From: Halobacillus mangrovi
GTDB lineage: Bacteria > Bacillota > Bacilli > Bacillales > Halobacillaceae
Direction: 5' to 3'
Assembly: GCF_002097535.1 (NCBI RefSeq)
Contig: NZ_CP020772.1
Location: forward strand, 3,326,501-3,390,500
Length of the DNA: 64,000 nucleotides
Both the position numbers and the translations under genes were made by a program. This document shows positions 1 through 64,000 of this stretch, piece by piece; position 1 is the stretch's first letter; every line of letters begins with the position of its first letter. The notes beneath the pieces are model-generated. The model ran no database searches. It was not told where the DNA came from and saw only the letters and a program-made list of their open reading frames with translations.

Positions 1-178
1 ACAGCTCTTGATCATCCGTCGAATTCGGATACGTATTATCTTTGGAGATATTCAAGACGTGGCTCGGAATCCCTTCCTCCTTTTTGCCGCTTTCCTTTTC
101 GTCTGCGGCTATGGAAGTTCCACTCAATAGTGTATATAACCCAATAAGTATGATTAGTCCTAACCATTTCGGTTTCAC
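1..178 (-). CDS. Secreted protein, N-terminal part only (cut by window edge)
   Basis: The reading frame opens with GTG at 178 and runs off the window start, so only 59 codons are visible. The first 25 residues form a typical signal peptide: a short positive start (MKPKW), a hydrophobic core (LGLIILIGLYTLL) and a small-residue stretch (SGTSIAA) before a charged segment (DEKESGKKEEG). The protein is therefore probably exported. A purine-rich AAAGGGTGG lies upstream of the GTG. The visible part is too short to name a family. The neighbouring gene on the same strand begins more than 60 bp upstream, so the two could share a transcript. Confidence 0.55.
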   Translation of the reverse strand, partial: MKPKWLGLIILIGLYTLLSGTSIAADEKESGKKEEGIPSHVLNISKDNTYPNSTDDQEL

Positions 179-238
179 AGCATGGACCACCCTTTCGTTT
201 TTTCTTATTCTGTGAAAGATGGTCCCTCCCTATTCAAA

Positions 239-850
239 TCAAGAGAGCATTTTGTCCATAACACGTCTAGCTTTGGGGTCAAAAAATTGGATCGCTGGCC
301 CGATACAAAGCAAAATAACCAGTGTCCCTAAACCGATAGGACCACCTAAAGCTAAAGCTAGAACAAGGGCGAAAACTTCTGTTAACGTCTTGGCGGTGGT
401 TAAACTAAATCCAAACCTTTTTTGCAGGGCAACCATGAACCCATCGATCGGATTTAAGGAGAATTTCGGCTGTAAGTAAAGCGACACACCGAAGGCAATG
501 ATGATGATGCCGCCCAATAATACAAGGAGCTGTTTCCAAAACATATTTACCACAAACGAATCAAAAACTGTAAGCAGCCAAAAATCAATCATTTTACCGA
601 CAATAAGAATTGTAAAGACCGCTAAAAGATCAGGGCGTTCTTTTGCAATCAAAGCGTTGGTCACAATAAGAATCGCCCCAATAATGATTACCCAGTTTCC
701 TATTGTTAAACCCACTGTCTCTGTTAAACCGACGTTCATTGCGTCCCATGCTCCGGCTCCTAAATCGGCTTTGATCGTCAAGGTGATACCAAGAGCAATC
801 GTAATCAGCCCTGCTATGTAGAAAAACGCTTTAATACTGTAGTTCTTCAT
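239..850 (-). CDS. YczE/YyaS/YitT-type membrane protein
   Basis: This is a 203-residue integral membrane protein with five or six hydrophobic segments. It has the family hallmarks GAGAWDAMNVGL after the first membrane segment and LNPIDGFMVAL in the second half, which form an internal near-duplication typical of the YczE/YitT group. The function of the family is not established; a transport role is suspected. I chose the ATG at 850 because AGAGGG lies 11 bases upstream; an in-frame start nine codons earlier lacks a site. It ends about 60 bp before the secreted-protein fragment, which may be co-transcribed. Confidence 0.75.
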   Translation of the reverse strand: MKNYSIKAFFYIAGLITIALGITLTIKADLGAGAWDAMNVGLTETVGLTIGNWVIIIGAILIVTNALIAKERPDLLAVFTILIVGKMIDFWLLTVFDSFVVNMFWKQLLVLLGGIIIIAFGVSLYLQPKFSLNPIDGFMVALQKRFGFSLTTAKTLTEVFALVLALALGGPIGLGTLVILLCIGPAIQFFDPKARRVMDKMLS

Positions 851-950
851 GTTTCTATACCCTCTTTCTTGTGCCAACTAATAAAAGATTTTATTGATAT
901 TCATTTGCTAAATTGCAGTTATATTTAATGAAAAAAAGTTTTATCCATAA

Positions 951-986
951 AAAAAGAGCGCTTATCCAAATTCAGGATAAGGCTCT
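951..986 (-). terminator. Intrinsic terminator after the OsmC gene
   Basis: On the minus strand a stem made by AGAGCCTTATCC and its near-complement closes a 7-base loop and is followed by a run of Ts. It starts just after the OsmC stop. Confidence 0.8.
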
Positions 987-993
987 CTTCATT

Positions 994-1386
994 TTACTTA
1001 GAAAGCTCGATACACTCAAGTGTTTCTTCAACTTCAATACTATTTTGAACCGATTGAACCATTGAACAATTATTTCTGGATACATCTAGATTTTTCAAGA
1101 GCTTGTCTTGATTCAAGTGGTAGCCTTTGATGACATAGTGTAAATGAACTTTTTCGATTCGGTTGGCCTCATCAGCGTTACGCTTTACGTCTGCTGAAAT
1201 TTTAATATCTTCATAGTCCACACGCTGTTTATCCAGGATCTTGCGAAATACACCGATGCTGCAGCCAGCGATGGAAGCAACCATCAATTGATAGGGGCGG
1301 AAGCCGAATGTCTCGTCGCCTGAGATGTTCAATTGTCCATATTCAAATGAAGTACGGACACCGTTGTCTTTTAAATAAAAATCCAT
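994..1386 (-). CDS. OsmC family peroxidase-like protein
   Basis: This 130-residue protein has the OsmC/Ohr-type fold signature. A cysteine sits in SIAGCSIGVF (Cys42) and a second in RNNCSMVQSV (Cys107), the two positions used by OsmC-family thiol peroxidases to reduce organic hydroperoxides. The central helix with the pattern PYQLMVASIAGC is typical. Length matches the YhfA-like small OsmC branch. The gene stands alone between its own terminator and the divergent MFS gene. The exact substrate cannot be read from the sequence. Confidence 0.85.
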   Translation of the reverse strand: MDFYLKDNGVRTSFEYGQLNISGDETFGFRPYQLMVASIAGCSIGVFRKILDKQRVDYEDIKISADVKRNADEANRIEKVHLHYVIKGYHLNQDKLLKNLDVSRNNCSMVQSVQNSIEVEETLECIELSK

Positions 1387-1536
1387 TTCTATCCACTCCT
1401 TTTAAATAAGCCGGGCCTTTAGTTATATAATAACCGTTTTCGAAAGGGAAATAACCTGCACTGCGAAAGACTTGCCACGTTTCTTCCTATTGTTTACGAT
1501 AATGAAGGTGAATTCAACAGGAAGGGGGGAAGATTT

Positions 1537-2702
1537 ATCGTCTCCTCACACACACGATTTTGGATATTAATTGGACTCGTCACGATTTCAGGATTTTCAC
1601 AGGGAATGCTTCTCCCATTAATTGCTGTCATCCTTGAACAGAATGGCATTTCATCATCCATTAATGGATTACATGCCACCGGCCTTTACATAGGGATATT
1701 GATTTCTTCACCATTTATGGAAAGACCCCTTCAGAAATATGGCTATAAGCCCGTCATTATGGTTGGAGGGGCATTAGTCTTTGTATCGTTACTGCTATTC
1801 CCTTTTTGGCAGGCACTCTGGTTTTGGTTCATCTTACGAGTCACCATAGGAATTGGAGATCAAATCCTCCACTTTGGAACTCAAACATGGATTACCGCTA
1901 CGTCGGCTGAGCATTCGCGAGGAAAAAGCATTGCTTACTACGGACTTTTTTTCAGCCTCGGATTTACAGCTGGTCCGCTAATGACGAATTTGCTGGAGTG
2001 GAGTCTCTATGCTCCATTCTTAATCTCTTAAGTATGCTTGTCTGGCTCTTCATGATTTGGGTCAGAAATGACTCTCCCGCGAAAGACCTTACCACAGCTT
2101 ATGGAACAAGTTCAATAAAAAGGTTTGCAAAAGCAATCAAGAAAGGCTGGGTCGCTTTTCTTCCGCCATTAGCATACGGGTTCTTAGAAGCTACGCTGCA
2201 CGGGATCTTTCCTGTATATGGGCTTAGAATCGGCCACGATGTAAACATGTTATCACTAATTATTCCTTGTTTTGCTTTCGCAAGTTTATTTTCTCAAATC
2301 CCTCTTGGTGCTTTAAGTGACCGTGTTGGCCGAAAAAAAGTGATTGTAACTGTCGTCGTAGGTGGCATCCTTTCGTTTTTGGCTTCAGCGTTATTTGAGG
2401 ATTCAGTGCTAATGCTATTCATTACATTTGCACTTGCAGGCCTGTTCGTAGGTTCGCTGTTTTCCTTAGGCATTTCCTATATGACCGACTTGCTGCCTAA
2501 AGAGCTGCTTCCTGCAGGCAATATTCTATGCGGTATGTCTTTTAGCATCGGGAGTATACTGGGGCCATTTCTCTCTGGTACGTTTCTAGACCTCGTCCCA
2601 GGACTCTCATTCTTTTATGTCATTGTCGCTTTACTTATCATCATGTTGGCATCGACTATGATTGCAAAAGGACCGCAAAAACAAACAGCTGCGAACGCAT
2701 AG
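1537..2702 (+). pseudogene. MFS transporter split by a -1 frameshift
   Basis: Two overlapping frames together encode one 12-segment major facilitator. The first frame carries about 165 residues and ends in ...WSLYAPFLIS at 2031. The second frame resumes within ...LLSMLVWLFMIWVRND and continues to 2702, including the diagnostic loop GALSDRVGRKK. Joining them restores a continuous protein of about 388 residues, so one base appears to be missing near 2010-2035. The beginning is also unclear: homology-like sequence (SSHTRFWILIGLVTISGFSQG) starts right after the strong GAAGGGGGGAAG site, but no ATG, GTG or TTG is in frame there, and the first ATG is at 1606 inside the first membrane helix. Either the gene is dead or the sequence has an error. 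The substrate is unknown; drug or sugar efflux is typical of this subgroup. Confidence 0.7.
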
Positions 2703-2720
2703 GTTCGCAGCTGTCTTTTT
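2685..2720. terminator. Bidirectional terminator between MFS and zinc-binding protein genes
   Basis: A 12-bp perfect stem (ACAGCTGCGAAC and its complement) overlaps the MFS stop codon and is followed by Ts on the plus strand. It lies between two convergent genes and may serve both. Confidence 0.8.
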
Positions 2721-3723
2721 ATTCGGATAAAGCTTCACTTAATACCTCTAAATTCTCTCGCATTAAAGTAAAGTAACCCTCTTTATTTTTTATATCTTCC
2801 TCAGTCAGCACAGACAGATTATGCACACGAAGCGCTTCTGCGCCTATTTCTTTTTGAACAACTTTAGAGACTTTAGGCGTCACATTCTGCTCGAATAGCA
2901 CATGACTAATCTCATGCTCTTCCGCTTTTTTAATAATTTCCTCCAACTCTTTTTGAGAAGGCTCGCTTGTAGCGCTTAAGCCTGAGATTGGCACTTGCTC
3001 AATTCCATAGGCTTGCTCCCAGTACCCATAAGCAGCATGGGAAACGATAATTTTGCTCTTAGGCTTACTTTCCAGCTGTTTGTGAAATTCTTCATCGAGT
3101 GTCTCTAGCTTCTTCTTGAGCTGCTCGAAATTTTTGTTAAATTGTTCTTTTTGTTCTGGTTTCAACTCAACCAGCTGATCTTTAATATTTTCTGCTAATT
3201 GAACCGAACGAATAGGATCGAGCCAAATGTGAGGATCTTGTTCGCCGTGGTTATGGCCTTCGTGATCCTCCTCTTTGGCTTCTCCTTCATGATGTTCTTG
3301 TTCTTCACCAGCGTGTTCTTCTCCTGAGTGCTCATGAACATGTTCTTCTAATTGTATTCCTTGTGAAGCTTCAAGGATTGCGACTCCTTCAGGCTGGATC
3401 GCTTCTGAAATGGTTTCTGCATACCCTTCAAGTCCAGCACCACTATAAATAAAAGCATCCGCATCAGCCATCTTCACCATCTCTTTTGTCGTTGGCTCAT
3501 AAGTGTGAGGGTCTGACCCTGGCGGTAAAATCGAGTCTACTTCTACAGCATCCCCTGCGATTTGCTCCGTAAAATATTTAAGTGGGTAAACTGTTGTGTG
3601 GATCTTCAATTGATGATCATTTCCTGAGGATGCGTCTCCCTCTTGACTCGTTTGTTCACTTCCACATGCTGTCAGTATTGATGTAATTAAGAATATCGAT
3701 ATCAATGCTATATACTTTTTCAT
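2719..3723 (-). CDS. znuA: Zinc ABC transporter substrate-binding lipoprotein
   Basis: This 334-residue protein is a cluster A-I metal-binding lipoprotein (ZnuA/AdcA/YcdH type) that captures Zn(II) outside the membrane and hands it to ZnuB/ZnuC. The lipobox LTAC places the modified cysteine at residue 20. After the first metal ligand (about His72 in PPGSDPHTYEP) there is a long His/Glu loop, roughly residues 127-165, with HVHEHSGEEH and HEGHNHGEQDPH, the zinc-scavenging loop of true zinc binders. It is transcribed separately from znuCB-zur, which lies just upstream on the same strand. Two Zur-type palindromes sit in its promoter region, implying induction by zinc starvation. Confidence 0.92.
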   Translation of the reverse strand: MKKYIALISIFLITSILTACGSEQTSQEGDASSGNDHQLKIHTTVYPLKYFTEQIAGDAVEVDSILPPGSDPHTYEPTTKEMVKMADADAFIYSGAGLEGYAETISEAIQPEGVAILEASQGIQLEEHVHEHSGEEHAGEEQEHHEGEAKEEDHEGHNHGEQDPHIWLDPIRSVQLAENIKDQLVELKPEQKEQFNKNFEQLKKKLETLDEEFHKQLESKPKSKIIVSHAAYGYWEQAYGIEQVPISGLSATSEPSQKELEEIIKKAEEHEISHVLFEQNVTPKVSKVVQKEIGAEALRVHNLSVLTEEDIKNKEGYFTLMRENLEVLSEALSE

Positions 3724-3754
3724 ACTGTCCCTCCCTATCCTTAAGGATTATAGC

Positions 3755-3765
3755 GTAATGATTAC
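3755..3765. promoter_or_regulatory. Zur box 1 before the zinc-binding protein gene
   Basis: The perfect inverted core GTAATGATTAC matches the core of the Bacillus Zur operator (GTAATnATTAC). It lies about 32 bp upstream of the znuA start, overlapping the likely promoter. Confidence 0.75.
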
Positions 3766-3777
3766 TAACTGTAAACA

Positions 3778-3788
3778 GTAATCATTAC
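3778..3788. promoter_or_regulatory. Zur box 2 before the zinc-binding protein gene
   Basis: A second perfect core, GTAATCATTAC, starts 23 bp after the first, about two helical turns, suggesting paired Zur dimers. Confidence 0.72.
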
Positions 3789-3800
3789 TTTTTGTTTTTT

Positions 3801-3834
3801 TCAAAAAGAGGAGCCTGCGTATCCGCACACAGGC
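3801..3834 (-). terminator. Terminator after zur
   Basis: On the minus strand GCCTG pairs with CAGGC around an inner GCG/CGC stem, followed by a T-rich stretch. It directly follows the zur stop. Confidence 0.5.
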
Positions 3835-3835
3835 C

Positions 3836-4246
3836 TTAATGACATTCCGGACATTTTCCGTAAATCTCAAATTTATGATTTTCTATATCATATCCATTCA
3901 AGTTCTCACTGATGCTATCCATTGGACAAAACTGAATGGATTTTGTTTTTCCGCAAGCGGTGCAAATAAAGTGGTGATGGTGACCATGCGTATCACAGCC
4001 TAAGCGAAAGTGCTTTTCCCCACCTAATTCAGTTGCTTCTAAAATTTCTTCATCTGTTAATAGATACAAATTGCGATAAATCGTATCGTAACTGACTCCA
4101 GGAAAATCTTCCTGAATCGCCTTGATGATATCTTTTGCGGGAATGTATTGATCCTGTTTTATAAAAATATCCAATATACTTTCTCTTTGCTTCGTTCTCT
4201 TATAACCTTTTTCCTTTAATTTTTGTAAAGCTGTCTCAACGTTCAT
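3836..4246 (-). CDS. zur: Zinc-responsive Fur-family repressor
   Basis: This 136-residue Fur-family protein has an N-terminal winged helix (recognition part near GVSYDTIYRNLYLL, residues 50-63). The C-terminal metal domain has His-rich DTHGHHHHF (85-93), CTAC (95-98) and CPEC (132-135); the two CxxC pairs form the structural zinc site. Identity as Zur rather than Fur or PerR comes from context: it is the last gene of the znuC-znuB operon, overlapping znuB by four bases (ATGA), and Zur boxes precede both zinc-uptake units. It should repress them when zinc is plentiful, and so regulates itself. Confidence 0.88.
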   Translation of the reverse strand: MNVETALQKLKEKGYKRTKQRESILDIFIKQDQYIPAKDIIKAIQEDFPGVSYDTIYRNLYLLTDEEILEATELGGEKHFRLGCDTHGHHHHFICTACGKTKSIQFCPMDSISENLNGYDIENHKFEIYGKCPECH

Positions 4247-5100
4247 CCTACCTCACCCTTTATCCATTGTTGAGTTCTGACTTTTTTGTACAAAATCGAC
4301 ATTAGCAATATGACTACCGCTGTCATGACAATGGTACCGCCTGGAGGTACACTTAAATGATAAGCAGAGAACAACCCTAGGATTACAGAAGTTTCACCAA
4401 AAGCAATCGAGAGTCCAATTGTCTGCTTGAAACTTCTGGATATACGCAATGCTGAAGCCACAGGAAGCGTCATTAATGCAGAGACGAGCAAAATACCAAC
4501 GACTTGCATAGATGATGCAATGACAAGTGCGACCATGACAATAAACAAGAGGTGTATCCATCGGCCATTAACTCCTGAAATCGAAGCATGTTCTTCATCA
4601 AACGAAAGTACAAACAACTCTTTATAAAAGATAATAACAATGGCTACTACCATTATTGTAATAAAAAACACCGTCCACATACTCGAGCGGTCAACAGCTG
4701 TGACACTTCCGAATAAATAACTGAATAAATCCGTGTTAAATCCATCAGCAAGAGAAATGAGGATGACACCAAGCCCAATCCCGCCTGAAAGAATAATCGG
4801 GATCGCCAATTCTTCATAGTGCTTATAAACCTTTCTCAACCGCTCAATTAAAACCGCACCTATGACAGAAAAGACCATTCCCATATAAACAGGATTCCAA
4901 TCATTGATACCAGAAACTTTCTTTTCTAATAGTAAACTTGCTGCAATACCCGTTAAAGTGATGTGGGATAGAGCATCCGCAATCAACGAAAGCCTCCTGA
5001 CCACAATGAATACTCCAAGTAACGGTGCGACAATCCCTATGAGCAACCCTGTAACGGCTGCATTCTGTAAAAATTCAAACTGAATAAAACTCTCAATCAT
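4243..5100 (-). CDS. znuB: Zinc ABC transporter permease
   Basis: This 285-residue membrane protein belongs to the ABC-3 family (ZnuB/AdcB/YceA type), with about eight hydrophobic helices. The coupling-loop region VVRRLSLIADALSHITLTGIA near the N terminus is characteristic and docks the ATPase. It forms the membrane channel for Zn(II) supplied by the lipoprotein encoded downstream. It overlaps znuC by eight bases and zur by four bases, so the three are translated from one message. Confidence 0.9.
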   Translation of the reverse strand: MIESFIQFEFLQNAAVTGLLIGIVAPLLGVFIVVRRLSLIADALSHITLTGIAASLLLEKKVSGINDWNPVYMGMVFSVIGAVLIERLRKVYKHYEELAIPIILSGGIGLGVILISLADGFNTDLFSYLFGSVTAVDRSSMWTVFFITIMVVAIVIIFYKELFVLSFDEEHASISGVNGRWIHLLFIVMVALVIASSMQVVGILLVSALMTLPVASALRISRSFKQTIGLSIAFGETSVILGLFSAYHLSVPPGGTIVMTAVVILLMSILYKKVRTQQWIKGEVG

Positions 5101-5878
5101 GCGGATTCACCCCGTGATGCTCGTGATTATGCGTGAGCTGGTGTACAGAATGCCCATACAACCGGTTTAAATCCTGCTCACTGAATTCCTCGTACTCCTC
5201 TGACGCCCCGTGGAAATGGACCGTTTTATTCATGCACACCACATGAGTCGCATGTTCGGTAATCGTTCCAATATCATGGGTAACCATTAGTAATGTGATG
5301 CCTTCTTCTTTATTCAAGCGCCCCAATAAGTTATAGAATTCTGTCACATGTTCGGCATCTACACCCACAGTTGGTTCATCAAGAATAAGTAGTGAAGGAT
5401 CACTGACAAGCGCTCTTGCAATGAATACACGCTGCTGCTGACCACCTGAAAGATCTCCGATATTTTCATTCGAAAACTGTTCCATTCCAACTGTCTTCAG
5501 CGCCTGTATCGCTTTATCTCTATGTTTGCGATTAAAAAATTTAAACATTCCAATTCGAGAAACGAGACCGCTCATCACAACCTCTAGCACTGTCGCAGGA
5601 AAGCCTGAATTAAAGCTGTTCGCTTTTTGTGAAACAAACCCGACTTCCTGCCAATTTTTAAACTGCTTGATCGACTGACCAAACAAGCGAATCGAGCCAC
5701 GTCGAGGTTTCACCAGTCCAAGCATCAGCTTAATCAGTGTTGATTTCCCTGATCCATTAGGTCCGACTAAACCCAGGAACTGACCCTCTTCAATGGTGAG
5801 GTTAACATCTTGAACGACCCATTCTCGCTCGTATTTATAAGATACGTTTTCTATTTCTACAATTCTTTGCTTACTCAT
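5093..5878 (-). CDS. znuC: Zinc ABC transporter ATP-binding protein
   Basis: This ATPase of 261 residues powers zinc import with ZnuB. Walker A is GPNGSGKST (about residues 39-47), the signature is LSGGQQQR (143-150) and Walker B is LLILDEPTVGVD. The C terminus is histidine-rich (SVHQLTHNHEHHGVNPHD), a feature also seen in metal-transport ATPases. The ATG at 5878 is preferred over an upstream in-frame start because GGAGAGGG lies six bases before it. A close match to the Zur operator sits immediately upstream of that site. Confidence 0.9.
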   Translation of the reverse strand: MSKQRIVEIENVSYKYEREWVVQDVNLTIEEGQFLGLVGPNGSGKSTLIKLMLGLVKPRRGSIRLFGQSIKQFKNWQEVGFVSQKANSFNSGFPATVLEVVMSGLVSRIGMFKFFNRKHRDKAIQALKTVGMEQFSNENIGDLSGGQQQRVFIARALVSDPSLLILDEPTVGVDAEHVTEFYNLLGRLNKEEGITLLMVTHDIGTITEHATHVVCMNKTVHFHGASEEYEEFSEQDLNRLYGHSVHQLTHNHEHHGVNPHD

Positions 5879-5892
5879 GAGTATCCCTCTCC

Positions 5893-5913
5893 AAATAATA
5901 ACCATTACGATTT
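5893..5913. promoter_or_regulatory. Zur box before znuC-znuB-zur
   Basis: The minus strand reads AAATCGTAATGG then TTATTATTT, 21 bp in all. It agrees with the Bacillus Zur consensus (AAATCGTAAT-n-ATTACGATTT) completely in the left half and partly in the right half. It lies just before the ribosome binding site. Confidence 0.72.
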
Positions 5914-6050
5914 AAATTTCAAACTCTATCATAAAGGAGGATTGGTTTAGACGCAAGTATTTTCTTGGGTCTTTATGGTGTCTGCCTTTTTTCGGTAGTT
6001 GGCACCGACTAGCGAGAGTATGGTTCAAGGGACCATCTCCTTATTTGCGC

Positions 6051-6090
6051 GTACCAGGCACCACCCATTTGAACGGTACCTGACACCACC
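6051..6090. repeat. Pair of GTACC..CACCACC intergenic motifs
   Basis: GTACCAGGCACCACC (6051-6065) and GTACCTGACACCACC (6076-6090) are direct near-copies 25 bp apart, with related GGTGTCTGCC and GGCACC fragments from 5978. Similar GGTGTCAGGTACC-type motifs recur between genes in many Bacillaceae (from memory). Function is unknown. Confidence 0.5.
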
Positions 6091-6091
6091 A

Positions 6092-6123
6092 AAAAACGCC
6101 AGAGCATTGAAGCTCCAGCGCCT
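6092..6123 (-). terminator. Terminator after the amino-acid ABC operon
   Basis: On the minus strand CGCTGGAGC pairs with GCTCTGGCG (two G-U pairs), followed by six Ts; it follows the permease stop. Confidence 0.75.
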
Positions 6124-6127
6124 TCTT

Positions 6128-6820
6128 TCACAAATATTTATTATAGCGTTTCTCTAAATAATCTTGTAACGCTGAAAAGATCATAGTCAAGGGCCAATAA
6201 ACGAGTGCTGCTGTTATATACATCGTCATTGAATCGACCGTTCGGCCAGCAGCGATTTGAGCTTTGTTCAATATTTCAGGGACGGAAATCATGGCTGCCA
6301 GTGAAGTAGCTTTCAACAGGTCGAGAAAAACATTTCCTAAAGGAGGAATAGCAATTCTTGTTGCTTGAGGCATGATGATCCTCCTCACCGTCTTCCAATA
6401 GGTGAAACCTAAAGCCCTTGCGGATTCCCACTGGCCATAAGCTACACTATTCAAAGAAGCACGGTTAATCTCGGCAATGTAAGCGGCACTGTTTGTACCA
6501 AATCCGATAACCGCAGCGACCGTCGCAGGCATTTTAATTCCTACGACAGGCAAACCGAAATACAAAACGAATAGGTAAACAAGAATTGGAGTACCCCGCA
6601 TGAAAGAAATATAGAGCCGGGCCGGCCACCTTAACCAAAGTTTATCCGATCCTCTCATAAGGGCTAAAAAGAAACCTAGAATTAGACCAATCAGCATCCC
6701 AAGAACAGCAACGAATAAAGTGAGTGGGACACCTTCTAGTATAAAAGGAAGGTTTTCCCACGCACGTTCCGCGTTGAATAACTTTTCAACCTGTATGTCT
6801 CTGAATTCTATTCCAAGCAT
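6128..6820 (-). CDS. Polar amino-acid ABC transporter permease
   Basis: This 230-residue permease of the His/Glu/Gln/Arg/opine family has about five membrane helices. It carries the EAA-type loop AYGQWESARALGFTYWKTVRRIIMPQA that contacts the ATPase. It resembles the cystine/polar amino-acid permeases TcyB and YckA. The gene follows the substrate-binding lipoprotein by ten bases. No ATPase gene lies on either side, so it must use one encoded elsewhere. The substrate cannot be fixed from the sequence; cystine or another polar amino acid is most likely. Confidence 0.85.
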   Translation of the reverse strand: MLGIEFRDIQVEKLFNAERAWENLPFILEGVPLTLFVAVLGMLIGLILGFFLALMRGSDKLWLRWPARLYISFMRGTPILVYLFVLYFGLPVVGIKMPATVAAVIGFGTNSAAYIAEINRASLNSVAYGQWESARALGFTYWKTVRRIIMPQATRIAIPPLGNVFLDLLKATSLAAMISVPEILNKAQIAAGRTVDSMTMYITAALVYWPLTMIFSALQDYLEKRYNKYL

Positions 6821-6830
6821 AGCTGATCCC

Positions 6831-7712
6831 TTACAAGTCTAGTCCTTCAAGCTCACGGATATCCTCTTCAGGTTTTTTGGAGGCATCTTTGCCACCGAAG
6901 AATTCTTTAGAAAATTTAGTCAATGTGCCATCCTCACGCATTTCTTGAAGAGTAGCATCGATTTTTTCTTTCATTGTTTGAGCATCTCTTGGCATTACGA
7001 TGGCAGAATTGGTCGGATGGAACTTCAAGTCTGGGTGAAGCTGTACATCAATTTCCGGTAATGCTTTAAGAGCAAGAGATTGAAGGTAATAGTCATTGAT
7101 GATGAAGTCGGTATTTCCATTTTCTACGTCACGCAGATAAACATCATTTGTAACATTGCCGTACGTTTTCGTTTCAGCTCCGAAATGTTCAGCAATTTTG
7201 GAGAACACGGTCGTCGCTCCTCCACCGTGTGTCTTTCCTTCCAAATCTTCTAGCTTTTCAATTCCGGATAGATCTGATTCACGGACAATCATAGTTGAAT
7301 AGGAATATTTGTATGGTTCACTGAATGAAAATTGCTCCTGACGAACTTTAGTCACTTCCATGTCATTAATGACGGCATCGACACGTCCGCTATTGATGGC
7401 TGTAAGCAGCCCGTCTACACCGTATTCTTCAAATTTCAAATCAAGATCAAGACGCTTAGCTACCTCTCTCATAACCTCGACATCGTAACCTGTCAGCTTA
7501 TCCGAACCCTCTGGATAATAAGAAGCTGGGAAGAGAGTTCCGGAAGTACCAACAACGATCTCTCCTCTTTCTTTAATTTCATTCCACTTCTCGCCAGAAG
7601 CTTCTTCTGAAGTATTATTATTGGAGCTTTCCTCACTGCTGTCGCTTGATCCACAAGCCATTAGAGTAACGGAAAGAATAAGCATAAGTATAAATAAAAG
7701 TCCTTTACGCAT
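6831..7712 (-). CDS. Amino-acid ABC transporter substrate-binding lipoprotein
   Basis: This 293-residue extracellular solute-binding protein (family 3) has a lipobox LMAC with the lipid-carrying cysteine at residue 20 and a Ser/Asn-rich linker. The binding fold begins at GEIVVGTSGTLFPASYY and includes LTGYDVEVMREVAKRL and INSGRVDAVINDMEVT. It probably delivers a polar amino acid to the permease encoded directly downstream. The pattern is close to what I recall for B. subtilis YckB, but that is a tentative link. I chose ATG 7712, preceded by AAAGGTGG at eight bases, over the upstream GTG. Confidence 0.87.
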   Translation of the reverse strand: MRKGLLFILMLILSVTLMACGSSDSSEESSNNNTSEEASGEKWNEIKERGEIVVGTSGTLFPASYYPEGSDKLTGYDVEVMREVAKRLDLDLKFEEYGVDGLLTAINSGRVDAVINDMEVTKVRQEQFSFSEPYKYSYSTMIVRESDLSGIEKLEDLEGKTHGGGATTVFSKIAEHFGAETKTYGNVTNDVYLRDVENGNTDFIINDYYLQSLALKALPEIDVQLHPDLKFHPTNSAIVMPRDAQTMKEKIDATLQEMREDGTLTKFSKEFFGGKDASKKPEEDIRELEGLDL

Positions 7713-7888
7713 TTTATAATCCACCTTTCACCTCGTTGTATTCACACCTATCCAATATAGCAACTTAACACTTGTAATATCAACTGTATTGCTTCGTTTT
7801 TTTAGAGGAAATGATTAACTGCTGGCGAACTATACAAATATGACTTGACTGAGCACATTTCCATGCTATCATAATAACATATACTAAA

Positions 7889-7903
7889 TTATAATAATTT
7901 TAA
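7889..7903. promoter_or_regulatory. Upstream Per-box-like site
   Basis: TTATAATAATTTTAA matches the PerR operator TTATAATnATTATAA at 14 of 15 positions. It lies about 100 bp before the start of the P-type ATPase gene. Confidence 0.5.
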
Positions 7904-7966
7904 TTTAATTGATAATACCTTTCAAATAGACACCTAAATAAATCTTCATCATGTAAATGATTATGG

Positions 7967-7985
7967 TTATAATTATCAATTATAA
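7967..7985. promoter_or_regulatory. Per/Fur-type palindrome at the ATPase ribosome binding site
   Basis: TTATAATTATCAATTATAA is a perfect 8-3-8 inverted repeat ending just before AGGAG. Its half-sites match the PerR/Fur class. B. subtilis pfeT (zosA) is known to be controlled by PerR, which fits. Confidence 0.62.
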
Positions 7986-8001
7986 ATAGGAGTTGAGAAT
8001 A

Positions 8002-9921
8002 TTGGCTTCAGAAACACAATCCATTCATAACCGATCTCTTCCTTCATGGCCAGCGTGGATGAGTCCCATTAAAGATCATGCCGAGCTAATCGCTGCTCTG
8101 CTCAGCGGACTACTTGTTCTAATCGCCTGGATGGGAGAGAGCTACTTTACCGCAAGTACTTATGTAACCCTTCATATCATAGCGTTTGTTATTGGTGGAT
8201 TTGCTAAAGCAAAAGAAGGACTGGAAGAAACGGTTAAAGAAAAAGAATTGAATGTTGAATTACTTATGATTCTTGCTGCTATCGGTTCAGCCTCCATCGG
8301 ATATTGGACGGAAGGTGCCATCCTCATCTTTATTTTCGCATTGAGCGGAGCCCTTGAGACGTACACAATGAACAAAAGCCAAAAAGAGCTTTCATCATTA
8401 ATGAGCTTACAGCCAGAGGAAGCTTTAAAAGTAACAGAGGAAGGTTACGAAACCACTTCTGTGGCCTCCCTTCAAATCTCTGACCTTATTTTAGTTAAAC
8501 CAGGGGAACGTGTACCTGCAGATGGGATCATAACTAAAGGAGAAACCTCTATTGACGAAAGTGCCATAACTGGAGAATCGGTCCCCGTTACTAAAGGATT
8601 AAGTAAAGAAGTTTTTGCTGGGACCGTTAACTTGAATGGAAGCATTGTCGTAGAAGTAACAAAAAAATCAACAGATACCCTGTTCCAAAAAATCATTACG
8701 ATGGTCCAGTCAGCACAGAGTGAAAAAACACCCTCCCAGCTATTTATCGAACGTTTTGAAAGCACGTATGTAAAAGTCGTACTTCTCGTAGTAGGGGTTA
8801 TGCTCTTTCTCCCTCACTTCCTGTTCGGGTGGAGTTGGATGGATACCATCTATCGAGCAATGATTTTGCTAGTGGTGGCCTCTCCATGTGCATTGGTAGC
8901 TTCAATCATGCCAGCTACCCTTTCAGCTATTTCAAATGGAGCAAGAAACGGACTGCTGTTTAAAGGCGGTGTGCATCTTGAAAACCTTGCTCACCTGCAA
9001 GCGATCGCTTTTGATAAAACGGGCACACTGACTAAGGGGAAGCCAGAGGTAACTGATGCGCTGTATGCTGAAGGTGAAGACGAGAAAAGTGTGTTAGGTG
9101 TTGCTGCTTCTATTGAACAACAATCAAACCACCCGCTTGCTAAAGCAATCGTTGATTTTGCCTGCCGGTATGATATAACCTTATCAAATATTGATGACAT
9201 GAAAGATGTTAGCGGAAACGGTGTATCTGCTAGATTTAATGAAGAGACTTGGAAGATTGGAAAAGCGGATTTTGTTGGAAAAGAGGAAGCTGCCGCCTTT
9301 CAAAACGGCATAGGAGAAGAGTTGCAAAAGGAAGGAAAAACGGTGATTTTCGTTCAAAGGAACGAATCTATTGCGGCGATCTTCGCCTTGAAGGATACAG
9401 TTCGAAAGGAAACGAAACAGGCCATTGAAACCTTGAAGAAACGCGGGGTCTATACGATTATGCTAACAGGAGATAATCCTACGACAGCTGACGCTATAGC
9501 TAAAGAGGTCGGTGTCGATCACTTCATCCCAGAACTTCTCCCAGAAGAGAAAGTGAATGAATTGAAGATTCTAAAAGAGCATTTTGATCAAGTTGGCATG
9601 GTCGGAGATGGAATTAACGATGCACCCGCTCTTGCCACAGCAAATGTGGGGATTGCCATGGGAGAAGGTACAGACGTTGCTCTGGAAACAGCTGACGTTG
9701 TACTTATGAAAAATGACCTTCCCAGGATCTCACAAGCGATTCATCTCTCTACAAGAATGAATCGTATTGTAAAACAGAACGTCGTTTTCTCAATTAGCGT
9801 CATCATGCTGCTGATTATCAGTAACTTCTTGCAGATTTTAGACCTTCCTCTTGGAGTCATTGGACACGAAGGAAGCACTATTCTTGTGATCTTAAATGGT
9901 TTGCGACTCTTAAAGTCCTAA
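8002..9921 (+). CDS. pfeT: P1B-type metal-efflux ATPase, PfeT/ZosA-like
   Basis: This 639-residue heavy-metal P-type ATPase has the phosphatase motif TGES (about 190-193), the membrane motif SPC (294-296), the phosphorylation site DKTGT (338-342), TGDNPTTADAIA and the hinge GDGINDAPAL. The combination of SPC and a C-terminal HEGST (about residue 622), with no N-terminal CxxC domain, marks the P1B-4 group. In B. subtilis its member PfeT (formerly ZosA) exports Fe(II) and is induced by peroxide through PerR; Per-like boxes precede this gene. The TTG at 8002 is chosen because AGGAG lies nine bases upstream; the TTG at 7993 abuts that site. Cobalt or zinc remains possible as cargo. Confidence 0.85.
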   Translation: MASETQSIHNRSLPSWPAWMSPIKDHAELIAALLSGLLVLIAWMGESYFTASTYVTLHIIAFVIGGFAKAKEGLEETVKEKELNVELLMILAAIGSASIGYWTEGAILIFIFALSGALETYTMNKSQKELSSLMSLQPEEALKVTEEGYETTSVASLQISDLILVKPGERVPADGIITKGETSIDESAITGESVPVTKGLSKEVFAGTVNLNGSIVVEVTKKSTDTLFQKIITMVQSAQSEKTPSQLFIERFESTYVKVVLLVVGVMLFLPHFLFGWSWMDTIYRAMILLVVASPCALVASIMPATLSAISNGARNGLLFKGGVHLENLAHLQAIAFDKTGTLTKGKPEVTDALYAEGEDEKSVLGVAASIEQQSNHPLAKAIVDFACRYDITLSNIDDMKDVSGNGVSARFNEETWKIGKADFVGKEEAAAFQNGIGEELQKEGKTVIFVQRNESIAAIFALKDTVRKETKQAIETLKKRGVYTIMLTGDNPTTADAIAKEVGVDHFIPELLPEEKVNELKILKEHFDQVGMVGDGINDAPALATANVGIAMGEGTDVALETADVVLMKNDLPRISQAIHLSTRMNRIVKQNVVFSISVIMLLIISNFLQILDLPLGVIGHEGSTILVILNGLRLLKS

Positions 9922-9960
9922 AAATAGAGGTGCTGGGACAAAAATGTTTCAGCCATTATA

Positions 9961-10014
9961 AAATCCGAATGAGGGTGAAATTCTTTTGATCAAATTTCAC
10001 CCTCATTCGGATTT
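9961..10014. terminator. Long perfect hairpin after the efflux ATPase gene
   Basis: Two 22-bp perfect arms (9961-9982 and 9993-10014) flank a 10-base loop. The preceding GTGCTGGGACAAAAATG resembles a 'tgggaca' intergenic repeat that I recall from related genomes. It probably ends pfeT transcription. Confidence 0.6.
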
Positions 10015-10131
10015 CTTATGCACCATGTCCATGGCCTGTCATTCCTACCCATCGAGTACTTCCAAATTTCCTTACCCTTAATATTCGTCTTTAGTTTGGC
10101 TGCTTTAAGTTTTCTCCTAACGTCTTTTCCA

Positions 10132-10959
10132 TTAAGCAGAACTCCTCTTACGATTGTGATGAATGATAGCATTAATCTCTCCACCTGCAATAATGACGAT
10201 ACCCGATAAATAAAACCAGATCATTAATACAATCACACCACCCAGACTTCCGTATGTGGCTGAAAAGTTACCTAAGCTGCTCACATAGAATGAGAATAAT
10301 AAGGAGACTAGCTGCCACCCGACCGTTGCAAACAGCGCTCCGATTACTGTATCTCTATACTTTACGGATTTGTTAGGTGCCATAACGAACAGAAACGATA
10401 AAACAATAAAAAAGATAATCGATGAAATCACCCAGCGAATTGCGTTCCATATCGAAAGAAAACCTTCGGATAAACCAAAAAATGAAAAGACATATACCCC
10501 GATCGCATGGCCCATAACCGGAAGTAAAAAGGCGATGGCGATGACAAATACCATAGCGATTGTCAAGATAATAGCAATAAAACGGGAGACTAAAAACGGG
10601 CGATCCTCTTCTACATCATGAGCACGATTGAATGCCCGCATGATTGCATTGACACCATTTGATGCTGCCCATAAGGTCCCTATTAACCCGATCGATAACA
10701 AGCTGCCATTCTCATCCTTCAACAGCGACGTAACATTTTCTGTAATCATATCAAAGGTTTCAGGCGGAGCATACGTTTGAATCATGGCAAGTACCCGATC
10801 TTCATCAATATGTAAGTACCCAAGTAAGGTAGCCAGGAAAATCATGAAAGGAAATAACGATAAGAGAAAAAAATAGGCGAGTTGAGCTGCCATTCCGGCG
10901 ACATCATCTTCTCCAAACCGGGTAAACAACTCTTTGCCGAACGCTATTACATTCTTCAT
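10132..10959 (-). CDS. YihY/BrkB family membrane protein (YfkH-like)
   Basis: This 275-residue protein has six hydrophobic helices and the family motifs AAQLAYFFLLSLFPFMIFLATLLGY at the N terminus and GSLGGVIVLMIWFYLSGIVIIAGGEINA at the C terminus. The family was once called ribonuclease BN, but that activity is not credible; the role is unknown, perhaps in the envelope. It is the last gene of a three-gene operon with a YtxH-like protein and a low-molecular-weight tyrosine phosphatase, the same grouping as B. subtilis yfkJ-yfkI-yfkH, which supports a YfkH assignment. Confidence 0.82.
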   Translation of the reverse strand: MKNVIAFGKELFTRFGEDDVAGMAAQLAYFFLLSLFPFMIFLATLLGYLHIDEDRVLAMIQTYAPPETFDMITENVTSLLKDENGSLLSIGLIGTLWAASNGVNAIMRAFNRAHDVEEDRPFLVSRFIAIILTIAMVFVIAIAFLLPVMGHAIGVYVFSFFGLSEGFLSIWNAIRWVISSIIFFIVLSFLFVMAPNKSVKYRDTVIGALFATVGWQLVSLLFSFYVSSLGNFSATYGSLGGVIVLMIWFYLSGIVIIAGGEINAIIHHNRKRSSA

Positions 10960-10981
10960 GACATTCCTTCACCTCTATACA

Positions 10982-11311
10982 TCAAGAAGCTTCTTTTGGA
11001 TCATCAACAGCTTTTAATTGCTGTTCCACTTCTTGGTTGATTTCACCTACTCGATTCAACATCTCTTCTGCTTTGTTCAGAATTTCTAGCAGGTCTTCTA
11101 TACCTTTATTAATTCGATTGGACAAATATTCATAATTCACTCTAATCGAATGAATGGCCTCAGAAGGGTGTGTCACATAGCCCTTACATGATGACCCAAC
11201 TGATCGTGACTTACTGCCTACATATTCTCTTGTGTTTCTATCCAAGAGCATGAGTGCCCCTCCAACCACTGCTCCCAGAACAACACCTTTCCATAGTTTA
11301 TTCTGTCCCAT
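10982..11311 (-). CDS. YtxH-like small membrane-anchored protein
   Basis: The 109-residue product starts with MGQNKLWKGVVLGAVVGGALMLLDR: a glycine-rich transmembrane hairpin followed by a charged region, as in YtxH-domain proteins. The last 50 residues (LSNRINKGIEDLLEILNKAEEMLNRVGEI...) look like an amphipathic helix or coiled coil. The start at 11311 has a perfect AAGGAGGAATTTATC before it; the longer frame overlaps the phosphatase gene and is unlikely. It occupies the yfkI position of the operon. YtxH proteins of Bacillus are general stress proteins of unknown mechanism. Confidence 0.7.
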   Translation of the reverse strand: MGQNKLWKGVVLGAVVGGALMLLDRNTREYVGSKSRSVGSSCKGYVTHPSEAIHSIRVNYEYLSNRINKGIEDLLEILNKAEEMLNRVGEINQEVEQQLKAVDDPKEAS

Positions 11312-11324
11312 GATAAATTCCTCC

Positions 11325-11792
11325 TTATAAGTTTTGGTCTGCTTTAATTCTCTCAAGTAGCTGCCTGCATCCACTGCTAACTAATTCATACACATATTCG
11401 AAGTTGCCAGTAAAATAAGGGTCCGGTACGTCCGTCTCGTTTACTTCTGGTACAAAATCCAAAAGCTTACCAACGACGACTTCATTTTTCTCACGGATGG
11501 ACTTTAGATCATTGATATTCTTTTCATCCATAGCAATGAGATAATTAAAGTCATCCCAGTCAGATTCTTTTACCTGTCGAGCGGTTATTCCTTCATGCGA
11601 AATTTGATACTCGTCCAATATTTTTCTTGTACCTTCGTGAGGTTCGGATCCTGTATGCCAATGACCAATCCCCGCAGAATCTACAGAGATCTGTTGGCTC
11701 AATCCTTCTTTCTTAACTAAATCCTTAAATATGGCTTCTGCCATAGGTGACCTGCAAATATTACCTAGACATACAAATAAAACGCGGATCAT
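11325..11792 (-). CDS. yfkJ: Low-molecular-weight protein tyrosine phosphatase
   Basis: This 155-residue enzyme has the LMW-PTP P-loop CLGNICRS with the nucleophile Cys8 and Arg14, and the general acid Asp in VPDPYF (about Asp124). These are all the catalytic residues needed to hydrolyse phosphotyrosine in the cytoplasm. The gene is first in an operon with a YtxH-like and a YihY-like gene, matching B. subtilis yfkJ-yfkI-yfkH, where YfkJ is a stress-related tyrosine phosphatase. The name rests on this gene order as well as the motif. Confidence 0.87.
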   Translation of the reverse strand: MIRVLFVCLGNICRSPMAEAIFKDLVKKEGLSQQISVDSAGIGHWHTGSEPHEGTRKILDEYQISHEGITARQVKESDWDDFNYLIAMDEKNINDLKSIREKNEVVVGKLLDFVPEVNETDVPDPYFTGNFEYVYELVSSGCRQLLERIKADQNL

Positions 11793-11937
11793 TTTCCTTC
11801 CTCCATCTATAGTATTTCATCATTACTAAATTCTATGAACAGCTTAAAAATCCTGCTCTCGCAGAAGTTATAATGAATATTTTCCCCGAACTTGTCGAAT
11901 TAAACAAAGATCTGACTTTTAATATTTGTAAAATCCC

Positions 11938-11966
11938 TTGACTTTTATATTAAATTTTCGGAATAT
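11938..11966 (+). promoter_or_regulatory. Possible sigma-A promoter of the AGCS symporter
   Basis: TTGACT is followed after 17 bases by GAATAT in a very AT-rich stretch 45 bp before the start codon. The -10 is poor. Confidence 0.35.
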
Positions 11967-12010
11967 TTTATATATAGATAAAATTCTACAAATCAGTGAA
12001 GGGGGATATC

Positions 12011-13411
12011 ATGGGAGAAGGAAGTGCTTTATACAACTTTTTAAGCAACTTGAGTGGAATTGTCTGGGGGCCTCTCTTACTAACATTATTAGTAGGTACT
12101 GGTATCTATTTGACGTTAAGGTTAGGATTTCTACAATTCAAAACACTACCATATGCACTTAAGTTAGCTTTCAAGCCAAGCAAGAAGAAAAATAAGAAGG
12201 AAAAAGGGGACATCTCCCATTACCAGGCTCTCACTACCGCCCTAGCGGCTACGATTGGAACTGGTAATATCGCAGGTGTTGCGACCGCAGTAGTTTTGGG
12301 CGGACCAGGTGCGGTGTTCTGGATGTGGATTACTGCCGTATTCGGGATGGCGACTAAGTATGCGGAAGCGGTCTTAGCGGTTAAATATCGAATTACCGAC
12401 CCAAACGGTGAAATGGCCGGGGGGCCAATGTACTATCTTTCACGCGGACTTAAGTGGAAAAAGCTCGGAAGACCACTTGGACTTTTGTTTGCTATTTTTG
12501 GTGCCGTAGCAGCGTTCGGTATCGGAAATATGGTCCAATCCAATTCTGTCTCTGATGTTATGGAAACAACATTCAGTGTACCGACTTGGGTGACAGCGAC
12601 GATTCTTACAGTTGGAGCTGCATTAGTACTTCTAGGCGGAATTAAGAGTATTGGTCGAGTAACAGCTTACTTCGTGCCGATCATGGCAATCTTTTATGTC
12701 ATAGGTGCTTTAATTATTATCATAATGAATAGTAATATGGTATTGCCTGCATTTGGTACGATTTTTAGTGATGCCTTTACCGCAAATGCTGTTGGCGGAG
12801 GTATTTTAGGTACTGTTATTCGTTACGGAGTTGCCCGTGGTGTATTCTCAAACGAAGCCGGATTAGGTTCTGCTCCCATTGCGGCAGCTGCCGCTCGTAC
12901 GGACTATGCCGGACGTCAGGCTCTCGTCTCCATGACACAGGTGTTCATTGATACAATTATTGTCTGTACAATGACAGGATTGACTATTGTCATGGCAGGT
13001 CAGTATAGAGGAAACAGCGAATTAGATGGTGCTGACCTCACGTCCAGATCTTTTGAGATCTTCCTCGGAGATATTGGAGCTTATATCGTAACCATCGGCT
13101 TGATCTTCTTTGCGTTCTCTACCATTGTGGGATGGTCGTACTATGGTGAAAAGTGCTTTGGCTATCTGACAGGTCAACGCGGATTGGGCATTTATAAGAT
13201 TGTCTTTGTTCTATTCGTATTCATTGGTGCCATTTCTCAGCTGGATACCGTTTGGGTCTTTGCCGACGTTATGAACGGTTTAATGGCATTCCCGAACTTA
13301 ATCGGACTCCTTCTCCTCTCTGGAGTTGTAGCTGCTGAAACGAATAAATTCCTTAAAGTAGCCAAACAAGAACGACAGCAAGAAAAAGAAGCGAAATATA
13401 CAAGTTCATAA
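12011..13411 (+). CDS. Sodium/alanine-glycine symporter (AGCS family)
   Basis: This 466-residue transporter of the alanine or glycine:cation symporter family (AlsT/AgcS) has about 11 membrane helices. It shows the family signatures ALAATIGTGNIAGVATAVVLGGPGAVFWMW (about residues 75-105) and RGVFSNEAGLGSAPIAAAAA, which form the sodium and substrate sites. It imports alanine or glycine with Na+, plausible for a salt-adapted organism. The ATG at 12011 follows AAGGGGG closely; an upstream GTG lies inside that site. It is monocistronic, ended by the strong hairpin at 13438. Confidence 0.9.
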   Translation: MGEGSALYNFLSNLSGIVWGPLLLTLLVGTGIYLTLRLGFLQFKTLPYALKLAFKPSKKKNKKEKGDISHYQALTTALAATIGTGNIAGVATAVVLGGPGAVFWMWITAVFGMATKYAEAVLAVKYRITDPNGEMAGGPMYYLSRGLKWKKLGRPLGLLFAIFGAVAAFGIGNMVQSNSVSDVMETTFSVPTWVTATILTVGAALVLLGGIKSIGRVTAYFVPIMAIFYVIGALIIIIMNSNMVLPAFGTIFSDAFTANAVGGGILGTVIRYGVARGVFSNEAGLGSAPIAAAAARTDYAGRQALVSMTQVFIDTIIVCTMTGLTIVMAGQYRGNSELDGADLTSRSFEIFLGDIGAYIVTIGLIFFAFSTIVGWSYYGEKCFGYLTGQRGLGIYKIVFVLFVFIGAISQLDTVWVFADVMNGLMAFPNLIGLLLLSGVVAAETNKFLKVAKQERQQEKEAKYTSS

Positions 13412-13437
13412 ACAGAACAAAAGCTTTATCACACACA

Positions 13438-13474
13438 AAGAAGGATCACTCTCACGAAGAGTGATCCTTCTTTT
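13438..13474. terminator. Bidirectional terminator
   Basis: A 15-bp perfect stem (AAGAAGGATCACTCT and its complement) with a five-base loop lies between convergent genes, with T runs on both strands. Confidence 0.9.
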
Positions 13475-14138
13475 ATTCAATGGGCTTGATGCATGTCGGC
13501 CCTTCATTCTTTGCCGTATTCACATACTCGCTGACTTCATAGGCTTCCAAATCTTCCATGCTTAATTGATGAACAAAATCATGAGCTTGCTCCGGCTTCC
13601 ATTTCACAGGTTCGATCCAATGTTCTTGTTGGCTTTTCGGAAGAATAACAGGCATACGATGATGAATCTCTTCCATGAAAGTATTGGCTTCCTGAGTTAA
13701 AATCGTACAGGTAAAGCGTTCTTCCTCATCCTTTTTCCACTGATCCCATAACCCGGCAAAAGCAAACAGCCTTCTATTCTCTAAAGAAATTCTCAACGGC
13801 TGCTTCCCAGAATCTGTTTTTCTCCATTCATAAAAACTATCAGCAACAATTAAGCAGCGTTTTTTACTCATAAGATTCTTGAAACTGGGTTTTTCATGCG
13901 CTGTTTCGCTTCTTGCATTAATCATTTTATAACCAATCTTCGGATCCTTGGCCCATGAAGGAACTAGTCCCCAATACATATACCCAGCCCGCTTCTTTTC
14001 TCCATCGTGAATGACGGCCAGCACCTTTTGTCCAGGAGCGATATTATATCTGGGTTCGTAATTCTGAATCGGATGGTCTAAATCAAATTCTTCTATGATC
14101 TCCTTCTCATCAGCAAATAGAGTAAACCTGCCACACAT
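13473..14138 (-). CDS. HMCES/YedK-type abasic-site DNA-protein crosslink protein
   Basis: This 221-residue SRAP-domain protein begins MCGRF; after removal of Met, Cys2 forms a thiazolidine crosslink to abasic sites in single-stranded DNA. The other active-site residues are present: Asn74 (INARSET), Glu104 (FYEW) and His160 (HHRMP). The family, including YedK and human HMCES, shields abasic sites during replication. In bacteria it is often associated with the SOS response, but I saw no clear LexA box upstream. The gene stands alone. Confidence 0.9.
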   Translation of the reverse strand: MCGRFTLFADEKEIIEEFDLDHPIQNYEPRYNIAPGQKVLAVIHDGEKKRAGYMYWGLVPSWAKDPKIGYKMINARSETAHEKPSFKNLMSKKRCLIVADSFYEWRKTDSGKQPLRISLENRRLFAFAGLWDQWKKDEEERFTCTILTQEANTFMEEIHHRMPVILPKSQQEHWIEPVKWKPEQAHDFVHQLSMEDLEAYEVSEYVNTAKNEGPTCIKPIE

Positions 14139-14425
14139 TCTAACTCCTCCTTGAAATGTCCTAATGCTAGGCGACGATTCAACTAGTAACTAATGTAACC
14201 ACAGATTCACCCTTTAAGACCCTAAAAATAAATGAATCGCGATCATTAACATAGGGATTGCAAAGGTGCTTTTTACATGCTTCGCTTTCATCAGCGTAGA
14301 CAGAAGACCTTGAATCCTGCGGTAACAGCTCGTTCATAAACTAAACGGTGGTGGAATCCTATAAAAATATTTCACCATCATCGGGCTTTTAAAATGGCAA
14401 AACACTCTTGTATAAGACCCTTTAT

Positions 14426-15079
14426 CTATTTTGATAATCCATGCATAATAAAATGGATGGTACGGTCTATCTCTTCCTCATCATCCCATTCCAGTTCTGG
14501 CACTAGAATAAAACGGGTGACAAGAAACCCTATGATCGAGGACATGATCATACGAATCATGGACGCGTTTGGAAAATCAACTACCTTACCTTTTGATTTC
14601 AATTCATTCAGTGCTTCTTCAAATCTAGGGATAACTTCTTTCGTAAACACCCCTTGAAACTGCTCTTGGAGTTCAGGATGAAAGGCGATCTCCTGAAGTA
14701 CAATACGTAATAAGGGTGAATTTTCCTTCGCAAAGTGAAACCTGTTCTTGACTAAAGTTCTCAGCAGTTCTTCAAATTCTTCCGGTGGCTGGCTGAATAC
14801 ATTTTTTGCAAAATGAGTAGCAAAGAACGGAAGAGTAAATTTTGTCATAAACGGAGTGACTATGGATATGAGCAAATCTTTTTTCGTTTTATAGTGACGG
14901 AAGATCGTTCCTTCAGCCACGTTAGCCCTTGCAGCAATCTCACTTGTTGAGGAAGAAGCGTACCCTTTTTCAGCAAAAATCTCTACTGCCGCTTGAAGAA
15001 TCTGTGCCTGTTTAGGCGTGAGATCTTCTTCTTTGGCATCTTGCTCCAATTGTTCCAAAATGTTCTCTAATTCCTTCAT
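14426..15079 (-). CDS. TetR-family repressor of the adjacent ABC exporter
   Basis: This 217-residue regulator has a TetR helix-turn-helix at about residues 40-65 (SSSTSEIAARANVAEGTIFRHY) preceded by a charged N-terminal extension. The C-terminal half is the variable ligand-binding domain. It is the last gene of an operon with an ABC-2 permease and ATPase, about 30 bp after the permease. Two copies of a palindrome just upstream of the operon are the likely binding sites, so it probably represses its own operon and is released by an exported compound. The ligand is unknown. Confidence 0.85.
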   Translation of the reverse strand: MKELENILEQLEQDAKEEDLTPKQAQILQAAVEIFAEKGYASSSTSEIAARANVAEGTIFRHYKTKKDLLISIVTPFMTKFTLPFFATHFAKNVFSQPPEEFEELLRTLVKNRFHFAKENSPLLRIVLQEIAFHPELQEQFQGVFTKEVIPRFEEALNELKSKGKVVDFPNASMIRMIMSSIIGFLVTRFILVPELEWDDEEEIDRTIHFIMHGLSK

Positions 15080-15110
15080 ATGCTTGCCTCCTAGGCATCT
15101 TCTTTCTTCA

Positions 15111-16124
15111 TTATAAACTGCGATGACGCTTCAATGCGAATATATTGAGAATGGTGAATAAGAGAGCAAATCCAACAAGGATATAAATGTGAATTTGAAA
15201 ATCCACCCATCCTTCTCCACGAAGCATAATCCCCCTTAAAGCTTCCGCACCATAGGTCAGAGGCATGACATTCCCTATAGCTTGCAGCCAGTAAGAAAGG
15301 CCTTCAATAGGAAAGAGCCCTGAGAAAAACACTTGTGGAACAATAACAATCGGAATGAATTGGATCATTTGGAACTCATTTTTAGCAAAGGCCGACAAAA
15401 GTGTCCCGAGACTTAAAGCCGTTAACGCTAATAGAAAAGTCACAAGTAATACATATAAGAATTCTCCAGTCATGAATAAATCCAACACATAAATGGAGTA
15501 GGCTGCGATCAGTAAGGATTGAAGGACAGTAAACAGACCAAATCCTCCTAAGTAGCCAAGGACAAGCTCTCCACGCTTAATCGGTGTCGACAAGAGACGT
15601 TCCAGGGTACCTTGAGTACGCTCTCTTAAAAAGGATACACCCCCAACGATAAAAACAAAGAAGAATACAAAAAATCCAATGAGTACCGGACCAGTATAAT
15701 CAAACAAGTCCATGTCGTTCGATCCGTGCCAGAAGTCAATTTCAAACGGTTGCTCTGTCCCTGCACTCAACGCACTCTTCAACTCCTTTTGAACAGCGCC
15801 GGCCGTGTTAGGGTCACTTCCCTCAAGGGTGATCACTGGCTGCTTTTGATTCCATTGAATCATTCCATCGATCTCTGCATCGTCCAAAGCACTTTCTGCT
15901 TCAGCCAAAGACATCGATGCTAGTTCAAGGTCCCCGCTTTCTAGCTTCTCAATGAAACGATCTGGAACATCGACTACAGCTACTTCAAGCGTAGAGCTTT
16001 CACTATCAAGGACGAGCCACATTAAAGTGAGTACAAAGATAGGAGCTACGATCATCAAAGCCATGCTTCTTTTATCACGTTTAAATTGAGTTAAAATTCT
16101 TTTCATTACCGTAATCGTGTTCAA
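15111..16124 (-). CDS. ABC-2 type exporter permease
   Basis: This 337-residue protein has one N-terminal helix (SMALMIVAPIFVLTLMWLVL), an extracytoplasmic domain of about 140 residues, and five C-terminal helices with the motif RERTQGTLERLLSTPIKRGELVLGY that contacts the ATPase. This is the layout of YhgE/DrrB/NatB-like ABC-2 exporters. It overlaps the ATPase gene by four bases (ATGA) and precedes the TetR gene. Together they form a small-molecule efflux pump; the substrate, perhaps a drug or lipid-like compound, is not known. Confidence 0.85.
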   Translation of the reverse strand: MNTITVMKRILTQFKRDKRSMALMIVAPIFVLTLMWLVLDSESSTLEVAVVDVPDRFIEKLESGDLELASMSLAEAESALDDAEIDGMIQWNQKQPVITLEGSDPNTAGAVQKELKSALSAGTEQPFEIDFWHGSNDMDLFDYTGPVLIGFFVFFFVFIVGGVSFLRERTQGTLERLLSTPIKRGELVLGYLGGFGLFTVLQSLLIAAYSIYVLDLFMTGEFLYVLLVTFLLALTALSLGTLLSAFAKNEFQMIQFIPIVIVPQVFFSGLFPIEGLSYWLQAIGNVMPLTYGAEALRGIMLRGEGWVDFQIHIYILVGFALLFTILNIFALKRHRSL

Positions 16125-16840
16125 TCCTCTGCACCTCCATAATAAAGAAATACTTCTTCTAAAGTGGCCGCTCCTATTTCCGCTTTAAGCTGCTTTGGAG
16201 AATCCAAAGCGATCACCCTGCCTGAACGAAGCATGGCTAATCGATCACACTTGTCTGCTTCATCCATTACGTGGGTCGTTACGATGATCGTAACCCCCTT
16301 ATTTTTCAGCCGGTTCAACTCATCCCAAATCGATTGCCGCAGTACAGGATCAATTCCCACTGTCGGTTCATCAAGGATGATTAGTTCAGGTTCATGGACA
16401 AGTGCGGCAGCTAAAGAAAGCCTGCGTTTCATCCCACCTGAGTACGTTTCAACTGTTTGATCTAAATGATCAATTAAATCGACCATCTCCATCACTTCCT
16501 GGATTCTATCTTTTTTACGGGCTTTAGGCATTTTATATAAAGAAGCAAAAAAATCGAGATTTTCTCTTGCTGTAAGTTCTTGATATAGAGCGTCGGCCTG
16601 GGCCATAAATCCATAATGCTTCATTTGATTTAGGGAAGGCATTTTCTCTCCATTTAAAAAAACCTCACCTTCAGTCGGACTCAAAATACCTGTCATCATT
16701 TTTACAAGTGTCGTTTTCCCGGCGCCAGAAGGACCGAGCAGTCCAAAGATTTCTCCTTTCTTAATGGATAGATCTACATCTTTAATGATTTTCGTCTTAC
16801 CGAATTGGTGAGAAATCTGATTCAATTGAACAATACTCAT
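16121..16840 (-). CDS. ABC exporter ATP-binding protein
   Basis: This 239-residue ATPase has Walker A GPSGAGKTT, signature YSGGMKRRLS and Walker B LIILDEPTVGIDP, typical of DrrA/CcmA-type drug-export ATPases. It opens the operon with the ABC-2 permease and TetR repressor. The start at 16840 is preferred because GGAGG lies nine bases upstream; the longer frame starts inside that site. Expression is probably controlled at the two palindromes located 20-90 bp upstream. Confidence 0.87.
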   Translation of the reverse strand: MSIVQLNQISHQFGKTKIIKDVDLSIKKGEIFGLLGPSGAGKTTLVKMMTGILSPTEGEVFLNGEKMPSLNQMKHYGFMAQADALYQELTARENLDFFASLYKMPKARKKDRIQEVMEMVDLIDHLDQTVETYSGGMKRRLSLAAALVHEPELIILDEPTVGIDPVLRQSIWDELNRLKNKGVTIIVTTHVMDEADKCDRLAMLRSGRVIALDSPKQLKAEIGAATLEEVFLYYGGAED

Positions 16841-16859
16841 ATGAATATCCTCCATTCTA

Positions 16860-16879
16860 AAGTGAGTGATTACTCACTT
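16860..16879. promoter_or_regulatory. TetR operator, proximal
   Basis: AAGTGAGTGATTACTCACTT is a perfect 8-4-8 palindrome, 20 bp before the ATPase start. Its dyad form and spacing suit a TetR dimer. Confidence 0.7.
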
Positions 16880-16907
16880 ATATTATTACTCTTTTCTACC
16901 TAAAAGT

Positions 16908-16927
16908 AAAGTGAGTAATCACTCATT
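16908..16927. promoter_or_regulatory. TetR operator, distal
   Basis: AAAGTGAGTAATCACTCATT repeats the proximal palindrome with one arm mismatch, 48 bp upstream. The likely promoter lies between the two copies. Confidence 0.65.
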
Positions 16928-16933
16928 CCTGAG

Positions 16934-16961
16934 ATAAAAAAATACAACCCGAGGGTCGTAT
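16934..16961 (-). terminator. Terminator after the DUF1992 gene
   Basis: On the minus strand ATACGACCC pairs with GGGTTGTAT and is followed by seven Ts, just past the DUF1992 stop. Confidence 0.75.
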
Positions 16962-16964
16962 AGG

Positions 16965-17336
16965 TTAAAAGCCAAAGCGGCGGTTAACTTTATTTTGATA
17001 CTGTCTGAAAGCCCCTGATTGATTCAACCTGCGCTTTTCCATCAACAAATCAAAGCGGATTCGTTTCTCTGAAAGCTCTTTTCTCACATAAGCAGACCGT
17101 TCCGAATCTTTGACTTCTTCCAGTAATTCTTCCAGGTTAACTATCTCTTTCTTTAGCTGCATTTCTTCGGGAAGCATATTCGCGTTTTTTAAAATCCGGT
17201 AGCTATTCCGCATCTCATCTGGGACGTAAGCAAGTTCATCTTTAGGCAGAGGTTTTCCTTTTCCAGGAAGGTTCTCGAAATCTCCATTTTTAATCGACTG
17301 TTTAATCTTCTCTTCAATCAAATGGCCAAAATCCAT
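16965..17336 (-). CDS. DUF1992 (DnaJ-homologue-like) protein
   Basis: This 123-residue protein matches the DUF1992 family, which is related to human DNAJC28. It shows the core motif IEEKIKQSIKNGDFENLPGKGKPLP at residues 7-31, followed by a helical, charged second half with MRNSYRILKNANMLPEEM. There is no J domain, so it is not a chaperone partner by itself. The family's function is unknown; proteins are small, soluble and common in Bacillaceae. A terminator follows directly. Confidence 0.85.
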   Translation of the reverse strand: MDFGHLIEEKIKQSIKNGDFENLPGKGKPLPKDELAYVPDEMRNSYRILKNANMLPEEMQLKKEIVNLEELLEEVKDSERSAYVRKELSEKRIRFDLLMEKRRLNQSGAFRQYQNKVNRRFGF

Positions 17337-17391
17337 TTTTGCCCTCTCCTTTTGTACTTTTCATTTGAATCCTTACTCTAAAGACATCGGG

Positions 17392-18036
17392 TTATGTTTT
17401 TTGGAGCATTTTTTCCAAAGTCTCCCTAAGGCTTCCGGAAAGTGCATCGACTTTGAGAATCCGTTTGATTCGATCTTGATTCTTTCTATCATGATAACGG
17501 ACATTGTTAACATCACTTACTGAGATTTGATCAGGATGACGTTCGATTAAAGTCATCATGTCTCCAGGTGTCACATCCCCCTCTTTGAGCACTCGGAGGT
17601 AGAACCCCGTATAGCCGCTGGCTGTCACTTGAGCAGGAAAGTCCTCGATTCCATGTGTCCTGGCAATGATATAACAAGGTTTCCTTGGTTCGGTAACCTG
17701 AACTATTGCTTCCCCCAACTGAAAAATGTCCCCGATATGGACATTCGTTTCTTCTATGCCTTCTACGGTAATATTCTCACCAAATGCCGGAAAGGAAAAC
17801 GGCTGATCATAATGGTTTTCCCAATGCCGATAATGCTGGGCCGGGTAAAGGCAGACCGCCTTGTCACGCCCGCCATGATTTTTTTTATCGGCTTGTTCAT
17901 CTCCATCGAAATTAAGAAAGGTTAAAAAAGTCATTGATTGTACTGGCTTTTTACGGTAAGCACTCTCCAACTCACCCTTATCCGTTTGATAGACTTCCGG
18001 TCGTCCTACATTTAATGATAACAGCTTATACTTCAT
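17392..18036 (-). CDS. MOSC domain protein (YiiM-like)
   Basis: This 214-residue protein carries a MOSC domain followed by a 3-alpha tail. Visible motifs are KNHGGRDKAVCLYPAQHY, FGENITVEG and the conserved cysteine in EPRKPCYIIA, the position used in MOSC proteins to bind molybdopterin or carry sulfur. E. coli YiiM reduces N-hydroxylated compounds; that is the nearest known model. The gene overlaps the end of the upstream YkgJ-like gene by 11 bases, so the two are translated from one message. Confidence 0.82.
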   Translation of the reverse strand: MKYKLLSLNVGRPEVYQTDKGELESAYRKKPVQSMTFLTFLNFDGDEQADKKNHGGRDKAVCLYPAQHYRHWENHYDQPFSFPAFGENITVEGIEETNVHIGDIFQLGEAIVQVTEPRKPCYIIARTHGIEDFPAQVTASGYTGFYLRVLKEGDVTPGDMMTLIERHPDQISVSDVNNVRYHDRKNQDRIKRILKVDALSGSLRETLEKMLQKT

Positions 18037-18772
18037 CCAACGTCCCCTCTCTCCATTTTAATACCCAAGCTGGTAGATAGTCATAGCTCCAGGCATCCAT
18101 CGGATAATCGACAAAGACTTCTTCCCCGTTCTCGTATAAAGCCTGTATGAGTTCATTTATAGCACCGAAGTAGTAGGTGTATAGAAATTCGTAGCTGAAC
18201 GGTTCTTTCGGCATATGATTTTCTGCGCATACTTGAGGATCACTATAGTTCAAGTATGTTCGGCACGGAACCGGTCGAACTTCATAGGCCATGCATAACT
18301 GGTTCTCAGGATCTAACATCGGACAAGGCAAATTAAGCTTCTTATACTCCATTTTTGTTTCTGGATCTTCTGGATCCATGGTAAATGCCTGAGCCAACTT
18401 ATTTTTTTGATTGGAATAGTAATGTTCCCAGTGCTCAAAAATCGCATTCTTTCTCTCTTCAGAGAATTGTTCAATCGACCTGAACAATATTTTTGCCTCC
18501 ATCCGACTTACAACAATTGGAAAATAACAACAAAAAGCACAGCCTTTAAAACAATTTGGCTTCATATTACTGAATGATTCCATTCTCTCAATTTCATTGT
18601 CAATTTCAGTCAATAAGTTTTGAAAACCTTCAAGAATGACGGCTTCTGTATCTAATTCACTATTTAAAAGGTCATCAACAATTTCATCGAAAAACACTGG
18701 ATCAATTTCGTATTCTTCGTTGATTCGTTCGCATTTATTCAGTATTTCCTGGTGTTTTAAAAAACGTGTCAT
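18026..18772 (-). CDS. YkgJ-type cysteine-cluster protein
   Basis: This protein of 248 residues has the cysteine cluster KPNCFKGCAFCCYFPIVV in its middle and further cysteines in LPCPMLD, NQLCMAYEVRPVPCRTYLN. This pattern belongs to the YkgJ/CxxCxxCC family of presumed zinc or iron-sulfur proteins, whose biochemical role is not settled. The start at 18772 is preceded by AGGGGAG; a longer in-frame start has no ribosome binding site. It forms a two-gene unit with the overlapping MOSC gene. Confidence 0.8.
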   Translation of the reverse strand: MTRFLKHQEILNKCERINEEYEIDPVFFDEIVDDLLNSELDTEAVILEGFQNLLTEIDNEIERMESFSNMKPNCFKGCAFCCYFPIVVSRMEAKILFRSIEQFSEERKNAIFEHWEHYYSNQKNKLAQAFTMDPEDPETKMEYKKLNLPCPMLDPENQLCMAYEVRPVPCRTYLNYSDPQVCAENHMPKEPFSYEFLYTYYFGAINELIQALYENGEEVFVDYPMDAWSYDYLPAWVLKWREGTLDEV

Positions 18773-18936
18773 GACGAAAACTCCCCTATTGATCGTTGCC
18801 TCTATTATACATGTTTCTCCAACCATTTAACTACTCATGATTCTCCACCAATTTCCTCTTGTAAGACCCCCAAAAAACTCATATCATGATAGAATGTCAT
18901 ATAAGAGAATCTGTTCATCTTTGGAGGTACGTCTAA

Positions 18937-19944
18937 ATGCTATCAAACGCTGAAATTGGTATCGATCTTGGTACAGCAAATATATTAATCTATTCTAAGT
19001 CAAAAGGAATTCTATTAAATGAGCCTTCAGTCGTAGCTTATAATACGGAAACGAAAAATGTTGTTGCTGTCGGTAAAGAAGCTAAAGAAATGGTCGGAAA
19101 GACCCCAAGAAACATTATCCCTGTAAGACCTTTGAGAGACGGAGTCATAGCAGATTATGATATGACTGCTCAAATGTTGAAAGAACTACTTAAGAAGGTT
19201 TCCAAAAAGTCAGGCCTATCCATGCGTAAGCCAACAGTCGTCATTTGTACACCATCCGGATCCACTTCTGTGGAACGCCGCGCAATCCATAACGCAGTGA
19301 AAAGCTACGGAGCTAAACAAGTTCATCTTATTGAGGAGCCAATCGCTGCTGCTATTGGTGCAGACCTGCCTGTAGACGAGCCAGTCGCTAACGTGATCGT
19401 TGATGTCGGCGGAGGTACAAGTGAAGTAGCTATTATCTCCTTCGGCGGAGTTGTTTCATGTAAATCTATTCGCACAGGCGGAGACGTTATGGATGAAGAG
19501 ATCATCCAATATGTCCGCAAAGCTTATAATGTATTGATCGGAGAACGCACAGCGGAACAAATTAAAATGGAAATCGGTTATGCGTTAATCGAGCATCCTG
19601 AACTAACTATGGAAGTTCGTGGACGGGATATGGTTACAGGCTTACCAAAAACGATTGAATTGAAATCTACAGAGATTCAGTCTGCTTTAAAAGAATCATT
19701 AGAACAGCTGCTTGAAACCATCCGCGCAACTCTCGAAGAATGCCCGCCGGAATTAAGCGGAGATATTGTTGATCACGGTGTCATCCTGACAGGAGGCGGC
19801 TCACTATTGAACGGTATGCAGGACTGGCTTTCCCAGGAGATTTCCGTTCCTGTCCATATGGCCCCAAGTCCATTAGAATCCGTAGCCATCGGTACAGGCC
19901 GCTCCCTGAAAATGATTCAAAAGCTTCAAAAGGCCTCTAAATAA
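18937..19944 (+). CDS. mreBH: MreB-family actin homologue, probably MreBH
   Basis: This 335-residue actin-like ATPase has the nucleotide motifs [15 protein letters not shown] (phosphate 1), [15 protein letters not shown] (phosphate 2), and [13 protein letters not shown] (adenosine). It guides cell-wall synthesis and LytE localisation along the membrane. The N terminus ([21 protein letters not shown]) is closer, from memory, to B. subtilis MreBH than to MreB or Mbl. It stands alone rather than in an mreBCD operon. ACCCCC at 18866-18871 resembles the -35 of SigI promoters, which drive mreBH in B. subtilis, but the downstream AGAA is a poor -10. A strong terminator follows at 19987. Confidence 0.85.
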
Positions 19945-19986
19945 AATAAAGTGTGGGAAGTAACGACCTTCTTTCCTCACATAACT

Positions 19987-20021
19987 AAACCCGCTCAGGA
20001 TACTCCCTGAAGCGGGTTTTT
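19987..20021. terminator. Terminator between mreBH and ykuI
   Basis: AAACCCGCT and AGCGGGTTTTT form the outer stem with a CAGG/CCTG inner pairing, between convergent genes. Confidence 0.8.
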
Positions 20022-21234
20022 AAATAAGCAGACATTCATGATCATAAATAAAGGAATACCGGATATCGATAAATAAAAAATACTGATTAGATACAGGTAC
20101 ACTAAACGTACGAATCATTTCTTTTGTATCAATATCAGAATAAATGTCGGATAAAATTCCTTTTCCTGTCGATTTCATCTGCATCACATTTTCTAAAAAA
20201 TATGGACGAAATGCCCAGTTTGATCCTCTCTGCTCTGGCTCAAGCTCCCAACTATTCACTCTTTTCCGAAAGTTTGAGGAGATCTGTTGGCCATCGCTGT
20301 TACAGACGAACATCCGAAAGCTTTCTTGATGAAAACGGTCTTTCACTAAATCAATAAAAGCGTCCACTTTCTTCGGTCCTTCCCACTTTGGCAGCAGTTC
20401 ACGAACTTTAGTTTCCCATTGGGTTATAAGATGAAGCCGTTGTTCCACCAGAGACTTCTCGCGAGTAATATAAGCAGAAATTTTTTCGCTGAGATTCAAG
20501 GTCAAAGCCTCTTTTGTTACGAGATAATCGGAAGGTTTTGCTAAAAAGAATCCTTGATAGAACCTACCTCCATGCTTCCACGCAAAATGAAGCTGAAAAT
20601 CGTCTTCTATATTCTCAAATAATAAGGCCGCTCCAATCCTTCTCGCAAGCATGGACAGGGAGTACATGACATCATGAAAACCTTCTGCATTTTGATTTCG
20701 GATAATTGTCGTATCAATTTTCAATATATGCGGTTCAAGCTGACGGATTCGGTCGATATTCGAGCTTTTTGCACCGACATGATCGACAGCTATTTGAATG
20801 CCGTATGTCTTATAATATTGAAGCAAATGACTGAGGACTTCGAATTCTTCATCAAAATCATGCTCTGTCACTTCAATTACAATCCGGTTCATAGAAAACC
20901 CTTTCTGTTCAAACAAAAGCAACGTCTGCAGTAAGTCTTCTCCATCGTTTACCATCAGCTGTTTAGCATTCCGGTTGATAAATAAATTGCCTTCCATGTT
21001 TGACTGCAGCATCTCTCTCATGGCTATTTTTAATAAATACTGATCCACTTCAACTTTAAATTCATCAGGTACTTCTTTATCATGAAAGAACGGACCAAGA
21101 CTCATCCAGCTCCCTTCGTTGTGATAACGCCCCAACACTTCATATCCAATCACATCATGTTTTATAGCGCTGACAATCGGCTGGTATACTGGCTTAATGT
21201 TATGTAAGTCGCTTACGATATCTAATGGATCCAT
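20020..21234 (-). CDS. ykuI: EAL-domain protein with YkuI C-terminal domain
   Basis: This 404-residue protein has an EAL fold (about residues 10-245) and a PAS-like YkuI C-terminal domain. The signature reads EVLGR at 32-36 instead of EAL(L/V)R, as I recall for B. subtilis YkuI, which binds cyclic-di-GMP but has little or no phosphodiesterase activity. Other metal-site segments are visible: NRNAKQL, EVTEHDF, VDHVGAKSSN, LKIDTTII and FENIEDD. It is therefore more probably a c-di-GMP sensor than an enzyme. It faces mreBH across a shared terminator. Confidence 0.85.
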   Translation of the reverse strand: MDPLDIVSDLHNIKPVYQPIVSAIKHDVIGYEVLGRYHNEGSWMSLGPFFHDKEVPDEFKVEVDQYLLKIAMREMLQSNMEGNLFINRNAKQLMVNDGEDLLQTLLLFEQKGFSMNRIVIEVTEHDFDEEFEVLSHLLQYYKTYGIQIAVDHVGAKSSNIDRIRQLEPHILKIDTTIIRNQNAEGFHDVMYSLSMLARRIGAALLFENIEDDFQLHFAWKHGGRFYQGFFLAKPSDYLVTKEALTLNLSEKISAYITREKSLVEQRLHLITQWETKVRELLPKWEGPKKVDAFIDLVKDRFHQESFRMFVCNSDGQQISSNFRKRVNSWELEPEQRGSNWAFRPYFLENVMQMKSTGKGILSDIYSDIDTKEMIRTFSVPVSNQYFLFIDIRYSFIYDHECLLI

Positions 21235-21588
21235 AGGTACCCCTCCTTCATTAATAAGTTTATTCGTTATGATTTCACAAAATGGTTCATTGCAACAAGT
21301 ATTTTGAGGAAATTCCTTACAGGGTTGTGAAGCTTACTATCTTAATAATAATTCTCTGTCACCCTCCAAATTCCCTTTTCCTAGAGTAGTTCCAAGTATT
21401 TCTTCCTATTGGAGGAATTTCGCTGTAAATGTCGAATTCTATTTTAGAGATGTGCGGAAAGAAAGTCTAAAAAGTAGCTTCCTTTCCCAGGCATTTGATA
21501 AAATATCGTAAGGATCACACTCTCAAGGCATGCGGTTGGAAGACCGCTTTACGTCTTGCCCATTGCTGTAAATAAGGAGTTAAATCTT
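21235..21588. other. Intergenic region between ykuI and a small membrane protein gene
   Basis: These 354 bp must hold two divergent promoters. A TTGATAAAATATCG stretch (21494 onward) could be a -10. A hairpin lies at 21524-21558: GCGGT/ACCGC inside CAAG/CTTG, just before the ribosome binding site of the plus-strand gene. No coding sequence was recognised. Confidence 0.4.
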
Positions 21589-21900
21589 ATGAAAATCTCT
21601 ACATGGTTAAAGTGGATAACTGGAATTTGTGAAGCCTTTCTTGCCATTCCTATTGCTGGAGGTGCGTTTATTTTAAGTACAGGCTGGCAGGCACTGATCC
21701 TCATGTTTATTTTCCACCTGGTAGCCTTAGTTTTCTCTGTAAAAGAAAACCGCTCCTTTGCAGGAAGCGTTCTCGGCTTAATCACCAACGCTATTGGTGC
21801 TTTGCCTTTCGTCGGCTGGATCATGCATACGATTACAGCCATTGTCCTGCTTGTTGATGCGGGAGTATCGACAAGGACTGACAAAGTTTCAACATCCTAA
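21589..21900 (+). CDS. Small membrane protein, three helices
   Basis: This 103-residue protein has three hydrophobic segments: WITGICEAFLAIPIAGGAFIL, ALILMFIFHLVALVFSV and GWIMHTITAIVLLVDAGV, with a short polar tail. I do not recognise a characterised family; similar small proteins occur in Bacillaceae. The ATG at 21589 is preceded by TAAGGAG nine bases upstream, and the longer frame has none. A hairpin lies just before the site. The following monooxygenase-like gene starts about 50 bp later and could be co-transcribed. Confidence 0.65.
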   Translation: MKISTWLKWITGICEAFLAIPIAGGAFILSTGWQALILMFIFHLVALVFSVKENRSFAGSVLGLITNAIGALPFVGWIMHTITAIVLLVDAGVSTRTDKVSTS

Positions 21901-21953
21901 ATCTGGAAGACTAAGTTCAATGTTTGACCAAAAGAGTTCTGGAGGGAAATGGT

Positions 21954-22313
21954 ATGTACACTGTCATTTGTTTCTTTAGGGTAAAGAAAACAGACGTAGA
22001 GGAATTTGTAAAGTTAACCAGACATTCAGGGGAACTTTTAAAATCCCATGGAACCCTCGAACATCATATGTTTTATGCAAATGAACTCACAGGACGACAA
22101 GGATCCATGGGCATCCTCAACCTGATTGAGATGGACGAGGATGAAGAGCTTCTGCTTGGCCAGTCCATTTTCGAAAGTAAAGAGGATTACTATAAAGTAA
22201 TGGAACAAATCGGTTGTAATGACATTATTCAATATTTGAACCAGCACATTAAAGACATCGTTGAAATGAGCCGTGTTGTCACGTCAAGTTTTACTACAGA
22301 AATCCCTCAATAA
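21954..22313 (+). CDS. Small ferredoxin-like-fold protein, monooxygenase-like
   Basis: The 119-residue product starts MYTVICFFRVKKTDVEEFVKLTRHSGELLKSHGTLEHHMFYANEL. The pattern of an initial strand, a helix ending at a small residue pair, and EHHMFY resembles dimeric alpha-beta barrel (ABM/DUF1428-like) proteins. No catalytic residue set can be named. The ATG at 21954 has GGAGGGAAATGG before it. A terminator hairpin overlaps the stop codon at 22302-22328. The function is unknown. Confidence 0.6.
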   Translation: MYTVICFFRVKKTDVEEFVKLTRHSGELLKSHGTLEHHMFYANELTGRQGSMGILNLIEMDEDEELLLGQSIFESKEDYYKVMEQIGCNDIIQYLNQHIKDIVEMSRVVTSSFTTEIPQ

Positions 22314-22328
22314 TTTGAGGGGTTTTTT
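22302..22328 (+). terminator. Terminator overlapping the stop codon
   Basis: CCCTCAA and TTGAGGG pair with the TAA stop in or near the loop, followed by TTTTTT. Confidence 0.85.
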
Positions 22329-22401
22329 CATAAAGCGGATGACTGGTGTCCACAACGGAAGATGGTATGATAAGAGTAGACATTACTTGGAGGTGGGATT
22401 G

Positions 22402-23322
22402 ATGAAAATTGTTGTACTAGGCGCCGGTGCTCTTGGTGCTTATTTCGGAGGCCGCTGGCAGGAAGCTGGTCATGAAGTGGTCAATTTAGTTCGGGATGGT
22501 CGTGCGGAACAAATCCAGAAACATGGATTGCAGTTACATAGTGAAATGGGTGACTATTTAGTGCCCGAGCCAAAAATCGCAACTTCCCCAGAAGAGATCG
22601 AAGACCCTGATTTAGTATTTTTAGCCGTGAAAGGCTACCATCTTCACGGTACAATCGATTGGCTGAAAAATCTTGTTGAAAAAGGCGCTAAAGTCTTTCC
22701 CGTTTTGAATGGTATGGAACATATCAGTATTTTAAGAGAAGAATTAGGTGAGGAAGCTGTCATTGGAGGCCTGTCCTATATCATTGCAACATTGGATGAA
22801 AAAGGTCATGTCGTCCACACCAGTCAATTCCATGATCTCGTCTTTGGTCCTTTACACCCTTCACAACAGCAGATTTGCGAAGAACTTGCACTCGCTTGTA
22901 ATCAAGCAAACCTCAACGGTACATTGAGTCCAAATATCTTAGAAGAAATGTGGAGAAAGTATATGTTCATCTCCTCTTTTTCCGGGATTACTACGGCCGT
23001 AAACCAGACGATCGGAGAAGTACGCAGTTATCCTCAAACCTTCAGAATCGCAGAAAGAATTCTAGAGGAGATGAGGCAGCTAGCAAATGCCCACCAGGTC
23101 AATTTAACAGAAGAGGATGTGGCGACTGCGTTCGAACGTCTTCGAGGCCTTGACCATGAAATGACTTCTTCCATGCATCAGGATCGAAGAAAAGGGCTGC
23201 CGTTGGAAGTTGAGCACCTTCATGGCGGTGCACTTCGCCTCGGCAGTGAGGTTGACCTCGCTATGCCTTACACGGAGACAATCCATGCAATGATCAAGCC
23301 TTATGAAGCCTACCAAGCCTAA
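22402..23322 (+). CDS. 2-dehydropantoate 2-reductase family protein (YkpB-like)
   Basis: This 306-residue protein has the NADP-binding motif VVLGAGALGAYFGGR at the N terminus, the KGYHL segment (about residues 72-76) and the C-terminal helical domain with EEMWRKYMFISSFSGITTAV and MTSSMHQDRRKGLPLEVEHLHGG, carrying the catalytic lysine and substrate motifs of PanE/ApbA enzymes. It would reduce 2-dehydropantoate to pantoate, or a related 2-keto acid. B. subtilis has a second such gene, ykpB, close to mreBH, as here. The ATG at 22402 has GGAGGTGGGATTG in front. Confidence 0.85.
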   Translation: MKIVVLGAGALGAYFGGRWQEAGHEVVNLVRDGRAEQIQKHGLQLHSEMGDYLVPEPKIATSPEEIEDPDLVFLAVKGYHLHGTIDWLKNLVEKGAKVFPVLNGMEHISILREELGEEAVIGGLSYIIATLDEKGHVVHTSQFHDLVFGPLHPSQQQICEELALACNQANLNGTLSPNILEEMWRKYMFISSFSGITTAVNQTIGEVRSYPQTFRIAERILEEMRQLANAHQVNLTEEDVATAFERLRGLDHEMTSSMHQDRRKGLPLEVEHLHGGALRLGSEVDLAMPYTETIHAMIKPYEAYQA

Positions 23323-23326
23323 AAAC

Positions 23327-23358
23327 AAAAGGCGTCTCATAATTTGAGACGCCTTTTT
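23327..23358. terminator. Bidirectional terminator
   Basis: GGCGTCTCA and TGAGACGCC form a perfect 9-bp stem flanked by As and Ts between two convergent genes. Confidence 0.9.
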
Positions 23359-23932
23359 ATTTTTCAGCATATTGGTCCACTTTTGGACGTTTTCCATATT
23401 GTAATTCACGAATCGTCAAACCAAAATCCATCTGTAAATGAGGATAATCTTTAAAATTGGAAAAGTCACCGCCCCATACAAACCCCATATCCTTTGCGAT
23501 AGTCACGACTTCCATCCAATCAGACTCCCCGTTTTTATTATCATCACGTGTCATATCCCATGCGACATCCCCGTCGTCCAGTTTAAGCGCGAAGTCTATC
23601 GCTAAGCCATAGTTGTGGAATGATTCCCCACCTTTAGCATAGGTGACGATACTCCCATCTGTAGAACGTCCACGTTCATAAAGCTTATTTTGTCGTTCCA
23701 CAGAACGATGCCCTTCTGTAATTATAATATCAATTCCCTTATTTTTTGAAGTCGCAATCAATTCATTTTTGTATTCTTCAACCTTAGGATGGAGCACGGT
23801 GGGCATAGGCACATCCTTTTTCTGAAACGGAAGCATGAAAGAACTATCCAGCTTTGGCCAGAGAACAAAAAAGACCACGCTGATACTTAGCAGAAAAAAA
23901 CTAAATGTTAGCATATTGGATAGGATTCTCAT
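23357..23932 (-). CDS. M15 family peptidoglycan endopeptidase, CwlK-like
   Basis: This 191-residue protein has an N-terminal membrane anchor or signal (MLTFSFFLLSISVVFFVLW) and a VanY/CwlK-type M15 domain. Zinc ligands and catalytic residues are visible in ITEGHRSVERQNKLYERGRS, SFHNYGLAIDF (H and D ligands) and HLQM (final H). Enzymes of this subgroup cleave the L-Ala-D-Glu bond of the wall peptide. It acts outside the membrane. The presence of WDMTRDDNKNGESDWMEVV is typical of the CwlK branch. The gene stands alone. Confidence 0.85.
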   Translation of the reverse strand: MRILSNMLTFSFFLLSISVVFFVLWPKLDSSFMLPFQKKDVPMPTVLHPKVEEYKNELIATSKNKGIDIIITEGHRSVERQNKLYERGRSTDGSIVTYAKGGESFHNYGLAIDFALKLDDGDVAWDMTRDDNKNGESDWMEVVTIAKDMGFVWGGDFSNFKDYPHLQMDFGLTIRELQYGKRPKVDQYAEK

Positions 23933-24082
23933 CTCGCAGACAACCCTCTCTTATTTCTGTTGATTAATTAGAGAATACCACATAGATGAAAAAAAGAGGA
24001 ATAGAAGGAATCTATGGAAGTTTCCATAAATGGATAAATATAGTATATTGTCAGATAGATAGATGCATGAGGGGGGCTTTTT

Positions 24083-24821
24083 ATGAGATCCATTTACATT
24101 CTGCTATCAAACACTGGCTCATTTACAAATCGAGCCATCAAGACATTTACATCAGCACCATTTAACCACGCTTCCCTTGCCCTGGATAAAAATATGAAGA
24201 GGATATACAGCTTCGGAAGACGTAAACCTACTAATCCTTTTTGGGGAGGGTTTGTTCAAGAAGACTTTGTTCAAGGAAATTTTAGCTGGTACCCTTACCG
24301 CTACTTGTGCTGTTTATGAATACAAACTGTCTCGCAGAAACTATCAAAAGCTTGAAAGACTGGTTAAAACTTTTTCCAAAAACTACAAAACCTATTTCTA
24401 TAACTACGCAGGCCTGCTAGGCGTGCCAATTAATCAGCCAATTGAAGTACCCGCAAGTTATTTTTGTTCCCAATTTGTATCTGAAGTTTTAAAACGCAGC
24501 GGTGCGCCATTATTTGCAAAATCCGACTCTTTGGTCACACCTGATGATTTCAGACATCATGAAGACCTAAAGCTCATTTATGAAGGTCCGTTGTATGAGT
24601 ACCCCTTTCTATATTCAACTCCTTTCTACCACCCAAAAAAGTATCAATCCTTTCCTTTTCGTAAATATGTCAAACAGCAAGTGAAGTCAGAAGTGCTCGG
24701 CATTTATGAAGAAGAGGGCCATGTCTATCAATTTCGAGATGGGTTTGCCAAACCAAAGAAAATTCTTCTCTCTAATAAGTGGCAGAAGCTTAAGCATTTT
24801 TTTAATAGAAGAAAAAAATAA
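24083..24821 (+). pseudogene. NlpC/P60-like (YiiX-type) protein with a +1 frameshift
   Basis: Two frames make one protein of about 245 residues. The first, MRSIYILLSNTGSFTNRAIKTF...APFNHASLALD, contains the catalytic-type NHAS. It ends at 24319 in WYPYRYLCCL. The second continues TCAVYEYKLSRRNYQKLE... with SYFCSQFVSEVLKRSG, the cysteine-containing helix of permuted NlpC/P60 proteins. The joint falls near 24285-24300 and needs removal of one base. The break may be a real mutation or an error; no slippery heptamer is obvious. If intact, it would be a papain-like hydrolase or amidase of unknown substrate. Confidence 0.7.
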
Positions 24822-24907
24822 ATAGGGTGGGACATAAGGCATAAGAAGAAAGGAAGTCGAACAATAAGATAAAAATATGGATCAAATAGAAAGGGTGTAG
24901 TAATCAA

Positions 24908-24988
24908 GCATCCACAGACACCTGCGGAAACAGGCCGGGTCGAAAATTGGAAGAGGCTAAGACCGTGCCCGTGGAAAGCGAAGGATGG
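24908..24988. repeat. Intergenic cruciform repeat, degenerate copy C
   Basis: The stretch shares blocks with the elements at 62448 and 62650: an AGACACCTGCGGAA block, GAGGCTAAGACC, and GTGGAAAGCGAAGG. Short inverted ends CATCC (24909) and GGATG (24983) bracket it. It is inserted in a region that also carries GTGGGACA (24832) and TGTCCC (25073), the edges of another repeat type. Confidence 0.5.
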
Positions 24989-25015
24989 TGACCGAGAGGT
25001 AATTGCTAAACAAAG

Positions 25016-25055
25016 AAAAAACCGAACGAATGCATACACATTCTTCGGCTTTTTC
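25016..25055. terminator. Terminator downstream of iadA
   Basis: AAAAACCGAACGAATG and CATTCTTCGGCTTTTT pair at 14 of 16 positions; on the minus strand the hairpin follows the iadA stop by about 30 bp. Confidence 0.65.
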
Positions 25056-25087
25056 TTATGATAGGATTCTTCTGTCCCTGCCTCAGG

Positions 25088-26254
25088 CTATTCGAATGTC
25101 CCTTTCACAACCGCTTCTCCGTTTTTGACCATTTTCCTGCCTAAAGCGATTACGGTTTTAATAGAAAGTGTTTCTTTATCAAGTAGTACGAGATCTGCAT
25201 CCATCCCTTCTTTTACTGCCCCCTTCGTTTTTAATCCGAGAATATGAGCCGGGTTGGAAGTAACGACTTGAAGGGCATTTTCTAAAGGTATGTTAAATTC
25301 CTTAACCGCTTCGACAAATGCTTCATACATGGAATGAATCTTGCCGACCTTCATCCCGATTAAATTTCCCCCTGCATCAAAATCAGGCAGGCTGCCTTGT
25401 GCATCCGAGGTGAAGGTCATTCGTTCGATCGGTACACCTGCTTCAAGCATTCTCTTCAAAGCTTCACTACTTTTCACTTCTCCATCCTCAATGAACTTAG
25501 GAATCGTACTTGTTGTGAAATCTACATTCCCGCCTCTTTTAGCGTAATCGATGCCTGCTTTAAATAGTGAGGGATTACGATTGATATGCGTAGGGTAAAA
25601 TTGGGTAATCGGTATGTCTGTAGTTGCAATCACCTTTTCGATGATAGAAAGGCGATCTTCACTGTCTCCTACATGAACATTCACCACGCCTTTTTTCCCA
25701 GAAAGCATCCCGCCAATTCTTGCTTGTGAAGCAATCTTCGATAATTCCTCTACCGTAGGCTGAGAAGATCTATGATCGGCGATGGCGATTTCGCCTGCCC
25801 CAATAATGAGATCGATCAGAAGGATATCATCCTCTATTTTCCCGGTTAGTGTCCGTACAGGAACTTGATAAGAACCTGTATGAGCGTAACAGGATATCCC
25901 TTCTTCCTGGAGAGCCTTAGCCTTTGCTATCAGATTCGTCATGGTTCTCGTTGTTCCATCAGTGCCGATCACTCCTACGACGGTCGTTACACCACTCGTC
26001 GTTGCATCTGCCAGCTTCAATTCAGGGGTTCTGGAGCGAAAACTCCCCTCTCCACCTCCCCCTGTAATATGCACATGGCCATCGATGAAGCCTGGAGCTA
26101 GTATCTTTCCATCAGCTTCAATTACATCGATGAAATCATTAGATAGTTCAATACAGTCATCAATGCGGGCTATTCTCCGATCTGCAATCAGTACATCTTT
26201 TTTCCCTAAAGGATGAGGATTATAGACGGTTGCATTTTTTATTAGTGTAATCAC
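25088..26254 (-). CDS. iadA: Isoaspartyl dipeptidase
   Basis: This 388-residue amidohydrolase releases L-isoaspartate from beta-aspartyl dipeptides, the breakdown products of damaged proteins. The binuclear zinc site is visible as GFIDGHVHITGG (His60, His62), later VHVGDSEDR and YPTHINRNPSL, and the catalytic Asp in FTSDAQGSLPDFD. It is cytoplasmic. It follows the YfcC-type transporter gene by 24 bp; the pair would import and hydrolyse peptides. A strong sigma-54 promoter precedes the transporter, and the activator is divergently encoded, so peptide or amino-acid use is likely induced through that regulator. Confidence 0.92.
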   Translation of the reverse strand: MITLIKNATVYNPHPLGKKDVLIADRRIARIDDCIELSNDFIDVIEADGKILAPGFIDGHVHITGGGGEGSFRSRTPELKLADATTSGVTTVVGVIGTDGTTRTMTNLIAKAKALQEEGISCYAHTGSYQVPVRTLTGKIEDDILLIDLIIGAGEIAIADHRSSQPTVEELSKIASQARIGGMLSGKKGVVNVHVGDSEDRLSIIEKVIATTDIPITQFYPTHINRNPSLFKAGIDYAKRGGNVDFTTSTIPKFIEDGEVKSSEALKRMLEAGVPIERMTFTSDAQGSLPDFDAGGNLIGMKVGKIHSMYEAFVEAVKEFNIPLENALQVVTSNPAHILGLKTKGAVKEGMDADLVLLDKETLSIKTVIALGRKMVKNGEAVVKGTFE

Positions 26255-26278
26255 TTGTCCTTCCCCCTTTGTACCAAG

Positions 26279-27772
26279 TTAACTAAAGTTAATCAGAACT
26301 GCGGCGATAATAAACACACTTGCCAGTCCGAATAAGAGCAATTGAAATTTAATAATAAAAGCGAACCATTTCCCCCAGTCCAGTCGAGCTGCTCCAAGTG
26401 TACCCATTAAAGCAGCGGACGTCGGTACGATGATATTCGTAAGACCGTCTCCAAGCTGAAACGCAAGAACAGCGACTTGACGAGTAACACCTGCGATATC
26501 AGCAAGCGGAGCCATCAATGGCATTGTAAGCGCCGCCTGTCCTGACCCCGATACAACGAAAAAGTTGAAGATCGACTGAAAAACAAACATCAACCAGGCT
26601 GAGATCACTTCCGGAACACCTTCAAACAGTTGGCCAGCTGAGTGCAGGATCGTATTTAATACAGAAGCTGAAGTTGGATCATCTCCTCCTAGAATGATCA
26701 CGATACCTTTTGCCATACCAACAACTAAAGCTGCAGGAAGCAAGTCCTTCGCCCCTTGAGCAAACCCTTCAGCGATATCATTGACTTTCATATTATTTAA
26801 TCGGAATAGGACACCAATAATCCCAGCTACAAGTCCAATTGTGAAAAATTGGCTTGCTATCTCTGGGATATAATAAGCATGCTGCACGACACCCCATATA
26901 ATCCAAGCTACACCAAGCACTACTGTTAAAATAACAAGCATGTGGCCTGTCCTGAAGTTTACTTTCATATCTTTATGATCAAAGTCGTCTCTAAAATATT
27001 GGTCCGACTCGTAGGATAATGATTGGGTCGGATCTTTTCTAATTTTACTTGCATACTTCCATGTATAAAATGTACCAACAGCCGTAAACACCAGCCACAT
27101 CGCCATTCTAAATGGCGTACCGGATAGTACAGGAACATCGGATACCCCTTGAGCAATTGCTACACCGAACGGGTTCATCCATGAGGTCCCAAAACCGATC
27201 TGAGTAGCTACATAGGTAATCATGATGCCTGTAATCGCATCATAACCGAGAGCAATAACTAACGGAACTAGAATCATAGCAAAAGCAATCGCTTCTTCTC
27301 CCATTCCGAATACCGCTCCACCTAAAGAGAATAGAAAGAACATAACAGGAATGATAAGTACTTCTTTACCCTTTGTACGATCAATGACAGATAGAATTCC
27401 TTCCTCCACTGCCCTTGTCCGCATAATAATTCCAAATGCCCCTCCAATAATAAGAATGAAGGCAACGACTCCTACCGCTGAGCCCCATTTATCTCCAGAA
27501 ACCAGCCCTTCAAACACATAGTTTAGAAGACCAGCTCCTCCCCCAGGTTCAAATAGACTTGTTCCCTCTGTCGCTCCTTCTTCTGCCGTAGTAAAACTTT
27601 CTGGTATTAAAACTGTACGGGATTCTTCCGCACCCGAATGTTCATACGTCACTTCTTTTGTTTCGAACATACCTGCCGGGATCAGATAAGTTAATATAGC
27701 AGCGAATAATACGACAAAGAAAATGATGACGTACGTATGCGGCATTTGAATGCCTTTCTTTTTATCTTTCAT
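26279..27772 (-). CDS. YfcC-family transporter
   Basis: This 497-residue membrane protein has about 12 hydrophobic segments. It begins GIQMPHTYVIIFFVVLFAAILTYLIPAGMFE, the family start, and contains WGSAVGVVAFILIIGGAFGIIMRT and the C-terminal SGSGQAALTMPLMAPLADIAGVTRQ loop. YfcC proteins belong to the DcuC/ArgT-like ion transporter clan; the cargo is unproven, but a gene partner encoding isoaspartyl dipeptidase suggests a dipeptide or amino acid. ATG 27772 has GGAGGAG in front; an upstream reading extends back into the promoter and is rejected. Confidence 0.85.
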   Translation of the reverse strand: MKDKKKGIQMPHTYVIIFFVVLFAAILTYLIPAGMFETKEVTYEHSGAEESRTVLIPESFTTAEEGATEGTSLFEPGGGAGLLNYVFEGLVSGDKWGSAVGVVAFILIIGGAFGIIMRTRAVEEGILSVIDRTKGKEVLIIPVMFFLFSLGGAVFGMGEEAIAFAMILVPLVIALGYDAITGIMITYVATQIGFGTSWMNPFGVAIAQGVSDVPVLSGTPFRMAMWLVFTAVGTFYTWKYASKIRKDPTQSLSYESDQYFRDDFDHKDMKVNFRTGHMLVILTVVLGVAWIIWGVVQHAYYIPEIASQFFTIGLVAGIIGVLFRLNNMKVNDIAEGFAQGAKDLLPAALVVGMAKGIVIILGGDDPTSASVLNTILHSAGQLFEGVPEVISAWLMFVFQSIFNFFVVSGSGQAALTMPLMAPLADIAGVTRQVAVLAFQLGDGLTNIIVPTSAALMGTLGAARLDWGKWFAFIIKFQLLLFGLASVFIIAAVLINFS

Positions 27773-27812
27773 CTTACTCCTCCTATCATTTATTTCCTCA
27801 CTTTCTATTACA

Positions 27813-27828
27813 TGCAAGAAACATGCCA
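27813..27828 (-). promoter_or_regulatory. Sigma-54 promoter of the yfcC-iadA operon
   Basis: The minus strand reads TGGCATGTTTCTTGCA, a perfect fit to the -24/-12 consensus TGGCAYGnnnnTTGCW. Transcription would start near 27801, about 30 bases before the transporter ATG. A GAFTGA-containing activator is encoded divergently 110 bp away. Confidence 0.87.
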
Positions 27829-27937
27829 ATTCATAATTCTGAATATTCCGGCGTTATTTCCTTTAAAAACATAAAAAAGTTCCTATTGGGTGTTATAATT
27901 AAAACCTAAAACAAACCAAAAGGATGATGAAACGGTC

Positions 27938-29947
27938 ATGAAAAATCGATTGACTCTCATAACTGGTACCCCTGAAACAAAAGAAACGCTGCACCAGCAG
28001 CTAGAAGATATTTTAGGAGAGTACATCTTAATTAACAGCTACGCTGTAGATGAAGCGATCCCAGAACGAGTTTCAGATGAGCTCGTCATTTTTTCATCCG
28101 ATCTTATTGAAAAAGAGGCGTCTCATCTTGTATCCAATGAATGCAAACGAATGACAGCAAAAAGAACCATTAACTATCAAATGATTAACCAATTGTTTGA
28201 AATCAACAGCGGAACAAAAGTTTTGTGCGTAAATGATGCACCACAAATGGCGCAGGAAACCATAGAAACCCTAGAAAAAATAGGGATGACTCACCTTGCT
28301 TACACTCCGTACTCCCCTGGCAAAAAAGCCCCTTCCCACATCAAAACAGCTATCACACCTGGAGAAGCTAGAATCGTGCCAAAATCTATCGATCAAGTGA
28401 TAGACATCGGTGTACGGCTAATCGATATAACGACGTTAATTGCCATTCTTGAACACTTCCATCTTAAAGAAAAGCTGGGATGGACGATTTCCAATCGATA
28501 CACAGGAAAAATTATAGAATTAAGTCAAAGGCTTGCCGAAGTGAATCGTCAAACCAAGTTATTGAACCAGCATCTCCAGCAAGTGGTGGACGGAGTTAAT
28601 GATGGGGTTATGGCCATTGACCGCCACCAGCGTGTTACAGTTTTCAATCCTTTTATCGAAGAATATAGCGGATTATCTCACGTCCATGCTATTGGAAAAA
28701 CTTTGACCCAACTGTTTAAAGAACCAGAATTGCTATCCTACATGTCATCCCCTCAAGATGAAGGGAAATATTTCACGATGAACGGGTACAATTTAATGGT
28801 TTATAGGATTCAATGGAAAGAAAGCGACAACATACTTTTCATCTTTAAAAACACGGATGAAACAATAACGATGGAAAAAGCAGCAAGAAAACAACTCATG
28901 AAGACAGGCTATATGTCCAAATACAGCTTTGAAGATATTATTGGGAAAAGCCCCGAAATCCTTCATACCAAAAAAATTGCGAGTAAATTAGCCAAAACCG
29001 AGCTTCCGGTCTTAATCCAAGGAGAAAGCGGTACTGGCAAAGAGCTTTTTGCTCACTCCATCCATAATCAGTCTAATCGTGTACTCGAACCTTTTCTAGC
29101 TGTGAATTTCAGCGCTCTTCCTGAAGACCTTCTGGAAAGTGAATTGTTCGGCTATGAAGAGGGGGCCTTCACAGGAGCGAAAAAAGGCGGAAAGAAAGGT
29201 CTTTTCGAGCAAGCTGATGGAGGTACAATTTTCCTGGACGAGATTGGAGATAGCAGTTTAAAGCTTCAAGCTAGACTCTTAAGGGTCATTCAGGAAATGG
29301 AATTGCGAAAGATAGGTGGCACCAAAACGATTCCGATCAACGTTCGAATTATTGCGGCTACAAATAAAGACCTGCTCGAATTGATTGAGGATGGAAAGTT
29401 TAGAGAAGATTTATATCACAGGTTAAAAGTTCTATTTTTACCGATTCCTCCACTGCGCAAAAGAAAGATAGATATCCCCTTGCTAGTTGAACAATTTTCA
29501 ATTGAAAACAACATTCCAGAACACAAATGGGATCATGATCTGATAGAGACGTTAACGCATTTTAACTGGTACGGAAATATACGAGAACTGAAAAATACTG
29601 TCTCCTACTTGTCTATTGTAGCGGATGGCGAAAGAATTACTATTCACGACCTCCCCGGAAAAGACTATTTCCAAACAGCAAAGATCGAACCTGAGAGCAT
29701 TGTCGATCACCAATTAAATACGAAAGTGTTAACAGCAGTAAAAGAACTGAATGATTCATCCAAAAACGCGAGTCGAAAGAAAATAACCGATATTCTTTCT
29801 AATGAGGGAAGTTCTTTGACAGAACAACAGATTCGAAGAATACTGGAAAACTTGAAAAAATCAGGGTATGTAACGATCCGAAGGGGACGGTCCGGCACGC
29901 AAATTACTCGGGAAGGCGTTCAATATATACAAAGTTCGATAAACTAA
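27938..29947 (+). CDS. Sigma-54-dependent transcriptional activator
   Basis: This 669-residue regulator has an unusual N-terminal region of about 200 residues with no clear receiver domain, a PAS domain (about 215-305, DGVNDGVMAIDRHQRVTVFNP), and a sigma-54 AAA+ module with Walker A GESGTGKE (362-369), the sigma-contacting GAFTGA (409-414) and Walker B GGTIFLDEIGD (428-438). The C terminus is not a Fis-type helix-turn-helix but a winged-helix-like segment (LTEQQIRRILENLKKSGYVTIRRGRSG). It should activate the divergent yfcC-iadA operon at its sigma-54 promoter. The inducing ligand is probably sensed by the N-terminal or PAS domain. Confidence 0.88.
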   Translation: MKNRLTLITGTPETKETLHQQLEDILGEYILINSYAVDEAIPERVSDELVIFSSDLIEKEASHLVSNECKRMTAKRTINYQMINQLFEINSGTKVLCVNDAPQMAQETIETLEKIGMTHLAYTPYSPGKKAPSHIKTAITPGEARIVPKSIDQVIDIGVRLIDITTLIAILEHFHLKEKLGWTISNRYTGKIIELSQRLAEVNRQTKLLNQHLQQVVDGVNDGVMAIDRHQRVTVFNPFIEEYSGLSHVHAIGKTLTQLFKEPELLSYMSSPQDEGKYFTMNGYNLMVYRIQWKESDNILFIFKNTDETITMEKAARKQLMKTGYMSKYSFEDIIGKSPEILHTKKIASKLAKTELPVLIQGESGTGKELFAHSIHNQSNRVLEPFLAVNFSALPEDLLESELFGYEEGAFTGAKKGGKKGLFEQADGGTIFLDEIGDSSLKLQARLLRVIQEMELRKIGGTKTIPINVRIIAATNKDLLELIEDGKFREDLYHRLKVLFLPIPPLRKRKIDIPLLVEQFSIENNIPEHKWDHDLIETLTHFNWYGNIRELKNTVSYLSIVADGERITIHDLPGKDYFQTAKIEPESIVDHQLNTKVLTAVKELNDSSKNASRKKITDILSNEGSSLTEQQIRRILENLKKSGYVTIRRGRSGTQITREGVQYIQSSIN

Positions 29948-30025
29948 ATAGATTCATGCCCTGTCAGAATATAGGTCAAATGATATAATAAGAGTATCTA
30001 TTGTCGGAAAAGGAGGGAATCGACC

Positions 30026-30661
30026 ATGAAGCTTTTGGAACGAAAAATGAGCAAAACCTTCTATGAAATCTTCATGATCACCCTCGCCGGCCTCTCCATT
30101 GCGACCATTTGGCAAAAAACAGGCTATAACAGTTTCATTGTCTGGGGAACGTGGAGTATATTTTTCCTAGACTTTCTATACAGACTTTTCAAAAGCAGGA
30201 ATAAATGGGACTTTGTTAAGAAAAACCCTTTTATCGTGATTGCAGCTATTCCACTCGATGCTATATTTCAGTTTGCACGGGTAGCTCGCATCCTTCACCT
30301 TCTAAGGTTGAAGTCCATTACGAAATACTATACAATGCCGCTCATCCGTTTCTTAAAGAAACAACACCTTTTATTTGTTTCAGGTGTCACCTTCTTTTTA
30401 GTCTTTCTATTAATCATCCCTCTTAACCTTATTGAAAATGAAATTGAAACTTACAGCGATGCATGGGTAAGTGCCATCCTCTCCCTCACTTTTTTCGGCC
30501 GCTCCGGCTTTGAACCTGAAACATCAGCCGGTCATATCATCATCGTCATTTTCACCATTCTTGGAGTCATCATCCACGGCTTGATCATCAGTACAGCCTT
30601 TGACTTTTTGTTCAAATCTTCCTTTGTAAAATCCATTAAAAATAAGCTTACTAAATCCTAA
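30026..30661 (+). CDS. Voltage-sensor/ion-channel-like membrane protein with altered pore loop
   Basis: This 211-residue protein looks like a six-segment channel subunit. An S4-like segment with spaced arginines and lysines (FARVARILHLLRLKSITKYY, about residues 80-99) precedes an S5-like helix, a pore region and an S6-like helix (HIIIVIFTILGVIIHGLIIS). The place of the K+ filter (TVGYGD) is taken by SLTFFGRSGFEPETSAG, so potassium selectivity is not expected. It might be a diverged channel or a non-conducting relative. AAGGAGGG precedes the ATG. It stands alone and ends at a small terminator. Confidence 0.6.
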   Translation: MKLLERKMSKTFYEIFMITLAGLSIATIWQKTGYNSFIVWGTWSIFFLDFLYRLFKSRNKWDFVKKNPFIVIAAIPLDAIFQFARVARILHLLRLKSITKYYTMPLIRFLKKQHLLFVSGVTFFLVFLLIIPLNLIENEIETYSDAWVSAILSLTFFGRSGFEPETSAGHIIIVIFTILGVIIHGLIISTAFDFLFKSSFVKSIKNKLTKS

Positions 30662-30664
30662 GTT

Positions 30665-30692
30665 TAACCGTCCTTATGAGGGCGTTTTTTAT
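30665..30692 (+). terminator. Terminator after the channel-like gene
   Basis: CGTCCT and AGGGCG pair with one G-U and are followed by six Ts. Confidence 0.65.
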
Positions 30693-30773
30693 TTTTCTCT
30701 ACTAAACTACTAGTTTAACATTTCCATAAAAAAGGAATCGTATTCGGTAACATCATTCACAGGAGGTGTAACT

Positions 30774-30965
30774 GTGGCAGATAAAAATGAACAAAGAAAA
30801 CAAAACGACAATGAAAGTTTCAAAGAAAAATTCAAAAAAGAGCAGTTAATGGACGAAATTCCAAACGAAGATGTGAAGAAGGAAGAACGCGAACAAGAAA
30901 AAGGTGAAAAATCTAAAAATGATTCTTCTACTGAAGAGAAATATGATGAGGATCTACGACCATAA
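30774..30965 (+). CDS. Small highly charged protein
   Basis: The 63-residue product is almost entirely Glu, Lys, Asp and Asn and has no hydrophobic core, so it is probably disordered. GTG at 30774 is preceded by a perfect AGGAGGTG, showing that it is a real gene despite its size. A possible sigma-B promoter (GTTTAA at 30713, GGAATC after 15 bases) is weak. Small hydrophilic proteins of this sort in Bacillaceae are often stress- or sporulation-related, but I recognise no family. The reductase gene follows 18 bp later and may be in the same operon. Confidence 0.6.
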   Translation: MADKNEQRKQNDNESFKEKFKKEQLMDEIPNEDVKKEEREQEKGEKSKNDSSTEEKYDEDLRP

Positions 30966-30983
30966 ATAAAATGAGGTGATTGT

Positions 30984-31973
30984 ATGACATCCTTTCAAGC
31001 TTTTAAAATCACAAAGTCTGAGGATTCAATTACATCGAATATAGAAACTTTATCTCAAAAAGACCTTCCTTCCAGTGATGTACTTATCCGTGTCCATTAT
31101 TCCAGCGTAAATTATAAAGACGGAATGGTATCTCAACTTAATAACGCACTGGTAAAAGAATATCCGATCGTTCCTGGGATTGACCTTGCTGGTGAAGTCG
31201 TCTCCTCTAGAGATCCCAGGTTCAAAGAGGGAGATCGAGTTATCGCAACCAGCTACGAAATCGGTGTATCCCATTACGGCGGGTATAGTGAATATGCGAG
31301 CGTCCCGGCAGATTGGATTGTTCCTCTACCTGATGGACTAACACTAGAACAGTCCATGATTCTCGGAACCGCTGGATTCACTGCTGCCTTATCCCTACAC
31401 AAGCTGGAACAGCACGGTCTAAAACCCGAAGATGGACCAGTGCTTGTTACCGGAGCAACTGGCGGTGTCGGAAGTATGGCAGTAGCTCTTCTCGACAAAC
31501 GCGGGTACACCATAGAGGCAAGTACAGGAAGTCCTGAGCATAAAGCTTACTTAAAAGAATTAGGTGCGAATAAAGTTATCTCTCGCGAAGATGTCTATGA
31601 TAGTGAACTTAAACCATTATCCAGCCAGAAATGGGCAGCTGCTATTGACCCAGTCGGAGGAGGACAGCTCGCTTCCATCTTAGGAAAGCTTCAATACAAT
31701 GGTGCGGCGGCTGTCAGCGGTTTGACAGGCGGAACAAAAATCCCCACACAGGTTTATCCATTCATCCTCCGTGGTATTAGTCTTATTGGCATCGACTCTG
31801 TCTACTGTCCGATGGAAACAAGGAAAAAAGTATGGCACCGTTTAGCCAATGATTTGAAGATCAAGGATGCATTGGATCAAATGAAAATGACCATTACCCT
31901 TCAGGAAATTCCGGACACCTTAGAACAGATCCTTGCCGGTGAAACGCGCGGGCGTACGATTGTACAGTTATAA
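30984..31973 (+). CDS. yhfP: YhdH/YhfP-type NADPH quinone oxidoreductase
   Basis: This 329-residue medium-chain reductase lacks the zinc-binding cysteines and belongs to the YhdH/YhfP (acryloyl-CoA reductase, AcuI) group. Motifs are VNYKDGMVSQ, PGIDLAGEVVSSRDPRFKEGDRVIATSYEIG, the nucleotide motif VTGATGGVGSMAVALL and the terminal GRTIVQL. It reduces a conjugated enone or acryloyl-CoA with NADPH. Start ATG 30984 has AATGAGGTGA upstream. The link to the small charged gene in front is only positional. Confidence 0.85.
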   Translation: MTSFQAFKITKSEDSITSNIETLSQKDLPSSDVLIRVHYSSVNYKDGMVSQLNNALVKEYPIVPGIDLAGEVVSSRDPRFKEGDRVIATSYEIGVSHYGGYSEYASVPADWIVPLPDGLTLEQSMILGTAGFTAALSLHKLEQHGLKPEDGPVLVTGATGGVGSMAVALLDKRGYTIEASTGSPEHKAYLKELGANKVISREDVYDSELKPLSSQKWAAAIDPVGGGQLASILGKLQYNGAAAVSGLTGGTKIPTQVYPFILRGISLIGIDSVYCPMETRKKVWHRLANDLKIKDALDQMKMTITLQEIPDTLEQILAGETRGRTIVQL

Positions 31974-32009
31974 TTAGTATTGCGGTAGTTGGACGATCAA
32001 AACATAGAG

Positions 32010-32038
32010 TTGACAATAGCGATTGACCATACTATAAT
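32010..32038 (+). promoter_or_regulatory. Consensus sigma-A promoter for the 32-kb RNA candidate
   Basis: TTGACA (32010-32015), an exact 17-base spacer, and TATAAT (32033-32038) make a perfect vegetative promoter. AATAGCG in the spacer is mirrored by CGCTATT at 32055-32061, which could be an operator. No gene with a good ribosome binding site follows within the transcript. Confidence 0.85.
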
Positions 32039-32044
32039 AATTAA

Positions 32045-32355
32045 TTAGTGCCTTCGCTATTAAGGTAACTCGGAATATGAATTAAATAAGAAAAGAGTGA
32101 TTTGTATGAGACTGGCATTCTGCTATGTTTTGATACAACTTAATCACACTGGATCAGCTTCGGAGCTGTAAGGATGCAATAGAGGTAGGGATTGCGTCGT
32201 TTAAGTTGCCAAAAACTACCATGTAGAATTTGAACCGCGGCAAGTGGATGATTCACATAACATCCGATGCTTGTTTGTAAAAAGTAACAAGTAGAATTTC
32301 ATATTTTCCGAAATATAACCAAAAGCGAGTCGGACGACGGTCTGACTCGCTTTTT
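32045..32355 (+). ncRNA. Candidate structured non-coding RNA, about 310 nt
   Basis: The stretch runs from the expected start of a perfect promoter to a strong terminator. CAACTTAA (32136-32143) pairs with TTAAGTTG (32201-32208) and encloses two hairpins: CAGCT/AGCTG with a TCGG loop (32155-32168), and GATGCAAT/ATTGCGTC (32173-32198). This is a three-way junction. A further stem joins CAAG/CTTG and GGATG/CATCC (32241-32273). A 21-codon frame from ATG 32106 lies inside but has only a weak ribosome binding site. I match it to no known RNA family (not tmRNA, RNase P RNA, SRP RNA or T-box). It could also be a leader of the next gene, but that gene has its own promoter candidate. Confidence 0.6.
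32321..32355 (+). terminator. Intrinsic terminator of the RNA candidate
   Basis: AAAAGCGAGTC and GACTCGCTTTT form an 11-bp stem with extra inner pairing GAC/GTC, followed by TTTTT. Confidence 0.9.
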
Positions 32356-32368
32356 CCAATTTAAAGAC

Positions 32369-32394
32369 GTTTACACTCTCCGCTGCATGGTAAT
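32369..32394 (+). promoter_or_regulatory. Sigma-B-like promoter
   Basis: GTTTAC, 14 bases, GGTAAT resembles the sigma-B consensus GTTTAA-n12-14-GGGTAT. It lies 36 bp before the hypothetical gene at 32430. Confidence 0.4.
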
Positions 32395-32429
32395 ATAAGT
32401 CGTAGAAGCCATGAAGGAGGCCCCATGCT

Positions 32430-32825
32430 ATGTCACAATACTTAAATCGCATAGAACCAGAAGATGTCCGTTTTTTAATGGACCTCTCTGAGCTTAAACA
32501 ATATGTCGTTGAAATGCTTGGTGAAGCCAAAGATCTTGTTCAGATTGAGATCAGCTACGATCAATTTACAGATGCCTATGATACAGCGGTCATCAGGCCG
32601 ATGGTAAAGTTAGAGGAAATCAGTGATTTTACGGAAGAAAATCGTCATACCCTGCTTTCAACAGGTTTTTCGATTGATCGTGAGCCTTATGATAACGGGG
32701 ATTTTGCAATGGAACAAATCTTTGGTCAAGAATATACCATCGTTGATGTGAACGATGATGCTGACGGAGCTTTTTTCACGATTGAGATGCCTTACCATCA
32801 TTTTGTTAGCCAAAAAGAATCATAA
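32430..32825 (+). CDS. Conserved hypothetical protein, possibly YhcU-like
   Basis: This 131-residue soluble acidic protein (MSQYLNRIEPEDVRFLMDLSELKQYVVEMLGEA...) has a mixed helix and strand content and no recognisable motif. It might belong to the YhcU/DUF5365 group, but this is a weak recollection. GAAGGAGG stands nine bases before the ATG. The gene lies between the RNA candidate and its own terminator (32841-32874), so it is monocistronic, perhaps under a sigma-B-like promoter and so part of a stress response. The function is unknown. Confidence 0.6.
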   Translation: MSQYLNRIEPEDVRFLMDLSELKQYVVEMLGEAKDLVQIEISYDQFTDAYDTAVIRPMVKLEEISDFTEENRHTLLSTGFSIDREPYDNGDFAMEQIFGQEYTIVDVNDDADGAFFTIEMPYHHFVSQKES

Positions 32826-32840
32826 GAATGAATTTGTAAG

Positions 32841-32874
32841 CCCGATATTCCAACGAATGGAATACCGGGTTTTA
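32841..32874 (+). terminator. Terminator after the hypothetical gene
   Basis: CCCGATATTCC pairs with GGAATACCGGG (one mismatch), followed by TTTTA. Confidence 0.75.
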
Positions 32875-33001
32875 TTTTGGAAAACTTATTTGAATAAAGC
32901 CGTTAAGTTTAGCCATAAAAAAAGTTTTGCTTTGACATTTACTTGACACACTACTCCTATACGATCTTCTTGTAAGATCAAATCACAGGAGGTAGTTTTA
33001 A

Positions 33002-33616
33002 ATGAAAAACGTGTTCTCAAAAAAAGTTTTGACCGGTGCCATTGTGGCGTCAATAGCGATTCCGACGATTGTCTCAGCATCCACATCTGTTGAGCCTCTA
33101 GAAGAAAACATGGAAAATCAGGCCACGATTGAAAATGAGATGCATGATATCCTTTCCCAATTCAAAAGTGGAGAACTCTCTGAAGACGAGGTCATAGAAA
33201 AGATTTGTGAAATGAAGCCAAAAGGCCACCACCCGCCTTTCCAGGAATTAGATGAGGAAACAAGGCAAAAGCTTGACGAAATTAAGGGGCAAGTAGAAGC
33301 TGGAGAAATTACTGAGGATGAAGCGAAAGAAAAGATGGACGAGCTTGGAGTTGAACTTCCTGAACATCCCAGTGGACAGTTTTTCGATAACCTAACAGAT
33401 GAACAAAAAGCAAAAGTTGAAGAAATCCGCAAACAGATAGAAGCCGGAGAGATGACAAAAGAAGAAGCAAAAGAACAATTTGAGGAGATGGGCATTGATA
33501 TTCCTCATCATAGAAGAGGGCATCATTTTAGAAGCAATCACTCAGACATTTCAAAGTCCCCTTCCACTGAAGAGGAAAGTAAGCAAACCGAGGCCACTGA
33601 TACCTCAAGCTTATAA
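33002..33616 (+). CDS. Secreted helical-repeat protein next to a two-component system
   Basis: The 204-residue protein has a signal peptide (VLTGAIVASIAIPTIVSASTS, cleavage likely after about residue 26). The mature part holds three related helix-turn-helix units: ILSQFKSGELSEDEVIEKI, IKGQVEAGEITEDEAKEKM and IRKQIEAGEMTKEEAKEQF. Each is followed by a linker with proline and histidine (KGHHPP, LPEHP, IPHHRRGHH). The units resemble SHOCT or DUF2680 motifs. One cysteine lies in unit 1. It probably acts at the cell surface, perhaps binding metal through the histidines. The response regulator and kinase genes follow, so it may be a sensor accessory or a target. An inverted repeat GATCTT/AAGATC (32963-32979) lies just before AGGAGG. 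Confidence 0.65.
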   Translation: MKNVFSKKVLTGAIVASIAIPTIVSASTSVEPLEENMENQATIENEMHDILSQFKSGELSEDEVIEKICEMKPKGHHPPFQELDEETRQKLDEIKGQVEAGEITEDEAKEKMDELGVELPEHPSGQFFDNLTDEQKAKVEEIRKQIEAGEMTKEEAKEQFEEMGIDIPHHRRGHHFRSNHSDISKSPSTEEESKQTEATDTSSL

Positions 33617-33696
33617 TTTCTCAGAACCGCTATACTTCAAGTGTAGCGGTTCTTTTGATCATCGGTTTATAATGGATATTAAAGGAGTTTATGAAC

Positions 33697-34386
33697 ATGA
33701 AGAGTATATTAATTGTAGAAGATGAACCTACAATTTCAAGAGTGTTGGCTGCTTACATGAAGAAAAATAATTATGATGTATTCCAGGCTTTTACTGGGGC
33801 AGAGGCTCTTCAGTCTTTTGCAAGCCATAAACCAGACCTTGTATTATTAGACGTCATGCTGCCAGATCTTGATGGATGGTCTGTCCTTTCCACCATCCGT
33901 GAAAAGAGTACTTGTCCAGTTATTATGCTGACCGCCCTGGGAGAAGTTGACTATCGGTTGAAAGGATTTGATACGGGAGCTGACGATTACATAACGAAGC
34001 CTTTTGTTGCTGAAGAAGTCGTAGCAAGAGTTAAAGCGATTATAAGGCGGCCACAAAATATATTGGAAGAAAACCAGCTTAAATATGGTTCGCTTCATTT
34101 CAACCTTGACTCAAACCAAGTTTTTTGTAACGGTGAACCACTGGACTTGACCCCTAGAGATCGCTCTCTGTTATTTTTTCTCGCCCGGCATCCAAACCAA
34201 ACCTTTTCCAGAGATCAGCTTCTCAATCATGTTTGGGGGATAGATTATGAAGGAAGCGACCGTGCCGTCGATTTATCTATTAAACGAATAAGAAGAACTT
34301 TACGGCCATGGGCTAATGATAAGCACTCGATTAAAACTTACCGAGGATTGGGGTATCAATTTAGTTTTGAAAACAAAGGATCGTAA
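33697..34386 (+). CDS. OmpR-family response regulator
   Basis: This 229-residue regulator has a receiver domain (IVEDEPTISRVLAAYM; phosphorylated Asp in LVLLDVMLPD, about residue 52; Lys in YITKPF) and a winged-helix DNA-binding domain (LTPRDRSLLFFLARHPNQTFSRDQLLNHVWG...DRAVDLSIKRIRRTL). It is phosphorylated by the histidine kinase encoded by the overlapping next gene. The ATG at 33697 gives a nine-base spacing to AAAGGAG; the ATG two codons earlier is too close. The secreted repeat protein upstream is probably a target or partner. Confidence 0.9.
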   Translation: MKSILIVEDEPTISRVLAAYMKKNNYDVFQAFTGAEALQSFASHKPDLVLLDVMLPDLDGWSVLSTIREKSTCPVIMLTALGEVDYRLKGFDTGADDYITKPFVAEEVVARVKAIIRRPQNILEENQLKYGSLHFNLDSNQVFCNGEPLDLTPRDRSLLFFLARHPNQTFSRDQLLNHVWGIDYEGSDRAVDLSIKRIRRTLRPWANDKHSIKTYRGLGYQFSFENKGS

Positions 34387-35785
34387 GTCTATCTTGAAAC
34401 ATTGGTCGTTGCGCTATTTAACGACCTTACTTATAGGACTTGTCATCATTGCGGTTATCTCCATTGTATGGATAAGAAAAACGACTATTGAAAACCGCCT
34501 TGATCTATCTCATCTCGTTGCACAGGAAATTTCCGATCGTATCGTAAACACAAATGGAAGGATTCTCGCGGGGCCATTATTTAAAGATATTTTAGAAGAA
34601 AGAAGTACACTGCTTAATTTAGCTCAACCACCTACTGCCGTAGTGCTTAGCGAAGATGGACGTGTCATAGCGAACAACCAGGGACCGGGGTTCCCCTCTC
34701 AACCAAACGAACAGCTTCCTTCTTCTATCTATAAAACTCGGGAATCGACACTTACATTAGAAGATGGAGAAAAAGCCTATATCATTAGTGAGCCTATCAA
34801 AAACAATTCAGAAACTATAGGCTATGTAGTGCTAGTACAAAGAGAGTCAACCCTTGCAAACATCAACCAGGAATACCGTTTGCTTGCTGTGCTTTTAGCC
34901 AGCTTAGGTTTACTCGGATGGCTTGTTATCTTCTATCTAACCAAGCACTTATCGAGACCGATCAAGGAAACCGTACAAGCTGCACGGCAGGTAAGCCAGG
35001 GAGATTATGATATCCAGATGTCCCACCCCCCTAAGGAAAAAGAACTCGCTGAACTCACAGAAACCTTTACAGAGATGGCGGATCGATTAAAGAAGCTGGA
35101 AAATATGCGTACAGAACTTCTGGCTGGAGTAACCCATGACTTAAAGACCCCCGTCACTTCTATCAGTGGGCTTATTCAAGCAGTCAAAGATGGGATTGTT
35201 GAAGAAGAAGAAGCCCAGGAATACTTAGAGCTTTCTATGAAAGAAATAGAAAGGCTGCAAGCAATGATTGGGGACTTGTTAAGCTTCAATACGTTTGTAT
35301 CTGGCTCCCTCCCCATTTCTAATAGAAAGCAGCAGCTGATGCCTATCCTAAAAGATCTTCAAAAACAATGGGCTACTACAGAAAAAACACCTGAATTGCA
35401 ACTAAAACTCCCAAAAACATCAGAGATCCTGGTAAACCTCGATGATCACCGGGTAAAGCAAATTTTAATGAACCTCCTTATAAATGCAAAACATTCAATG
35501 GCTTTCAAAGAAGGCATAATTCAGCTTATCGTATCTGACCCGTATAATGGTTATGTAGATTTCAAAATTAAGGACCAGGGTTCGGGAATTGCTGAGAAGG
35601 ATAAGGATCTAATCTTCGAACGTTTTTATCGCGGGGAGAGCAAGAAATTGCAAGTCAGTGGTCTAGGGTTGGGGCTTCCTCTCAGCCAAATGCTTGCCCA
35701 GGCGCTTGGCGGGGATTTATTCTTAGAAGAGACCTCCTCAGAAGGAACGACTTTCACATTGAAAATTCCATACGAAAAAGCCTGA
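34367..35785 (+). CDS. Sensor histidine kinase
   Basis: This kinase of about 472 residues has two membrane helices around an extracytoplasmic domain of roughly 125 residues, a HAMP domain after the second helix (LSRPIKETVQAARQVSQGDYDIQM), a HisKA domain with the phosphorylated His in GVTHDLKTPVTSISG (about residue 257), and an ATPase domain with NLLINAKHSM, KDQGSGIAEKD and GLGLGLPLSQML. No ATG is available; TTG codons at 34367 and 34394 are the best starts and both overlap or abut the response regulator gene, so translation is coupled. The sensed signal is unknown; the neighbouring secreted protein is a candidate partner. Confidence 0.85.
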   Translation: MKTKDRKSILKHWSLRYLTTLLIGLVIIAVISIVWIRKTTIENRLDLSHLVAQEISDRIVNTNGRILAGPLFKDILEERSTLLNLAQPPTAVVLSEDGRVIANNQGPGFPSQPNEQLPSSIYKTRESTLTLEDGEKAYIISEPIKNNSETIGYVVLVQRESTLANINQEYRLLAVLLASLGLLGWLVIFYLTKHLSRPIKETVQAARQVSQGDYDIQMSHPPKEKELAELTETFTEMADRLKKLENMRTELLAGVTHDLKTPVTSISGLIQAVKDGIVEEEEAQEYLELSMKEIERLQAMIGDLLSFNTFVSGSLPISNRKQQLMPILKDLQKQWATTEKTPELQLKLPKTSEILVNLDDHRVKQILMNLLINAKHSMAFKEGIIQLIVSDPYNGYVDFKIKDQGSGIAEKDKDLIFERFYRGESKKLQVSGLGLGLPLSQMLAQALGGDLFLEETSSEGTTFTLKIPYEKA

Positions 35786-35804
35786 CAAAACTTGACTGTC
35801 AGGC
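35780..35804. terminator. Terminator between kinase and ywbE
   Basis: GCCTGACA and TGTCAGGC form a perfect stem overlapping the kinase stop codon between convergent genes. Confidence 0.65.
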
Positions 35805-35810
35805 ACACTT

Positions 35811-36005
35811 CTACTTATTGATGTTTTTAACACGACCGACTTGTCCATCTTCTAAACGGACTTTTATTCCATGAGGATGAGTCGGCGAATTGGTCAGAAT
35901 GTCCTTCACCACTCCATTAGTGAGCTTTCCAGTACGCTGATCCTTTTTTAATACAATGTCTACGTTAAGACCCGGCTCTATATTCTTACGGTTTTGTCCT
36001 TCCAT
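35811..36005 (-). CDS. ywbE: YwbE-family small protein
   Basis: This 64-residue protein matches the YwbE (DUF2196) family: RKNIEPGLNVDIVLKKDQRTGKLTNGVVKDILTNSPTHPHGIKVRLEDGQVGRV. The family is a small SH3-like or KOW-like beta protein of unknown function, conserved from bacteria to plants. The ATG at 36005 has GGAGG eight bases upstream. It lies alone between the kinase terminator and a strong palindromic terminator. Confidence 0.85.
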   Translation of the reverse strand: MEGQNRKNIEPGLNVDIVLKKDQRTGKLTNGVVKDILTNSPTHPHGIKVRLEDGQVGRVKNINK

Positions 36006-36049
36006 CACTCTGCCTCCTTATGATCTGCTTTTCATCATACCATACAAGA

Positions 36050-36088
36050 ACATAGAAAAAGCACCCTCACGGGGTGCTTTTTCTATGT
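36050..36088. terminator. Terminator after the DUF2188 gene
   Basis: A 17-bp near-perfect palindrome centred on TCAC at 36067 contains A and T runs on both sides, so it can stop transcription in either direction. Confidence 0.9.
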
Positions 36089-36093
36089 TCAAA

Positions 36094-36408
36094 TTAATTT
36101 TGACTTCCTTTTGCATATTTACCTTGTCGACCGTATTCCTTATTTGTTGCTTCACTACGATTTTCTCCGCTTTTTCCTTGGCTGCTGTTATTGCTGCTGT
36201 CTCCATAGGAATGCTGATTCTGGATTGTACCGTCCTTCTTATGGATGACTGCGGATGTTCCTTTGTTTTCAGCGATTTCCTTCGCACGATCAATTGCATC
36301 CTGCTTGTTGTCATAAACTTTAGTCGGCTGTTCTGCACCTTCAGCTTTCACTGCCCAGCCATCTTCGTGGGCTACAACGTGTTCTGCTTTATTTCTAGAA
36401 TCTGCCAT
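36094..36408 (-). CDS. DUF2188 protein, short
   Basis: This 104-residue protein has one DUF2188 unit: HVVAHEDGWAVKAEGAEQPTKVYDNKQDAIDRAKEIAENKGTSAVIHKKDGTIQNQHSYG. It is followed by a Ser/Gly/Asn/Gln-rich disordered tail. The fold is a small beta-alpha unit; function unknown. It is a paralogue of the second half of the next gene upstream. A sigma-B-like promoter sits directly before it, fitting a general stress role. AGGAGGGG precedes the ATG. Confidence 0.82.
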   Translation of the reverse strand: MADSRNKAEHVVAHEDGWAVKAEGAEQPTKVYDNKQDAIDRAKEIAENKGTSAVIHKKDGTIQNQHSYGDSSNNSSQGKSGENRSEATNKEYGRQGKYAKGSQN

Positions 36409-36444
36409 GTTTCTTCCCCTCCTAAGTTGATTTATATTTGCTAT

Positions 36445-36470
36445 ATATCCATCTTACAAAATTTGTAAAC
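36445..36470 (-). promoter_or_regulatory. Sigma-B-like promoter for the short DUF2188 gene
   Basis: On the minus strand GTTTAC, 14 bases, GGATAT resembles sigma-B consensus. It begins just past the stop of the upstream DUF2188 gene, 37 bp before the ATG. Confidence 0.5.
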
Positions 36471-36471
36471 A

Positions 36472-36942
36472 TTATTTTTCGTTGTTCTTATAGGAAATTT
36501 TATCTTGGATAGTTCCATCCCTTTTATGAATGACGACTTGTGTCCCTTTATTTTGAGCAATTTCTTCCGCTCTTTCGACAGCATCTTCCTTTTTATCATA
36601 AACATTAGAAGGCTGCTTCGCATCTTCCGCTTGAACGGCCCATCCTTCTTCATGTGAAACCACATGTTCTCCTTTGTCGAGAAGCTCTGGACGGCTTTCA
36701 TACTGCTGATCTTCAGCATCCCGCTCTTTAAGATCAGAATCACTCATTTGTTTAACTCGATTTATTTCTTTTTGGTCTGCATTCTCATACCATTCTTTAG
36801 CTTGTTCCGTTGCGATCGGGATCGCTCGCCCTTCATCATATCCTTCATCAATCATAGCGTTAGCGATGTCTATTGCTTTCTTTCTAACCGCGGTGTCCAG
36901 GTTTTTAAATGAACTTGGATAATCGTTACTGTCCCAAGGCAT
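36472..36942 (-). CDS. ydaT: DUF2188 protein with YdaT-like N terminus
   Basis: This 156-residue protein has an N-terminal helical unit (MPWDSNDYPSSFKNLDTAVRKKAIDIANAMIDEGYDEGRAIPIATEQAKEWY), a charged linker, and a C-terminal DUF2188 unit (HVVSHEEGWAVQAEDAKQPSNVYDKKEDAVERAEEIAQNKGTQVVIHKRDGTIQ). The layout is that of B. subtilis YdaT, a sigma-B-dependent general stress protein of unknown activity. A good sigma-B promoter lies 40-65 bp upstream. The second ATG (36942) has the better spacing to AAGGAGG. Confidence 0.8.
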   Translation of the reverse strand: MPWDSNDYPSSFKNLDTAVRKKAIDIANAMIDEGYDEGRAIPIATEQAKEWYENADQKEINRVKQMSDSDLKERDAEDQQYESRPELLDKGEHVVSHEEGWAVQAEDAKQPSNVYDKKEDAVERAEEIAQNKGTQVVIHKRDGTIQDKISYKNNEK

Positions 36943-36982
36943 CATCAGTTCCTCCTTAACTTAACCATCTCTGTATGTGTAT

Positions 36983-37007
36983 TAACCCCATTTTTCTGAA
37001 TCTAAAC
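36983..37007 (-). promoter_or_regulatory. Sigma-B promoter of ydaT-like gene
   Basis: On the minus strand GTTTAG, 13 bases, GGGTTA matches the sigma-B consensus well in both boxes. Confidence 0.65.
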
Positions 37008-37187
37008 AAGGAAAACTCTTTCACAAAAATTTTCCCTCATTATAAATACCTCTATTCCTGATAAAGGATATAAGGACTACAACACCTATTTGAAAGGATT
37101 TAGAAAATAGGATAGCATTAAAAGAAGTTATTTATAGAAAATTTTCAACAACTATTATCATTCTTTTTAAGAAGGAGGATCCTTTAA

Positions 37188-37904
37188 GTGAAAGCGCATT
37201 ATCACCCTTTAGGTGATCAAGCAGTGGTCATTGAGCTAGGAACCACTATTGATCTTTCCGTCCACCAGTGTGTTAAACAGGTTTGCGAAAAGCTTGAATC
37301 CATTGATGCTGACTGGATAGTTGAATACATACCCGCGTTTACGACTGTAACAGTCGTTTATGACCCTGTTACGATTCAAAAACAAATCACTCAATCCGAC
37401 CTCCTCCCCTATGAGTGGGCATGCCAGCAGCTGAAAAAGAGAATTTCAAGACTTAAGGTTAAAAAATCGAAAAAACCACGGGTTGTAGAGATTCCAGTGT
37501 GCTATGGCGGAGAGTTTGGCCCGGACTTAGCTTATGTCGCACAAAAAAATGGACTAAGTGAACAAGAAGTGATCGACATTCATACAAACGGAGATTATTT
37601 GGTCTATATGATCGGGTTCGCACCAGGCTTTCCATATATCGGCGGCATGGATGAAAGGATTGCAGCTTCACGAAGAGACAATCCGAGACTTCAAATCCCT
37701 GCTGGTTCTGTAGGTATTGCTGGAAAGCAGACCGGAGTCTATCCAATAGAAACTCCTGGAGGATGGCAGCTCATTGGCCGGACTCCAAAACAGCTTTTCC
37801 AACCTGAAAATGAAACTCCTTCCCTCCTACAGGCCGGCGATAAGATTAAGTTCACCTCAATTACTAAGGAAGAATATCAATCAATCAAGGAGGTGGAATC
37901 ATGA
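37188..37904 (+). CDS. pxpB: 5-oxoprolinase subunit B (KipI-like)
   Basis: This 238-residue protein is the PxpB/KipI subunit, with the conserved C-terminal cyclophilin-like segment GFAPGFPYIGGMDERIAASRRDNPRLQIPAGSVGIAGKQTGVYPIETPGGWQLIGRTP. With PxpC and PxpA it hydrolyses 5-oxoproline (pyroglutamate) to glutamate using ATP. In B. subtilis the same protein also inhibits KinA, but that is not implied here. Start GTG 37188 has AAGGAGG upstream. It is first in a five-gene operon, overlapping pxpC by four bases. Confidence 0.9.
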   Translation: MKAHYHPLGDQAVVIELGTTIDLSVHQCVKQVCEKLESIDADWIVEYIPAFTTVTVVYDPVTIQKQITQSDLLPYEWACQQLKKRISRLKVKKSKKPRVVEIPVCYGGEFGPDLAYVAQKNGLSEQEVIDIHTNGDYLVYMIGFAPGFPYIGGMDERIAASRRDNPRLQIPAGSVGIAGKQTGVYPIETPGGWQLIGRTPKQLFQPENETPSLLQAGDKIKFTSITKEEYQSIKEVES

Positions 37905-38902
37905 TCCGTGTCGTTAAAGGTGGTCTACTAACAACCATTCAAGATCTCGGACGTTTTGGGCATCAAAAACACGGGGTTATTGCAAGTGGGGTTATGGACA
38001 GTGAATCCCACAGAATAGCCAACCTCCTTGTAGGCAATAGTCCGGACTTAGCCACCATAGAGATTACGTTAATGGGGCCTGTTCTTGAATTTCAGGAGGA
38101 TGCACTTATTTCCATCTGCGGTGGCAGTCTTTCTCCTATGATTGATGGAGATAGCGCGCCAATGTGGAGACCGATTTTTGTTAAGAAAGGGAGCGAACTA
38201 AGATTTGGAAACCCCAAGCAGGGATTCAGGGCTTATTTAGCCGTGTGTGGAGGATTTGATGTGCCAGTCGTTATGGACAGCCGCTCCACTTATCTTCGAG
38301 CAGGTATCGGTGGTTTTAAAGGGAGAGCCTTAGACAAAGGAGACGAACTAAGACTAAACTCACCTACAGACACTGCCTTTAGTATATTTGAAAATTTAAA
38401 ACAAAAACCAGGAAAACATTCTTACGCAACACCTAATTGGTTTGTGGCTCATGAATTCACTCCAGTTATCCAATCGGGAGAAACCATACGTATTACAGAA
38501 GGCAGAGAATACGATCAATTTTCAACAGAAAGTCAAAACGCCTTGATACAGGAAAGTTTTAAAATAGACTCAAAATCCGACCGTATGGGCTATCGATTGA
38601 ACGGTCCTCGCCTTGAAAGAAAAGATGATAAGGATATGATTTCGGAGGCTGTTGCCTTTGGAACCATTCAAGTTCCTTCTGAAGGAAATCCGATCATTTT
38701 ATTGGCTGATCGGCAAACCACTGGTGGATATCCTAAAATTGCCCAAGTCGCAAGGATCGATCTGCCTAAAGTTGCTCAGATGAAACCTGGTGAACAAATC
38801 CGCTTTGAGTGGATTAGCCTGGATAAGGCTCAGAAACTTTACCTTGAACGGGAAAAGGCTCTAGATCAGTTAAGAAGAGGCGTTGCATTTAAAATGAGAT
38901 AG
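37901..38902 (+). CDS. pxpC: 5-oxoprolinase subunit C (KipA-like)
   Basis: This 333-residue protein is the PxpC/KipA biotin-dependent-carboxylase-like subunit. It begins [32 protein letters not shown], with the family motifs [35 protein letters not shown] and [11 protein letters not shown]. It forms a complex with PxpB and PxpA that activates and opens 5-oxoproline. It is in the operon between pxpB (4-base overlap) and pxpA (11-bp gap). Confidence 0.9.
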
Positions 38903-38913
38903 GAGGCTATTAT

Positions 38914-39687
38914 ATGAATATCGTTGATTTAAATTGTGACATGGGAGAAAGTTTTGGCTCTTATAAAATTGGACGTGATGAGGAGATTCTAAAATATGTT
39001 ACTTCCGCCAATATTGCTTGCGGTTTCCACGCAGGTGATCCTTCAACGATGAGACGGACAGTAAACATGGCAATAGAAAATAATGTCGGTATCGGTGCCC
39101 ATCCCGGTCTACAGGACCTTGTCGGCTTCGGGCGCAGAGCGATGGATATTTCTTCTGAGGAAGCTTACGACCTTGTCCTATACCAAATCGGTGCCTTGCA
39201 AGGTTTCGTAAAAGCGGAAGGCGGCTCCCTTCAACATGTGAAGCCTCACGGTGCTCTATTTAACATGGCTGCTAAGCAAAAAGAACTCGCGGATGCCATT
39301 GCTAAAGCTGTAAAAGACATAGATCCGGAACTCGTGTTATTCGGTCTCGCTAACAGCGAACTTGTCAAAGCCGGTAAAGAAGCTGGACTGAGAACAGCTA
39401 GTGAAGTATTTTCTGATCGTACTTATCAAAAAGATGGATCTCTTACTTCTCGTCGTGAGTCGAATGCCTTGATCACTGATCATGTGCAAGCAGTCAGCCA
39501 AGTCATCCGTATGATCAAGGAGCAAAAAGTTATTACGTTACAGGATGTGGATATCGACATCGAAGCTCAAACCATTTGCATTCACGGAGATGGAGAAAAT
39601 GCTGTCGACTTTGCCTCCTACATTACCAGAGCATTAAATGATGCAGATATTCAACTAGATAAAATAGGAAATTTCCTAACAAGATAA
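38914..39687 (+). CDS. pxpA: 5-oxoprolinase subunit A (YcsF/LamB family)
   Basis: This 257-residue protein has the LamB/YcsF fold with [39 protein letters not shown] at the start, [13 protein letters not shown] and VKPHGALFN. It is the catalytic PxpA subunit of 5-oxoprolinase. Conserved Asp, Glu and His residues at the N terminus are presumed active-site residues. GGAGGCTA precedes the ATG. The gene order pxpB-pxpC-pxpA-nramp-hydrolyase resembles B. subtilis ycs-kip with the order rearranged and without kipR. Confidence 0.9.
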
Positions 39688-39705
39688 AAGAATAGGAGTT
39701 ACATC

Positions 39706-40896
39706 ATGAAACAACAATCTACCAGGAGTTTACTTCTAGGAGCTGCTTTTCTTATGGCCACATCTGCCATAGGTCCAGGGTTCCTCACTCAAACTACACA
39801 CTTTACAGAACAACTTGCCGCAAGCTTCGGTTTTGTCATTTTAATTTCCATCATCATAGATATCGGAGCACAGCTCAATATATGGAGAATTATTGCCATC
39901 TCCGAGAAACCGGCTCAGGATATCGCAAACAGTCTGCTTCCTGGCCTTGGGGTCCTCCTCTCTCTTCTTATTGTCGCTGGAGGTCTTGCCTTCAACATTG
40001 GGAACATCGCAGGTGCCGGTTTAGGGACAAACGTACTTTTTGGAATTTCTCCTGAAATGGGAGCCTTGTTCAGTGGTATCGTTGCGGTCGCCGTTTTCCT
40101 TGTAAGAGAAGCAGGAAAAGTGATGGACCGCTTCGCACAAACAGCGGGATTTATTATGATCGCCTTAACGATTTTTGTGATGTTTTCTGCTCAGCCTCCT
40201 GTTGGAGAAGCTGTAGCGAAAACTGTTGCCCCTGATACAATTGATTTTCTTGCCATTATTACACTTGTTGGAGGAACCGTGGGTGGATACATTACCTTTG
40301 CTGGTGGTCACCGTTTATTGGATGCAGGAGTAAAAGGAAAAGAATCTCTTGGGCAAGTAACCAAAAGCTCGGTCTCAGCGATTGGTATTGCATCGATTAT
40401 GCGAATTTTTCTTTTCCTTGCCGCTTTAGGAGTCGTTTCATCCGGAGTATCGCTTGATCCGTCCAACCCGCCTGCATCTGTCTTCCAAGCGGCTGCAGGA
40501 AACATCGGATACAAAATATTTGGAATTATTATGTGGGCGGCCGCGGTCACATCCGTGGTTGGTGCTGCCTACACCTCAGTCTCGTTTATTCGTACGTTTA
40601 GTAAAACGATCGACCGATATCATAAATGGTTTATTGTTGGATTCATCGTCATTTCTACAGCCGTGTTCGTGACCATTGGACGTCCTGTAAAAGTGCTTAT
40701 CCTTGTAGGTTCATTGAATGGACTTATCCTGCCAATCGCACTTGGCGTTATGCTTATTGCCGCTTATAAAACGAAAATTGTCGGCGATTATAAGCACCCG
40801 CTATGGTTGACCATTTTCGGGGCCATTATCGTTGTCGCCATGGCCTATATGGGAGGCGTTTCCTTAATTGAAGGAATTCCTCAATTATTTAAATAG
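39706..40896 (+). CDS. ycsG: NRAMP-family transporter (YcsG-like)
   Basis: This 396-residue membrane protein has about 11 helices and belongs to the NRAMP-related group found beside pxp genes. Visible conserved stretches are ATSAIGPGFLTQTTHFTEQLAASFGFVILISIIIDIGAQLN, and GGTVGGYITFAGGHRLLDAG. The canonical DPGN metal-binding motif of helix 1 is replaced by GPGF, so metal transport is doubtful; a 5-oxoproline or other organic cargo is plausible in this operon. It follows pxpA by 18 bp. Confidence 0.85.
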   Translation: MKQQSTRSLLLGAAFLMATSAIGPGFLTQTTHFTEQLAASFGFVILISIIIDIGAQLNIWRIIAISEKPAQDIANSLLPGLGVLLSLLIVAGGLAFNIGNIAGAGLGTNVLFGISPEMGALFSGIVAVAVFLVREAGKVMDRFAQTAGFIMIALTIFVMFSAQPPVGEAVAKTVAPDTIDFLAIITLVGGTVGGYITFAGGHRLLDAGVKGKESLGQVTKSSVSAIGIASIMRIFLFLAALGVVSSGVSLDPSNPPASVFQAAAGNIGYKIFGIIMWAAAVTSVVGAAYTSVSFIRTFSKTIDRYHKWFIVGFIVISTAVFVTIGRPVKVLILVGSLNGLILPIALGVMLIAAYKTKIVGDYKHPLWLTIFGAIIVVAMAYMGGVSLIEGIPQLFK

Positions 40897-40908
40897 GAGT
40901 GAAACCCA

Positions 40909-41697
40909 ATGAAGCTGTCCAATTTAAGTCCTGAAAAAGCAAGAGAGATGATCCGTAAAGGAGAATGGGACCGTCCTACTGCAGGTCTTTCCAATGGATA
41001 TATTCAGGCCAATCTTGTTGTCCTGCCTAAAGAAATGGCTTATGATTTCCTAGTTTTTTGCCAGCGCAATCCAAAGCCTTGTCCGGTACTCGATGTGACA
41101 GACGTAAATGCTTATCATCCACCTTCGGTTGCGCCACAAGCTGATTTAAGGACAGACTTGCCTAAATATTTGGTCTACCGAAATGGAAAAAAAACAGAAG
41201 AACGAACAGATCTTACTGACGTATGGACGGAAGATATGGTCGGTTTTTTGCTTGGCTGCAGCTTCACGTTCGAACAAGCACTACTTGAAAATGACATTCC
41301 AATTCGCCATATTGAAGAAGGTTTAAATGTCCCTATGTTTAAAACGAACCTCTCTTGTCAGCCTGCCGGAAAGTTTCACGGCCCAATGGTTGTAAGTATG
41401 AGACCGATGAAATCAAATGACGTGATCAGATCCATCCAAGTAACGAGCCGCTTCCCTTCTGTTCACGGGGCACCTGTCCATATCGGCGATCCTGAGACGA
41501 TTGGTATCAATGACCTTCAATCTCCTGATTTTGGCGACGCAGTTCCTATAAAAGAGGATGAAGTCCCAGTATTTTGGGCCTGCGGGGTTACTCCCCAGGC
41601 GATTGCCATGCATATGAAACCAAAACTTATGTTAACTCATGCTCCTGGTCACATGTTTATTACCGATCAAAAAAATGAAGCATTTGGAGTTCTATAA
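40909..41697 (+). CDS. ycsI: YcsI-type putative hydro-lyase (DUF1445)
   Basis: This 262-residue protein belongs to the DUF1445/D-glutamate cyclase-like family, with GLSNGYIQANLVVLPKEMAYDFLVFCQRNPKPCPVLDVT, FLLGCSFTFEQALLENDIPIRHIEEG, VPMFKTNLSCQPAGKFHGPMVVSMRP and the terminal FWACGVTPQ..THAPGHMFITD. The mammalian relative converts D-glutamate to 5-oxo-D-proline, which ties it to the pxp genes upstream: the operon could handle both 5-oxoproline enantiomers. A strong terminator follows. Confidence 0.88.
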   Translation: MKLSNLSPEKAREMIRKGEWDRPTAGLSNGYIQANLVVLPKEMAYDFLVFCQRNPKPCPVLDVTDVNAYHPPSVAPQADLRTDLPKYLVYRNGKKTEERTDLTDVWTEDMVGFLLGCSFTFEQALLENDIPIRHIEEGLNVPMFKTNLSCQPAGKFHGPMVVSMRPMKSNDVIRSIQVTSRFPSVHGAPVHIGDPETIGINDLQSPDFGDAVPIKEDEVPVFWACGVTPQAIAMHMKPKLMLTHAPGHMFITDQKNEAFGVL

Positions 41698-41702
41698 GAA
41701 CT

Positions 41703-41730
41703 AAAAGCGTCTCCCTGGGAGGCGCTTTTT
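41703..41730 (+). terminator. Terminator of the pxp operon
   Basis: AAGCGTCTCCC and GGGAGGCGCTT pair around a one-base centre (a small loop opens in practice), followed by TTTT. Confidence 0.85.
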
Positions 41731-41798
41731 ATATTACTTCCAATACAACGAAATTCAGCGTAAACTAAACGCATAGAAGGACAAAAGGAGGAGTGTAG

Positions 41799-42458
41799 TT
41801 GAGTAAAGAAACGTGGAAACATGTTGATCAATATTTCAGCGATCACCTCATTCAATCAGACCTAGTAATGGAAAATTTATTAGCATCCAATGCTGCCGCC
41901 GGGCTTCCTGCCATCGATGTATCAGAAAGCCAAGGAAAGTTGTTAAATCTCCTTATCCGTTTAAGATCCGCTAAACGAATACTCGAGTTTGGAACCTTAG
42001 GCGGGTACAGCACTTTATGGATGGCCAGAGCCTTGCCAGAAGGCGGTAAAATTACGACTTTAGAATATAGTGAGAAACATGCTCAAGTTGCTAAGGAAAA
42101 TATGAAAGAAGCGGGGGTTAAAAATAAAGTAGAAATTCTTACAGGGCCAGCAATTGAAACTCTCCCCATCCTAGCTTCCAATGAGAATACCTATGATTTC
42201 TTCTTTATCGATGCAGATAAAAAGAATAATCCCGCCTATGTAAAGTGGGCCATTGAATTAGCTGAGCCGGGGGCCTGCTTAATTGTAGACAATGTTGTAC
42301 GCGAAGGAGCTATATTAAATGAACAGGTAGACGAAGAGGTAAAAGGGGTTAGAGAGATGTTTGAAATGCTGTCTAATGAGCCTCGGATTGATTCGACAGC
42401 AATTCAAACGGTGGGCTCCAAAGGTTATGACGGTCTTTTGATTGCTGTTATCAACTAA
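41799..42458 (+). CDS. SAM-dependent O-methyltransferase
   Basis: This 219-residue enzyme is in the class I CCoAOMT/YrrM group. The SAM motif I is ILEFGTLGGYSTLWMARALP (about residues 62-80), followed by ITTLEYSEKHAQVAKENM, and the metal-site motif DFFFIDADKKNNPAYVKWA, with LIVDNVVREG for the second metal residue. It methylates a catechol-like or other hydroxyl with a divalent cation. TTG 41799 follows AAAGGAGG. The substrate is unknown; it is monocistronic with a terminator at 42466. Confidence 0.87.
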   Translation: MSKETWKHVDQYFSDHLIQSDLVMENLLASNAAAGLPAIDVSESQGKLLNLLIRLRSAKRILEFGTLGGYSTLWMARALPEGGKITTLEYSEKHAQVAKENMKEAGVKNKVEILTGPAIETLPILASNENTYDFFFIDADKKNNPAYVKWAIELAEPGACLIVDNVVREGAILNEQVDEEVKGVREMFEMLSNEPRIDSTAIQTVGSKGYDGLLIAVIN

Positions 42459-42720
42459 AAAATTTAAAAGAGAGCCAGAAAAGTTTCTGGCTCTCTTTTT
42501 GATCAGCAACATATTCCTCTTTCAGGGTGGCGTAATAAAATTCATCCCACCACCCATCTTCAATCGGTGTGCATTTTTTAAAAAAACCCAACCTTCTCCA
42601 TAACTCGGTGCGAAGAAATAGTCTCAGGCTGCCTTCTCGATCTGAGGTGTAGGAATGGGTTGCTTTCCAATCGGTTGGTTTGAACTTTCTAATCCATAAC
42701 CTTTCTGTAGTTAAATTCAT
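42451..42720 (-). pseudogene. GNAT acetyltransferase remnant with internal deletion
   Basis: The frame begins like a GNAT enzyme (MNLTTERLWIRKFKPTDWKATHSYTSDRE) and then jumps to its end (GSLRLFLRTELWRRLGFFKKCTPIEDGWWDEFYYATLKEEY). About 80 central residues, including the acetyl-CoA-binding QxxGxA/G motif, are missing. Past EEY it reads through the terminator of the convergent methyltransferase gene (QKESQKLFWLSF), so the normal stop is gone too. It is very unlikely to be functional. Confidence 0.65.
42466..42500 (+). terminator. Terminator after the methyltransferase
   Basis: AAAAGAGAGCCAGAAA and its exact complement form a 16-bp stem with a tiny loop, ending in TTTTT. Confidence 0.9.
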
Positions 42721-42784
42721 TCTTCTTCCTCTACTATAAGTTAGAAGGATGAAATCAGGGAATCTCATCCTTCTGTAACTCCTA

Positions 42785-43603
42785 TTATTTATGACCACTC
42801 TGTAATAGTGTTAAAAATGATTCAATTGCTCTATTAAATTTGTCAGGCTCCTCTAAGAAAGGACAGTGACAGCTTTTTTCAAAGATTTCAAGTTGGCTAT
42901 TAGCAATAGATTTCTTTAAATGCTCTCCCGCAGCGATGGGAATTAACTTCTCTTCTCTACCAAAGCATAACAGCGTTGGACATTGGATAGAATTCAAGTA
43001 TGGGCGGCAGTCAATGACGGACTGATCGAACAAAATGGCACTTGCAATACTCGCTGGAACTTTCATGGTCTCCTGCAGCATCCAACTTAGACGATCCTCA
43101 GAAACACCTTCCTTAAACATTAAAGGCAGAAAACCTCTAAGAAGACCTTCTTGATTTTGCTGAAGTTCCTGCATCATAGAAGTTAAGGCAGCTAAGTCGA
43201 AAGCTCCAATTTCAAAGTCCGGCCATTTAAAATCAGACGCCAGTTCATCTACGATTACCGTTGAAAGAACACCTTCTTCACCGAATTGATGAAGGTATTC
43301 CCAGATGACAAACGCTCCCATCGACCACCCTACCAAAGTCACATCCTGCAAACCTAAATGACGGACTAGTTCTCTGAGGTCCCGGGCATATTGAGCGACC
43401 GTATGGCCGGCATTCGTTTTAGCAGATTCTCCATGCCCGCGAAAATCTAATGTAATGACACGATAGTTTTCCTTGAAGTGGCTAACCTGTTTCTGAAAAA
43501 AACGACTGCTCATCCATACTCCATGTATGAACACAAGAGGCTTACCTTCTCCTTTATCTTCATAGAATAATTCTGCTCCATCAGACAGTTGAAAATAGGC
43601 CAC
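42785..43603 (-). CDS. Alpha/beta hydrolase
   Basis: This 272-residue hydrolase has the oxyanion motif VFIHGVWMSS, the nucleophile elbow GWSMG (about residues 92-96) and the terminal His in SCHCPFLEEP. DFRGHGESAKT is also typical. It looks like a non-haem chloroperoxidase or esterase type, with a cap domain of about 60 residues. The start is GTG 43603 with AAGGAGG seven bases upstream. The substrate is unknown. It follows the phosphatase gene by about 60 bp on the same strand. Confidence 0.82.
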   Translation of the reverse strand: MAYFQLSDGAELFYEDKGEGKPLVFIHGVWMSSRFFQKQVSHFKENYRVITLDFRGHGESAKTNAGHTVAQYARDLRELVRHLGLQDVTLVGWSMGAFVIWEYLHQFGEEGVLSTVIVDELASDFKWPDFEIGAFDLAALTSMMQELQQNQEGLLRGFLPLMFKEGVSEDRLSWMLQETMKVPASIASAILFDQSVIDCRPYLNSIQCPTLLCFGREEKLIPIAAGEHLKKSIANSQLEIFEKSCHCPFLEEPDKFNRAIESFLTLLQSGHK

Positions 43604-43659
43604 CTCACCACCTCCTTCTCATCCTAAAAAATATATGAAGCTGCTGTTCCCTATAGAAC

Positions 43660-44478
43660 TTAAAAAGTGACCCAGACGGCTGTTCGATCATCCACTCGTA
43701 AATCGTTGGCCTGATAATACTCTGTCACTTGAGCGATATAGCTCATCAACCCAAATTGCCGGACTCGCCTATACGTATCATGTAACGTATGCCTTGGAAG
43801 AAACAATCCATCTGAGAAAATAAAAACGTCTCGTACCTTATCCAAGGAGATGGCCCCCGATTGAATGTAGGGTTCAATGTTTTTCATGCCATTTGCTACC
43901 GTGTAGCCGTTCTCTCTATTCGCCATGGAGCGGTTATATCGTAAGCGATTTAATGGTTCTCTGTAATAAACCTCTTCAGGAATTTCTATTCCTAATTTGC
44001 GATCTCTTTCTCTTTGTCGACTTGACCGCTCACTAATTCCTTCTACAGTATCCTTCGTCAATACCTTAGATGTTCCATCCTCATAACCTGTCATAATCAT
44101 CGAGTCCCCTAATTGGGCATAATGTAGTTCATTCTCTTTTATTTTTACAACGGCTACACATGTAGACCACCGCTCATACCCTTCTTCAACGTTGATCTTA
44201 TTCGCTAGCATTTCTTCCCGAAGCTTAGTGTTTGCCTTCACCACTTCTTCAGACAATTCAGCCGTCTCAGGTAGACTCAGGAAGTGTTTTTTAAAAAGTT
44301 GAGCTGCGAGATAAGCTCCATTATGTCCATCCTTGTCCCTAAAACATGTGAGGGGAGTAGCTCCATCTAACACACCAAAAATCCCGGCCGATTCGTGTAC
44401 GATGAATGCATCCTCACTTTCCTTTTTCGTCGGACTTGTAATATTAACCTGTTGGATTGAATGAATCCGTTTTTTCAT
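43660..44478 (-). CDS. PP2C-like protein phosphatase
   Basis: This 272-residue protein has PP2C-type motifs: SEDAFIVHESAGIFGVLDGAT near the N terminus (metal Asp in DGAT), HYAQLGDSMIMTG, and the final VDDRTAVWVTF with the DD pair. These bind Mn/Mg at the active site. Spacing is as in PPM phosphatases lacking regulatory domains. It would dephosphorylate a Ser/Thr target; none is evident nearby. It may share a transcript with the GNAT gene upstream (24-bp gap). Confidence 0.8.
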   Translation of the reverse strand: MKKRIHSIQQVNITSPTKKESEDAFIVHESAGIFGVLDGATPLTCFRDKDGHNGAYLAAQLFKKHFLSLPETAELSEEVVKANTKLREEMLANKINVEEGYERWSTCVAVVKIKENELHYAQLGDSMIMTGYEDGTSKVLTKDTVEGISERSSRQRERDRKLGIEIPEEVYYREPLNRLRYNRSMANRENGYTVANGMKNIEPYIQSGAISLDKVRDVFIFSDGLFLPRHTLHDTYRRVRQFGLMSYIAQVTEYYQANDLRVDDRTAVWVTF

Positions 44479-44502
44479 AAAAAGCCCTCCTCTTCGTCAA
44501 GC

Positions 44503-45045
44503 TTATGCCTTCCACTCCCTTGCAAGCATGCCATATACGACGTGGTTCACATAGTTTCCATACATATCAGCTGCATCACGGATAATGCCTTCCTGCACGA
44601 ATCCAAGCCGTTCAGGCACAGCCCTACTTTTAAGATTTTCTTCCGCTGCTCTTATTTCAATGCGATTCAACCCAAGTTGATTAAATGCATAATCAAACAG
44701 CACTTCGCATGAGCGGGTTAGTAGACCAAGCCCCTTATAATCGACCCCCATCCAATATCCGATACTTGTCCTTTTGTGGGACCAATTCAGTTCATGGAAA
44801 TCAATGACACCAGCAATTTTCCCCTTGTACATAATACAAACGGTTTCTCCATCATTTTCTGCATATCGGCGTAAACAGCCTTGAATGAACGTTTTCGTAT
44901 CGTCTGGCGAGTTGGTAAAGTGAATCCATGGCAGCCAAGTACCAAGATGTTCACGAGAACGGTCTGAGAGCTCGAACAACTCCTCGGCATCCGTATATTC
45001 AATGCGTTTTAAAGCCAAGTCCTCATCAATTTTATGTAGAAACAT
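44503..45045 (-). CDS. GNAT acetyltransferase, RimL/YdaF-like
   Basis: This 180-residue GNAT enzyme resembles the ribosomal-protein-serine acetyltransferases (RimL/YdaF). Motifs include LGTWLPWIHFTNSPDDTKTFIQ, GYWMGVDYKGLGLLTRSCEVLFDYAFNQLGLNRIEIR and NLKSRAVPERLGFVQEGIIRDA. The acetyl-CoA loop (YKGLGLLT) is intact. The target is not known. It precedes the PP2C-like gene on the same strand. Confidence 0.85.
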   Translation of the reverse strand: MFLHKIDEDLALKRIEYTDAEELFELSDRSREHLGTWLPWIHFTNSPDDTKTFIQGCLRRYAENDGETVCIMYKGKIAGVIDFHELNWSHKRTSIGYWMGVDYKGLGLLTRSCEVLFDYAFNQLGLNRIEIRAAEENLKSRAVPERLGFVQEGIIRDAADMYGNYVNHVVYGMLAREWKA

Positions 45046-45136
45046 GATCCTTCCCCCTTAAACATTGAGCAGCTGACTGCTTTTCTTCGATCTACCTCAA
45101 CACTTTTCCTGCTTTTAACCAAGTATTCATTAAAAA

Positions 45137-45162
45137 AAGATGCTGAGAAACCTCAGCATCTT
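45137..45162 (-). terminator. Terminator of the acyl-CoA operon
   Basis: AAGATGCTGAG and CTCAGCATCTT form a perfect 11-bp stem with a four-base loop; on the minus strand it is followed by seven Ts and lies just after the last gene of the operon. Confidence 0.9.
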
Positions 45163-45166
45163 AGAT

Positions 45167-46141
45167 TCATGGTTTTAAAACCAGTTTCCCTTTTGTCTTA
45201 CGTCCTTGGAGCATTTGATGGACTTGGGCGGCTTCTTCCAAGTCATATATTCCACCAATCGTCAACTTCAGGTCTCCTGTATTTACGAGTTTCAAAAGTT
45301 CCTGTAGACTCTTTTCAAACAAAACAGGCTTTTTCATAATTTGTGGAAGGAAAAATCCGATAACCGATAAATTTCGATTCATTAAACCGGAGGGGTACAT
45401 TTGAGCCGGGTTTCCACTTGCTACTCCGTAGACGACCACTCTTCCGAAAGGACGCATGCATTTCACAGTTTCATGGAATATATCGCCTCCAGCCATCTCC
45501 AGAGCAATGTCCACACCTTCTCCATCCGTTGCATTCATGACATCGTCTCGCCAGTTAGCCTTTGTGTAATTGATGGCATGGTCTGCCCCTAACTCTAAAG
45601 CCATCTCAAGTTTTTCATCAGAGCTTGCCGTCGCGATAACCTTTCCTGCTCCAAACAGTTTTGCGAGCTGAACAGCCAATGAACCTACTCCTCCTGCAGA
45701 CGCATGAACAAGAACCGTTTCCCCTTTTTCCAACCGTCCCATTGTTTTGAGTAAATGATACGCCGTCAGACCCTGGAGAGGTAAGGAAACAGCTGTCGCG
45801 TCTTCCATGTTTTCAGGAATAGGAATCAATGTCCGTTCATTCGCCACCACATATTCGGCATATCCTCCTGAACCAATTAAGGTAACAACACGATCGCCCT
45901 TCTGGAATCTGTTTGTCTTTTCCCCTGTCTCCTCTACAATCCCAGCCACTTCTGCACCTGGGATGAATGGAAGTGGAGTAGGAACAACATATGCCCCCTC
46001 TCTCCGGGCAGTATCCGCATAGTTTACACCTATGGCTGTAACCTTAATGAGCACTTCTCCTTCTTTCAACCCTGGCGTCTCAACGTCAACTCTCTCTAAT
46101 ACGTCGGGACCTCCATATTCTTTGAACTGAATAGCTTTCAT
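45167..46141 (-). CDS. NADPH:quinone oxidoreductase (MDR family)
   Basis: This protein of 324 residues is a zinc-free medium-chain reductase. It has GVNYADTARREGAY, PGAEVAGIVEETG, the Rossmann motif VLVHASAGGVGSLAVQLAKLFGAGKVIATASS and the terminal GRKTKGKLVLKP. It reduces quinones or enones with NADPH. The ATG at 46141 has AAAGGGGG seven bases upstream. It is the last gene of the acyl-CoA operon, where it could reduce enoyl or enone intermediates. Confidence 0.85.
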   Translation of the reverse strand: MKAIQFKEYGGPDVLERVDVETPGLKEGEVLIKVTAIGVNYADTARREGAYVVPTPLPFIPGAEVAGIVEETGEKTNRFQKGDRVVTLIGSGGYAEYVVANERTLIPIPENMEDATAVSLPLQGLTAYHLLKTMGRLEKGETVLVHASAGGVGSLAVQLAKLFGAGKVIATASSDEKLEMALELGADHAINYTKANWRDDVMNATDGEGVDIALEMAGGDIFHETVKCMRPFGRVVVYGVASGNPAQMYPSGLMNRNLSVIGFFLPQIMKKPVLFEKSLQELLKLVNTGDLKLTIGGIYDLEEAAQVHQMLQGRKTKGKLVLKP

Positions 46142-46158
46142 TAGTTTTCCCCCTTTAC

Positions 46159-46947
46159 TCATTTTCCGGTAAATTCAGGCTTGCGCTTTTCCTTAAAGGC
46201 TTGCACGCCTTCTTTGTGATCATTTGTTGAAACCATCATTGTCTGTACGGTACGTTCCTGTTCGAGAATCGTGGCCAAATCAGATTTATCAGATTGGTCG
46301 ACAATCTTTTTCATCATTCCTATCGCACGACCAGGTCCTTTAGCTAATCTTACAGCATAATTCATCGCCTCTTCTTCGAGGTCGGCTATAGGGAAGACGC
46401 GATTGACCAATCCCCACTCCATAGCTGTTTCTACCGGTATCGGTTCAGCTCTGAATAACAATTCCTTTGCGCGATAGGGACCAAGGAGTTTCGATAAGAA
46501 ATAGTGCCCGCCCCCGTCAGAGACGAGACCAACTTGAGCAAAACTTAAGATAAACTGGCTCTCTTCACCGGCCAGGATCTGGTCACAGGCTAAAGCCAGA
46601 TTGAACCCCGCTCCTGCTGCATAACCATGCACAACGGAAACAACAGGTTTTGAAAGATCTTTAATTTGCAAAATGAGCTGGTTCAAAGCACCTAGATGGT
46701 CATAAATATCCTGAGCATCAGCCTGTCCCATACTTTTGACGTCTCCACCAGCGGAAAAGGCTCGGCCAGCACCTGATAATACAACGACCTTTACTTCGTT
46801 GTTCAAAGCTGCTTCCTCAAGGGCTTCCTGGAGTCCTACTATCATTTTGTCAGAGAAAGCATTTAGTGAATCGGGACGGTTCAATACACAAGACATGACA
46901 GGGCCATTCATCTCTACACTTAAATGTTCGTTACCTAAGTTCATCAT
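46159..46947 (-). CDS. Enoyl-CoA hydratase/isomerase
   Basis: This 262-residue crotonase-family enzyme has NRPDSLNAFS, the oxyanion-hole segment AFSAGGDVKSM and the second loop VVSVVHGYAAGAGFNLALACD. It hydrates or isomerises enoyl-CoA in beta-oxidation. One catalytic glutamate position appears altered in this branch (SFAQVGLVSDGGGHYFL instead of PEIGLIP..GGT), so isomerase activity is possible. RBS AAAGGAG lies before the ATG pair at 46947/46944. It is flanked by an acyl-CoA dehydrogenase and a reductase gene. Confidence 0.85.
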   Translation of the reverse strand: MMNLGNEHLSVEMNGPVMSCVLNRPDSLNAFSDKMIVGLQEALEEAALNNEVKVVVLSGAGRAFSAGGDVKSMGQADAQDIYDHLGALNQLILQIKDLSKPVVSVVHGYAAGAGFNLALACDQILAGEESQFILSFAQVGLVSDGGGHYFLSKLLGPYRAKELLFRAEPIPVETAMEWGLVNRVFPIADLEEEAMNYAVRLAKGPGRAIGMMKKIVDQSDKSDLATILEQERTVQTMMVSTNDHKEGVQAFKEKRKPEFTGK

Positions 46948-46957
46948 TCCATCTCCT

Positions 46958-48730
46958 TTAGGATTTATATTGTTTTTCCTCAATCATTGTTTCTGCAATA
47001 GAACGGTTACGCTCGATTGCATCCTCCCACTGGTACTCGCTCAATAGAACAGCGATATTTCTAAGTGTTTTCTTTCTTTCTTCCCCTTTGAAAACAGCGG
47101 AAAGAATATAGTTTGTATCTCTTTGGATGTTCAAAGCATTTCTTTCTATTACTGAGTAGGAAAGTTTCGTTTTCAATTCTGCTTCGCTATTCGAGCTCAT
47201 AATCGCTTTCATCGTCCGCAAAACGACGGACTCACTTTCATAAACAGCGATAGCTAAATTAGCTAACTTCATCAGTAATTCCTGCTCTTGCTGAATGGAT
47301 TCACCATGAAGGCGGTAGGCCGCACCTGCTGAAACTAAGAACAAGTTTTTAAATAAGGCAACAGCCTCTTGCAGTGGCTCCAACGGCCCGCTTACATTTT
47401 TATATAAGCTATTCTTCAAGGAATGCTCGGCTTTCTCGACAGTAGTAAGTCCATCAATTTCCCCACGAGCTACCTTCTTAAAAAAGTTTCCCGGAATTAA
47501 AAGACGGTTAATTTCGTTTGTACCTTCAAAAATCCGATTGATGCGTGAATCTCTGTATGCTTGTTCTATCGGATATTCTTTAATGAATCCTGCTCCTCCG
47601 TGAAGCTGCAGGGATTCATCAACGACTTCATCAAGCGTCTCTGAACCCATGATCTTACATATCGCAGATTCAAGAGCATGTTCATTCATTGCTTTAGCTA
47701 CAGTTTTGTGATCGCCGGTCTCATAATGCTCGCCTAGTACAGCTTCAATATGACCAGCCGTCCGATAAAGAAGTGATTCTGTTCCATAAATACGGGCGCT
47801 CATTTGAGCGATTTTCTCTTTGGTAGCTGAAAACTCTGCAATAGATCTTCCAAACTGTCGTCTTTCTGTCGTGTGCTGGATTGCTAGATTAAGGCTGTAT
47901 TTAGCAGCCCCTGTTGTAGCAAAGCCAAGATTGAAACGCCCAAGATTCAAAACGTTCAGGGCAATCAGATGCCCTTTCCCCACTTCGCCAAGCATATTTT
48001 CAACCGGAACAAGACAGTCTTCCAAAACCACCGAGCATGTCGAAGATCCTTTGATCCCCATTTTGTCTTCTTCAGGACCAATAGATAAGCCCTCAAATCC
48101 TTTCTCGACAATGAATGCTGTAAAATGCTCGCTATCTACCTTTGCATACACAATGAACGTGTCTGCAAACGATGCATTTGTTATATAAAGCTTCGTACCA
48201 TTCAATACGTAATGTGTTCCTTCTTCGTTCAACACGGCAGTCGTTTTTGATGATAACGCATCAGACCCTGCGTCCGGTTCGGTTAAGCAATACGCCCCTA
48301 GAAATTCACCCGAAGCTAACTTAGGCAAATATTTTTCTTTTTGCTTCTCTGTTCCAAAGTACGTAATAGGAAGTGTAGCGATACACGTATGATTGGAATG
48401 AGCAACACTATAACCACCAGCATTGCCGAGAGCTTCTCCCACAATTCCTTTCGTGATCTTATCTAGACCAAGTCCACCGAAACGCTCGGGAATGCTATGC
48501 CCCAACAAACCCATTTCTCCTGCTTTTTTCATCTGTTCAGCAACAAAAGCATAATCTCCATTTTCTATTCTTTGTTGATGTGGATGAATTTCCCGGGAAA
48601 TAAATTGTCGAGCCGTGGAAGCAAACATCTTATGTTCTTCACTTCGATCCTCAGGAGTAAAGGCGGACTCTGGACTTATGTTTCCTATTAAAAACTCCCC
48701 GCCTTTAACTGAATGTTTAATAGAATACAT
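46958..48730 (-). CDS. fadE: Long acyl-CoA dehydrogenase (FadE-like)
   Basis: This 590-residue flavoprotein has the acyl-CoA dehydrogenase core plus a C-terminal extension of about 170 residues typical of FadE/VLCAD-type enzymes. The two FAD signatures are visible: AYCLTEPDAGSDALSSKT and QLHGGAGFIKEYPIEQAYRDSRINRIFEGTNEINRLLI, the latter with the catalytic Glu in FEGTNE. It oxidises long-chain acyl-CoA. ATG 48730 has AAGGAGGAAAAGC in front. It overlaps the ComB gene by 14 bases. Confidence 0.87.
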   Translation of the reverse strand: MYSIKHSVKGGEFLIGNISPESAFTPEDRSEEHKMFASTARQFISREIHPHQQRIENGDYAFVAEQMKKAGEMGLLGHSIPERFGGLGLDKITKGIVGEALGNAGGYSVAHSNHTCIATLPITYFGTEKQKEKYLPKLASGEFLGAYCLTEPDAGSDALSSKTTAVLNEEGTHYVLNGTKLYITNASFADTFIVYAKVDSEHFTAFIVEKGFEGLSIGPEEDKMGIKGSSTCSVVLEDCLVPVENMLGEVGKGHLIALNVLNLGRFNLGFATTGAAKYSLNLAIQHTTERRQFGRSIAEFSATKEKIAQMSARIYGTESLLYRTAGHIEAVLGEHYETGDHKTVAKAMNEHALESAICKIMGSETLDEVVDESLQLHGGAGFIKEYPIEQAYRDSRINRIFEGTNEINRLLIPGNFFKKVARGEIDGLTTVEKAEHSLKNSLYKNVSGPLEPLQEAVALFKNLFLVSAGAAYRLHGESIQQEQELLMKLANLAIAVYESESVVLRTMKAIMSSNSEAELKTKLSYSVIERNALNIQRDTNYILSAVFKGEERKKTLRNIAVLLSEYQWEDAIERNRSIAETMIEEKQYKS

Positions 48731-49457
48731 GCTTTTCCTCCTTAATTTGTCCCGAATTCGGGTCATACTTGGGAATGACATCAAATGTCCCTTCTTGAGC
48801 AGCAAATTCAATTTCGGCACGCTTCATTCCTGCACTCATTAATAAAGATCCAATCCTGGATGCAGCGAGGAGGTCAGCGGCAGTGGCATGACTACCTTCA
48901 TAAAAAAAACAAGCCGTTTTTGCAGCATCAGACAACTCCCATTCTGCTAAACTCATTAAGTAATGAACAAGACTACCAACTCCATAGAAATCTTCCATCG
49001 TGTACCGGCCGCTGGAACCGGAACAAACTAGCAATATGGTTTTCTCGAAGTAATGGTTATACAAATAATCGGCCATAGCAGAATTGTTTAATAGAGAAGA
49101 AGCGTACAAATGTTCCGACTGACTGGATCGCTGCAAAGCCACTGTGCCGTTGGTCGTTGAGAGAATTAGATGCTTATTTTGAATATGTGGCTGCAAGTAT
49201 GTACGGAGCGGATGATGGAAGCCATTAATTTTTCTCCCTTGGTCTTCCCCTGCTAATACAAAAGGCTCTTTCATCGCCTTTGCTTTTTCTCTCGCATGAG
49301 CCGCATCATACACGGGGATCACAGAAAGTGCCTCATCAGCTAAAGCAGCAGTGATGGTCGTTGTCGCAAACAGCACATCAAAAACTACAGCAATTTTACC
49401 TTTCATTTGGTTCGGTTCAATATCTTCTTTTTTGAAAATAACGTGAATACGTCCCAT
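48717..49457 (-). CDS. comB: 2-phosphosulfolactate phosphatase-like protein (ComB family)
   Basis: This 246-residue protein belongs to the ComB family: KIAVVFDVLFATTTITAALADEA (Asp-containing), LILSTTNGTVAL, LLVCSGSSGRYTMEDFYGVG and a late EGTFDVIPKYD. ComB removes phosphate from 2-phosphosulfolactate, part of coenzyme M synthesis in archaea; in Bacillus sulfolactate is a spore product. Its place in a fatty-acid operon is unexpected. The start is uncertain: ATG 49457 is one base past the preceding stop but has a poor ribosome binding site, while ATG 49484 overlaps that gene. Confidence 0.75.
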   Translation of the reverse strand: MGRIHVIFKKEDIEPNQMKGKIAVVFDVLFATTTITAALADEALSVIPVYDAAHAREKAKAMKEPFVLAGEDQGRKINGFHHPLRTYLQPHIQNKHLILSTTNGTVALQRSSQSEHLYASSLLNNSAMADYLYNHYFEKTILLVCSGSSGRYTMEDFYGVGSLVHYLMSLAEWELSDAAKTACFFYEGSHATAADLLAASRIGSLLMSAGMKRAEIEFAAQEGTFDVIPKYDPNSGQIKEEKHVFY

Positions 49458-49458
49458 T

Positions 49459-50517
49459 CTATAAACCAGCCGTTTCTTCTGCATGCCTAATCAAATTGTT
49501 AACAAATACGTTCATTCGAGCGAACCTTGGATCATTCGTTTGTCCCTTTTTATAGCGAAAATAGATTTGCTGGATAATCCCTGCCAGTTTGAAATAGGCA
49601 AACGTTTGGTATACATGGATCTGACTTAAGTCCAGACCGCTTTTATCTGCATATCGTTGAATAAATTCATCACGCGTGTAAAAACCTTCTTTTACTGTAA
49701 CTGGTACTTTACCAAGTCCAGTTTTGAGCATCTCTGGATCGTCTTTTTCAATCCAGTAGCTCAACGCTGCACCAAGGTCGGCCAATGGATCCCCTACAGT
49801 GGTCATTTCCCAATCAAACAACCCAACCATTTTTGAAGGATTATCCTTACTAAACATGCTGTTATTTAATTTATAATCATAATGAATAACAGCGTGCGCA
49901 CTTGAAGAAGGGATATGATCTACAAGCCATCTTTTTAAACGTTCACCTGAAACAACATCATCTGTCCGCGCTTTCTCAAACCTTTTGATCCAACCATGAA
50001 TTTGACGTTCCATAAATCCTTCAGGCTTGACCATATCGATAAGAGACGTTTCCGTATAATCGACATCATGAAGCTCAACTAAACGGTCGACCATCGTTTC
50101 TGAAATCTTCCTCCCTAACTCTCCCGTTTCTTCTATCCCCTCTGGAAAAGAAGTATCATAGACCAGTCCTTCTCTTCGTTCCATTACAAAAAATGGACTA
50201 CCCAAAACTTCTCCTGACTCAAAAATGTACGGTTTTGGAGCTAGAGGGAAAACAGGATGAAGAGCTTTAAGGACTTTATATTCTCTTTCCATATCGTGGG
50301 CTTTTGCAGCAACCGGCCCCATTGGAGGTCTCCGTAGCACAGCCTTCCAATCACCCACCAACAGTTCATAGGTTAAATTCGAGTGCCCAGCCCCGAACTG
50401 ACGGACTTGCATTTTTCCATCCGGAAGATCCAGATGGTGCCTTAAAAACTTCTCCACCCCTTCAGTATCCAATTCTTCTCCCGGCCTTACAGGTCTGGTA
50501 TCTTTTGTTTGTACCAT
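49459..50517 (-). CDS. Phosphotransferase-family protein (APH/ACAD11-like)
   Basis: This 352-residue aminoglycoside-phosphotransferase-fold kinase is close to the bacterial group found beside acyl-CoA dehydrogenases and to the kinase part of human ACAD10/11. Conserved motifs are LRRPPMGPVAAKAHDMEREYKVL, the catalytic loop VIHYDYKLNNSMF and the metal DFG-like FDWEMTTVGDPLADLG. The human proteins phosphorylate 4-hydroxyacyl-CoA for breakdown, so a similar step is plausible here. It lies between the thioesterase and ComB genes. Confidence 0.85.
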   Translation of the reverse strand: MVQTKDTRPVRPGEELDTEGVEKFLRHHLDLPDGKMQVRQFGAGHSNLTYELLVGDWKAVLRRPPMGPVAAKAHDMEREYKVLKALHPVFPLAPKPYIFESGEVLGSPFFVMERREGLVYDTSFPEGIEETGELGRKISETMVDRLVELHDVDYTETSLIDMVKPEGFMERQIHGWIKRFEKARTDDVVSGERLKRWLVDHIPSSSAHAVIHYDYKLNNSMFSKDNPSKMVGLFDWEMTTVGDPLADLGAALSYWIEKDDPEMLKTGLGKVPVTVKEGFYTRDEFIQRYADKSGLDLSQIHVYQTFAYFKLAGIIQQIYFRYKKGQTNDPRFARMNVFVNNLIRHAEETAGL

Positions 50518-50527
50518 TCAATACCTC

Positions 50528-50926
50528 CTAGTTTGCAGCGAATTGGTAGGACTCTAGTTTTCTCTTCATATCTTCTGACAAAGGTGCACTTTTCTGTTTC
50601 TCAAAGTCAAAATGGACGATAACCGAAGACCCCTTCGCTACTATTTCTCCAGAATCTTGTTCCACCATTTGTTGTTCCAGATGAAAGCTCGAGTTACCAA
50701 TCTTAGTCACCAGACTCTTAATAATCAGAGTTTGCTTAAAATAGACTTGTTTTAGAAAGTCACACTTGATGGAAGCAAGTATAAAGTTCCAGTCCTCCAT
50801 AACTAATCCAAGGGCGTCAAAAAAGTGAATCCTTGAATCTTCCATGTAAACGAAAAAATTATTGTTGTTAACGTGACCAAGCAGATCCGTCTCACAAAAA
50901 CGGACGGTGACTTCGTGTTCATGCAT
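50528..50926 (-). CDS. Acyl-CoA thioesterase (4HBT family)
   Basis: This 132-residue hotdog-fold thioesterase begins VTVRFCETDLLGHVNNNNFFVYMEDSRIHFFDAL, which has the catalytic Asp/His-type region of 4-hydroxybenzoyl-CoA thioesterase-like enzymes (ETDLLGHVNN). It would hydrolyse acyl-CoA to free acid and CoA. It lies in the acyl-CoA operon between the 3-hydroxyacyl-CoA dehydrogenase and the kinase-like gene. The preferred chain length is unknown. Confidence 0.85.
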   Translation of the reverse strand: MHEHEVTVRFCETDLLGHVNNNNFFVYMEDSRIHFFDALGLVMEDWNFILASIKCDFLKQVYFKQTLIIKSLVTKIGNSSFHLEQQMVEQDSGEIVAKGSSVIVHFDFEKQKSAPLSEDMKRKLESYQFAAN

Positions 50927-50939
50927 GTTGACTCCCCCT

Positions 50940-51812
50940 TCAGCTTTTCGCTTTTGTTTCGTACGAATAAAAGCCTTTCCCCGTTTTTCTACCGAGCTCT
51001 CCAGCTTCCATTTTCTCCGTTAATGTCTTCGACGGCTTATCTTTTGGATCACCTGTTTCCTCATATTGCTGCTGCATGACATAATAACCGACATCTATTC
51101 CAGACAGGTCCATCAGTTCAAACGGACCGAGCGGGTGCCTCAGGGCTTTTCTTACAATGGTGTCGATATCTTTAAAATCTGCATATCCTCCCTCATAAAG
51201 ACTCATTGCCTCTTTTTGGATGGCGAATAATATTCGATTGGCAATAAAACCGGAAATCTCTTTTTGAAGAAGTACAGCTTTCCGGTTAATCTGATCACAA
51301 ACTTTCATGGCTATGTCTGCCGTTTCTTCTGAGGTGTGCTCTCCTTTTACGACCTCCACACAATCCATCACTAATGGCGGGAAGAAAAAATGCATATTGC
51401 AAACTTTTTCAGGACGATTGGTCACATCTGCAATTAATGAACTGACAATTGTAGAAGAGTTCGTAGCTAATACAGTGTGAGCAGGAGCATATTGCTCAAG
51501 CTTATTGAAGACTTCTCTTTTAACCTCCAGCTTCTCTACAACTGCTTCAATAACTAAATCCGCTTCTTTTACTGCTTCCTCTAAATCCGTAGTGAACGTG
51601 AGAGAGCTAAAGGCTTCCTCAAGCTGATCTGAAGTTATCTTTCCTTTTTCCACCCATTTTTCCATTAATGCGGCTAACTTCACTTCCGCCTGTTCCAAAG
51701 AAGTTGGATTGATATCCTGCAAATAAGTATTATATCCAGCAAGAGCTCCGAGCATCGCAATTTGGTGACCCATAGACCCTGCCCCTACTACGGTCAGATT
51801 TTTTATTGTCAT
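50940..51812 (-). CDS. 3-hydroxyacyl-CoA dehydrogenase
   Basis: This 290-residue enzyme has the NAD motif LTVVGAGSMGHQIAMLGALAGYNTYLQD, the ATNSSTIVSS segment, the catalytic His in NMHFFFPP and the C-terminal domain with IANRILFAIQKEAMSLYEGGYADFKDIDTIVRKALRHPLGPFELMDLSGIDVGYYVM. It oxidises 3-hydroxyacyl-CoA to 3-ketoacyl-CoA, like PaaH/Hbd. The second of two adjacent ATGs (51812) has the better spacing to AAGGAGG. It follows the SDR gene in the operon. Confidence 0.9.
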   Translation of the reverse strand: MTIKNLTVVGAGSMGHQIAMLGALAGYNTYLQDINPTSLEQAEVKLAALMEKWVEKGKITSDQLEEAFSSLTFTTDLEEAVKEADLVIEAVVEKLEVKREVFNKLEQYAPAHTVLATNSSTIVSSLIADVTNRPEKVCNMHFFFPPLVMDCVEVVKGEHTSEETADIAMKVCDQINRKAVLLQKEISGFIANRILFAIQKEAMSLYEGGYADFKDIDTIVRKALRHPLGPFELMDLSGIDVGYYVMQQQYEETGDPKDKPSKTLTEKMEAGELGRKTGKGFYSYETKAKS

Positions 51813-51836
51813 CATCTTCCTCCTTGAGGTTCCTTT

Positions 51837-52616
51837 TTAACAGTTGGCGTGCATACCGCCATCAACGACTAAAACATCACCTGTCACATAATTTGAAGCG
51901 CCTGAAGCTAGAAAAAGCGCGGCTCCTTTTAAATCCTCATTCGATCCGAACCTGCGCATTGGTGTACGGTCAAGAATATAATCGCCACCTTCTTCCAGCA
52001 CTACTTTTGACATTTTTGTTGGGAAAAATCCCGGTGCTAAGGCGTTTACTTGGATATTTTCCGGTCCCAGCTTAACGGCCAGATCTTTTGTAAAAGTAAT
52101 AACAGCGCCCTTACTTGCGTTGTAGCCAATCGTGTCCATAAAGCGTGGATCCGCGCCGCCAAGCCCGGCGACAGAAGCTATGTTGATGATCTTTCCTGCT
52201 TTTTGGTCCACCATTACTTCTCCAACTTTTTGTGACATGAGGAAGGTCCCTGTTACATTTACGTTCATCACCTTTTGGAAAGCTTCCAGTGGCATTTCCA
52301 GGGTAGGGGCTCCCCAGGTGGCTCCACTATTATTGACAAGGATATCGATGGTTCTAAAACGATCGAGAGTCTGTTCGACCACCGCTTGAATATCTTCTGG
52401 ATTGGTGACATCACAGCGAAGAGCGAGCGTCTGAACTCCAAGCTCCTCTTCAAGATTGGCAGCTGTCTTCTGACAAGCCTCTACTTTTCTGGAACATAGA
52501 ACTACATTCGCCCCAGCCTCTGCCAACCCTTCTGCAATTTGTTCTCCAAGTCCGCGTCCCCCTCCAGTTACAATTGCGGTCTTACCGGTCAGGTCAAATA
52601 ATTGCTTTACATGCAT
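51837..52616 (-). CDS. Short-chain dehydrogenase/reductase
   Basis: This 259-residue SDR has the glycine-rich cofactor motif VTGGGRGLGEQIAEGLAEAGANV, NNSGATWGAP and a catalytic region ASVAGLGGADPRFMDTIGYNASKGAV with the Tyr-x-x-x-Lys (YNASK). It is a typical 3-oxoacyl or secondary-alcohol reductase in the FabG-like group. AAGGAGTGATTGG precedes ATG 52616; an in-frame start upstream overlaps the preceding gene. The exact substrate within the operon is unknown. Confidence 0.87.
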   Translation of the reverse strand: MHVKQLFDLTGKTAIVTGGGRGLGEQIAEGLAEAGANVVLCSRKVEACQKTAANLEEELGVQTLALRCDVTNPEDIQAVVEQTLDRFRTIDILVNNSGATWGAPTLEMPLEAFQKVMNVNVTGTFLMSQKVGEVMVDQKAGKIINIASVAGLGGADPRFMDTIGYNASKGAVITFTKDLAVKLGPENIQVNALAPGFFPTKMSKVVLEEGGDYILDRTPMRRFGSNEDLKGAALFLASGASNYVTGDVLVVDGGMHANC

Positions 52617-52620
52617 CCAA

Positions 52621-53832
52621 TCACTCCTTATATTTAGATAATTCCAGTTTGGCAATCTGTCTTCGGTGAACTTCATCCGGCCCGTCTGCGAGTCGCAACG
52701 TTCTTGCACCTGCCCATTGGGCAGCTAATGAGAAGTCATCACTCACACCTGCAGCACCATGAGCCTGGATGGCTCGGTCGATGACCCTTAGAGCCATATT
52801 GGGAGCAACGACTTTTATCATGGCAATTTCCGTTTTCGCCTGTGTATTTCCAACAGTGTCCATCATGTGGGCGGCCTTTAAGGTGAGTAACCTAGCTTGT
52901 TCAAGCTCGATCCTTGAATCGGCAATCCATTCTCTGATCACCCCTTGCTCTGCTAAAGGCTTATGAAAAGCCACACGCTTTTGTACGCGCTTACACAAAT
53001 CTTCAAGGGCTCTTTCTGCAGCACCGATTAAACGCATGCAGTGATGGATACGCCCAGGACCGAGACGTCCTTGTGCAATAGCAAACCCTTTCCCTTCGCC
53101 CCAAATGATATTGCTTAGAGGAACTCTGACATTTTCAAAGTCAATTTCCGCATGTCCGTGAGGGGCATGGTCATATCCGAAAACAGGCAGCATCCGCTTG
53201 ATCGTAACCCCAGGAGTATCGAGTGGCACGATGACCATCGATTGTTGGTCATATTTAGGAGCTTCCGGATCTGTTTTTCCCATAAAAATCGCCATCTTAC
53301 ACCGTGGATCACCAGCTCCCGAGGACCACCATTTTCGGCCATTTATCACATACTCGTCTCCTTGCCTTTCAACCCGTGCTTCTATGTTGGTCGCATCTGA
53401 GGAAGCTACATCCGGTTCCGTCATTGAAAAGCAAGAACGAATCTCACCATTTAATAAAGGCTCAAGCCATTGTTTTTTCTGTTCTTCACTTCCATACCGG
53501 GCTAGTACTTCCATGTTTCCAGTATCGGGCGCATTGCAATTAAACACCTCAGGGCCTATCAGCGAACGCCCCATCCACTCACACAACGGTGCATATTCTA
53601 AATTGGTCAATCCAGCTCCATATGTATCGTCTGGCAAAAATAAATTCCATAAACCTTCTTCACGTGCCTTAGCCTTTAATTCTTCCAAGATCGGTGGAAC
53701 GTCTGACCAGCGGGATTCTTGTTTATTCAATTGTTGCTCATAAACTTTTTCATTGGGAAAGATGTTTTCCTCCATAAAAGAATGAATTTTCTGCTCATAT
53801 CTTTTTACATTATCAGAGTGATCAAAATTCAC
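52621..53832 (-). CDS. Acyl-CoA dehydrogenase
   Basis: This 403-residue protein is an acyl-CoA dehydrogenase of the ACAD10/11-like group. Flavin motifs are [20 protein letters not shown] and [13 protein letters not shown]; the end has [37 protein letters not shown]. It starts the catabolic operon. GTG 53832 is preceded by AAAGGAGGAAGAAT. Together with the kinase-like protein encoded downstream it resembles the two parts of ACAD11, suggesting handling of 4-hydroxy acids. Two palindromic operators lie just upstream. Confidence 0.88.
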
Positions 53833-53854
53833 ATTCTTCCTCCTTTCTCCTAAA

Positions 53855-53872
53855 ACATACCGGATAGTATGT
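53855..53872. promoter_or_regulatory. Palindromic operator of the acyl-CoA operon, TetR type
   Basis: ACATACCGGATAGTATGT is an inverted repeat with 6-bp arms and a 6-base centre, 23 bp upstream of the first gene. Its form suits a TetR-family acyl-CoA or ligand-responsive repressor. Confidence 0.55.
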
Positions 53873-53914
53873 AATCTTATTCTATATGGATAATTCTGAA
53901 AATTCAACAAAAAA

Positions 53915-53928
53915 TGAGTGATCATTCA
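53915..53928. promoter_or_regulatory. FadR-like box upstream of the acyl-CoA operon
   Basis: TGAGTGATCATTCA is near to the B. subtilis FadR operator class (TGAATGAnTAnTCATTCA, from memory), a dyad about 85 bp before the first start. It supports control by a long-chain acyl-CoA sensor. Confidence 0.5.
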
Positions 53929-54015
53929 GTTTTATAATTACAATTTCTCATAAAAAGCCCACAAATACATAGGTATGGAATGTAGCAAATAATTTCCAGG
54001 GAGGAGATCGACATC

Positions 54016-54312
54016 ATGAGCGAAAATCACAACGGATCCAACTCATTTTCGAATAAAAAAGAAAAAGGTTTTATTAAAGGTGTGTCTAAAGAAGCCAATG
54101 ATCTTGTTCACAACACCGTAGACACTTCTGGTAAGATCATAAAGTCTATTACGGGTGAGGGTGGATTGATTGGCAAAACGATTGATTCATCTGGAAACAT
54201 TGTAAAGAAGGCCTCTGAAAAAGGCTCAGAAGCTATAGGTAAGACTGTAGACTCGTCTTCCAAAGCATTTAAGAGCTTAAAAGATAAAACGTTCAACAAG
54301 AAGAAGAGATAA
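54016..54312 (+). CDS. Small basic repeat protein
   Basis: This 98-residue protein has three copies of an amphipathic repeat of about 22 residues: NTVDTSGKIIKSITGEGGLIG, then KTIDSSGNIVKKAS with EKGSEAIG, then KTVDSSSKAFKSL. The ends are Ser/Asn-rich and Lys/Arg-rich. No known family is recognised; the repeats resemble LEA-like or apolipoprotein-like helices that bind membranes or surfaces. GGGAGGAG lies nine bases before ATG 54016. It has its own terminator and sits beside the acyl-CoA operon operators, transcribed away from it. Confidence 0.6.
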   Translation: MSENHNGSNSFSNKKEKGFIKGVSKEANDLVHNTVDTSGKIIKSITGEGGLIGKTIDSSGNIVKKASEKGSEAIGKTVDSSSKAFKSLKDKTFNKKKR

Positions 54313-54314
54313 GG

Positions 54315-54353
54315 AAAAAGGCTGACTGGCAAAGCTGCCAGTCAGCCTTTTTT
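54315..54353 (+). terminator. Terminator after the small repeat protein
   Basis: AAAGGCTGACTGGCA and its exact complement form a 15-bp stem with a four-base loop, followed by TTTTTT. Confidence 0.92.
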
Positions 54354-54387
54354 CATGTTAATGAAGATTAGAATAGGAGATAAAAAT

Positions 54388-54575
54388 AGGCGCTAAGGTG
54401 AGCTAACGCCTAATGCCAGGGAAAATTTCACAGCTGTGGGAAGCCGTGATTCTATAACTGAGATGTTATAGATAGTTTAGAATATGTCCTTATAGAGCTT
54501 TTTGACTTGGCAGATGCCCGTACTCATTCGTCTATTTTTCAGCTTAGACGTTTCTAAACTTTCTAGAAAATAGAC
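54388..54575 (+). other. Folded intergenic region before the spore-coat gene
   Basis: Three hairpins follow one another: AGGCGCTA/TAACGCCT (54388-54411), TCACAGCT/AGCCGTGA (54428-54449) and CTATAAC/GTTATAG (54452-54471). A longer stem GTCTATTTT/AAAATAGAC (54530-54575) encloses GTCTA/TAGAC. Such density between a terminator and a coat gene suggests a structured leader or a small RNA. No ribosome binding site or frame was seen inside. Confidence 0.4.
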
Positions 54576-54645
54576 TCTTATACAAGCATACTTATAGACT
54601 TCACATAAATTATAGGGAACAACTAACAAAGGAGAGATTTTTCAA

Positions 54646-55164
54646 ATGGGTTCTTGTTCTAAAGGAAAAGGCAGCGAATGTGTACGTGACACAATTAAAA
54701 AGATTATCGCTGCACAGGATGAAGTTGCTGAGCGCGATCACTGTTGTGATGTGAGCTGTGAGCGTTCTATTCGCGACCTTCTTTCACCTGCTGGTGCAGG
54801 AATGGGAGACACGACGATTCCATTTACACTTATTTGTAAAGACTGCAAGCCTTTCATTGGGAGCGGTGCAAGATTTGCTAATAATATGTATCAATGCTTG
54901 GAATCTCCATTTTTCAGAGCTAAAAAATTCGTAGACGATAGCAAAGATTGCGTCAAACTTGAGCTTTTGATTCCTATTAATGGTGGAAACTCTTGCAGTA
55001 GCAGAGGGAAAAAAGGTGGAGTATGTGATTTCCTAGATATGGCTCCAGGATTCTATGAAACAGGTGTGTGTATCACAGTCGACCTAGATTGCTTCTGCGG
55101 CATTAGCTGCTTATCGCCAACTACTCCAGAACCATATCCATCTCAGGCGCCAGCACACGACTAA
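54646..55164 (+). CDS. cotZ: Spore coat protein, CotY/CotZ family
   Basis: This 172-residue cysteine-rich protein (about 15 Cys) matches the CotY/CotZ/ExsY family, which assembles the spore crust or exosporium by disulfide bonding. Recognisable parts are CVRDTIKKIIAAQDEV, DCKPFIG, FRAKKFVDDSKDCVKLELLIP and the terminal DLDCFCGISCL. It will be made in the mother cell late in sporulation, probably under sigma-K; CATACTTAT at 54588 resembles a sigma-K -10 weakly. AAAGGAGAG precedes the ATG. It shows the organism forms endospores. Confidence 0.9.
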   Translation: MGSCSKGKGSECVRDTIKKIIAAQDEVAERDHCCDVSCERSIRDLLSPAGAGMGDTTIPFTLICKDCKPFIGSGARFANNMYQCLESPFFRAKKFVDDSKDCVKLELLIPINGGNSCSSRGKKGGVCDFLDMAPGFYETGVCITVDLDCFCGISCLSPTTPEPYPSQAPAHD

Positions 55165-55226
55165 ACTTCTGCTTATAAAACCCAGAGTGCTCTTTTAGCC
55201 TCTGGGTTTTTAGTCTCCATTATTGT

Positions 55227-55688
55227 CTACCCTCGTACGACAGGAGATGAACTCCATGTACCGAACTGTTTCCTTATGTGGACGATTTGGCCAATATGAT
55301 AGGCATTATGAATAAATAGATGTGCGAGTGTTTCGGACCATTTCTCAAGTTTTTCTTCACTAGATAAATAGATTTGTCTGCGGAAGCCGGCCATAACTTT
55401 TTGGTAGTTCCGGATCGTTTGATTCCAGTCTCCTCCATCGTGATTTTGAAACGTGTTATAATGGCGGGGCAGCTCCTGAACTTCCTCACCTCGAAACCTG
55501 CATAGGTAGCGATAGTTGTAGAAGTAAAGATGATGGACAAGCTCTGCAATGGAGTTGGTATGATCGTCCGGTTTAACCTGAGCTTGATATTCCGTCAAGT
55601 CTTTGACAGCAAAATTAAAGCAAACGAACCAACTGTTTTCGTCATAAATCGCAGCTAGTTGCTCAAGCAAAACGTTTCTTACACCCAT
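55227..55688 (-). CDS. DinB-family protein
   Basis: This 153-residue four-helix-bundle protein matches DinB/YfiT-like proteins. The putative metal-binding histidines are in ELVHHLYFYNYRYLC and LFIHNAYHIGQIVHIRKQFG. DinB proteins act as thiol- or metal-dependent transferases in some cases, and most are uncharacterised. ATG 55688 has GGAGGGG six bases upstream. It points towards the convergent coat gene. Confidence 0.8.
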   Translation of the reverse strand: MGVRNVLLEQLAAIYDENSWFVCFNFAVKDLTEYQAQVKPDDHTNSIAELVHHLYFYNYRYLCRFRGEEVQELPRHYNTFQNHDGGDWNQTIRNYQKVMAGFRRQIYLSSEEKLEKWSETLAHLFIHNAYHIGQIVHIRKQFGTWSSSPVVRG

Positions 55689-55858
55689 TCTCATCCCCTC
55701 CAGTATTAATATTCATTTATTCGGCAAATATCTTCAATATCCTTCTTTTTTCGATTGGAAATATAAGGATACGTGATATATTCCTTATGGTTATAGGGAG
55801 TTTTGTTTTAATATAGAAAAAAACAGGGAATAGGTTAGATTTGAGAGGAGTTTTTATT

Positions 55859-56689
55859 ATGCAGAGAAATAAAGAATTGCATGATTTTTTGTTAGATAAG
55901 GCTGAACAATTGACTGAAGAATGGTATGAATCTCTGGATAAAACAGGGGGAGGAGTGTATGCTTCCAACGACCCAGAAGTCATTCGAACACTAAAAGCAC
56001 AAAACTTTGAATTTCATCAGCATCTTTGTAAAGTATTCGTTATGGAAAAAAGTAGTTTTTTCCAAGAATTTGATGAGTGGATCATGAATGTAGCTAGTGA
56101 TCCGGAACATTTAAATACTCCTACTCACCTAATTATGAGAGAGTTCATACGAGTAAGGAACCAATATATGGTTTTCATTGATGAATTTATACAAAACCAG
56201 ACCAAATTAGTAAGACAGAATAAGATCGACCTATGGAAGACTGTTATTATTGAAGCTATCGATGTCGTTATGACACGTGTAGTAGAAGAAAAACACAATC
56301 ACCTAAATAAACGGATTGACGAACAGGAGAATACGATTAATGAGTTAAGTTCACCTGTCATCGATTTATCCAATGGAAAAGCGCTCCTGCCTTTAGTAGG
56401 AGAAATCGATACGTTTAGAGCAAGTTCGATTCTCGAAAATACACTGGCCAAATGTACAGAAAAGAATACCAATCATCTATACATCGACTTATCCGGCGTC
56501 TACCTTGTAGATACAATGGTAGCTCAACAAATTTTCCAATTAATTAATGCCTTGAAACTAATCGGTGTCGAAACCACGATGTCAGGTATTCGACCAGAAA
56601 TAGCTCATACGGCTGTCCATTTGGGGATCGATTTTGGAAATATATCAATTACTCCCACGCTTGCCAAAGCTTTTTCCCTGCCGAACTAA
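55859..56689 (+). CDS. RsbR-type stressosome protein
   Basis: This 276-residue protein has an N-terminal RsbR-type non-haem-globin domain (about residues 1-145) and a C-terminal STAS domain (about 155-270: ALLPLVGEIDTFRASSILENTL...HLYIDLSGVYLVDTMVAQQIFQLINALKLIGVETTMSGIRPEIAHTAVHLG). The Thr in VDTMVA is at the phosphorylation position used by RsbT. Paralogues form the stressosome that controls sigma-B release. No rsbS/rsbT lies near, so it is a stand-alone paralogue. Sigma-B-like promoters elsewhere in the window agree with an active system. GAGGAG precedes ATG 55859. Confidence 0.87.
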   Translation: MQRNKELHDFLLDKAEQLTEEWYESLDKTGGGVYASNDPEVIRTLKAQNFEFHQHLCKVFVMEKSSFFQEFDEWIMNVASDPEHLNTPTHLIMREFIRVRNQYMVFIDEFIQNQTKLVRQNKIDLWKTVIIEAIDVVMTRVVEEKHNHLNKRIDEQENTINELSSPVIDLSNGKALLPLVGEIDTFRASSILENTLAKCTEKNTNHLYIDLSGVYLVDTMVAQQIFQLINALKLIGVETTMSGIRPEIAHTAVHLGIDFGNISITPTLAKAFSLPN

Positions 56690-56692
56690 AAC

Positions 56693-56718
56693 AAACCCTC
56701 TTTGACTAGAGGGTTTAT
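56693..56718. terminator. Terminator between rsbR-like and nucleotidyltransferase genes
   Basis: AAACCCTCT and AGAGGGTTT form a 9-bp stem between convergent genes. Confidence 0.8.
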
Positions 56719-57485
56719 TTCTTTTGAAATTCTTTTATCATTCTTTTTAAAAACGGGAGTGTGTACTCAAGCTTAGGAAGATTCTTCTCTATCCAATGCT
56801 CCTGATCACTCAAAACGGCAGTGAAGATGAGTATGGCTTCAGGATGTTCATCTGGGGTGGTCTTCAGGTAGATATGCCGGATACGATCTGTAATTTCCTC
56901 TGGGAGGGTTCGGTCCAGGGTCTTCAATCCAAGTTGAGCTCGATCAGGGGAGTACCGTTGAAGAAGAATTTGAGCTAGGTTAATGAGAAGGTCATTCAAT
57001 ACTTTGACGGCCCAAATATCATTTCCACGATCCGCTGCTTTTTTATATTGCAGTAGAAAAAAAGCTGCATCATCTACAGCGTCAATAAAATCTTGCTCAC
57101 TTAATTGTAAATGCTGCTTATCTTTGTATTTTTCCATCCGTCCTTCCGGATCATAAATTACACGAAAATAGTCTTTATGAATCAAGGTATCTTCCGTTAC
57201 TGTAAACAGATCAAGGTGAAGTAAATTATCATATACCGCAATGATCTGAGGAGCAATAATAAAAATATCGTCATAAAAGATAACGTCCCGATACGCCTCT
57301 ACATGACGTTTTCTGTCTTTTAAGAATTCTTGAACTTCATCCTCTGCTACCAAACAGTATAGATCCACATCAGAGTGCTCATCGTCCTCTTTTCTCCCCA
57401 TCGAACCTTTCAAAAAAACAGCCTTAACTCTCTCATCCTCTTGAAGGCTTTTGGTTATCTGATCTACTGCCTCTATTTGTCTCAT
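56715..57485 (-). CDS. Nucleotidyltransferase-domain protein
   Basis: This 256-residue protein has the Pol-beta-type nucleotidyltransferase motif LKGSMGRKEDDEHSDVDLYC, with Gly27-Ser28 and the acidic pair Asp39 and Asp41 that bind Mg-NTP. The rest is helical and resembles the C-terminal part of aminoglycoside nucleotidyltransferases or similar housekeeping enzymes. No resistance function is implied. It is convergent with the RsbR-like gene and appears monocistronic. Confidence 0.8.
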   Translation of the reverse strand: MRQIEAVDQITKSLQEDERVKAVFLKGSMGRKEDDEHSDVDLYCLVAEDEVQEFLKDRKRHVEAYRDVIFYDDIFIIAPQIIAVYDNLLHLDLFTVTEDTLIHKDYFRVIYDPEGRMEKYKDKQHLQLSEQDFIDAVDDAAFFLLQYKKAADRGNDIWAVKVLNDLLINLAQILLQRYSPDRAQLGLKTLDRTLPEEITDRIRHIYLKTTPDEHPEAILIFTAVLSDQEHWIEKNLPKLEYTLPFLKRMIKEFQKK

Positions 57486-57564
57486 TTTCCTCCTCCTTTT
57501 TAAAAATAAAGATTACAACATGATATAATAAACAGGAAAAAACTACAATAAGGAGTATGAGTCC

Positions 57565-58522
57565 TTGAACAGTATCGTTCGTCATAAAACAGAAGAACAC
57601 CTTCAACTCGAAACCCTACTGAACAGCCTTCCACTTGAGCCCTCTCAACGTAATGAAATTCATGAACAGTTCCTTAAACAATCGGCAGGATACTATGGCG
57701 AAACGAACACAGACCACTATCTTCGCTACCCCCACAGTTCACCTCCCCCCTCCATGACGTTCGGCTTTTTGATGGAATTCAGCATTTTCAAATGGATGCT
57801 CTAATTGTCCACCGGAGCTACTTATCATCTTAGAAGTAAAGAATTATAGAGGTGAGTTGATATTTGATTTCGACCATCACCAGCTTTTCCGCAAATTTAA
57901 CGGAGTAAAAGACCTTTTCCCAGACCCTTTTTTACAAGTGGAGCATCAGACTCGTCATCTTTCCCGCTGGCTGGGTTTATTCGGTTTCCCCGAAATTCCC
58001 ATTTCCCCCCTTATTGTCGTAGCAAGCCCCAAAACTGCGATCGAAACTTTTGGCAAAGACTCTTTCTATTTAATAAAGAGAATAGTAAGACCTAAAAACT
58101 TGATTTCGAGAGTAGAAGAGATGAGAAGAAATTTTACTGAGGTGGTATTGGACGAGGAAGAAGTAACGGCTTGTGTACCGCTTCAAAATGGAGCATATAC
58201 CTTATAAATCATCTTTGATGGAGCGCTATGAATTGAAAACGGGTGAATTAACTTTAGGAGTACAATGTCCACAGTGTTCTCTATTCAAAATGGAAAGAAA
58301 ACGTGATCATTGGAGATGCAGTGGGTGCGGAGGGAAATCTATGGATGCTCATTTAGGAGCGTTGAGAGATTATCAGTTGTTGCTTGGTAAGGAAATTACA
58401 AATGCTGAGTTTAGGAATTTTGCACAGATTAACTCTGTTAAAGTGACTCGTAGACTTTTAAAAGAAAGTTGCATCCCTAACGACAGCAATACAAACGCTA
58501 AAAAATATACAATAAATTTATA
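57565..58522 (+). pseudogene. NERD-domain nuclease-like gene with three frameshifts
   Basis: Four frame segments rebuild one NERD protein of about 320 residues. Segment 1 starts at TTG 57565 (MNSIVRHKTEEHLQLETLLN) and ends near the C-run at 57738-57746. Segment 2 in another frame reads LHDVRLFDGIQHFQMDALIVHRSY. Segment 3 starts LLIILEVKNYRGELIFDFDHH, the nuclease motif with EVKN. Segment 4, after about 58190, reads YELKTGELTLGVQCPQCSLFKMER, a C-terminal zinc ribbon CPQC...CSGC. With three breaks it cannot encode a working protein; a low-quality stretch of sequence is the alternative. Confidence 0.75.
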
Positions 58523-58536
58523 AGCTCTTTTAAAGA

Positions 58537-58662
58537 TAGGGCGCTATTCCCCATAGTTAGGACGTTACTCTCCTGCGTTAGGGCGTTAATATAGTGTGTT
58601 AGGGAGCTATTGGATTACGTAAGGGCGTTATACCTGCTAGTTAGGGCCCTATCTCTCTCTTC
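58537..58662. repeat. Six-copy 21-bp degenerate tandem repeat
   Basis: Six consecutive units of exactly 21 bp start at 58537, 58558, 58579, 58600, 58621 and 58642. Each opens with TAGGGCGYTAT or a near variant (TAGGACGTTA, TAGGGAGCTAT, AAGGGCGTTAT, TAGGGCCCTAT), while the other 10 bases differ freely. A period of 21 bp is two helical turns, so the conserved blocks lie on one face of the DNA. It sits between the broken NERD gene and the proA terminator. Confidence 0.85.
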
Positions 58663-58679
58663 CCACCTAACCAAAACAG

Positions 58680-58715
58680 AAAAAAAGAAGGGAAACTCCT
58701 CAGAGTTTCCCTTCT
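58680..58715 (-). terminator. Terminator of the proline operon
   Basis: On the minus strand AGAAGGGAAACTC and its exact complement make a 13-bp stem with a four-base loop, followed by seven Ts, twelve bases past the proA stop. Confidence 0.92.
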
Positions 58716-58726
58716 ATCCGTCTAAT

Positions 58727-59989
58727 TTATCGAATTTGGCCAGTTCCCTTCATCAAGAACTTCACAGTCGTTAACGCTGGAAGACCCATTGGTCCACGCG
58801 CATGAAGTTTTTGTGTGGAAATACCGATTTCAGCACCGAATCCTAGCGCACCACCGTCAGTAAAACGTGTGGATGCATTGTGATAAATGGCAGCAGCATC
58901 AACAAGTGCCATGAATTTCTCTGCCGCTTCACTATTTTCAGTAACGATTGCTTCAGAGTGTTTCGTACCATACGTTTCAATATGAGTGATCGCATCGGTT
59001 AGGTTATCTACTACTTTTACAGCGATATCTGTACTTAGATATTCATTCTTCCAATCTTCTTCCCCAGCAAGAACAGCTCCAGGAATTACTTCAAGAGCAC
59101 GCTCGTCGCCGTGAACATTGATATGGTTTTCTTTTAGTGCTGCAATTAGTTCGTCACTATGAGCAGCTAACCAGTCTTTATGCACGACCAGAGTTTCCGC
59201 AGCGTTACATACCGCTGGACGGTCTGTTTTTGCATTGACAAGAATGCTGATTGCTTTTTCAACATCTGCATCTTTATCTACATAGATGTGGCAATTTCCT
59301 ACTCCTGTTTCAAGAACAGGAACGGTTGCATTCTCAACGACCGCCTGGATCAGCTTGCCGCCTCCACGAGGAATAAGCACGTCGATATGCTCTTTCATCG
59401 TGAATAGTTCATTGGTTGCAGCACGGTCTGTAGAAGCGATGAATTGGACAGCTTCTTTCGGAATCTTAGTTCCCTCTAGACCACGGTGCATGACTTCAAC
59501 AATCGCCTGGTTAGAGTTGATCGCAGAAGAACCGCCTTTTAAGACAATAGCATTACCTGATTTAAGAGCTAAACCTGTCGCATCAACGGTTACGTTCGGG
59601 CGTGCTTCATAAATCATGCCAATGACGCCTAGAGGAACCGTTACTTTTTGGACTTGTAGATCGTTCTCCAACGTCCAATCAGAAATTACTTGGCCAGTCG
59701 GGTCTTCTAGTTCTGCGACCTCTCGCAAACCTTGAGCGAATTCAGCAATACGCTCTTTTGAAAGAGATAGACGATCCATGAATGCATCCGTGAACCCTTT
59801 CTCACGGCCGTTTGCCAAGTCTTTTTCATTAGCGGCAAGGATCGTTTCATATTCACGCTCAAGTACATCAGCAAGGTGCAGAAGTGCTTGGTTTTTCTCT
59901 TCTTTTGAAAGGATTATTAGTTTCTTGGAAGCTTTCTTCGCCTCAATAGCTCGTGCTTCCACATTCACATCATTTTTAATTAGTGTCAT
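58727..59989 (-). CDS. proA: Glutamate-5-semialdehyde dehydrogenase
   Basis: This 420-residue enzyme reduces gamma-glutamyl phosphate to glutamate semialdehyde, the second step of proline synthesis. The aldehyde-dehydrogenase-like catalytic region KTDRPAVCNAAETLVVH holds the nucleophilic cysteine; PLGVIGMIYEARPNVT and ALKSGNAIVLKGGSSA are cofactor segments; the ending is RGPMGLPALTTVKFLMKGTGQIR. ATG 59989 has AAGGAGGTCTTTG in front. It is the third gene of the reductase-kinase-dehydrogenase operon, the order called proHJA in Halobacillus, which supports osmoprotectant proline production. Confidence 0.93.
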   Translation of the reverse strand: MTLIKNDVNVEARAIEAKKASKKLIILSKEEKNQALLHLADVLEREYETILAANEKDLANGREKGFTDAFMDRLSLSKERIAEFAQGLREVAELEDPTGQVISDWTLENDLQVQKVTVPLGVIGMIYEARPNVTVDATGLALKSGNAIVLKGGSSAINSNQAIVEVMHRGLEGTKIPKEAVQFIASTDRAATNELFTMKEHIDVLIPRGGGKLIQAVVENATVPVLETGVGNCHIYVDKDADVEKAISILVNAKTDRPAVCNAAETLVVHKDWLAAHSDELIAALKENHINVHGDERALEVIPGAVLAGEEDWKNEYLSTDIAVKVVDNLTDAITHIETYGTKHSEAIVTENSEAAEKFMALVDAAAIYHNASTRFTDGGALGFGAEIGISTQKLHARGPMGLPALTTVKFLMKGTGQIR

Positions 59990-60009
59990 CAAAGACCTCC
60001 TTGAGTATT

Positions 60010-61140
60010 TTATACGCCTACAGGCATGGATACTTCTAGGTGACAAACAAAATCTTTACGTTCGATCGCGGCTTTTTCGTAAGATTCAAGTTCTGGTTCA
60101 GTTAATCCGATCATTTCTTTCATTTCTTCAGAAGAATAGTTTACAACACCAAGACCAATTTCTTCGCCTTGAAGGTCATGGATACGCACAACGGCACCTT
60201 TTTTGAAGCGTCCTTTTACGTGATGGACGTTCATTGGCAGTAAGCTCTTCTTCATTTCTACAATGGATTCCTTCGCACGGTGATCGATAATGACTTCACC
60301 TTCAGGACCGGAATTAAATGCGATCCACTGTTTTTTCTGGTCAAGGTTTTCATGTTCAGGTTTGGTTTCAAAATACGTTCCAGTAGCATTGTGGTACACA
60401 GCATCATAAACGATATCATCTGTGCCGGCTTTCCCTAGGAAGGAAGATATTCCGGATGCCATCGCAATTTTGAAGGCGTCGATTTTGGACTTCATACCGC
60501 CCGTTCCGACAGCACTTCCTGGATCACCAGCTGCTGCTTCGATTTCTGGGGTGATTTCGTGGACTTGATCAAGTAGCTGTGCATCCTCATTTTTTCTTGG
60601 ATCGTCATCATAAAGTCCGTCAATATCAGATAGAATAATCAGCTGATCAGCATCGACTAGTCCAGCTACTTTCGCAGACAACGTGTCGTTATCACCGAAC
60701 TTAAGACGATCGATCGTGATCGTATCATTCTCATTGACGATTGGGATAATTCCGCGTTCGAGCAATACGTTGATGGTATTACGCGCATTGTTGTATCGAG
60801 CTTCGTCGGAAAAATCACTGCGTGTAATTAAGATTTGAGATCCGTTATAGCCATGAGACAAGAATAGATCGGAATAAGATTCCATCAACAATCCTTGACC
60901 AATGGAAGCAGCGGCCTGTTTTTCAGGCAATGCTTCTGGGCGTTCTAGGCAGCCTAGACGGCGATAGCCTGCCGCCACAGCTCCTGAGGATACAAGTAAA
61001 ACTTCGTGGCCGTCGTCTTTTAAGCGGACGACTTCATCTACTAATTTTTCTAACTTACGGCGACTAATCTCACCATGCGCGCTTGTCAGGGAACTGCTCC
61101 CTATTTTAATTACTACCCTTTTTTTATCATTACTCAACAT
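60010..61140 (-). CDS. proJ: Glutamate 5-kinase
   Basis: This 376-residue kinase has an amino-acid-kinase domain (KRVVIKIGSSSLTSAHGEIS at the start, EVLLVSSGAVAAG, NENDTITIDRLKFGDNDTLSA) and a C-terminal PUA domain (about residues 275-360). It phosphorylates glutamate for proline synthesis. The start at 61140 has TAGGAG upstream; an in-frame ATG 45 bases earlier cannot be excluded. It sits between the proH-type reductase gene and proA. Classic ProB enzymes are feedback-inhibited, whereas osmotic paralogues are less so; the sequence does not settle this. Confidence 0.88.
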   Translation of the reverse strand: MLSNDKKRVVIKIGSSSLTSAHGEISRRKLEKLVDEVVRLKDDGHEVLLVSSGAVAAGYRRLGCLERPEALPEKQAAASIGQGLLMESYSDLFLSHGYNGSQILITRSDFSDEARYNNARNTINVLLERGIIPIVNENDTITIDRLKFGDNDTLSAKVAGLVDADQLIILSDIDGLYDDDPRKNEDAQLLDQVHEITPEIEAAAGDPGSAVGTGGMKSKIDAFKIAMASGISSFLGKAGTDDIVYDAVYHNATGTYFETKPEHENLDQKKQWIAFNSGPEGEVIIDHRAKESIVEMKKSLLPMNVHHVKGRFKKGAVVRIHDLQGEEIGLGVVNYSSEEMKEMIGLTEPELESYEKAAIERKDFVCHLEVSMPVGV

Positions 61141-61191
61141 ATCACTCCTATTTAACTTTTTCGCTTCACATGTAATAACGTTCATTTATAT

Positions 61192-62034
61192 TTATTTACT
61201 ACCGACAAGTAGTCCTTCAAGTTCTTTACTCAGTTCCTTAGAACGGCTTGCTGCACCTTTTATTGCTGCTGAGATTGCCTGGCCTCCGCCATTTTGATCA
61301 AGAGCGTCTAGTCCAGCTGCTGTCGTTCCATTGGGAGACGTTACATTCTCTCTTAATTCCGTTGGGCTTTCATCACGTTCGAGCATCATTTTTGCTGCAC
61401 CAAGCAGCGTTTGCGCTCCAATTTCACGTAATGTTTCACGATCCATGCCTTCTGCACGGCCTGTTTCTTCGATGTGCTCCATTAAATAATAGAAATAAGC
61501 CGGTCCGCTTCCAGCGATTCCTGTGAAAACATCCATTTTATCTTCTTCAATGACAAATACTTCACCAATGGCTTGAAGTAATTGTTTAGCCACTAACACG
61601 TTATCCATATCTGCAAATCGGCCAGGGCTGATCGCCGTAGCGGATTCTCTTAACATGCTGGATGTGTTCGGCATAACACGAATCACTTGCTGACCAATGT
61701 TTAAGCGGTCTTCCATATAAGAAGTAGAAATTCCTGCTAATACAGAAACAAGTACTTGATTCGGTTGTAGTTTATCTTTTAAGTCGGCAAGTACAGCGTC
61801 GATGTCTTTAGGTTTCATCGCAAGGATAAACTGATCAACTTCTGAAAAGTCCAATTCATCTTTTAATACTGTACGTACGCCGTATTTATAGTTAATTTCA
61901 TTTAATCGATCTTGATTACTTCGATTGGTTACGATGATATTTTCTGCTGGAATGTTTCCTGATTCAACCATTCCTGAAATCATCGCTTCAGCCATAGAGC
62001 CTGCACCTAGAAAAGCAATCTTTTGAGTGATCAT
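61192..62034 (-). CDS. proH: Pyrroline-5-carboxylate reductase
   Basis: This 280-residue enzyme has the NADPH-binding motif IAFLGAGSMAEAMISGMVESG and FILAMKPKDID, with the C-terminal dimer and active-site region GIAGSGPAYFYYLMEH and LRENVTSPNGTTAAGLDAL. It makes proline from pyrroline-5-carboxylate. It is the first gene of the operon, with GGGAGAG before the ATG. The order reductase-kinase-dehydrogenase matches Halobacillus proHJA for salt-induced proline. The leader carries repeated CGAACAAAAAA blocks, and a cre site lies upstream of the promoter. Confidence 0.88.
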   Translation of the reverse strand: MITQKIAFLGAGSMAEAMISGMVESGNIPAENIIVTNRSNQDRLNEINYKYGVRTVLKDELDFSEVDQFILAMKPKDIDAVLADLKDKLQPNQVLVSVLAGISTSYMEDRLNIGQQVIRVMPNTSSMLRESATAISPGRFADMDNVLVAKQLLQAIGEVFVIEEDKMDVFTGIAGSGPAYFYYLMEHIEETGRAEGMDRETLREIGAQTLLGAAKMMLERDESPTELRENVTSPNGTTAAGLDALDQNGGGQAISAAIKGAASRSKELSKELEGLLVGSK

Positions 62035-62051
62035 ATTGGGTTCATCTCTCC

Positions 62052-62090
62052 CGTTCGGATTTTTTGTTCGCGTTTTTTGTTCGCTTTTTC
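62052..62090 (-). repeat. CGAAC-A-tract repeats in the proH leader
   Basis: On the minus strand GCGAACAAAAAA occurs twice in succession and then a shorter AATCCGAAC, with 13-bp spacing, in the untranslated leader. Similar A-tract repeats can affect mRNA stability or bind proteins; nothing more is known. Confidence 0.5.
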
Positions 62091-62103
62091 AATGACGTTA
62101 ATC

Positions 62104-62131
62104 ATCATAACACTGGCAAAAATTGATTCAA
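62104..62131 (-). promoter_or_regulatory. Sigma-A promoter of proHJA
   Basis: On the minus strand TTGAAT, a 16-base spacer and TATGAT give a plausible vegetative promoter, starting transcription near 62097, about 60 bases before the proH ATG. Confidence 0.55.
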
Positions 62132-62173
62132 GGGCTTTTTTGCAAGTCGGGTCTATAAGAGCCAATTAGTTAG

Positions 62174-62187
62174 TGTAAACGGTTTCA
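62174..62187. promoter_or_regulatory. CcpA cre site upstream of proHJA
   Basis: TGTAAACGGTTTCA matches the cre consensus TGWAANCGNTNWCA at every position on both strands. It lies about 83 bp upstream of the deduced start, a position where CcpA usually activates rather than represses. Confidence 0.65.
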
Positions 62188-62447
62188 GCGCGAGATATTT
62201 CCACATGAGGACGTCTCATCGCAAATAATTGTGTCTCAGGAAAATATTTGGAGGTTCAATTTTTATGAATTGGCGGATTTACCCCAATAGAGGGAAAAGA
62301 CTAAATGTTCTGAAAGTTTGTCATGAAGCGGTTTCAGGTACTTTATATAAAAATTGATACCATGCATATCCACTCTTTAACAAAAGCCTCCTTATCCAGA
62401 AGACTTAAATTCGAGATATTCTCGGGGCAGATGTGTAATAAGCGTAA
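62188..62447. other. Intergenic stretch with no recognised gene
   Basis: I see no coding frame with a ribosome binding site, no terminator and no known RNA fold here. It leads from the cre site to the cruciform elements. Confidence 0.5.
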
Positions 62448-62571
62448 GGTTGGCTGGAAAACAACTCGCTTTCCTGCGGGGGAACTGGCGAGCCTCCTCG
62501 CTCGCTACGCTCTCAGTGGGGTCTCGCCTAAGTCCTTCTCCCACGGGAGTCTCGCCGTTTTCCATCCAACC
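62448..62571. repeat. Cruciform intergenic repeat, copy A
   Basis: Ends GGTTGGCTGGAAAAC (62448-62462) and GTTTTCCATCCAACC (62557-62571) are inverted repeats with one mismatch. On the minus strand the inside has GAGACTCCCGTGGGA, GGCGAGACCCC, GAGGAGGCTC and AAAGCGAG, blocks shared with copies B and C. GC content is much higher than the flanks. Elements of this kind are common between genes of Bacillaceae (from memory). A short reading frame inside is not a gene. Confidence 0.75.
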
Positions 62572-62649
62572 CATCTATAGTGTAAGGAACGGCCCCATTT
62601 AACAGGAGTAAGGAAGCTCTGATTTCCAAAATTACAGATTAACAATAAC

Positions 62650-62818
62650 GTTTCCGTTCTTCCCAACAGCGGTAAGGAGGTCCGAGAAATCGAGAGACTC
62701 CTGTGGGATGAACATGATAGGTGAGACCCCGGAGAGCTCTAGCTCGAGGAGGCTCAGCACATGCCCACGGAAAGCGAGTGATTTCTCGGACCTCCAAATT
62801 TACTTTGGGCAACGGAAA
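62650..62818. repeat. Cruciform intergenic repeat, copy B
   Basis: Perfect 16-bp inverted ends GGAGGTCCGAGAAATC (62676-62691) and GATTTCTCGGACCTCC (62780-62795) lie inside a longer imperfect stem that reaches TTTCCGTT (about 62651) and AACGGAAA (about 62811). The interior has GAGACTCCTGTGGGA, GGTGAGACCCC, GAGGAGGCTC and GGAAAGCGAG, the same blocks as copy A, in opposite orientation to it. Confidence 0.75.
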
Positions 62819-62842
62819 GCCCACAGTACCTCGAAATCGAGT

Positions 62843-62870
62843 ATTCAACTATCCTGCTATATAGTTGAAT
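62843..62870. repeat. Short inverted repeat after copy B
   Basis: ATTCAACTAT and ATAGTTGAAT are perfect 10-bp arms around eight bases, just before the terminator of the thioredoxin-like gene. Confidence 0.6.
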
Positions 62871-62874
62871 ATAA

Positions 62875-62909
62875 AAACCATGCTGATCACAATTTGACCA
62901 GCATGGTTT
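62875..62909. terminator. Terminator after the thioredoxin-like gene
   Basis: AAACCATGCTG and CAGCATGGTTT form an 11-bp stem; on the minus strand it follows the gene stop within a few bases. Confidence 0.85.
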
Positions 62910-62913
62910 ATCG

Positions 62914-63243
62914 TCACCCTTCATTAATGAAATGATTGTACTTCGCTAATTGATGATTCAATTCTCCAATCGGAACAAATCTCGCTTTACGGTAAAGTTC
63001 TTTCCCTTCTGAAAAGAGTAAAACAGCGGGCACCGTCATAACCGAGTACTCCCCTGCGACCTCTGGAACTTCATGAGCATCAATATGTCTGGATGAAATG
63101 TTTGGGTAATCCTCTAATAGTTCTTTTATTTGTGGAAGAAGAGCATGACAGACAGAGCAATTTGGTTGAGAAATATAGAGAATAGATAAAATTTCATCGT
63201 CAACAAAAGATTGTGCTTCTTCTATGGAGTGAACGGATTTCAT
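62914..63243 (-). CDS. Thioredoxin-like protein
   Basis: This 109-residue protein has a thioredoxin fold with the redox motif CSVC (Cys29, Cys32) in place of CGPC, followed by HALLPQIKELL, and the cis-Pro segment MTVPAVLLF. It probably exchanges disulfides in the cytoplasm; no signal peptide is present. The start at 63243 has GAGAGGTGATC in front. The variant CxxC suggests a redox potential different from TrxA. It resembles the YtpP/YusE-like small thioredoxins of Bacillus. Confidence 0.82.
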   Translation of the reverse strand: MKSVHSIEEAQSFVDDEILSILYISQPNCSVCHALLPQIKELLEDYPNISSRHIDAHEVPEVAGEYSVMTVPAVLLFSEGKELYRKARFVPIGELNHQLAKYNHFINEG

Positions 63244-63390
63244 TAAGATCACCTCTCTATTATGATGTTCTTATTGTAGCAATGAAATTCTCTTTCATCC
63301 TCCTATTTGCTTATATATAGGAAGAAACATCTATTAATACTCAACGCTGCTATTTTTCCATATACCTTGCTATTTATTCCTTAATGAGAC

Positions 63391-63419
63391 TTGCAAATCC
63401 TTTTACCTTCCGCTATAAT
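63391..63419 (+). promoter_or_regulatory. Sigma-A promoter of the T-box/argS unit
   Basis: TTGCAA, a 17-base spacer and TATAAT lie just ahead of the T-box leader. Confidence 0.8.
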
Positions 63420-63425
63420 CTTTTC

Positions 63426-63659
63426 AAATATCTTAAATTCTAAGAAAAAGAGAGTAGCTAATGTGGAACGGACAGCGAGTCAGGGAAGGTGAAAGCCTGA
63501 TACGATTCCCAATAGTGAACCGGACTTTTGAGAAGCCATGCCGAACGTTAAGTAGGTATGGCCGGGGATCCCCGTTACCAAAAACCAAGCGGCTTTTTAG
63601 CTAGAAGAGTGGTACCGCGAGCACAAACCTCGTCTCTTACATGGAGACGGGGTTTTTTA
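63426..63659 (+). ncRNA. T-box riboswitch leader of argS
   Basis: The leader has the early AGAGAGTAGC element, long stem I, and the T-box GAGTGGTACCGCG (63607-63619) that pairs with the acceptor end of uncharged tRNA. A terminator stem, CCTCGTCTC with GAGACGGGG followed by Ts (63628-63659), is the alternative to the antiterminator. A CGA at 63503-63505 might be the arginine specifier codon, which fits the gene downstream, but I could not confirm its place in the loop. Low charged tRNA-Arg should switch argS on. Confidence 0.9.
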
Positions 63660-63725
63660 TTTTTATGCTAGATCAGTCTCTGCACCCCCGTTAAATTCCA
63701 CACCCCAATGAATAGGAGGAGTATT

Positions 63726-64000
63726 ATGGAAAAGCATATCTTCGCTTTACAATTATCTCATTTATTAGGAGAAACCTTTACTCGAGAATGGATCTATGAA
63801 CAAATAGAAACACCGAAACAAGCCAGTTTAGGAGATCTCGCCTTTCCGTGTTTCCAGTTAGCAAAAACTTTTCGCAAGAGCCCTTCAGATATTGCTGCTG
63901 AACTTGCTCCAAAGATCAAACACGATGTCTTCTCAGATGCTAAATCAAATGGAGGGTATTTGAATGTTTTTCTGAATCAGTCTTTCGTTACGGATCATAC
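63726..64000 (+). CDS. argS: Arginyl-tRNA synthetase, N-terminal part (cut by window end)
   Basis: The first 91 residues are visible. SLGDLAFPCFQLAKTFRKSPSDIAAELAPKI is the N-terminal tRNA-binding domain of class I arginyl-tRNA synthetases, and GGYLNVFLNQ follows as expected; the HIGH motif is beyond the window. The enzyme charges tRNA-Arg. ATAGGAGG stands eight bases before ATG 63726. The T-box leader controls it. Confidence 0.87.
   Translation, partial: MEKHIFALQLSHLLGETFTREWIYEQIETPKQASLGDLAFPCFQLAKTFRKSPSDIAAELAPKIKHDVFSDAKSNGGYLNVFLNQSFVTDH

Follow-up and report, generated by a model that had tools for sequence, protein, structure and literature searches.

The closest described relative of the RNA analysed here is BsrC of Bacillus subtilis, which was reportedly described as an sRNA by Saito et al. 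in 2009. In B. subtilis the bsrC region is expressed, its segment being joined with an upstream gene (PMC2784878, excerpt) that we read as ydaG. BsrC forms the first row (53.6-fold) of a table of B. subtilis sRNAs associated with Hfq (PMC3574147, excerpt), and another paper (PMC8208703, excerpt) labels bsrC as a type I toxin-antitoxin RNA; the BSGatlas, as described there, has Rfam bsrC matching at a second site, located between cspC and ydeB. In P. riograndensis SBR5 an RNA-seq transcript of 322 nucleotides, s0008, on the minus strand at 0.688 Mb, was named BsrC via Rfam (PMC5670726, excerpt). The letters 'BsrC' stand for other things in the excerpts of PMC6425571 and PMC11805744. No paper on the function of BsrC was found in the literature searched.

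A second group of related systems are the sponge RNAs RosA and RsaI, stand-alone RNAs with an exposed G-rich sequence like the one described here (PMC8216469, excerpt). RsaI and, as the same excerpt appears to state, RosA are regulated by CcpA, whereas the best cre-like match at the promoter of our RNA has two mismatches and was rejected as a cre site. There was no Rfam match to RosA or RsaI in the stretch analysed, and RsaE/RoxS (RF01820) was not found in three of three Halobacillus genomes searched, but was found in all three others.

This stretch, 64,000 nucleotides of the Halobacillus mangrovi genome (the window), gave two matches in a cmscan of its whole length at the gathering threshold, a T-box and RF01410, the Rfam family BsrC. 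We regard it as very likely, judging from the sequences, that the latter marks a stand-alone, non-coding, structured plus-strand RNA that is related, as a long form, to a family found across the Bacilli, the core of which Rfam lists as BsrC on the wrong strand. Strand, structure, conservation, the sides of promoter and terminator and the lack of a reading frame open throughout are results of computation. This identity together with the trans-acting mechanism proposed below is our best overall explanation and appears rather probable. The features of the locus are the following:

32010 to 32038, plus strand: sigma-A promoter TTGACA-17-TATAAT, matching the consensus in 12 of 12 positions
32045 to 32355, plus strand: predicted transcript of about 310 nucleotides, its ends inferred from the positions of promoter and terminator
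32117 to 32123 with 32223 to 32229, plus strand: helix Palpha, from a permutation test and pairing in the genus set
32124 to 32210, minus strand: match to Rfam RF01410 (BsrC), 66 bits against a gathering threshold of 38, full model 1 to 87
32136 to 32143 with 32201 to 32208, plus strand: P1, the stem closing the three-way junction, from covariation
32155 to 32158 with 32165 to 32168 (whole hairpin 32155 to 32168), plus strand: P2 hairpin, from covariation, with GGA kept in its loop
32173 to 32180 with 32191 to 32198 (whole hairpin 32173 to 32198), plus strand: P3 hairpin, from covariation
32181 to 32190, plus strand: near-invariant P3 loop AGAGGYAGGG, the proposed partner-binding surface
32235 to 32241, plus strand: CCGCGGC, marker motif of the long form by the criterion CGCGG[CT]
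32322 to 32355, plus strand: intrinsic terminator, a hairpin of 15 bp followed by a U run (five U), -24.7 kcal/mol

An earlier note, made from the sequence alone, had stated that the RNA matches none of the common housekeeping RNAs known to its author. This was wrong or overstated, since the core is RF01410 on the reverse strand. The same note named an Rfam hit as a refutation, and formally such a hit exists; the RF01410 model, however, comprises 87 nucleotides of the other strand and its structure line pairs about one hairpin. Compared with the B. subtilis BsrC of Rfam, located between ydaG and ydaH, the window RNA has a homologous core and is also intergenic, but Rfam models about one hairpin on the minus strand, whereas covariation supports the P1-P2-P3 junction on the plus strand. 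Palpha, ACCGCGGC, the promoter, the terminator and the neighbouring genes lie beyond what Rfam BsrC describes: the RNA is flanked by genes for a zinc-type dehydrogenase and a protein of 131 amino acids without Pfam match, which is not the ydaG-ydaH setting. The RNA is homologous to a named family, of which it is a longer variant on the opposite strand.

The three-way junction, in which an 8-bp stem closes two further hairpins, had been proposed in the earlier note and is supported by covariation. In alignment A1 (58 rows, 21 pairs), comprising 57 of 234 cores kept at no more than 90% identity and the window, 95.8% of the cells are paired. The compensatory changes in relatives that had been suggested as a check are present, with double-sided changes in 16 of the 21 pairs; none of 500 shuffles equalled the structure on any of five measures, and slid controls pair only 30–49%. 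Both-side changes occur in all five pairs of P2 and in five of the eight pairs of P3, in which 97.8% of the cells are paired, and in the genus set 174 of 174 scored cells of P1 are paired. Twelve of the loci fetched up to L246 lie outside the core set, namely L067 (a copy of L011) and 11 filter failures; L098, among the loci outside this set, belongs to the long form and has a changed loop. The evidence for the 8-bp stem is comparative, since the minimum-energy fold of the lone sequence lacks P1 (pair probabilities 0.0); with the junction enforced, the energy of the whole predicted transcript lies 7.2 kcal/mol above that of its minimum-energy fold. The comparison of sequences indicates that the three-way junction is real. 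A plus-strand model, R1, scores the window's genome at 85.1 bits on the plus strand, the window itself being one of the 58 model sequences. A fourth stem had also been claimed to follow the junction. The lone fold indeed contains further hairpins downstream; the helix found to be conserved there is Palpha.

Watson-Crick pairs read alike on both strands, whereas G-U pairs turn into A-C mismatches when the opposite strand is read. In the junction structure the 58 sequences contain 1007 Watson-Crick, 159 G-U, 7 A-C and 44 other mismatched cells, the latter favouring neither strand. Earlier RNAalifold structures of the two forms (51 and 61 sequences) gave 76 G-U versus 2 A-C and 202 versus 3 cells, with a bias toward the plus strand since they had been derived on it. 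The consensus folding energy was -12.6 on the plus versus -6.9 on the minus strand for one form and -10.6 versus -4.3 for the other. Promoters with at least 10 of 12 matches were found on the plus versus the minus side in 29 versus 1 of 39 thinned long-form loci and terminators in 30 versus 2; for the other loci (78 thinned) the numbers were 23 versus 6 for promoters by the same cut and 29 versus 5 for terminators. A looser cut of at least 9 of 12 shrinks the promoter contrast to 33 versus 14 (long form) and 35 versus 22 (other loci). In six loci (five non-long-form, one long-form) a YdaG-like gene is located upstream, identified by a Pfam PNPOx_N match and named YdaG by our reading of the sequence, and the plus sense of the core follows the strand of this gene.

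These data bear on the possibility that Rfam is correct, in which case the minus-strand BsrC sRNA would be functional and the plus-strand features would belong to a separate or chance transcript. The 66 bits scored by RF01410 on the minus strand and the description of B. subtilis BsrC as an sRNA, reportedly by Saito et al. (2009), agree with it, but the G-U to A-C asymmetry of 159:7, the asymmetry of promoters and terminators and the folding energies of both forms all favour the plus strand and make it highly improbable. Thus, the functional RNA is very probably encoded on the plus strand, and the Rfam BsrC model would be on the wrong strand and omit most of the molecule. Since the functional strand is then opposite to the RF01410 model, we call the window RNA a homologue of BsrC rather than a member of RF01410 in its present form. 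A statement that the Rfam BsrC model is inverted was not found in the literature searched, a coverage that excludes the original BsrC report. The s0008 transcript of strain SBR5 is close in length to the predicted transcript, the two being compared by reported strand and coordinates only. In 15 of 24 single-contig genomes of one genus, which we read as Paenibacillus, the core lies on the minus strand at 0.47–0.63 Mb; the agreement with the minus-strand BsrC transcript at 0.688 Mb in P. riograndensis is only suggestive.

The RNA seems to be transcribed from its own sigma-A promoter, as had been proposed. A promoter scan with a cut of 9 of 12 found two promoter-like sites compared to 1.8 (s.d. 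1.2) in shuffles; because this is barely above the shuffles, the support for the promoter comes from the relatives. Loci were chosen from the genus and from two genera next to it, and in all of them (23 of 23) the top-scoring site upstream matches 10–12 of 12 positions, always with a spacer of 17 nucleotides. The mirrored pair AATAGCG/CGCTATT overlapping the promoter, for which a regulatory role had been suggested, occurs in one of the 23 loci only, that of the window itself, and this suggestion was wrong or overstated. In the 22 of 23 relatives with a pattern-detected terminator the predicted transcript is 273–362 nucleotides long, and the fold of positions 32045–32357 is better than those of 100 of 100 dinucleotide shuffles (z -4.7). 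The hairpin with Ts at the 3´ end was described correctly in the earlier note, its stem being 15 instead of 11 bp long. With 14 pairs counted in 22 sequences, 302 of 308 cells pair and several double changes are present. An automated terminator scan of 31900–32500, using narrow loop and stem rules, returned no site.

The gene for the 131-amino acid protein (32430–32825, plus strand) starts about 75 nucleotides past the terminator on the same strand, and a homologue follows the RNA in 21 of 80 unique long-form loci, as would be expected if the RNA were a 5´ leader or attenuator of this gene. We consider this very unlikely, as the terminator is kept by compensatory changes and no single gene family follows the long form in other genera (largest 45 neighbour clusters).

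The original proposal of a structured plus-strand RNA with its own promoter and terminator is supported, and no reading frame is open in all relatives. With regard to the type I toxin-antitoxin label of bsrC, for which a small ORF would be conserved, some relatives have a stop in each frame of either strand: in the long-form loci two plus-strand frames are stopped in 63 of 64 and 64 of 64 cases, and the third in only 19 of 64, being open across the core in the remaining 45. In the other loci the three plus-strand frames are stopped in 90, 95 and 98 of 113. An ORF of 21 codons at 32106 was discarded, its frame not being kept outside the genus.

The core occurs in two settings. In the long form, which the window carries, it is accompanied by Palpha and then by ACCGCGGC; loci without the long form share the core only. 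Defined by CGCGG[CT] within 75 nucleotides of the core end, the long form accounts for 56 of 125 loci, spanning 27 genera by hand count, and for 80 of 212 unique loci in a later set, 'unique' meaning not identical around the core, so that close relatives remain. No description of the long form was found in the literature searched. For Palpha an alignment-free permutation test was used, for which the 82 long-form loci were thinned to 39 and the 146 other loci to 78. In the long-form loci the flanks of the same locus pair with a mean of -7.28 kcal/mol versus -5.80 kcal/mol for mismatched flanks, and none of 5000 re-pairings matched the own-flank mean. The effect concerns the mean, as the flank of the same locus is the best partner in no more than three of the 39 loci and among the best tenth in seven. 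In the genus set 144 of 152 scored Palpha cells are paired. A comparable helix in non-long-form loci is marginal, 219 of 5000 permutations being as good.

Members of the family are widespread. RF01410 is present in 36 of 41 relatives and, at the level of the order, in 249 of 299 genomes. With model R1 the core was detected in 155 of 299 genomes from the class and in 74 of 75 from one genus. Among 299 genomes from the phylum it was detected in 11, ten belonging to the same class and one match being weak, and of the 21 genomes missed by RF01410 the model recovers three. Copies in phages and plasmids were searched for and none were found. Since the family reaches so many genomes of the order and the class, with named species of Bacillus, Paenibacillus and Geobacillus represented in the core loci, its function is directly testable.

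The P3 loop is the most conserved unpaired part of the RNA. In 113 unique loci found with RF01410, all of which had passed a motif filter of at most two substitutions, nine positions are fixed in at least 112 loci and one is T or C. The invariance is quoted for these loci only, since the pattern used to collect the remaining loci itself contained the loop. Altered P3 loops are present in the divergent members L098, L249, L275 and L276. We tentatively put forward a mechanism in which a junction RNA made from its own promoter presents the loop and junction bases to a partner in trans. Sigma-A would transcribe an RNA of about 310 nucleotides from the strong promoter up to its own terminator, Palpha and P1 would hold up the three-way junction, and the junction would present to the partner its bases CACUGG/GGA/AAGG together with the purine-rich P3 loop AGAGGYAGGG. 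The RNA would be abundant and act in trans, with the loop as the site of binding. As partner we judge a widely conserved RNA-binding protein or RNP of the RNA-chaperone/cold-shock sphere most likely, because other copies of the core adjoin cold-shock genes.

Several candidate partners were examined. The loop of P2 keeps a GGA and the junction an AAGGA, as in a CsrB-like decoy that would titrate CsrA, and CsrA is commoner in core-positive (133 of 155) than in core-negative genomes (45 of 144), counts that ignore phylogeny. However, CsrA (PF02599) has no match in the window's own single-contig genome and is missing from 21 other core-positive genomes, and the second GGA lies partly within helix P3 rather than in a loop. 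A CsrA decoy is thus largely refuted for Halobacillus mangrovi and, for the RNA as such, hardly credible.

The loop is both G-rich and nearly invariant, and the G-rich regions of RosA and RsaI meet C-rich sRNAs (PMC8216469, excerpt), which would suit a RosA-like sponge capturing C-rich sRNAs such as RoxS or FsrA. Against this stands the failure to find RoxS in the three Halobacillus genomes. In the three other genomes, moreover, pairing between the loop and RoxS, the sole C-rich sRNA examined, was no better than in shuffles (361, 146 and 71 of 500 as good, RoxS strand), and a sponge seems quite improbable to us.

Hfq is present in the window's genome, but it was rejected as obligate partner since eight of 155 core-positive genomes had no match. 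Pairing with the anti-Shine-Dalgarno sequence was likewise dismissed: for the two 10-nucleotide loops 2003 and 1738 of 3000 shuffles were as good, with the G-C closing pair added 316 of 3000, and for the 12-nucleotide loop version of the window 1330 of 3000, which is not convincing. The tests of CsrA, RoxS, Hfq and the anti-Shine-Dalgarno sequence therefore favour a structural RNA that would offer loop and junction to a conserved partner.

The genes beside other core copies provide a hint as to the sphere of this partner. Within 2.5 kb of 132 unique non-long-form loci CarD was found 44 times, csp 42 times, a csp remnant five times and YdjO seven times, the CarD, CSD and YdjO neighbours being assigned by Pfam matches. 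Csp, a csp remnant or YdjO adjoins 50 of these 132 loci in several orientations (counts that ignore shared ancestry), and none of the 80 unique long-form loci. A DEAD-box helicase, read from the sequence, lies near 13 of the 132 versus two of the 80. The second B. subtilis match, between cspC and ydeB, fits the csp/CarD form of the core, YdeB being a CarD protein. The cspA thermoregulator is an Rfam family of csp leaders; some core copies lie in csp leaders as well, but the window has no such Rfam match and the long form no csp neighbour.

The core might be a cold-shock regulator, temperature-responsive or bound by Csp, acting in cis in csp leaders and in trans in the long form. The 50 loci with cold-shock neighbours and seven loci in which core, hairpin with U run and csp follow each other on the same strand speak for such a role. 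However, it leaves the long form without any such neighbour, the counts ignore shared ancestry, and csp varies in both strand and side relative to the core, unlike what a simple cis rule would predict; we consider a cold-shock regulator rather improbable. Because the long-form loci lack a cold-shock neighbour, the cold-shock link is indirect for the window, but would nevertheless be the best functional lead.

In the seven loci mentioned (L013, L239, L096, L108, L130, L233 and L238) the hairpin before csp is conserved, with variants, as UUCACRU-UUAUAA ... UUAUAAUAUGUGAA, and together with the U run it is possibly a cold-shock attenuator. A promoter-like site is visible by eye upstream of the core in L013, L239, L238 and L108. 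In six other loci (L009, L091, L093, L143 from Anoxybacillus, L189 from Geobacillus and L243) the core is followed by an ORF that reads as gamma-glutamylcyclotransferase-like, its earliest possible start codon lying 17–82 nucleotides past the start of the P3 loop; here the core is possibly a cis leader. In these apparent mRNA leaders, of csp and of the gamma-glutamylcyclotransferase-like ORF, the core is more like a cis element.

A broader reading, possible though somewhat unlikely, is that of a widespread RNP-type RNA of the Bacilli with near-housekeeping conservation in many families, the purine loop of which would dock a conserved partner and the module of which would have been recruited into some cold-shock mRNA leaders. 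Such an RNA would have been overlooked because its reference model describes the wrong strand and only some quarter of its length. If the preferred reading of a plus-strand long-form RNA is right, a public reference model has the wrong orientation and needs rebuilding on the opposite strand, with the complete junction included, and the RNA would be missed by probes, deletions and target predictions designed after the strand now listed. The cold-shock genes near other core copies would then be the first concrete functional lead.

Further helices were considered in the window RNA. An alternative 5´ helix (32097–32147, plus strand; GUGAU/AUCAC plus UUGUAU/AUACAA) competes with P1 and is preferred to it in the predicted fold of the lone transcript. 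In the genus set of 22 sequences most of its scored cells pair (107 of 110 for the first part and 115 of 129 for the second), so that a two-state RNA, a conformational switch, is possible. A helix closing the 5´ and 3´ ends (P0), seen by eye and in the fold only, has 64 of 123 scored cells paired in the alignment, and a 5´ hairpin, likewise visible by eye and in the fold, consists there of nearly all gaps; neither is claimed, since the row of the window is out of register in the alignment and the counts fail. A pseudoknot between AGGUAG of the P3 loop and CUACC at 32217–32221 was rejected because the loop is fixed while CUACC differs between genera.

Elsewhere in the window, the T-box leader (RF00230) is located at 63433–63640 on the plus strand with 109 bits. 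At 36094–36945 on the minus strand two similar small ORFs lie in tandem (HVVAHEDGWAVKAEGA... and HVVSHEEGWAVQAEDA...), a local duplication.
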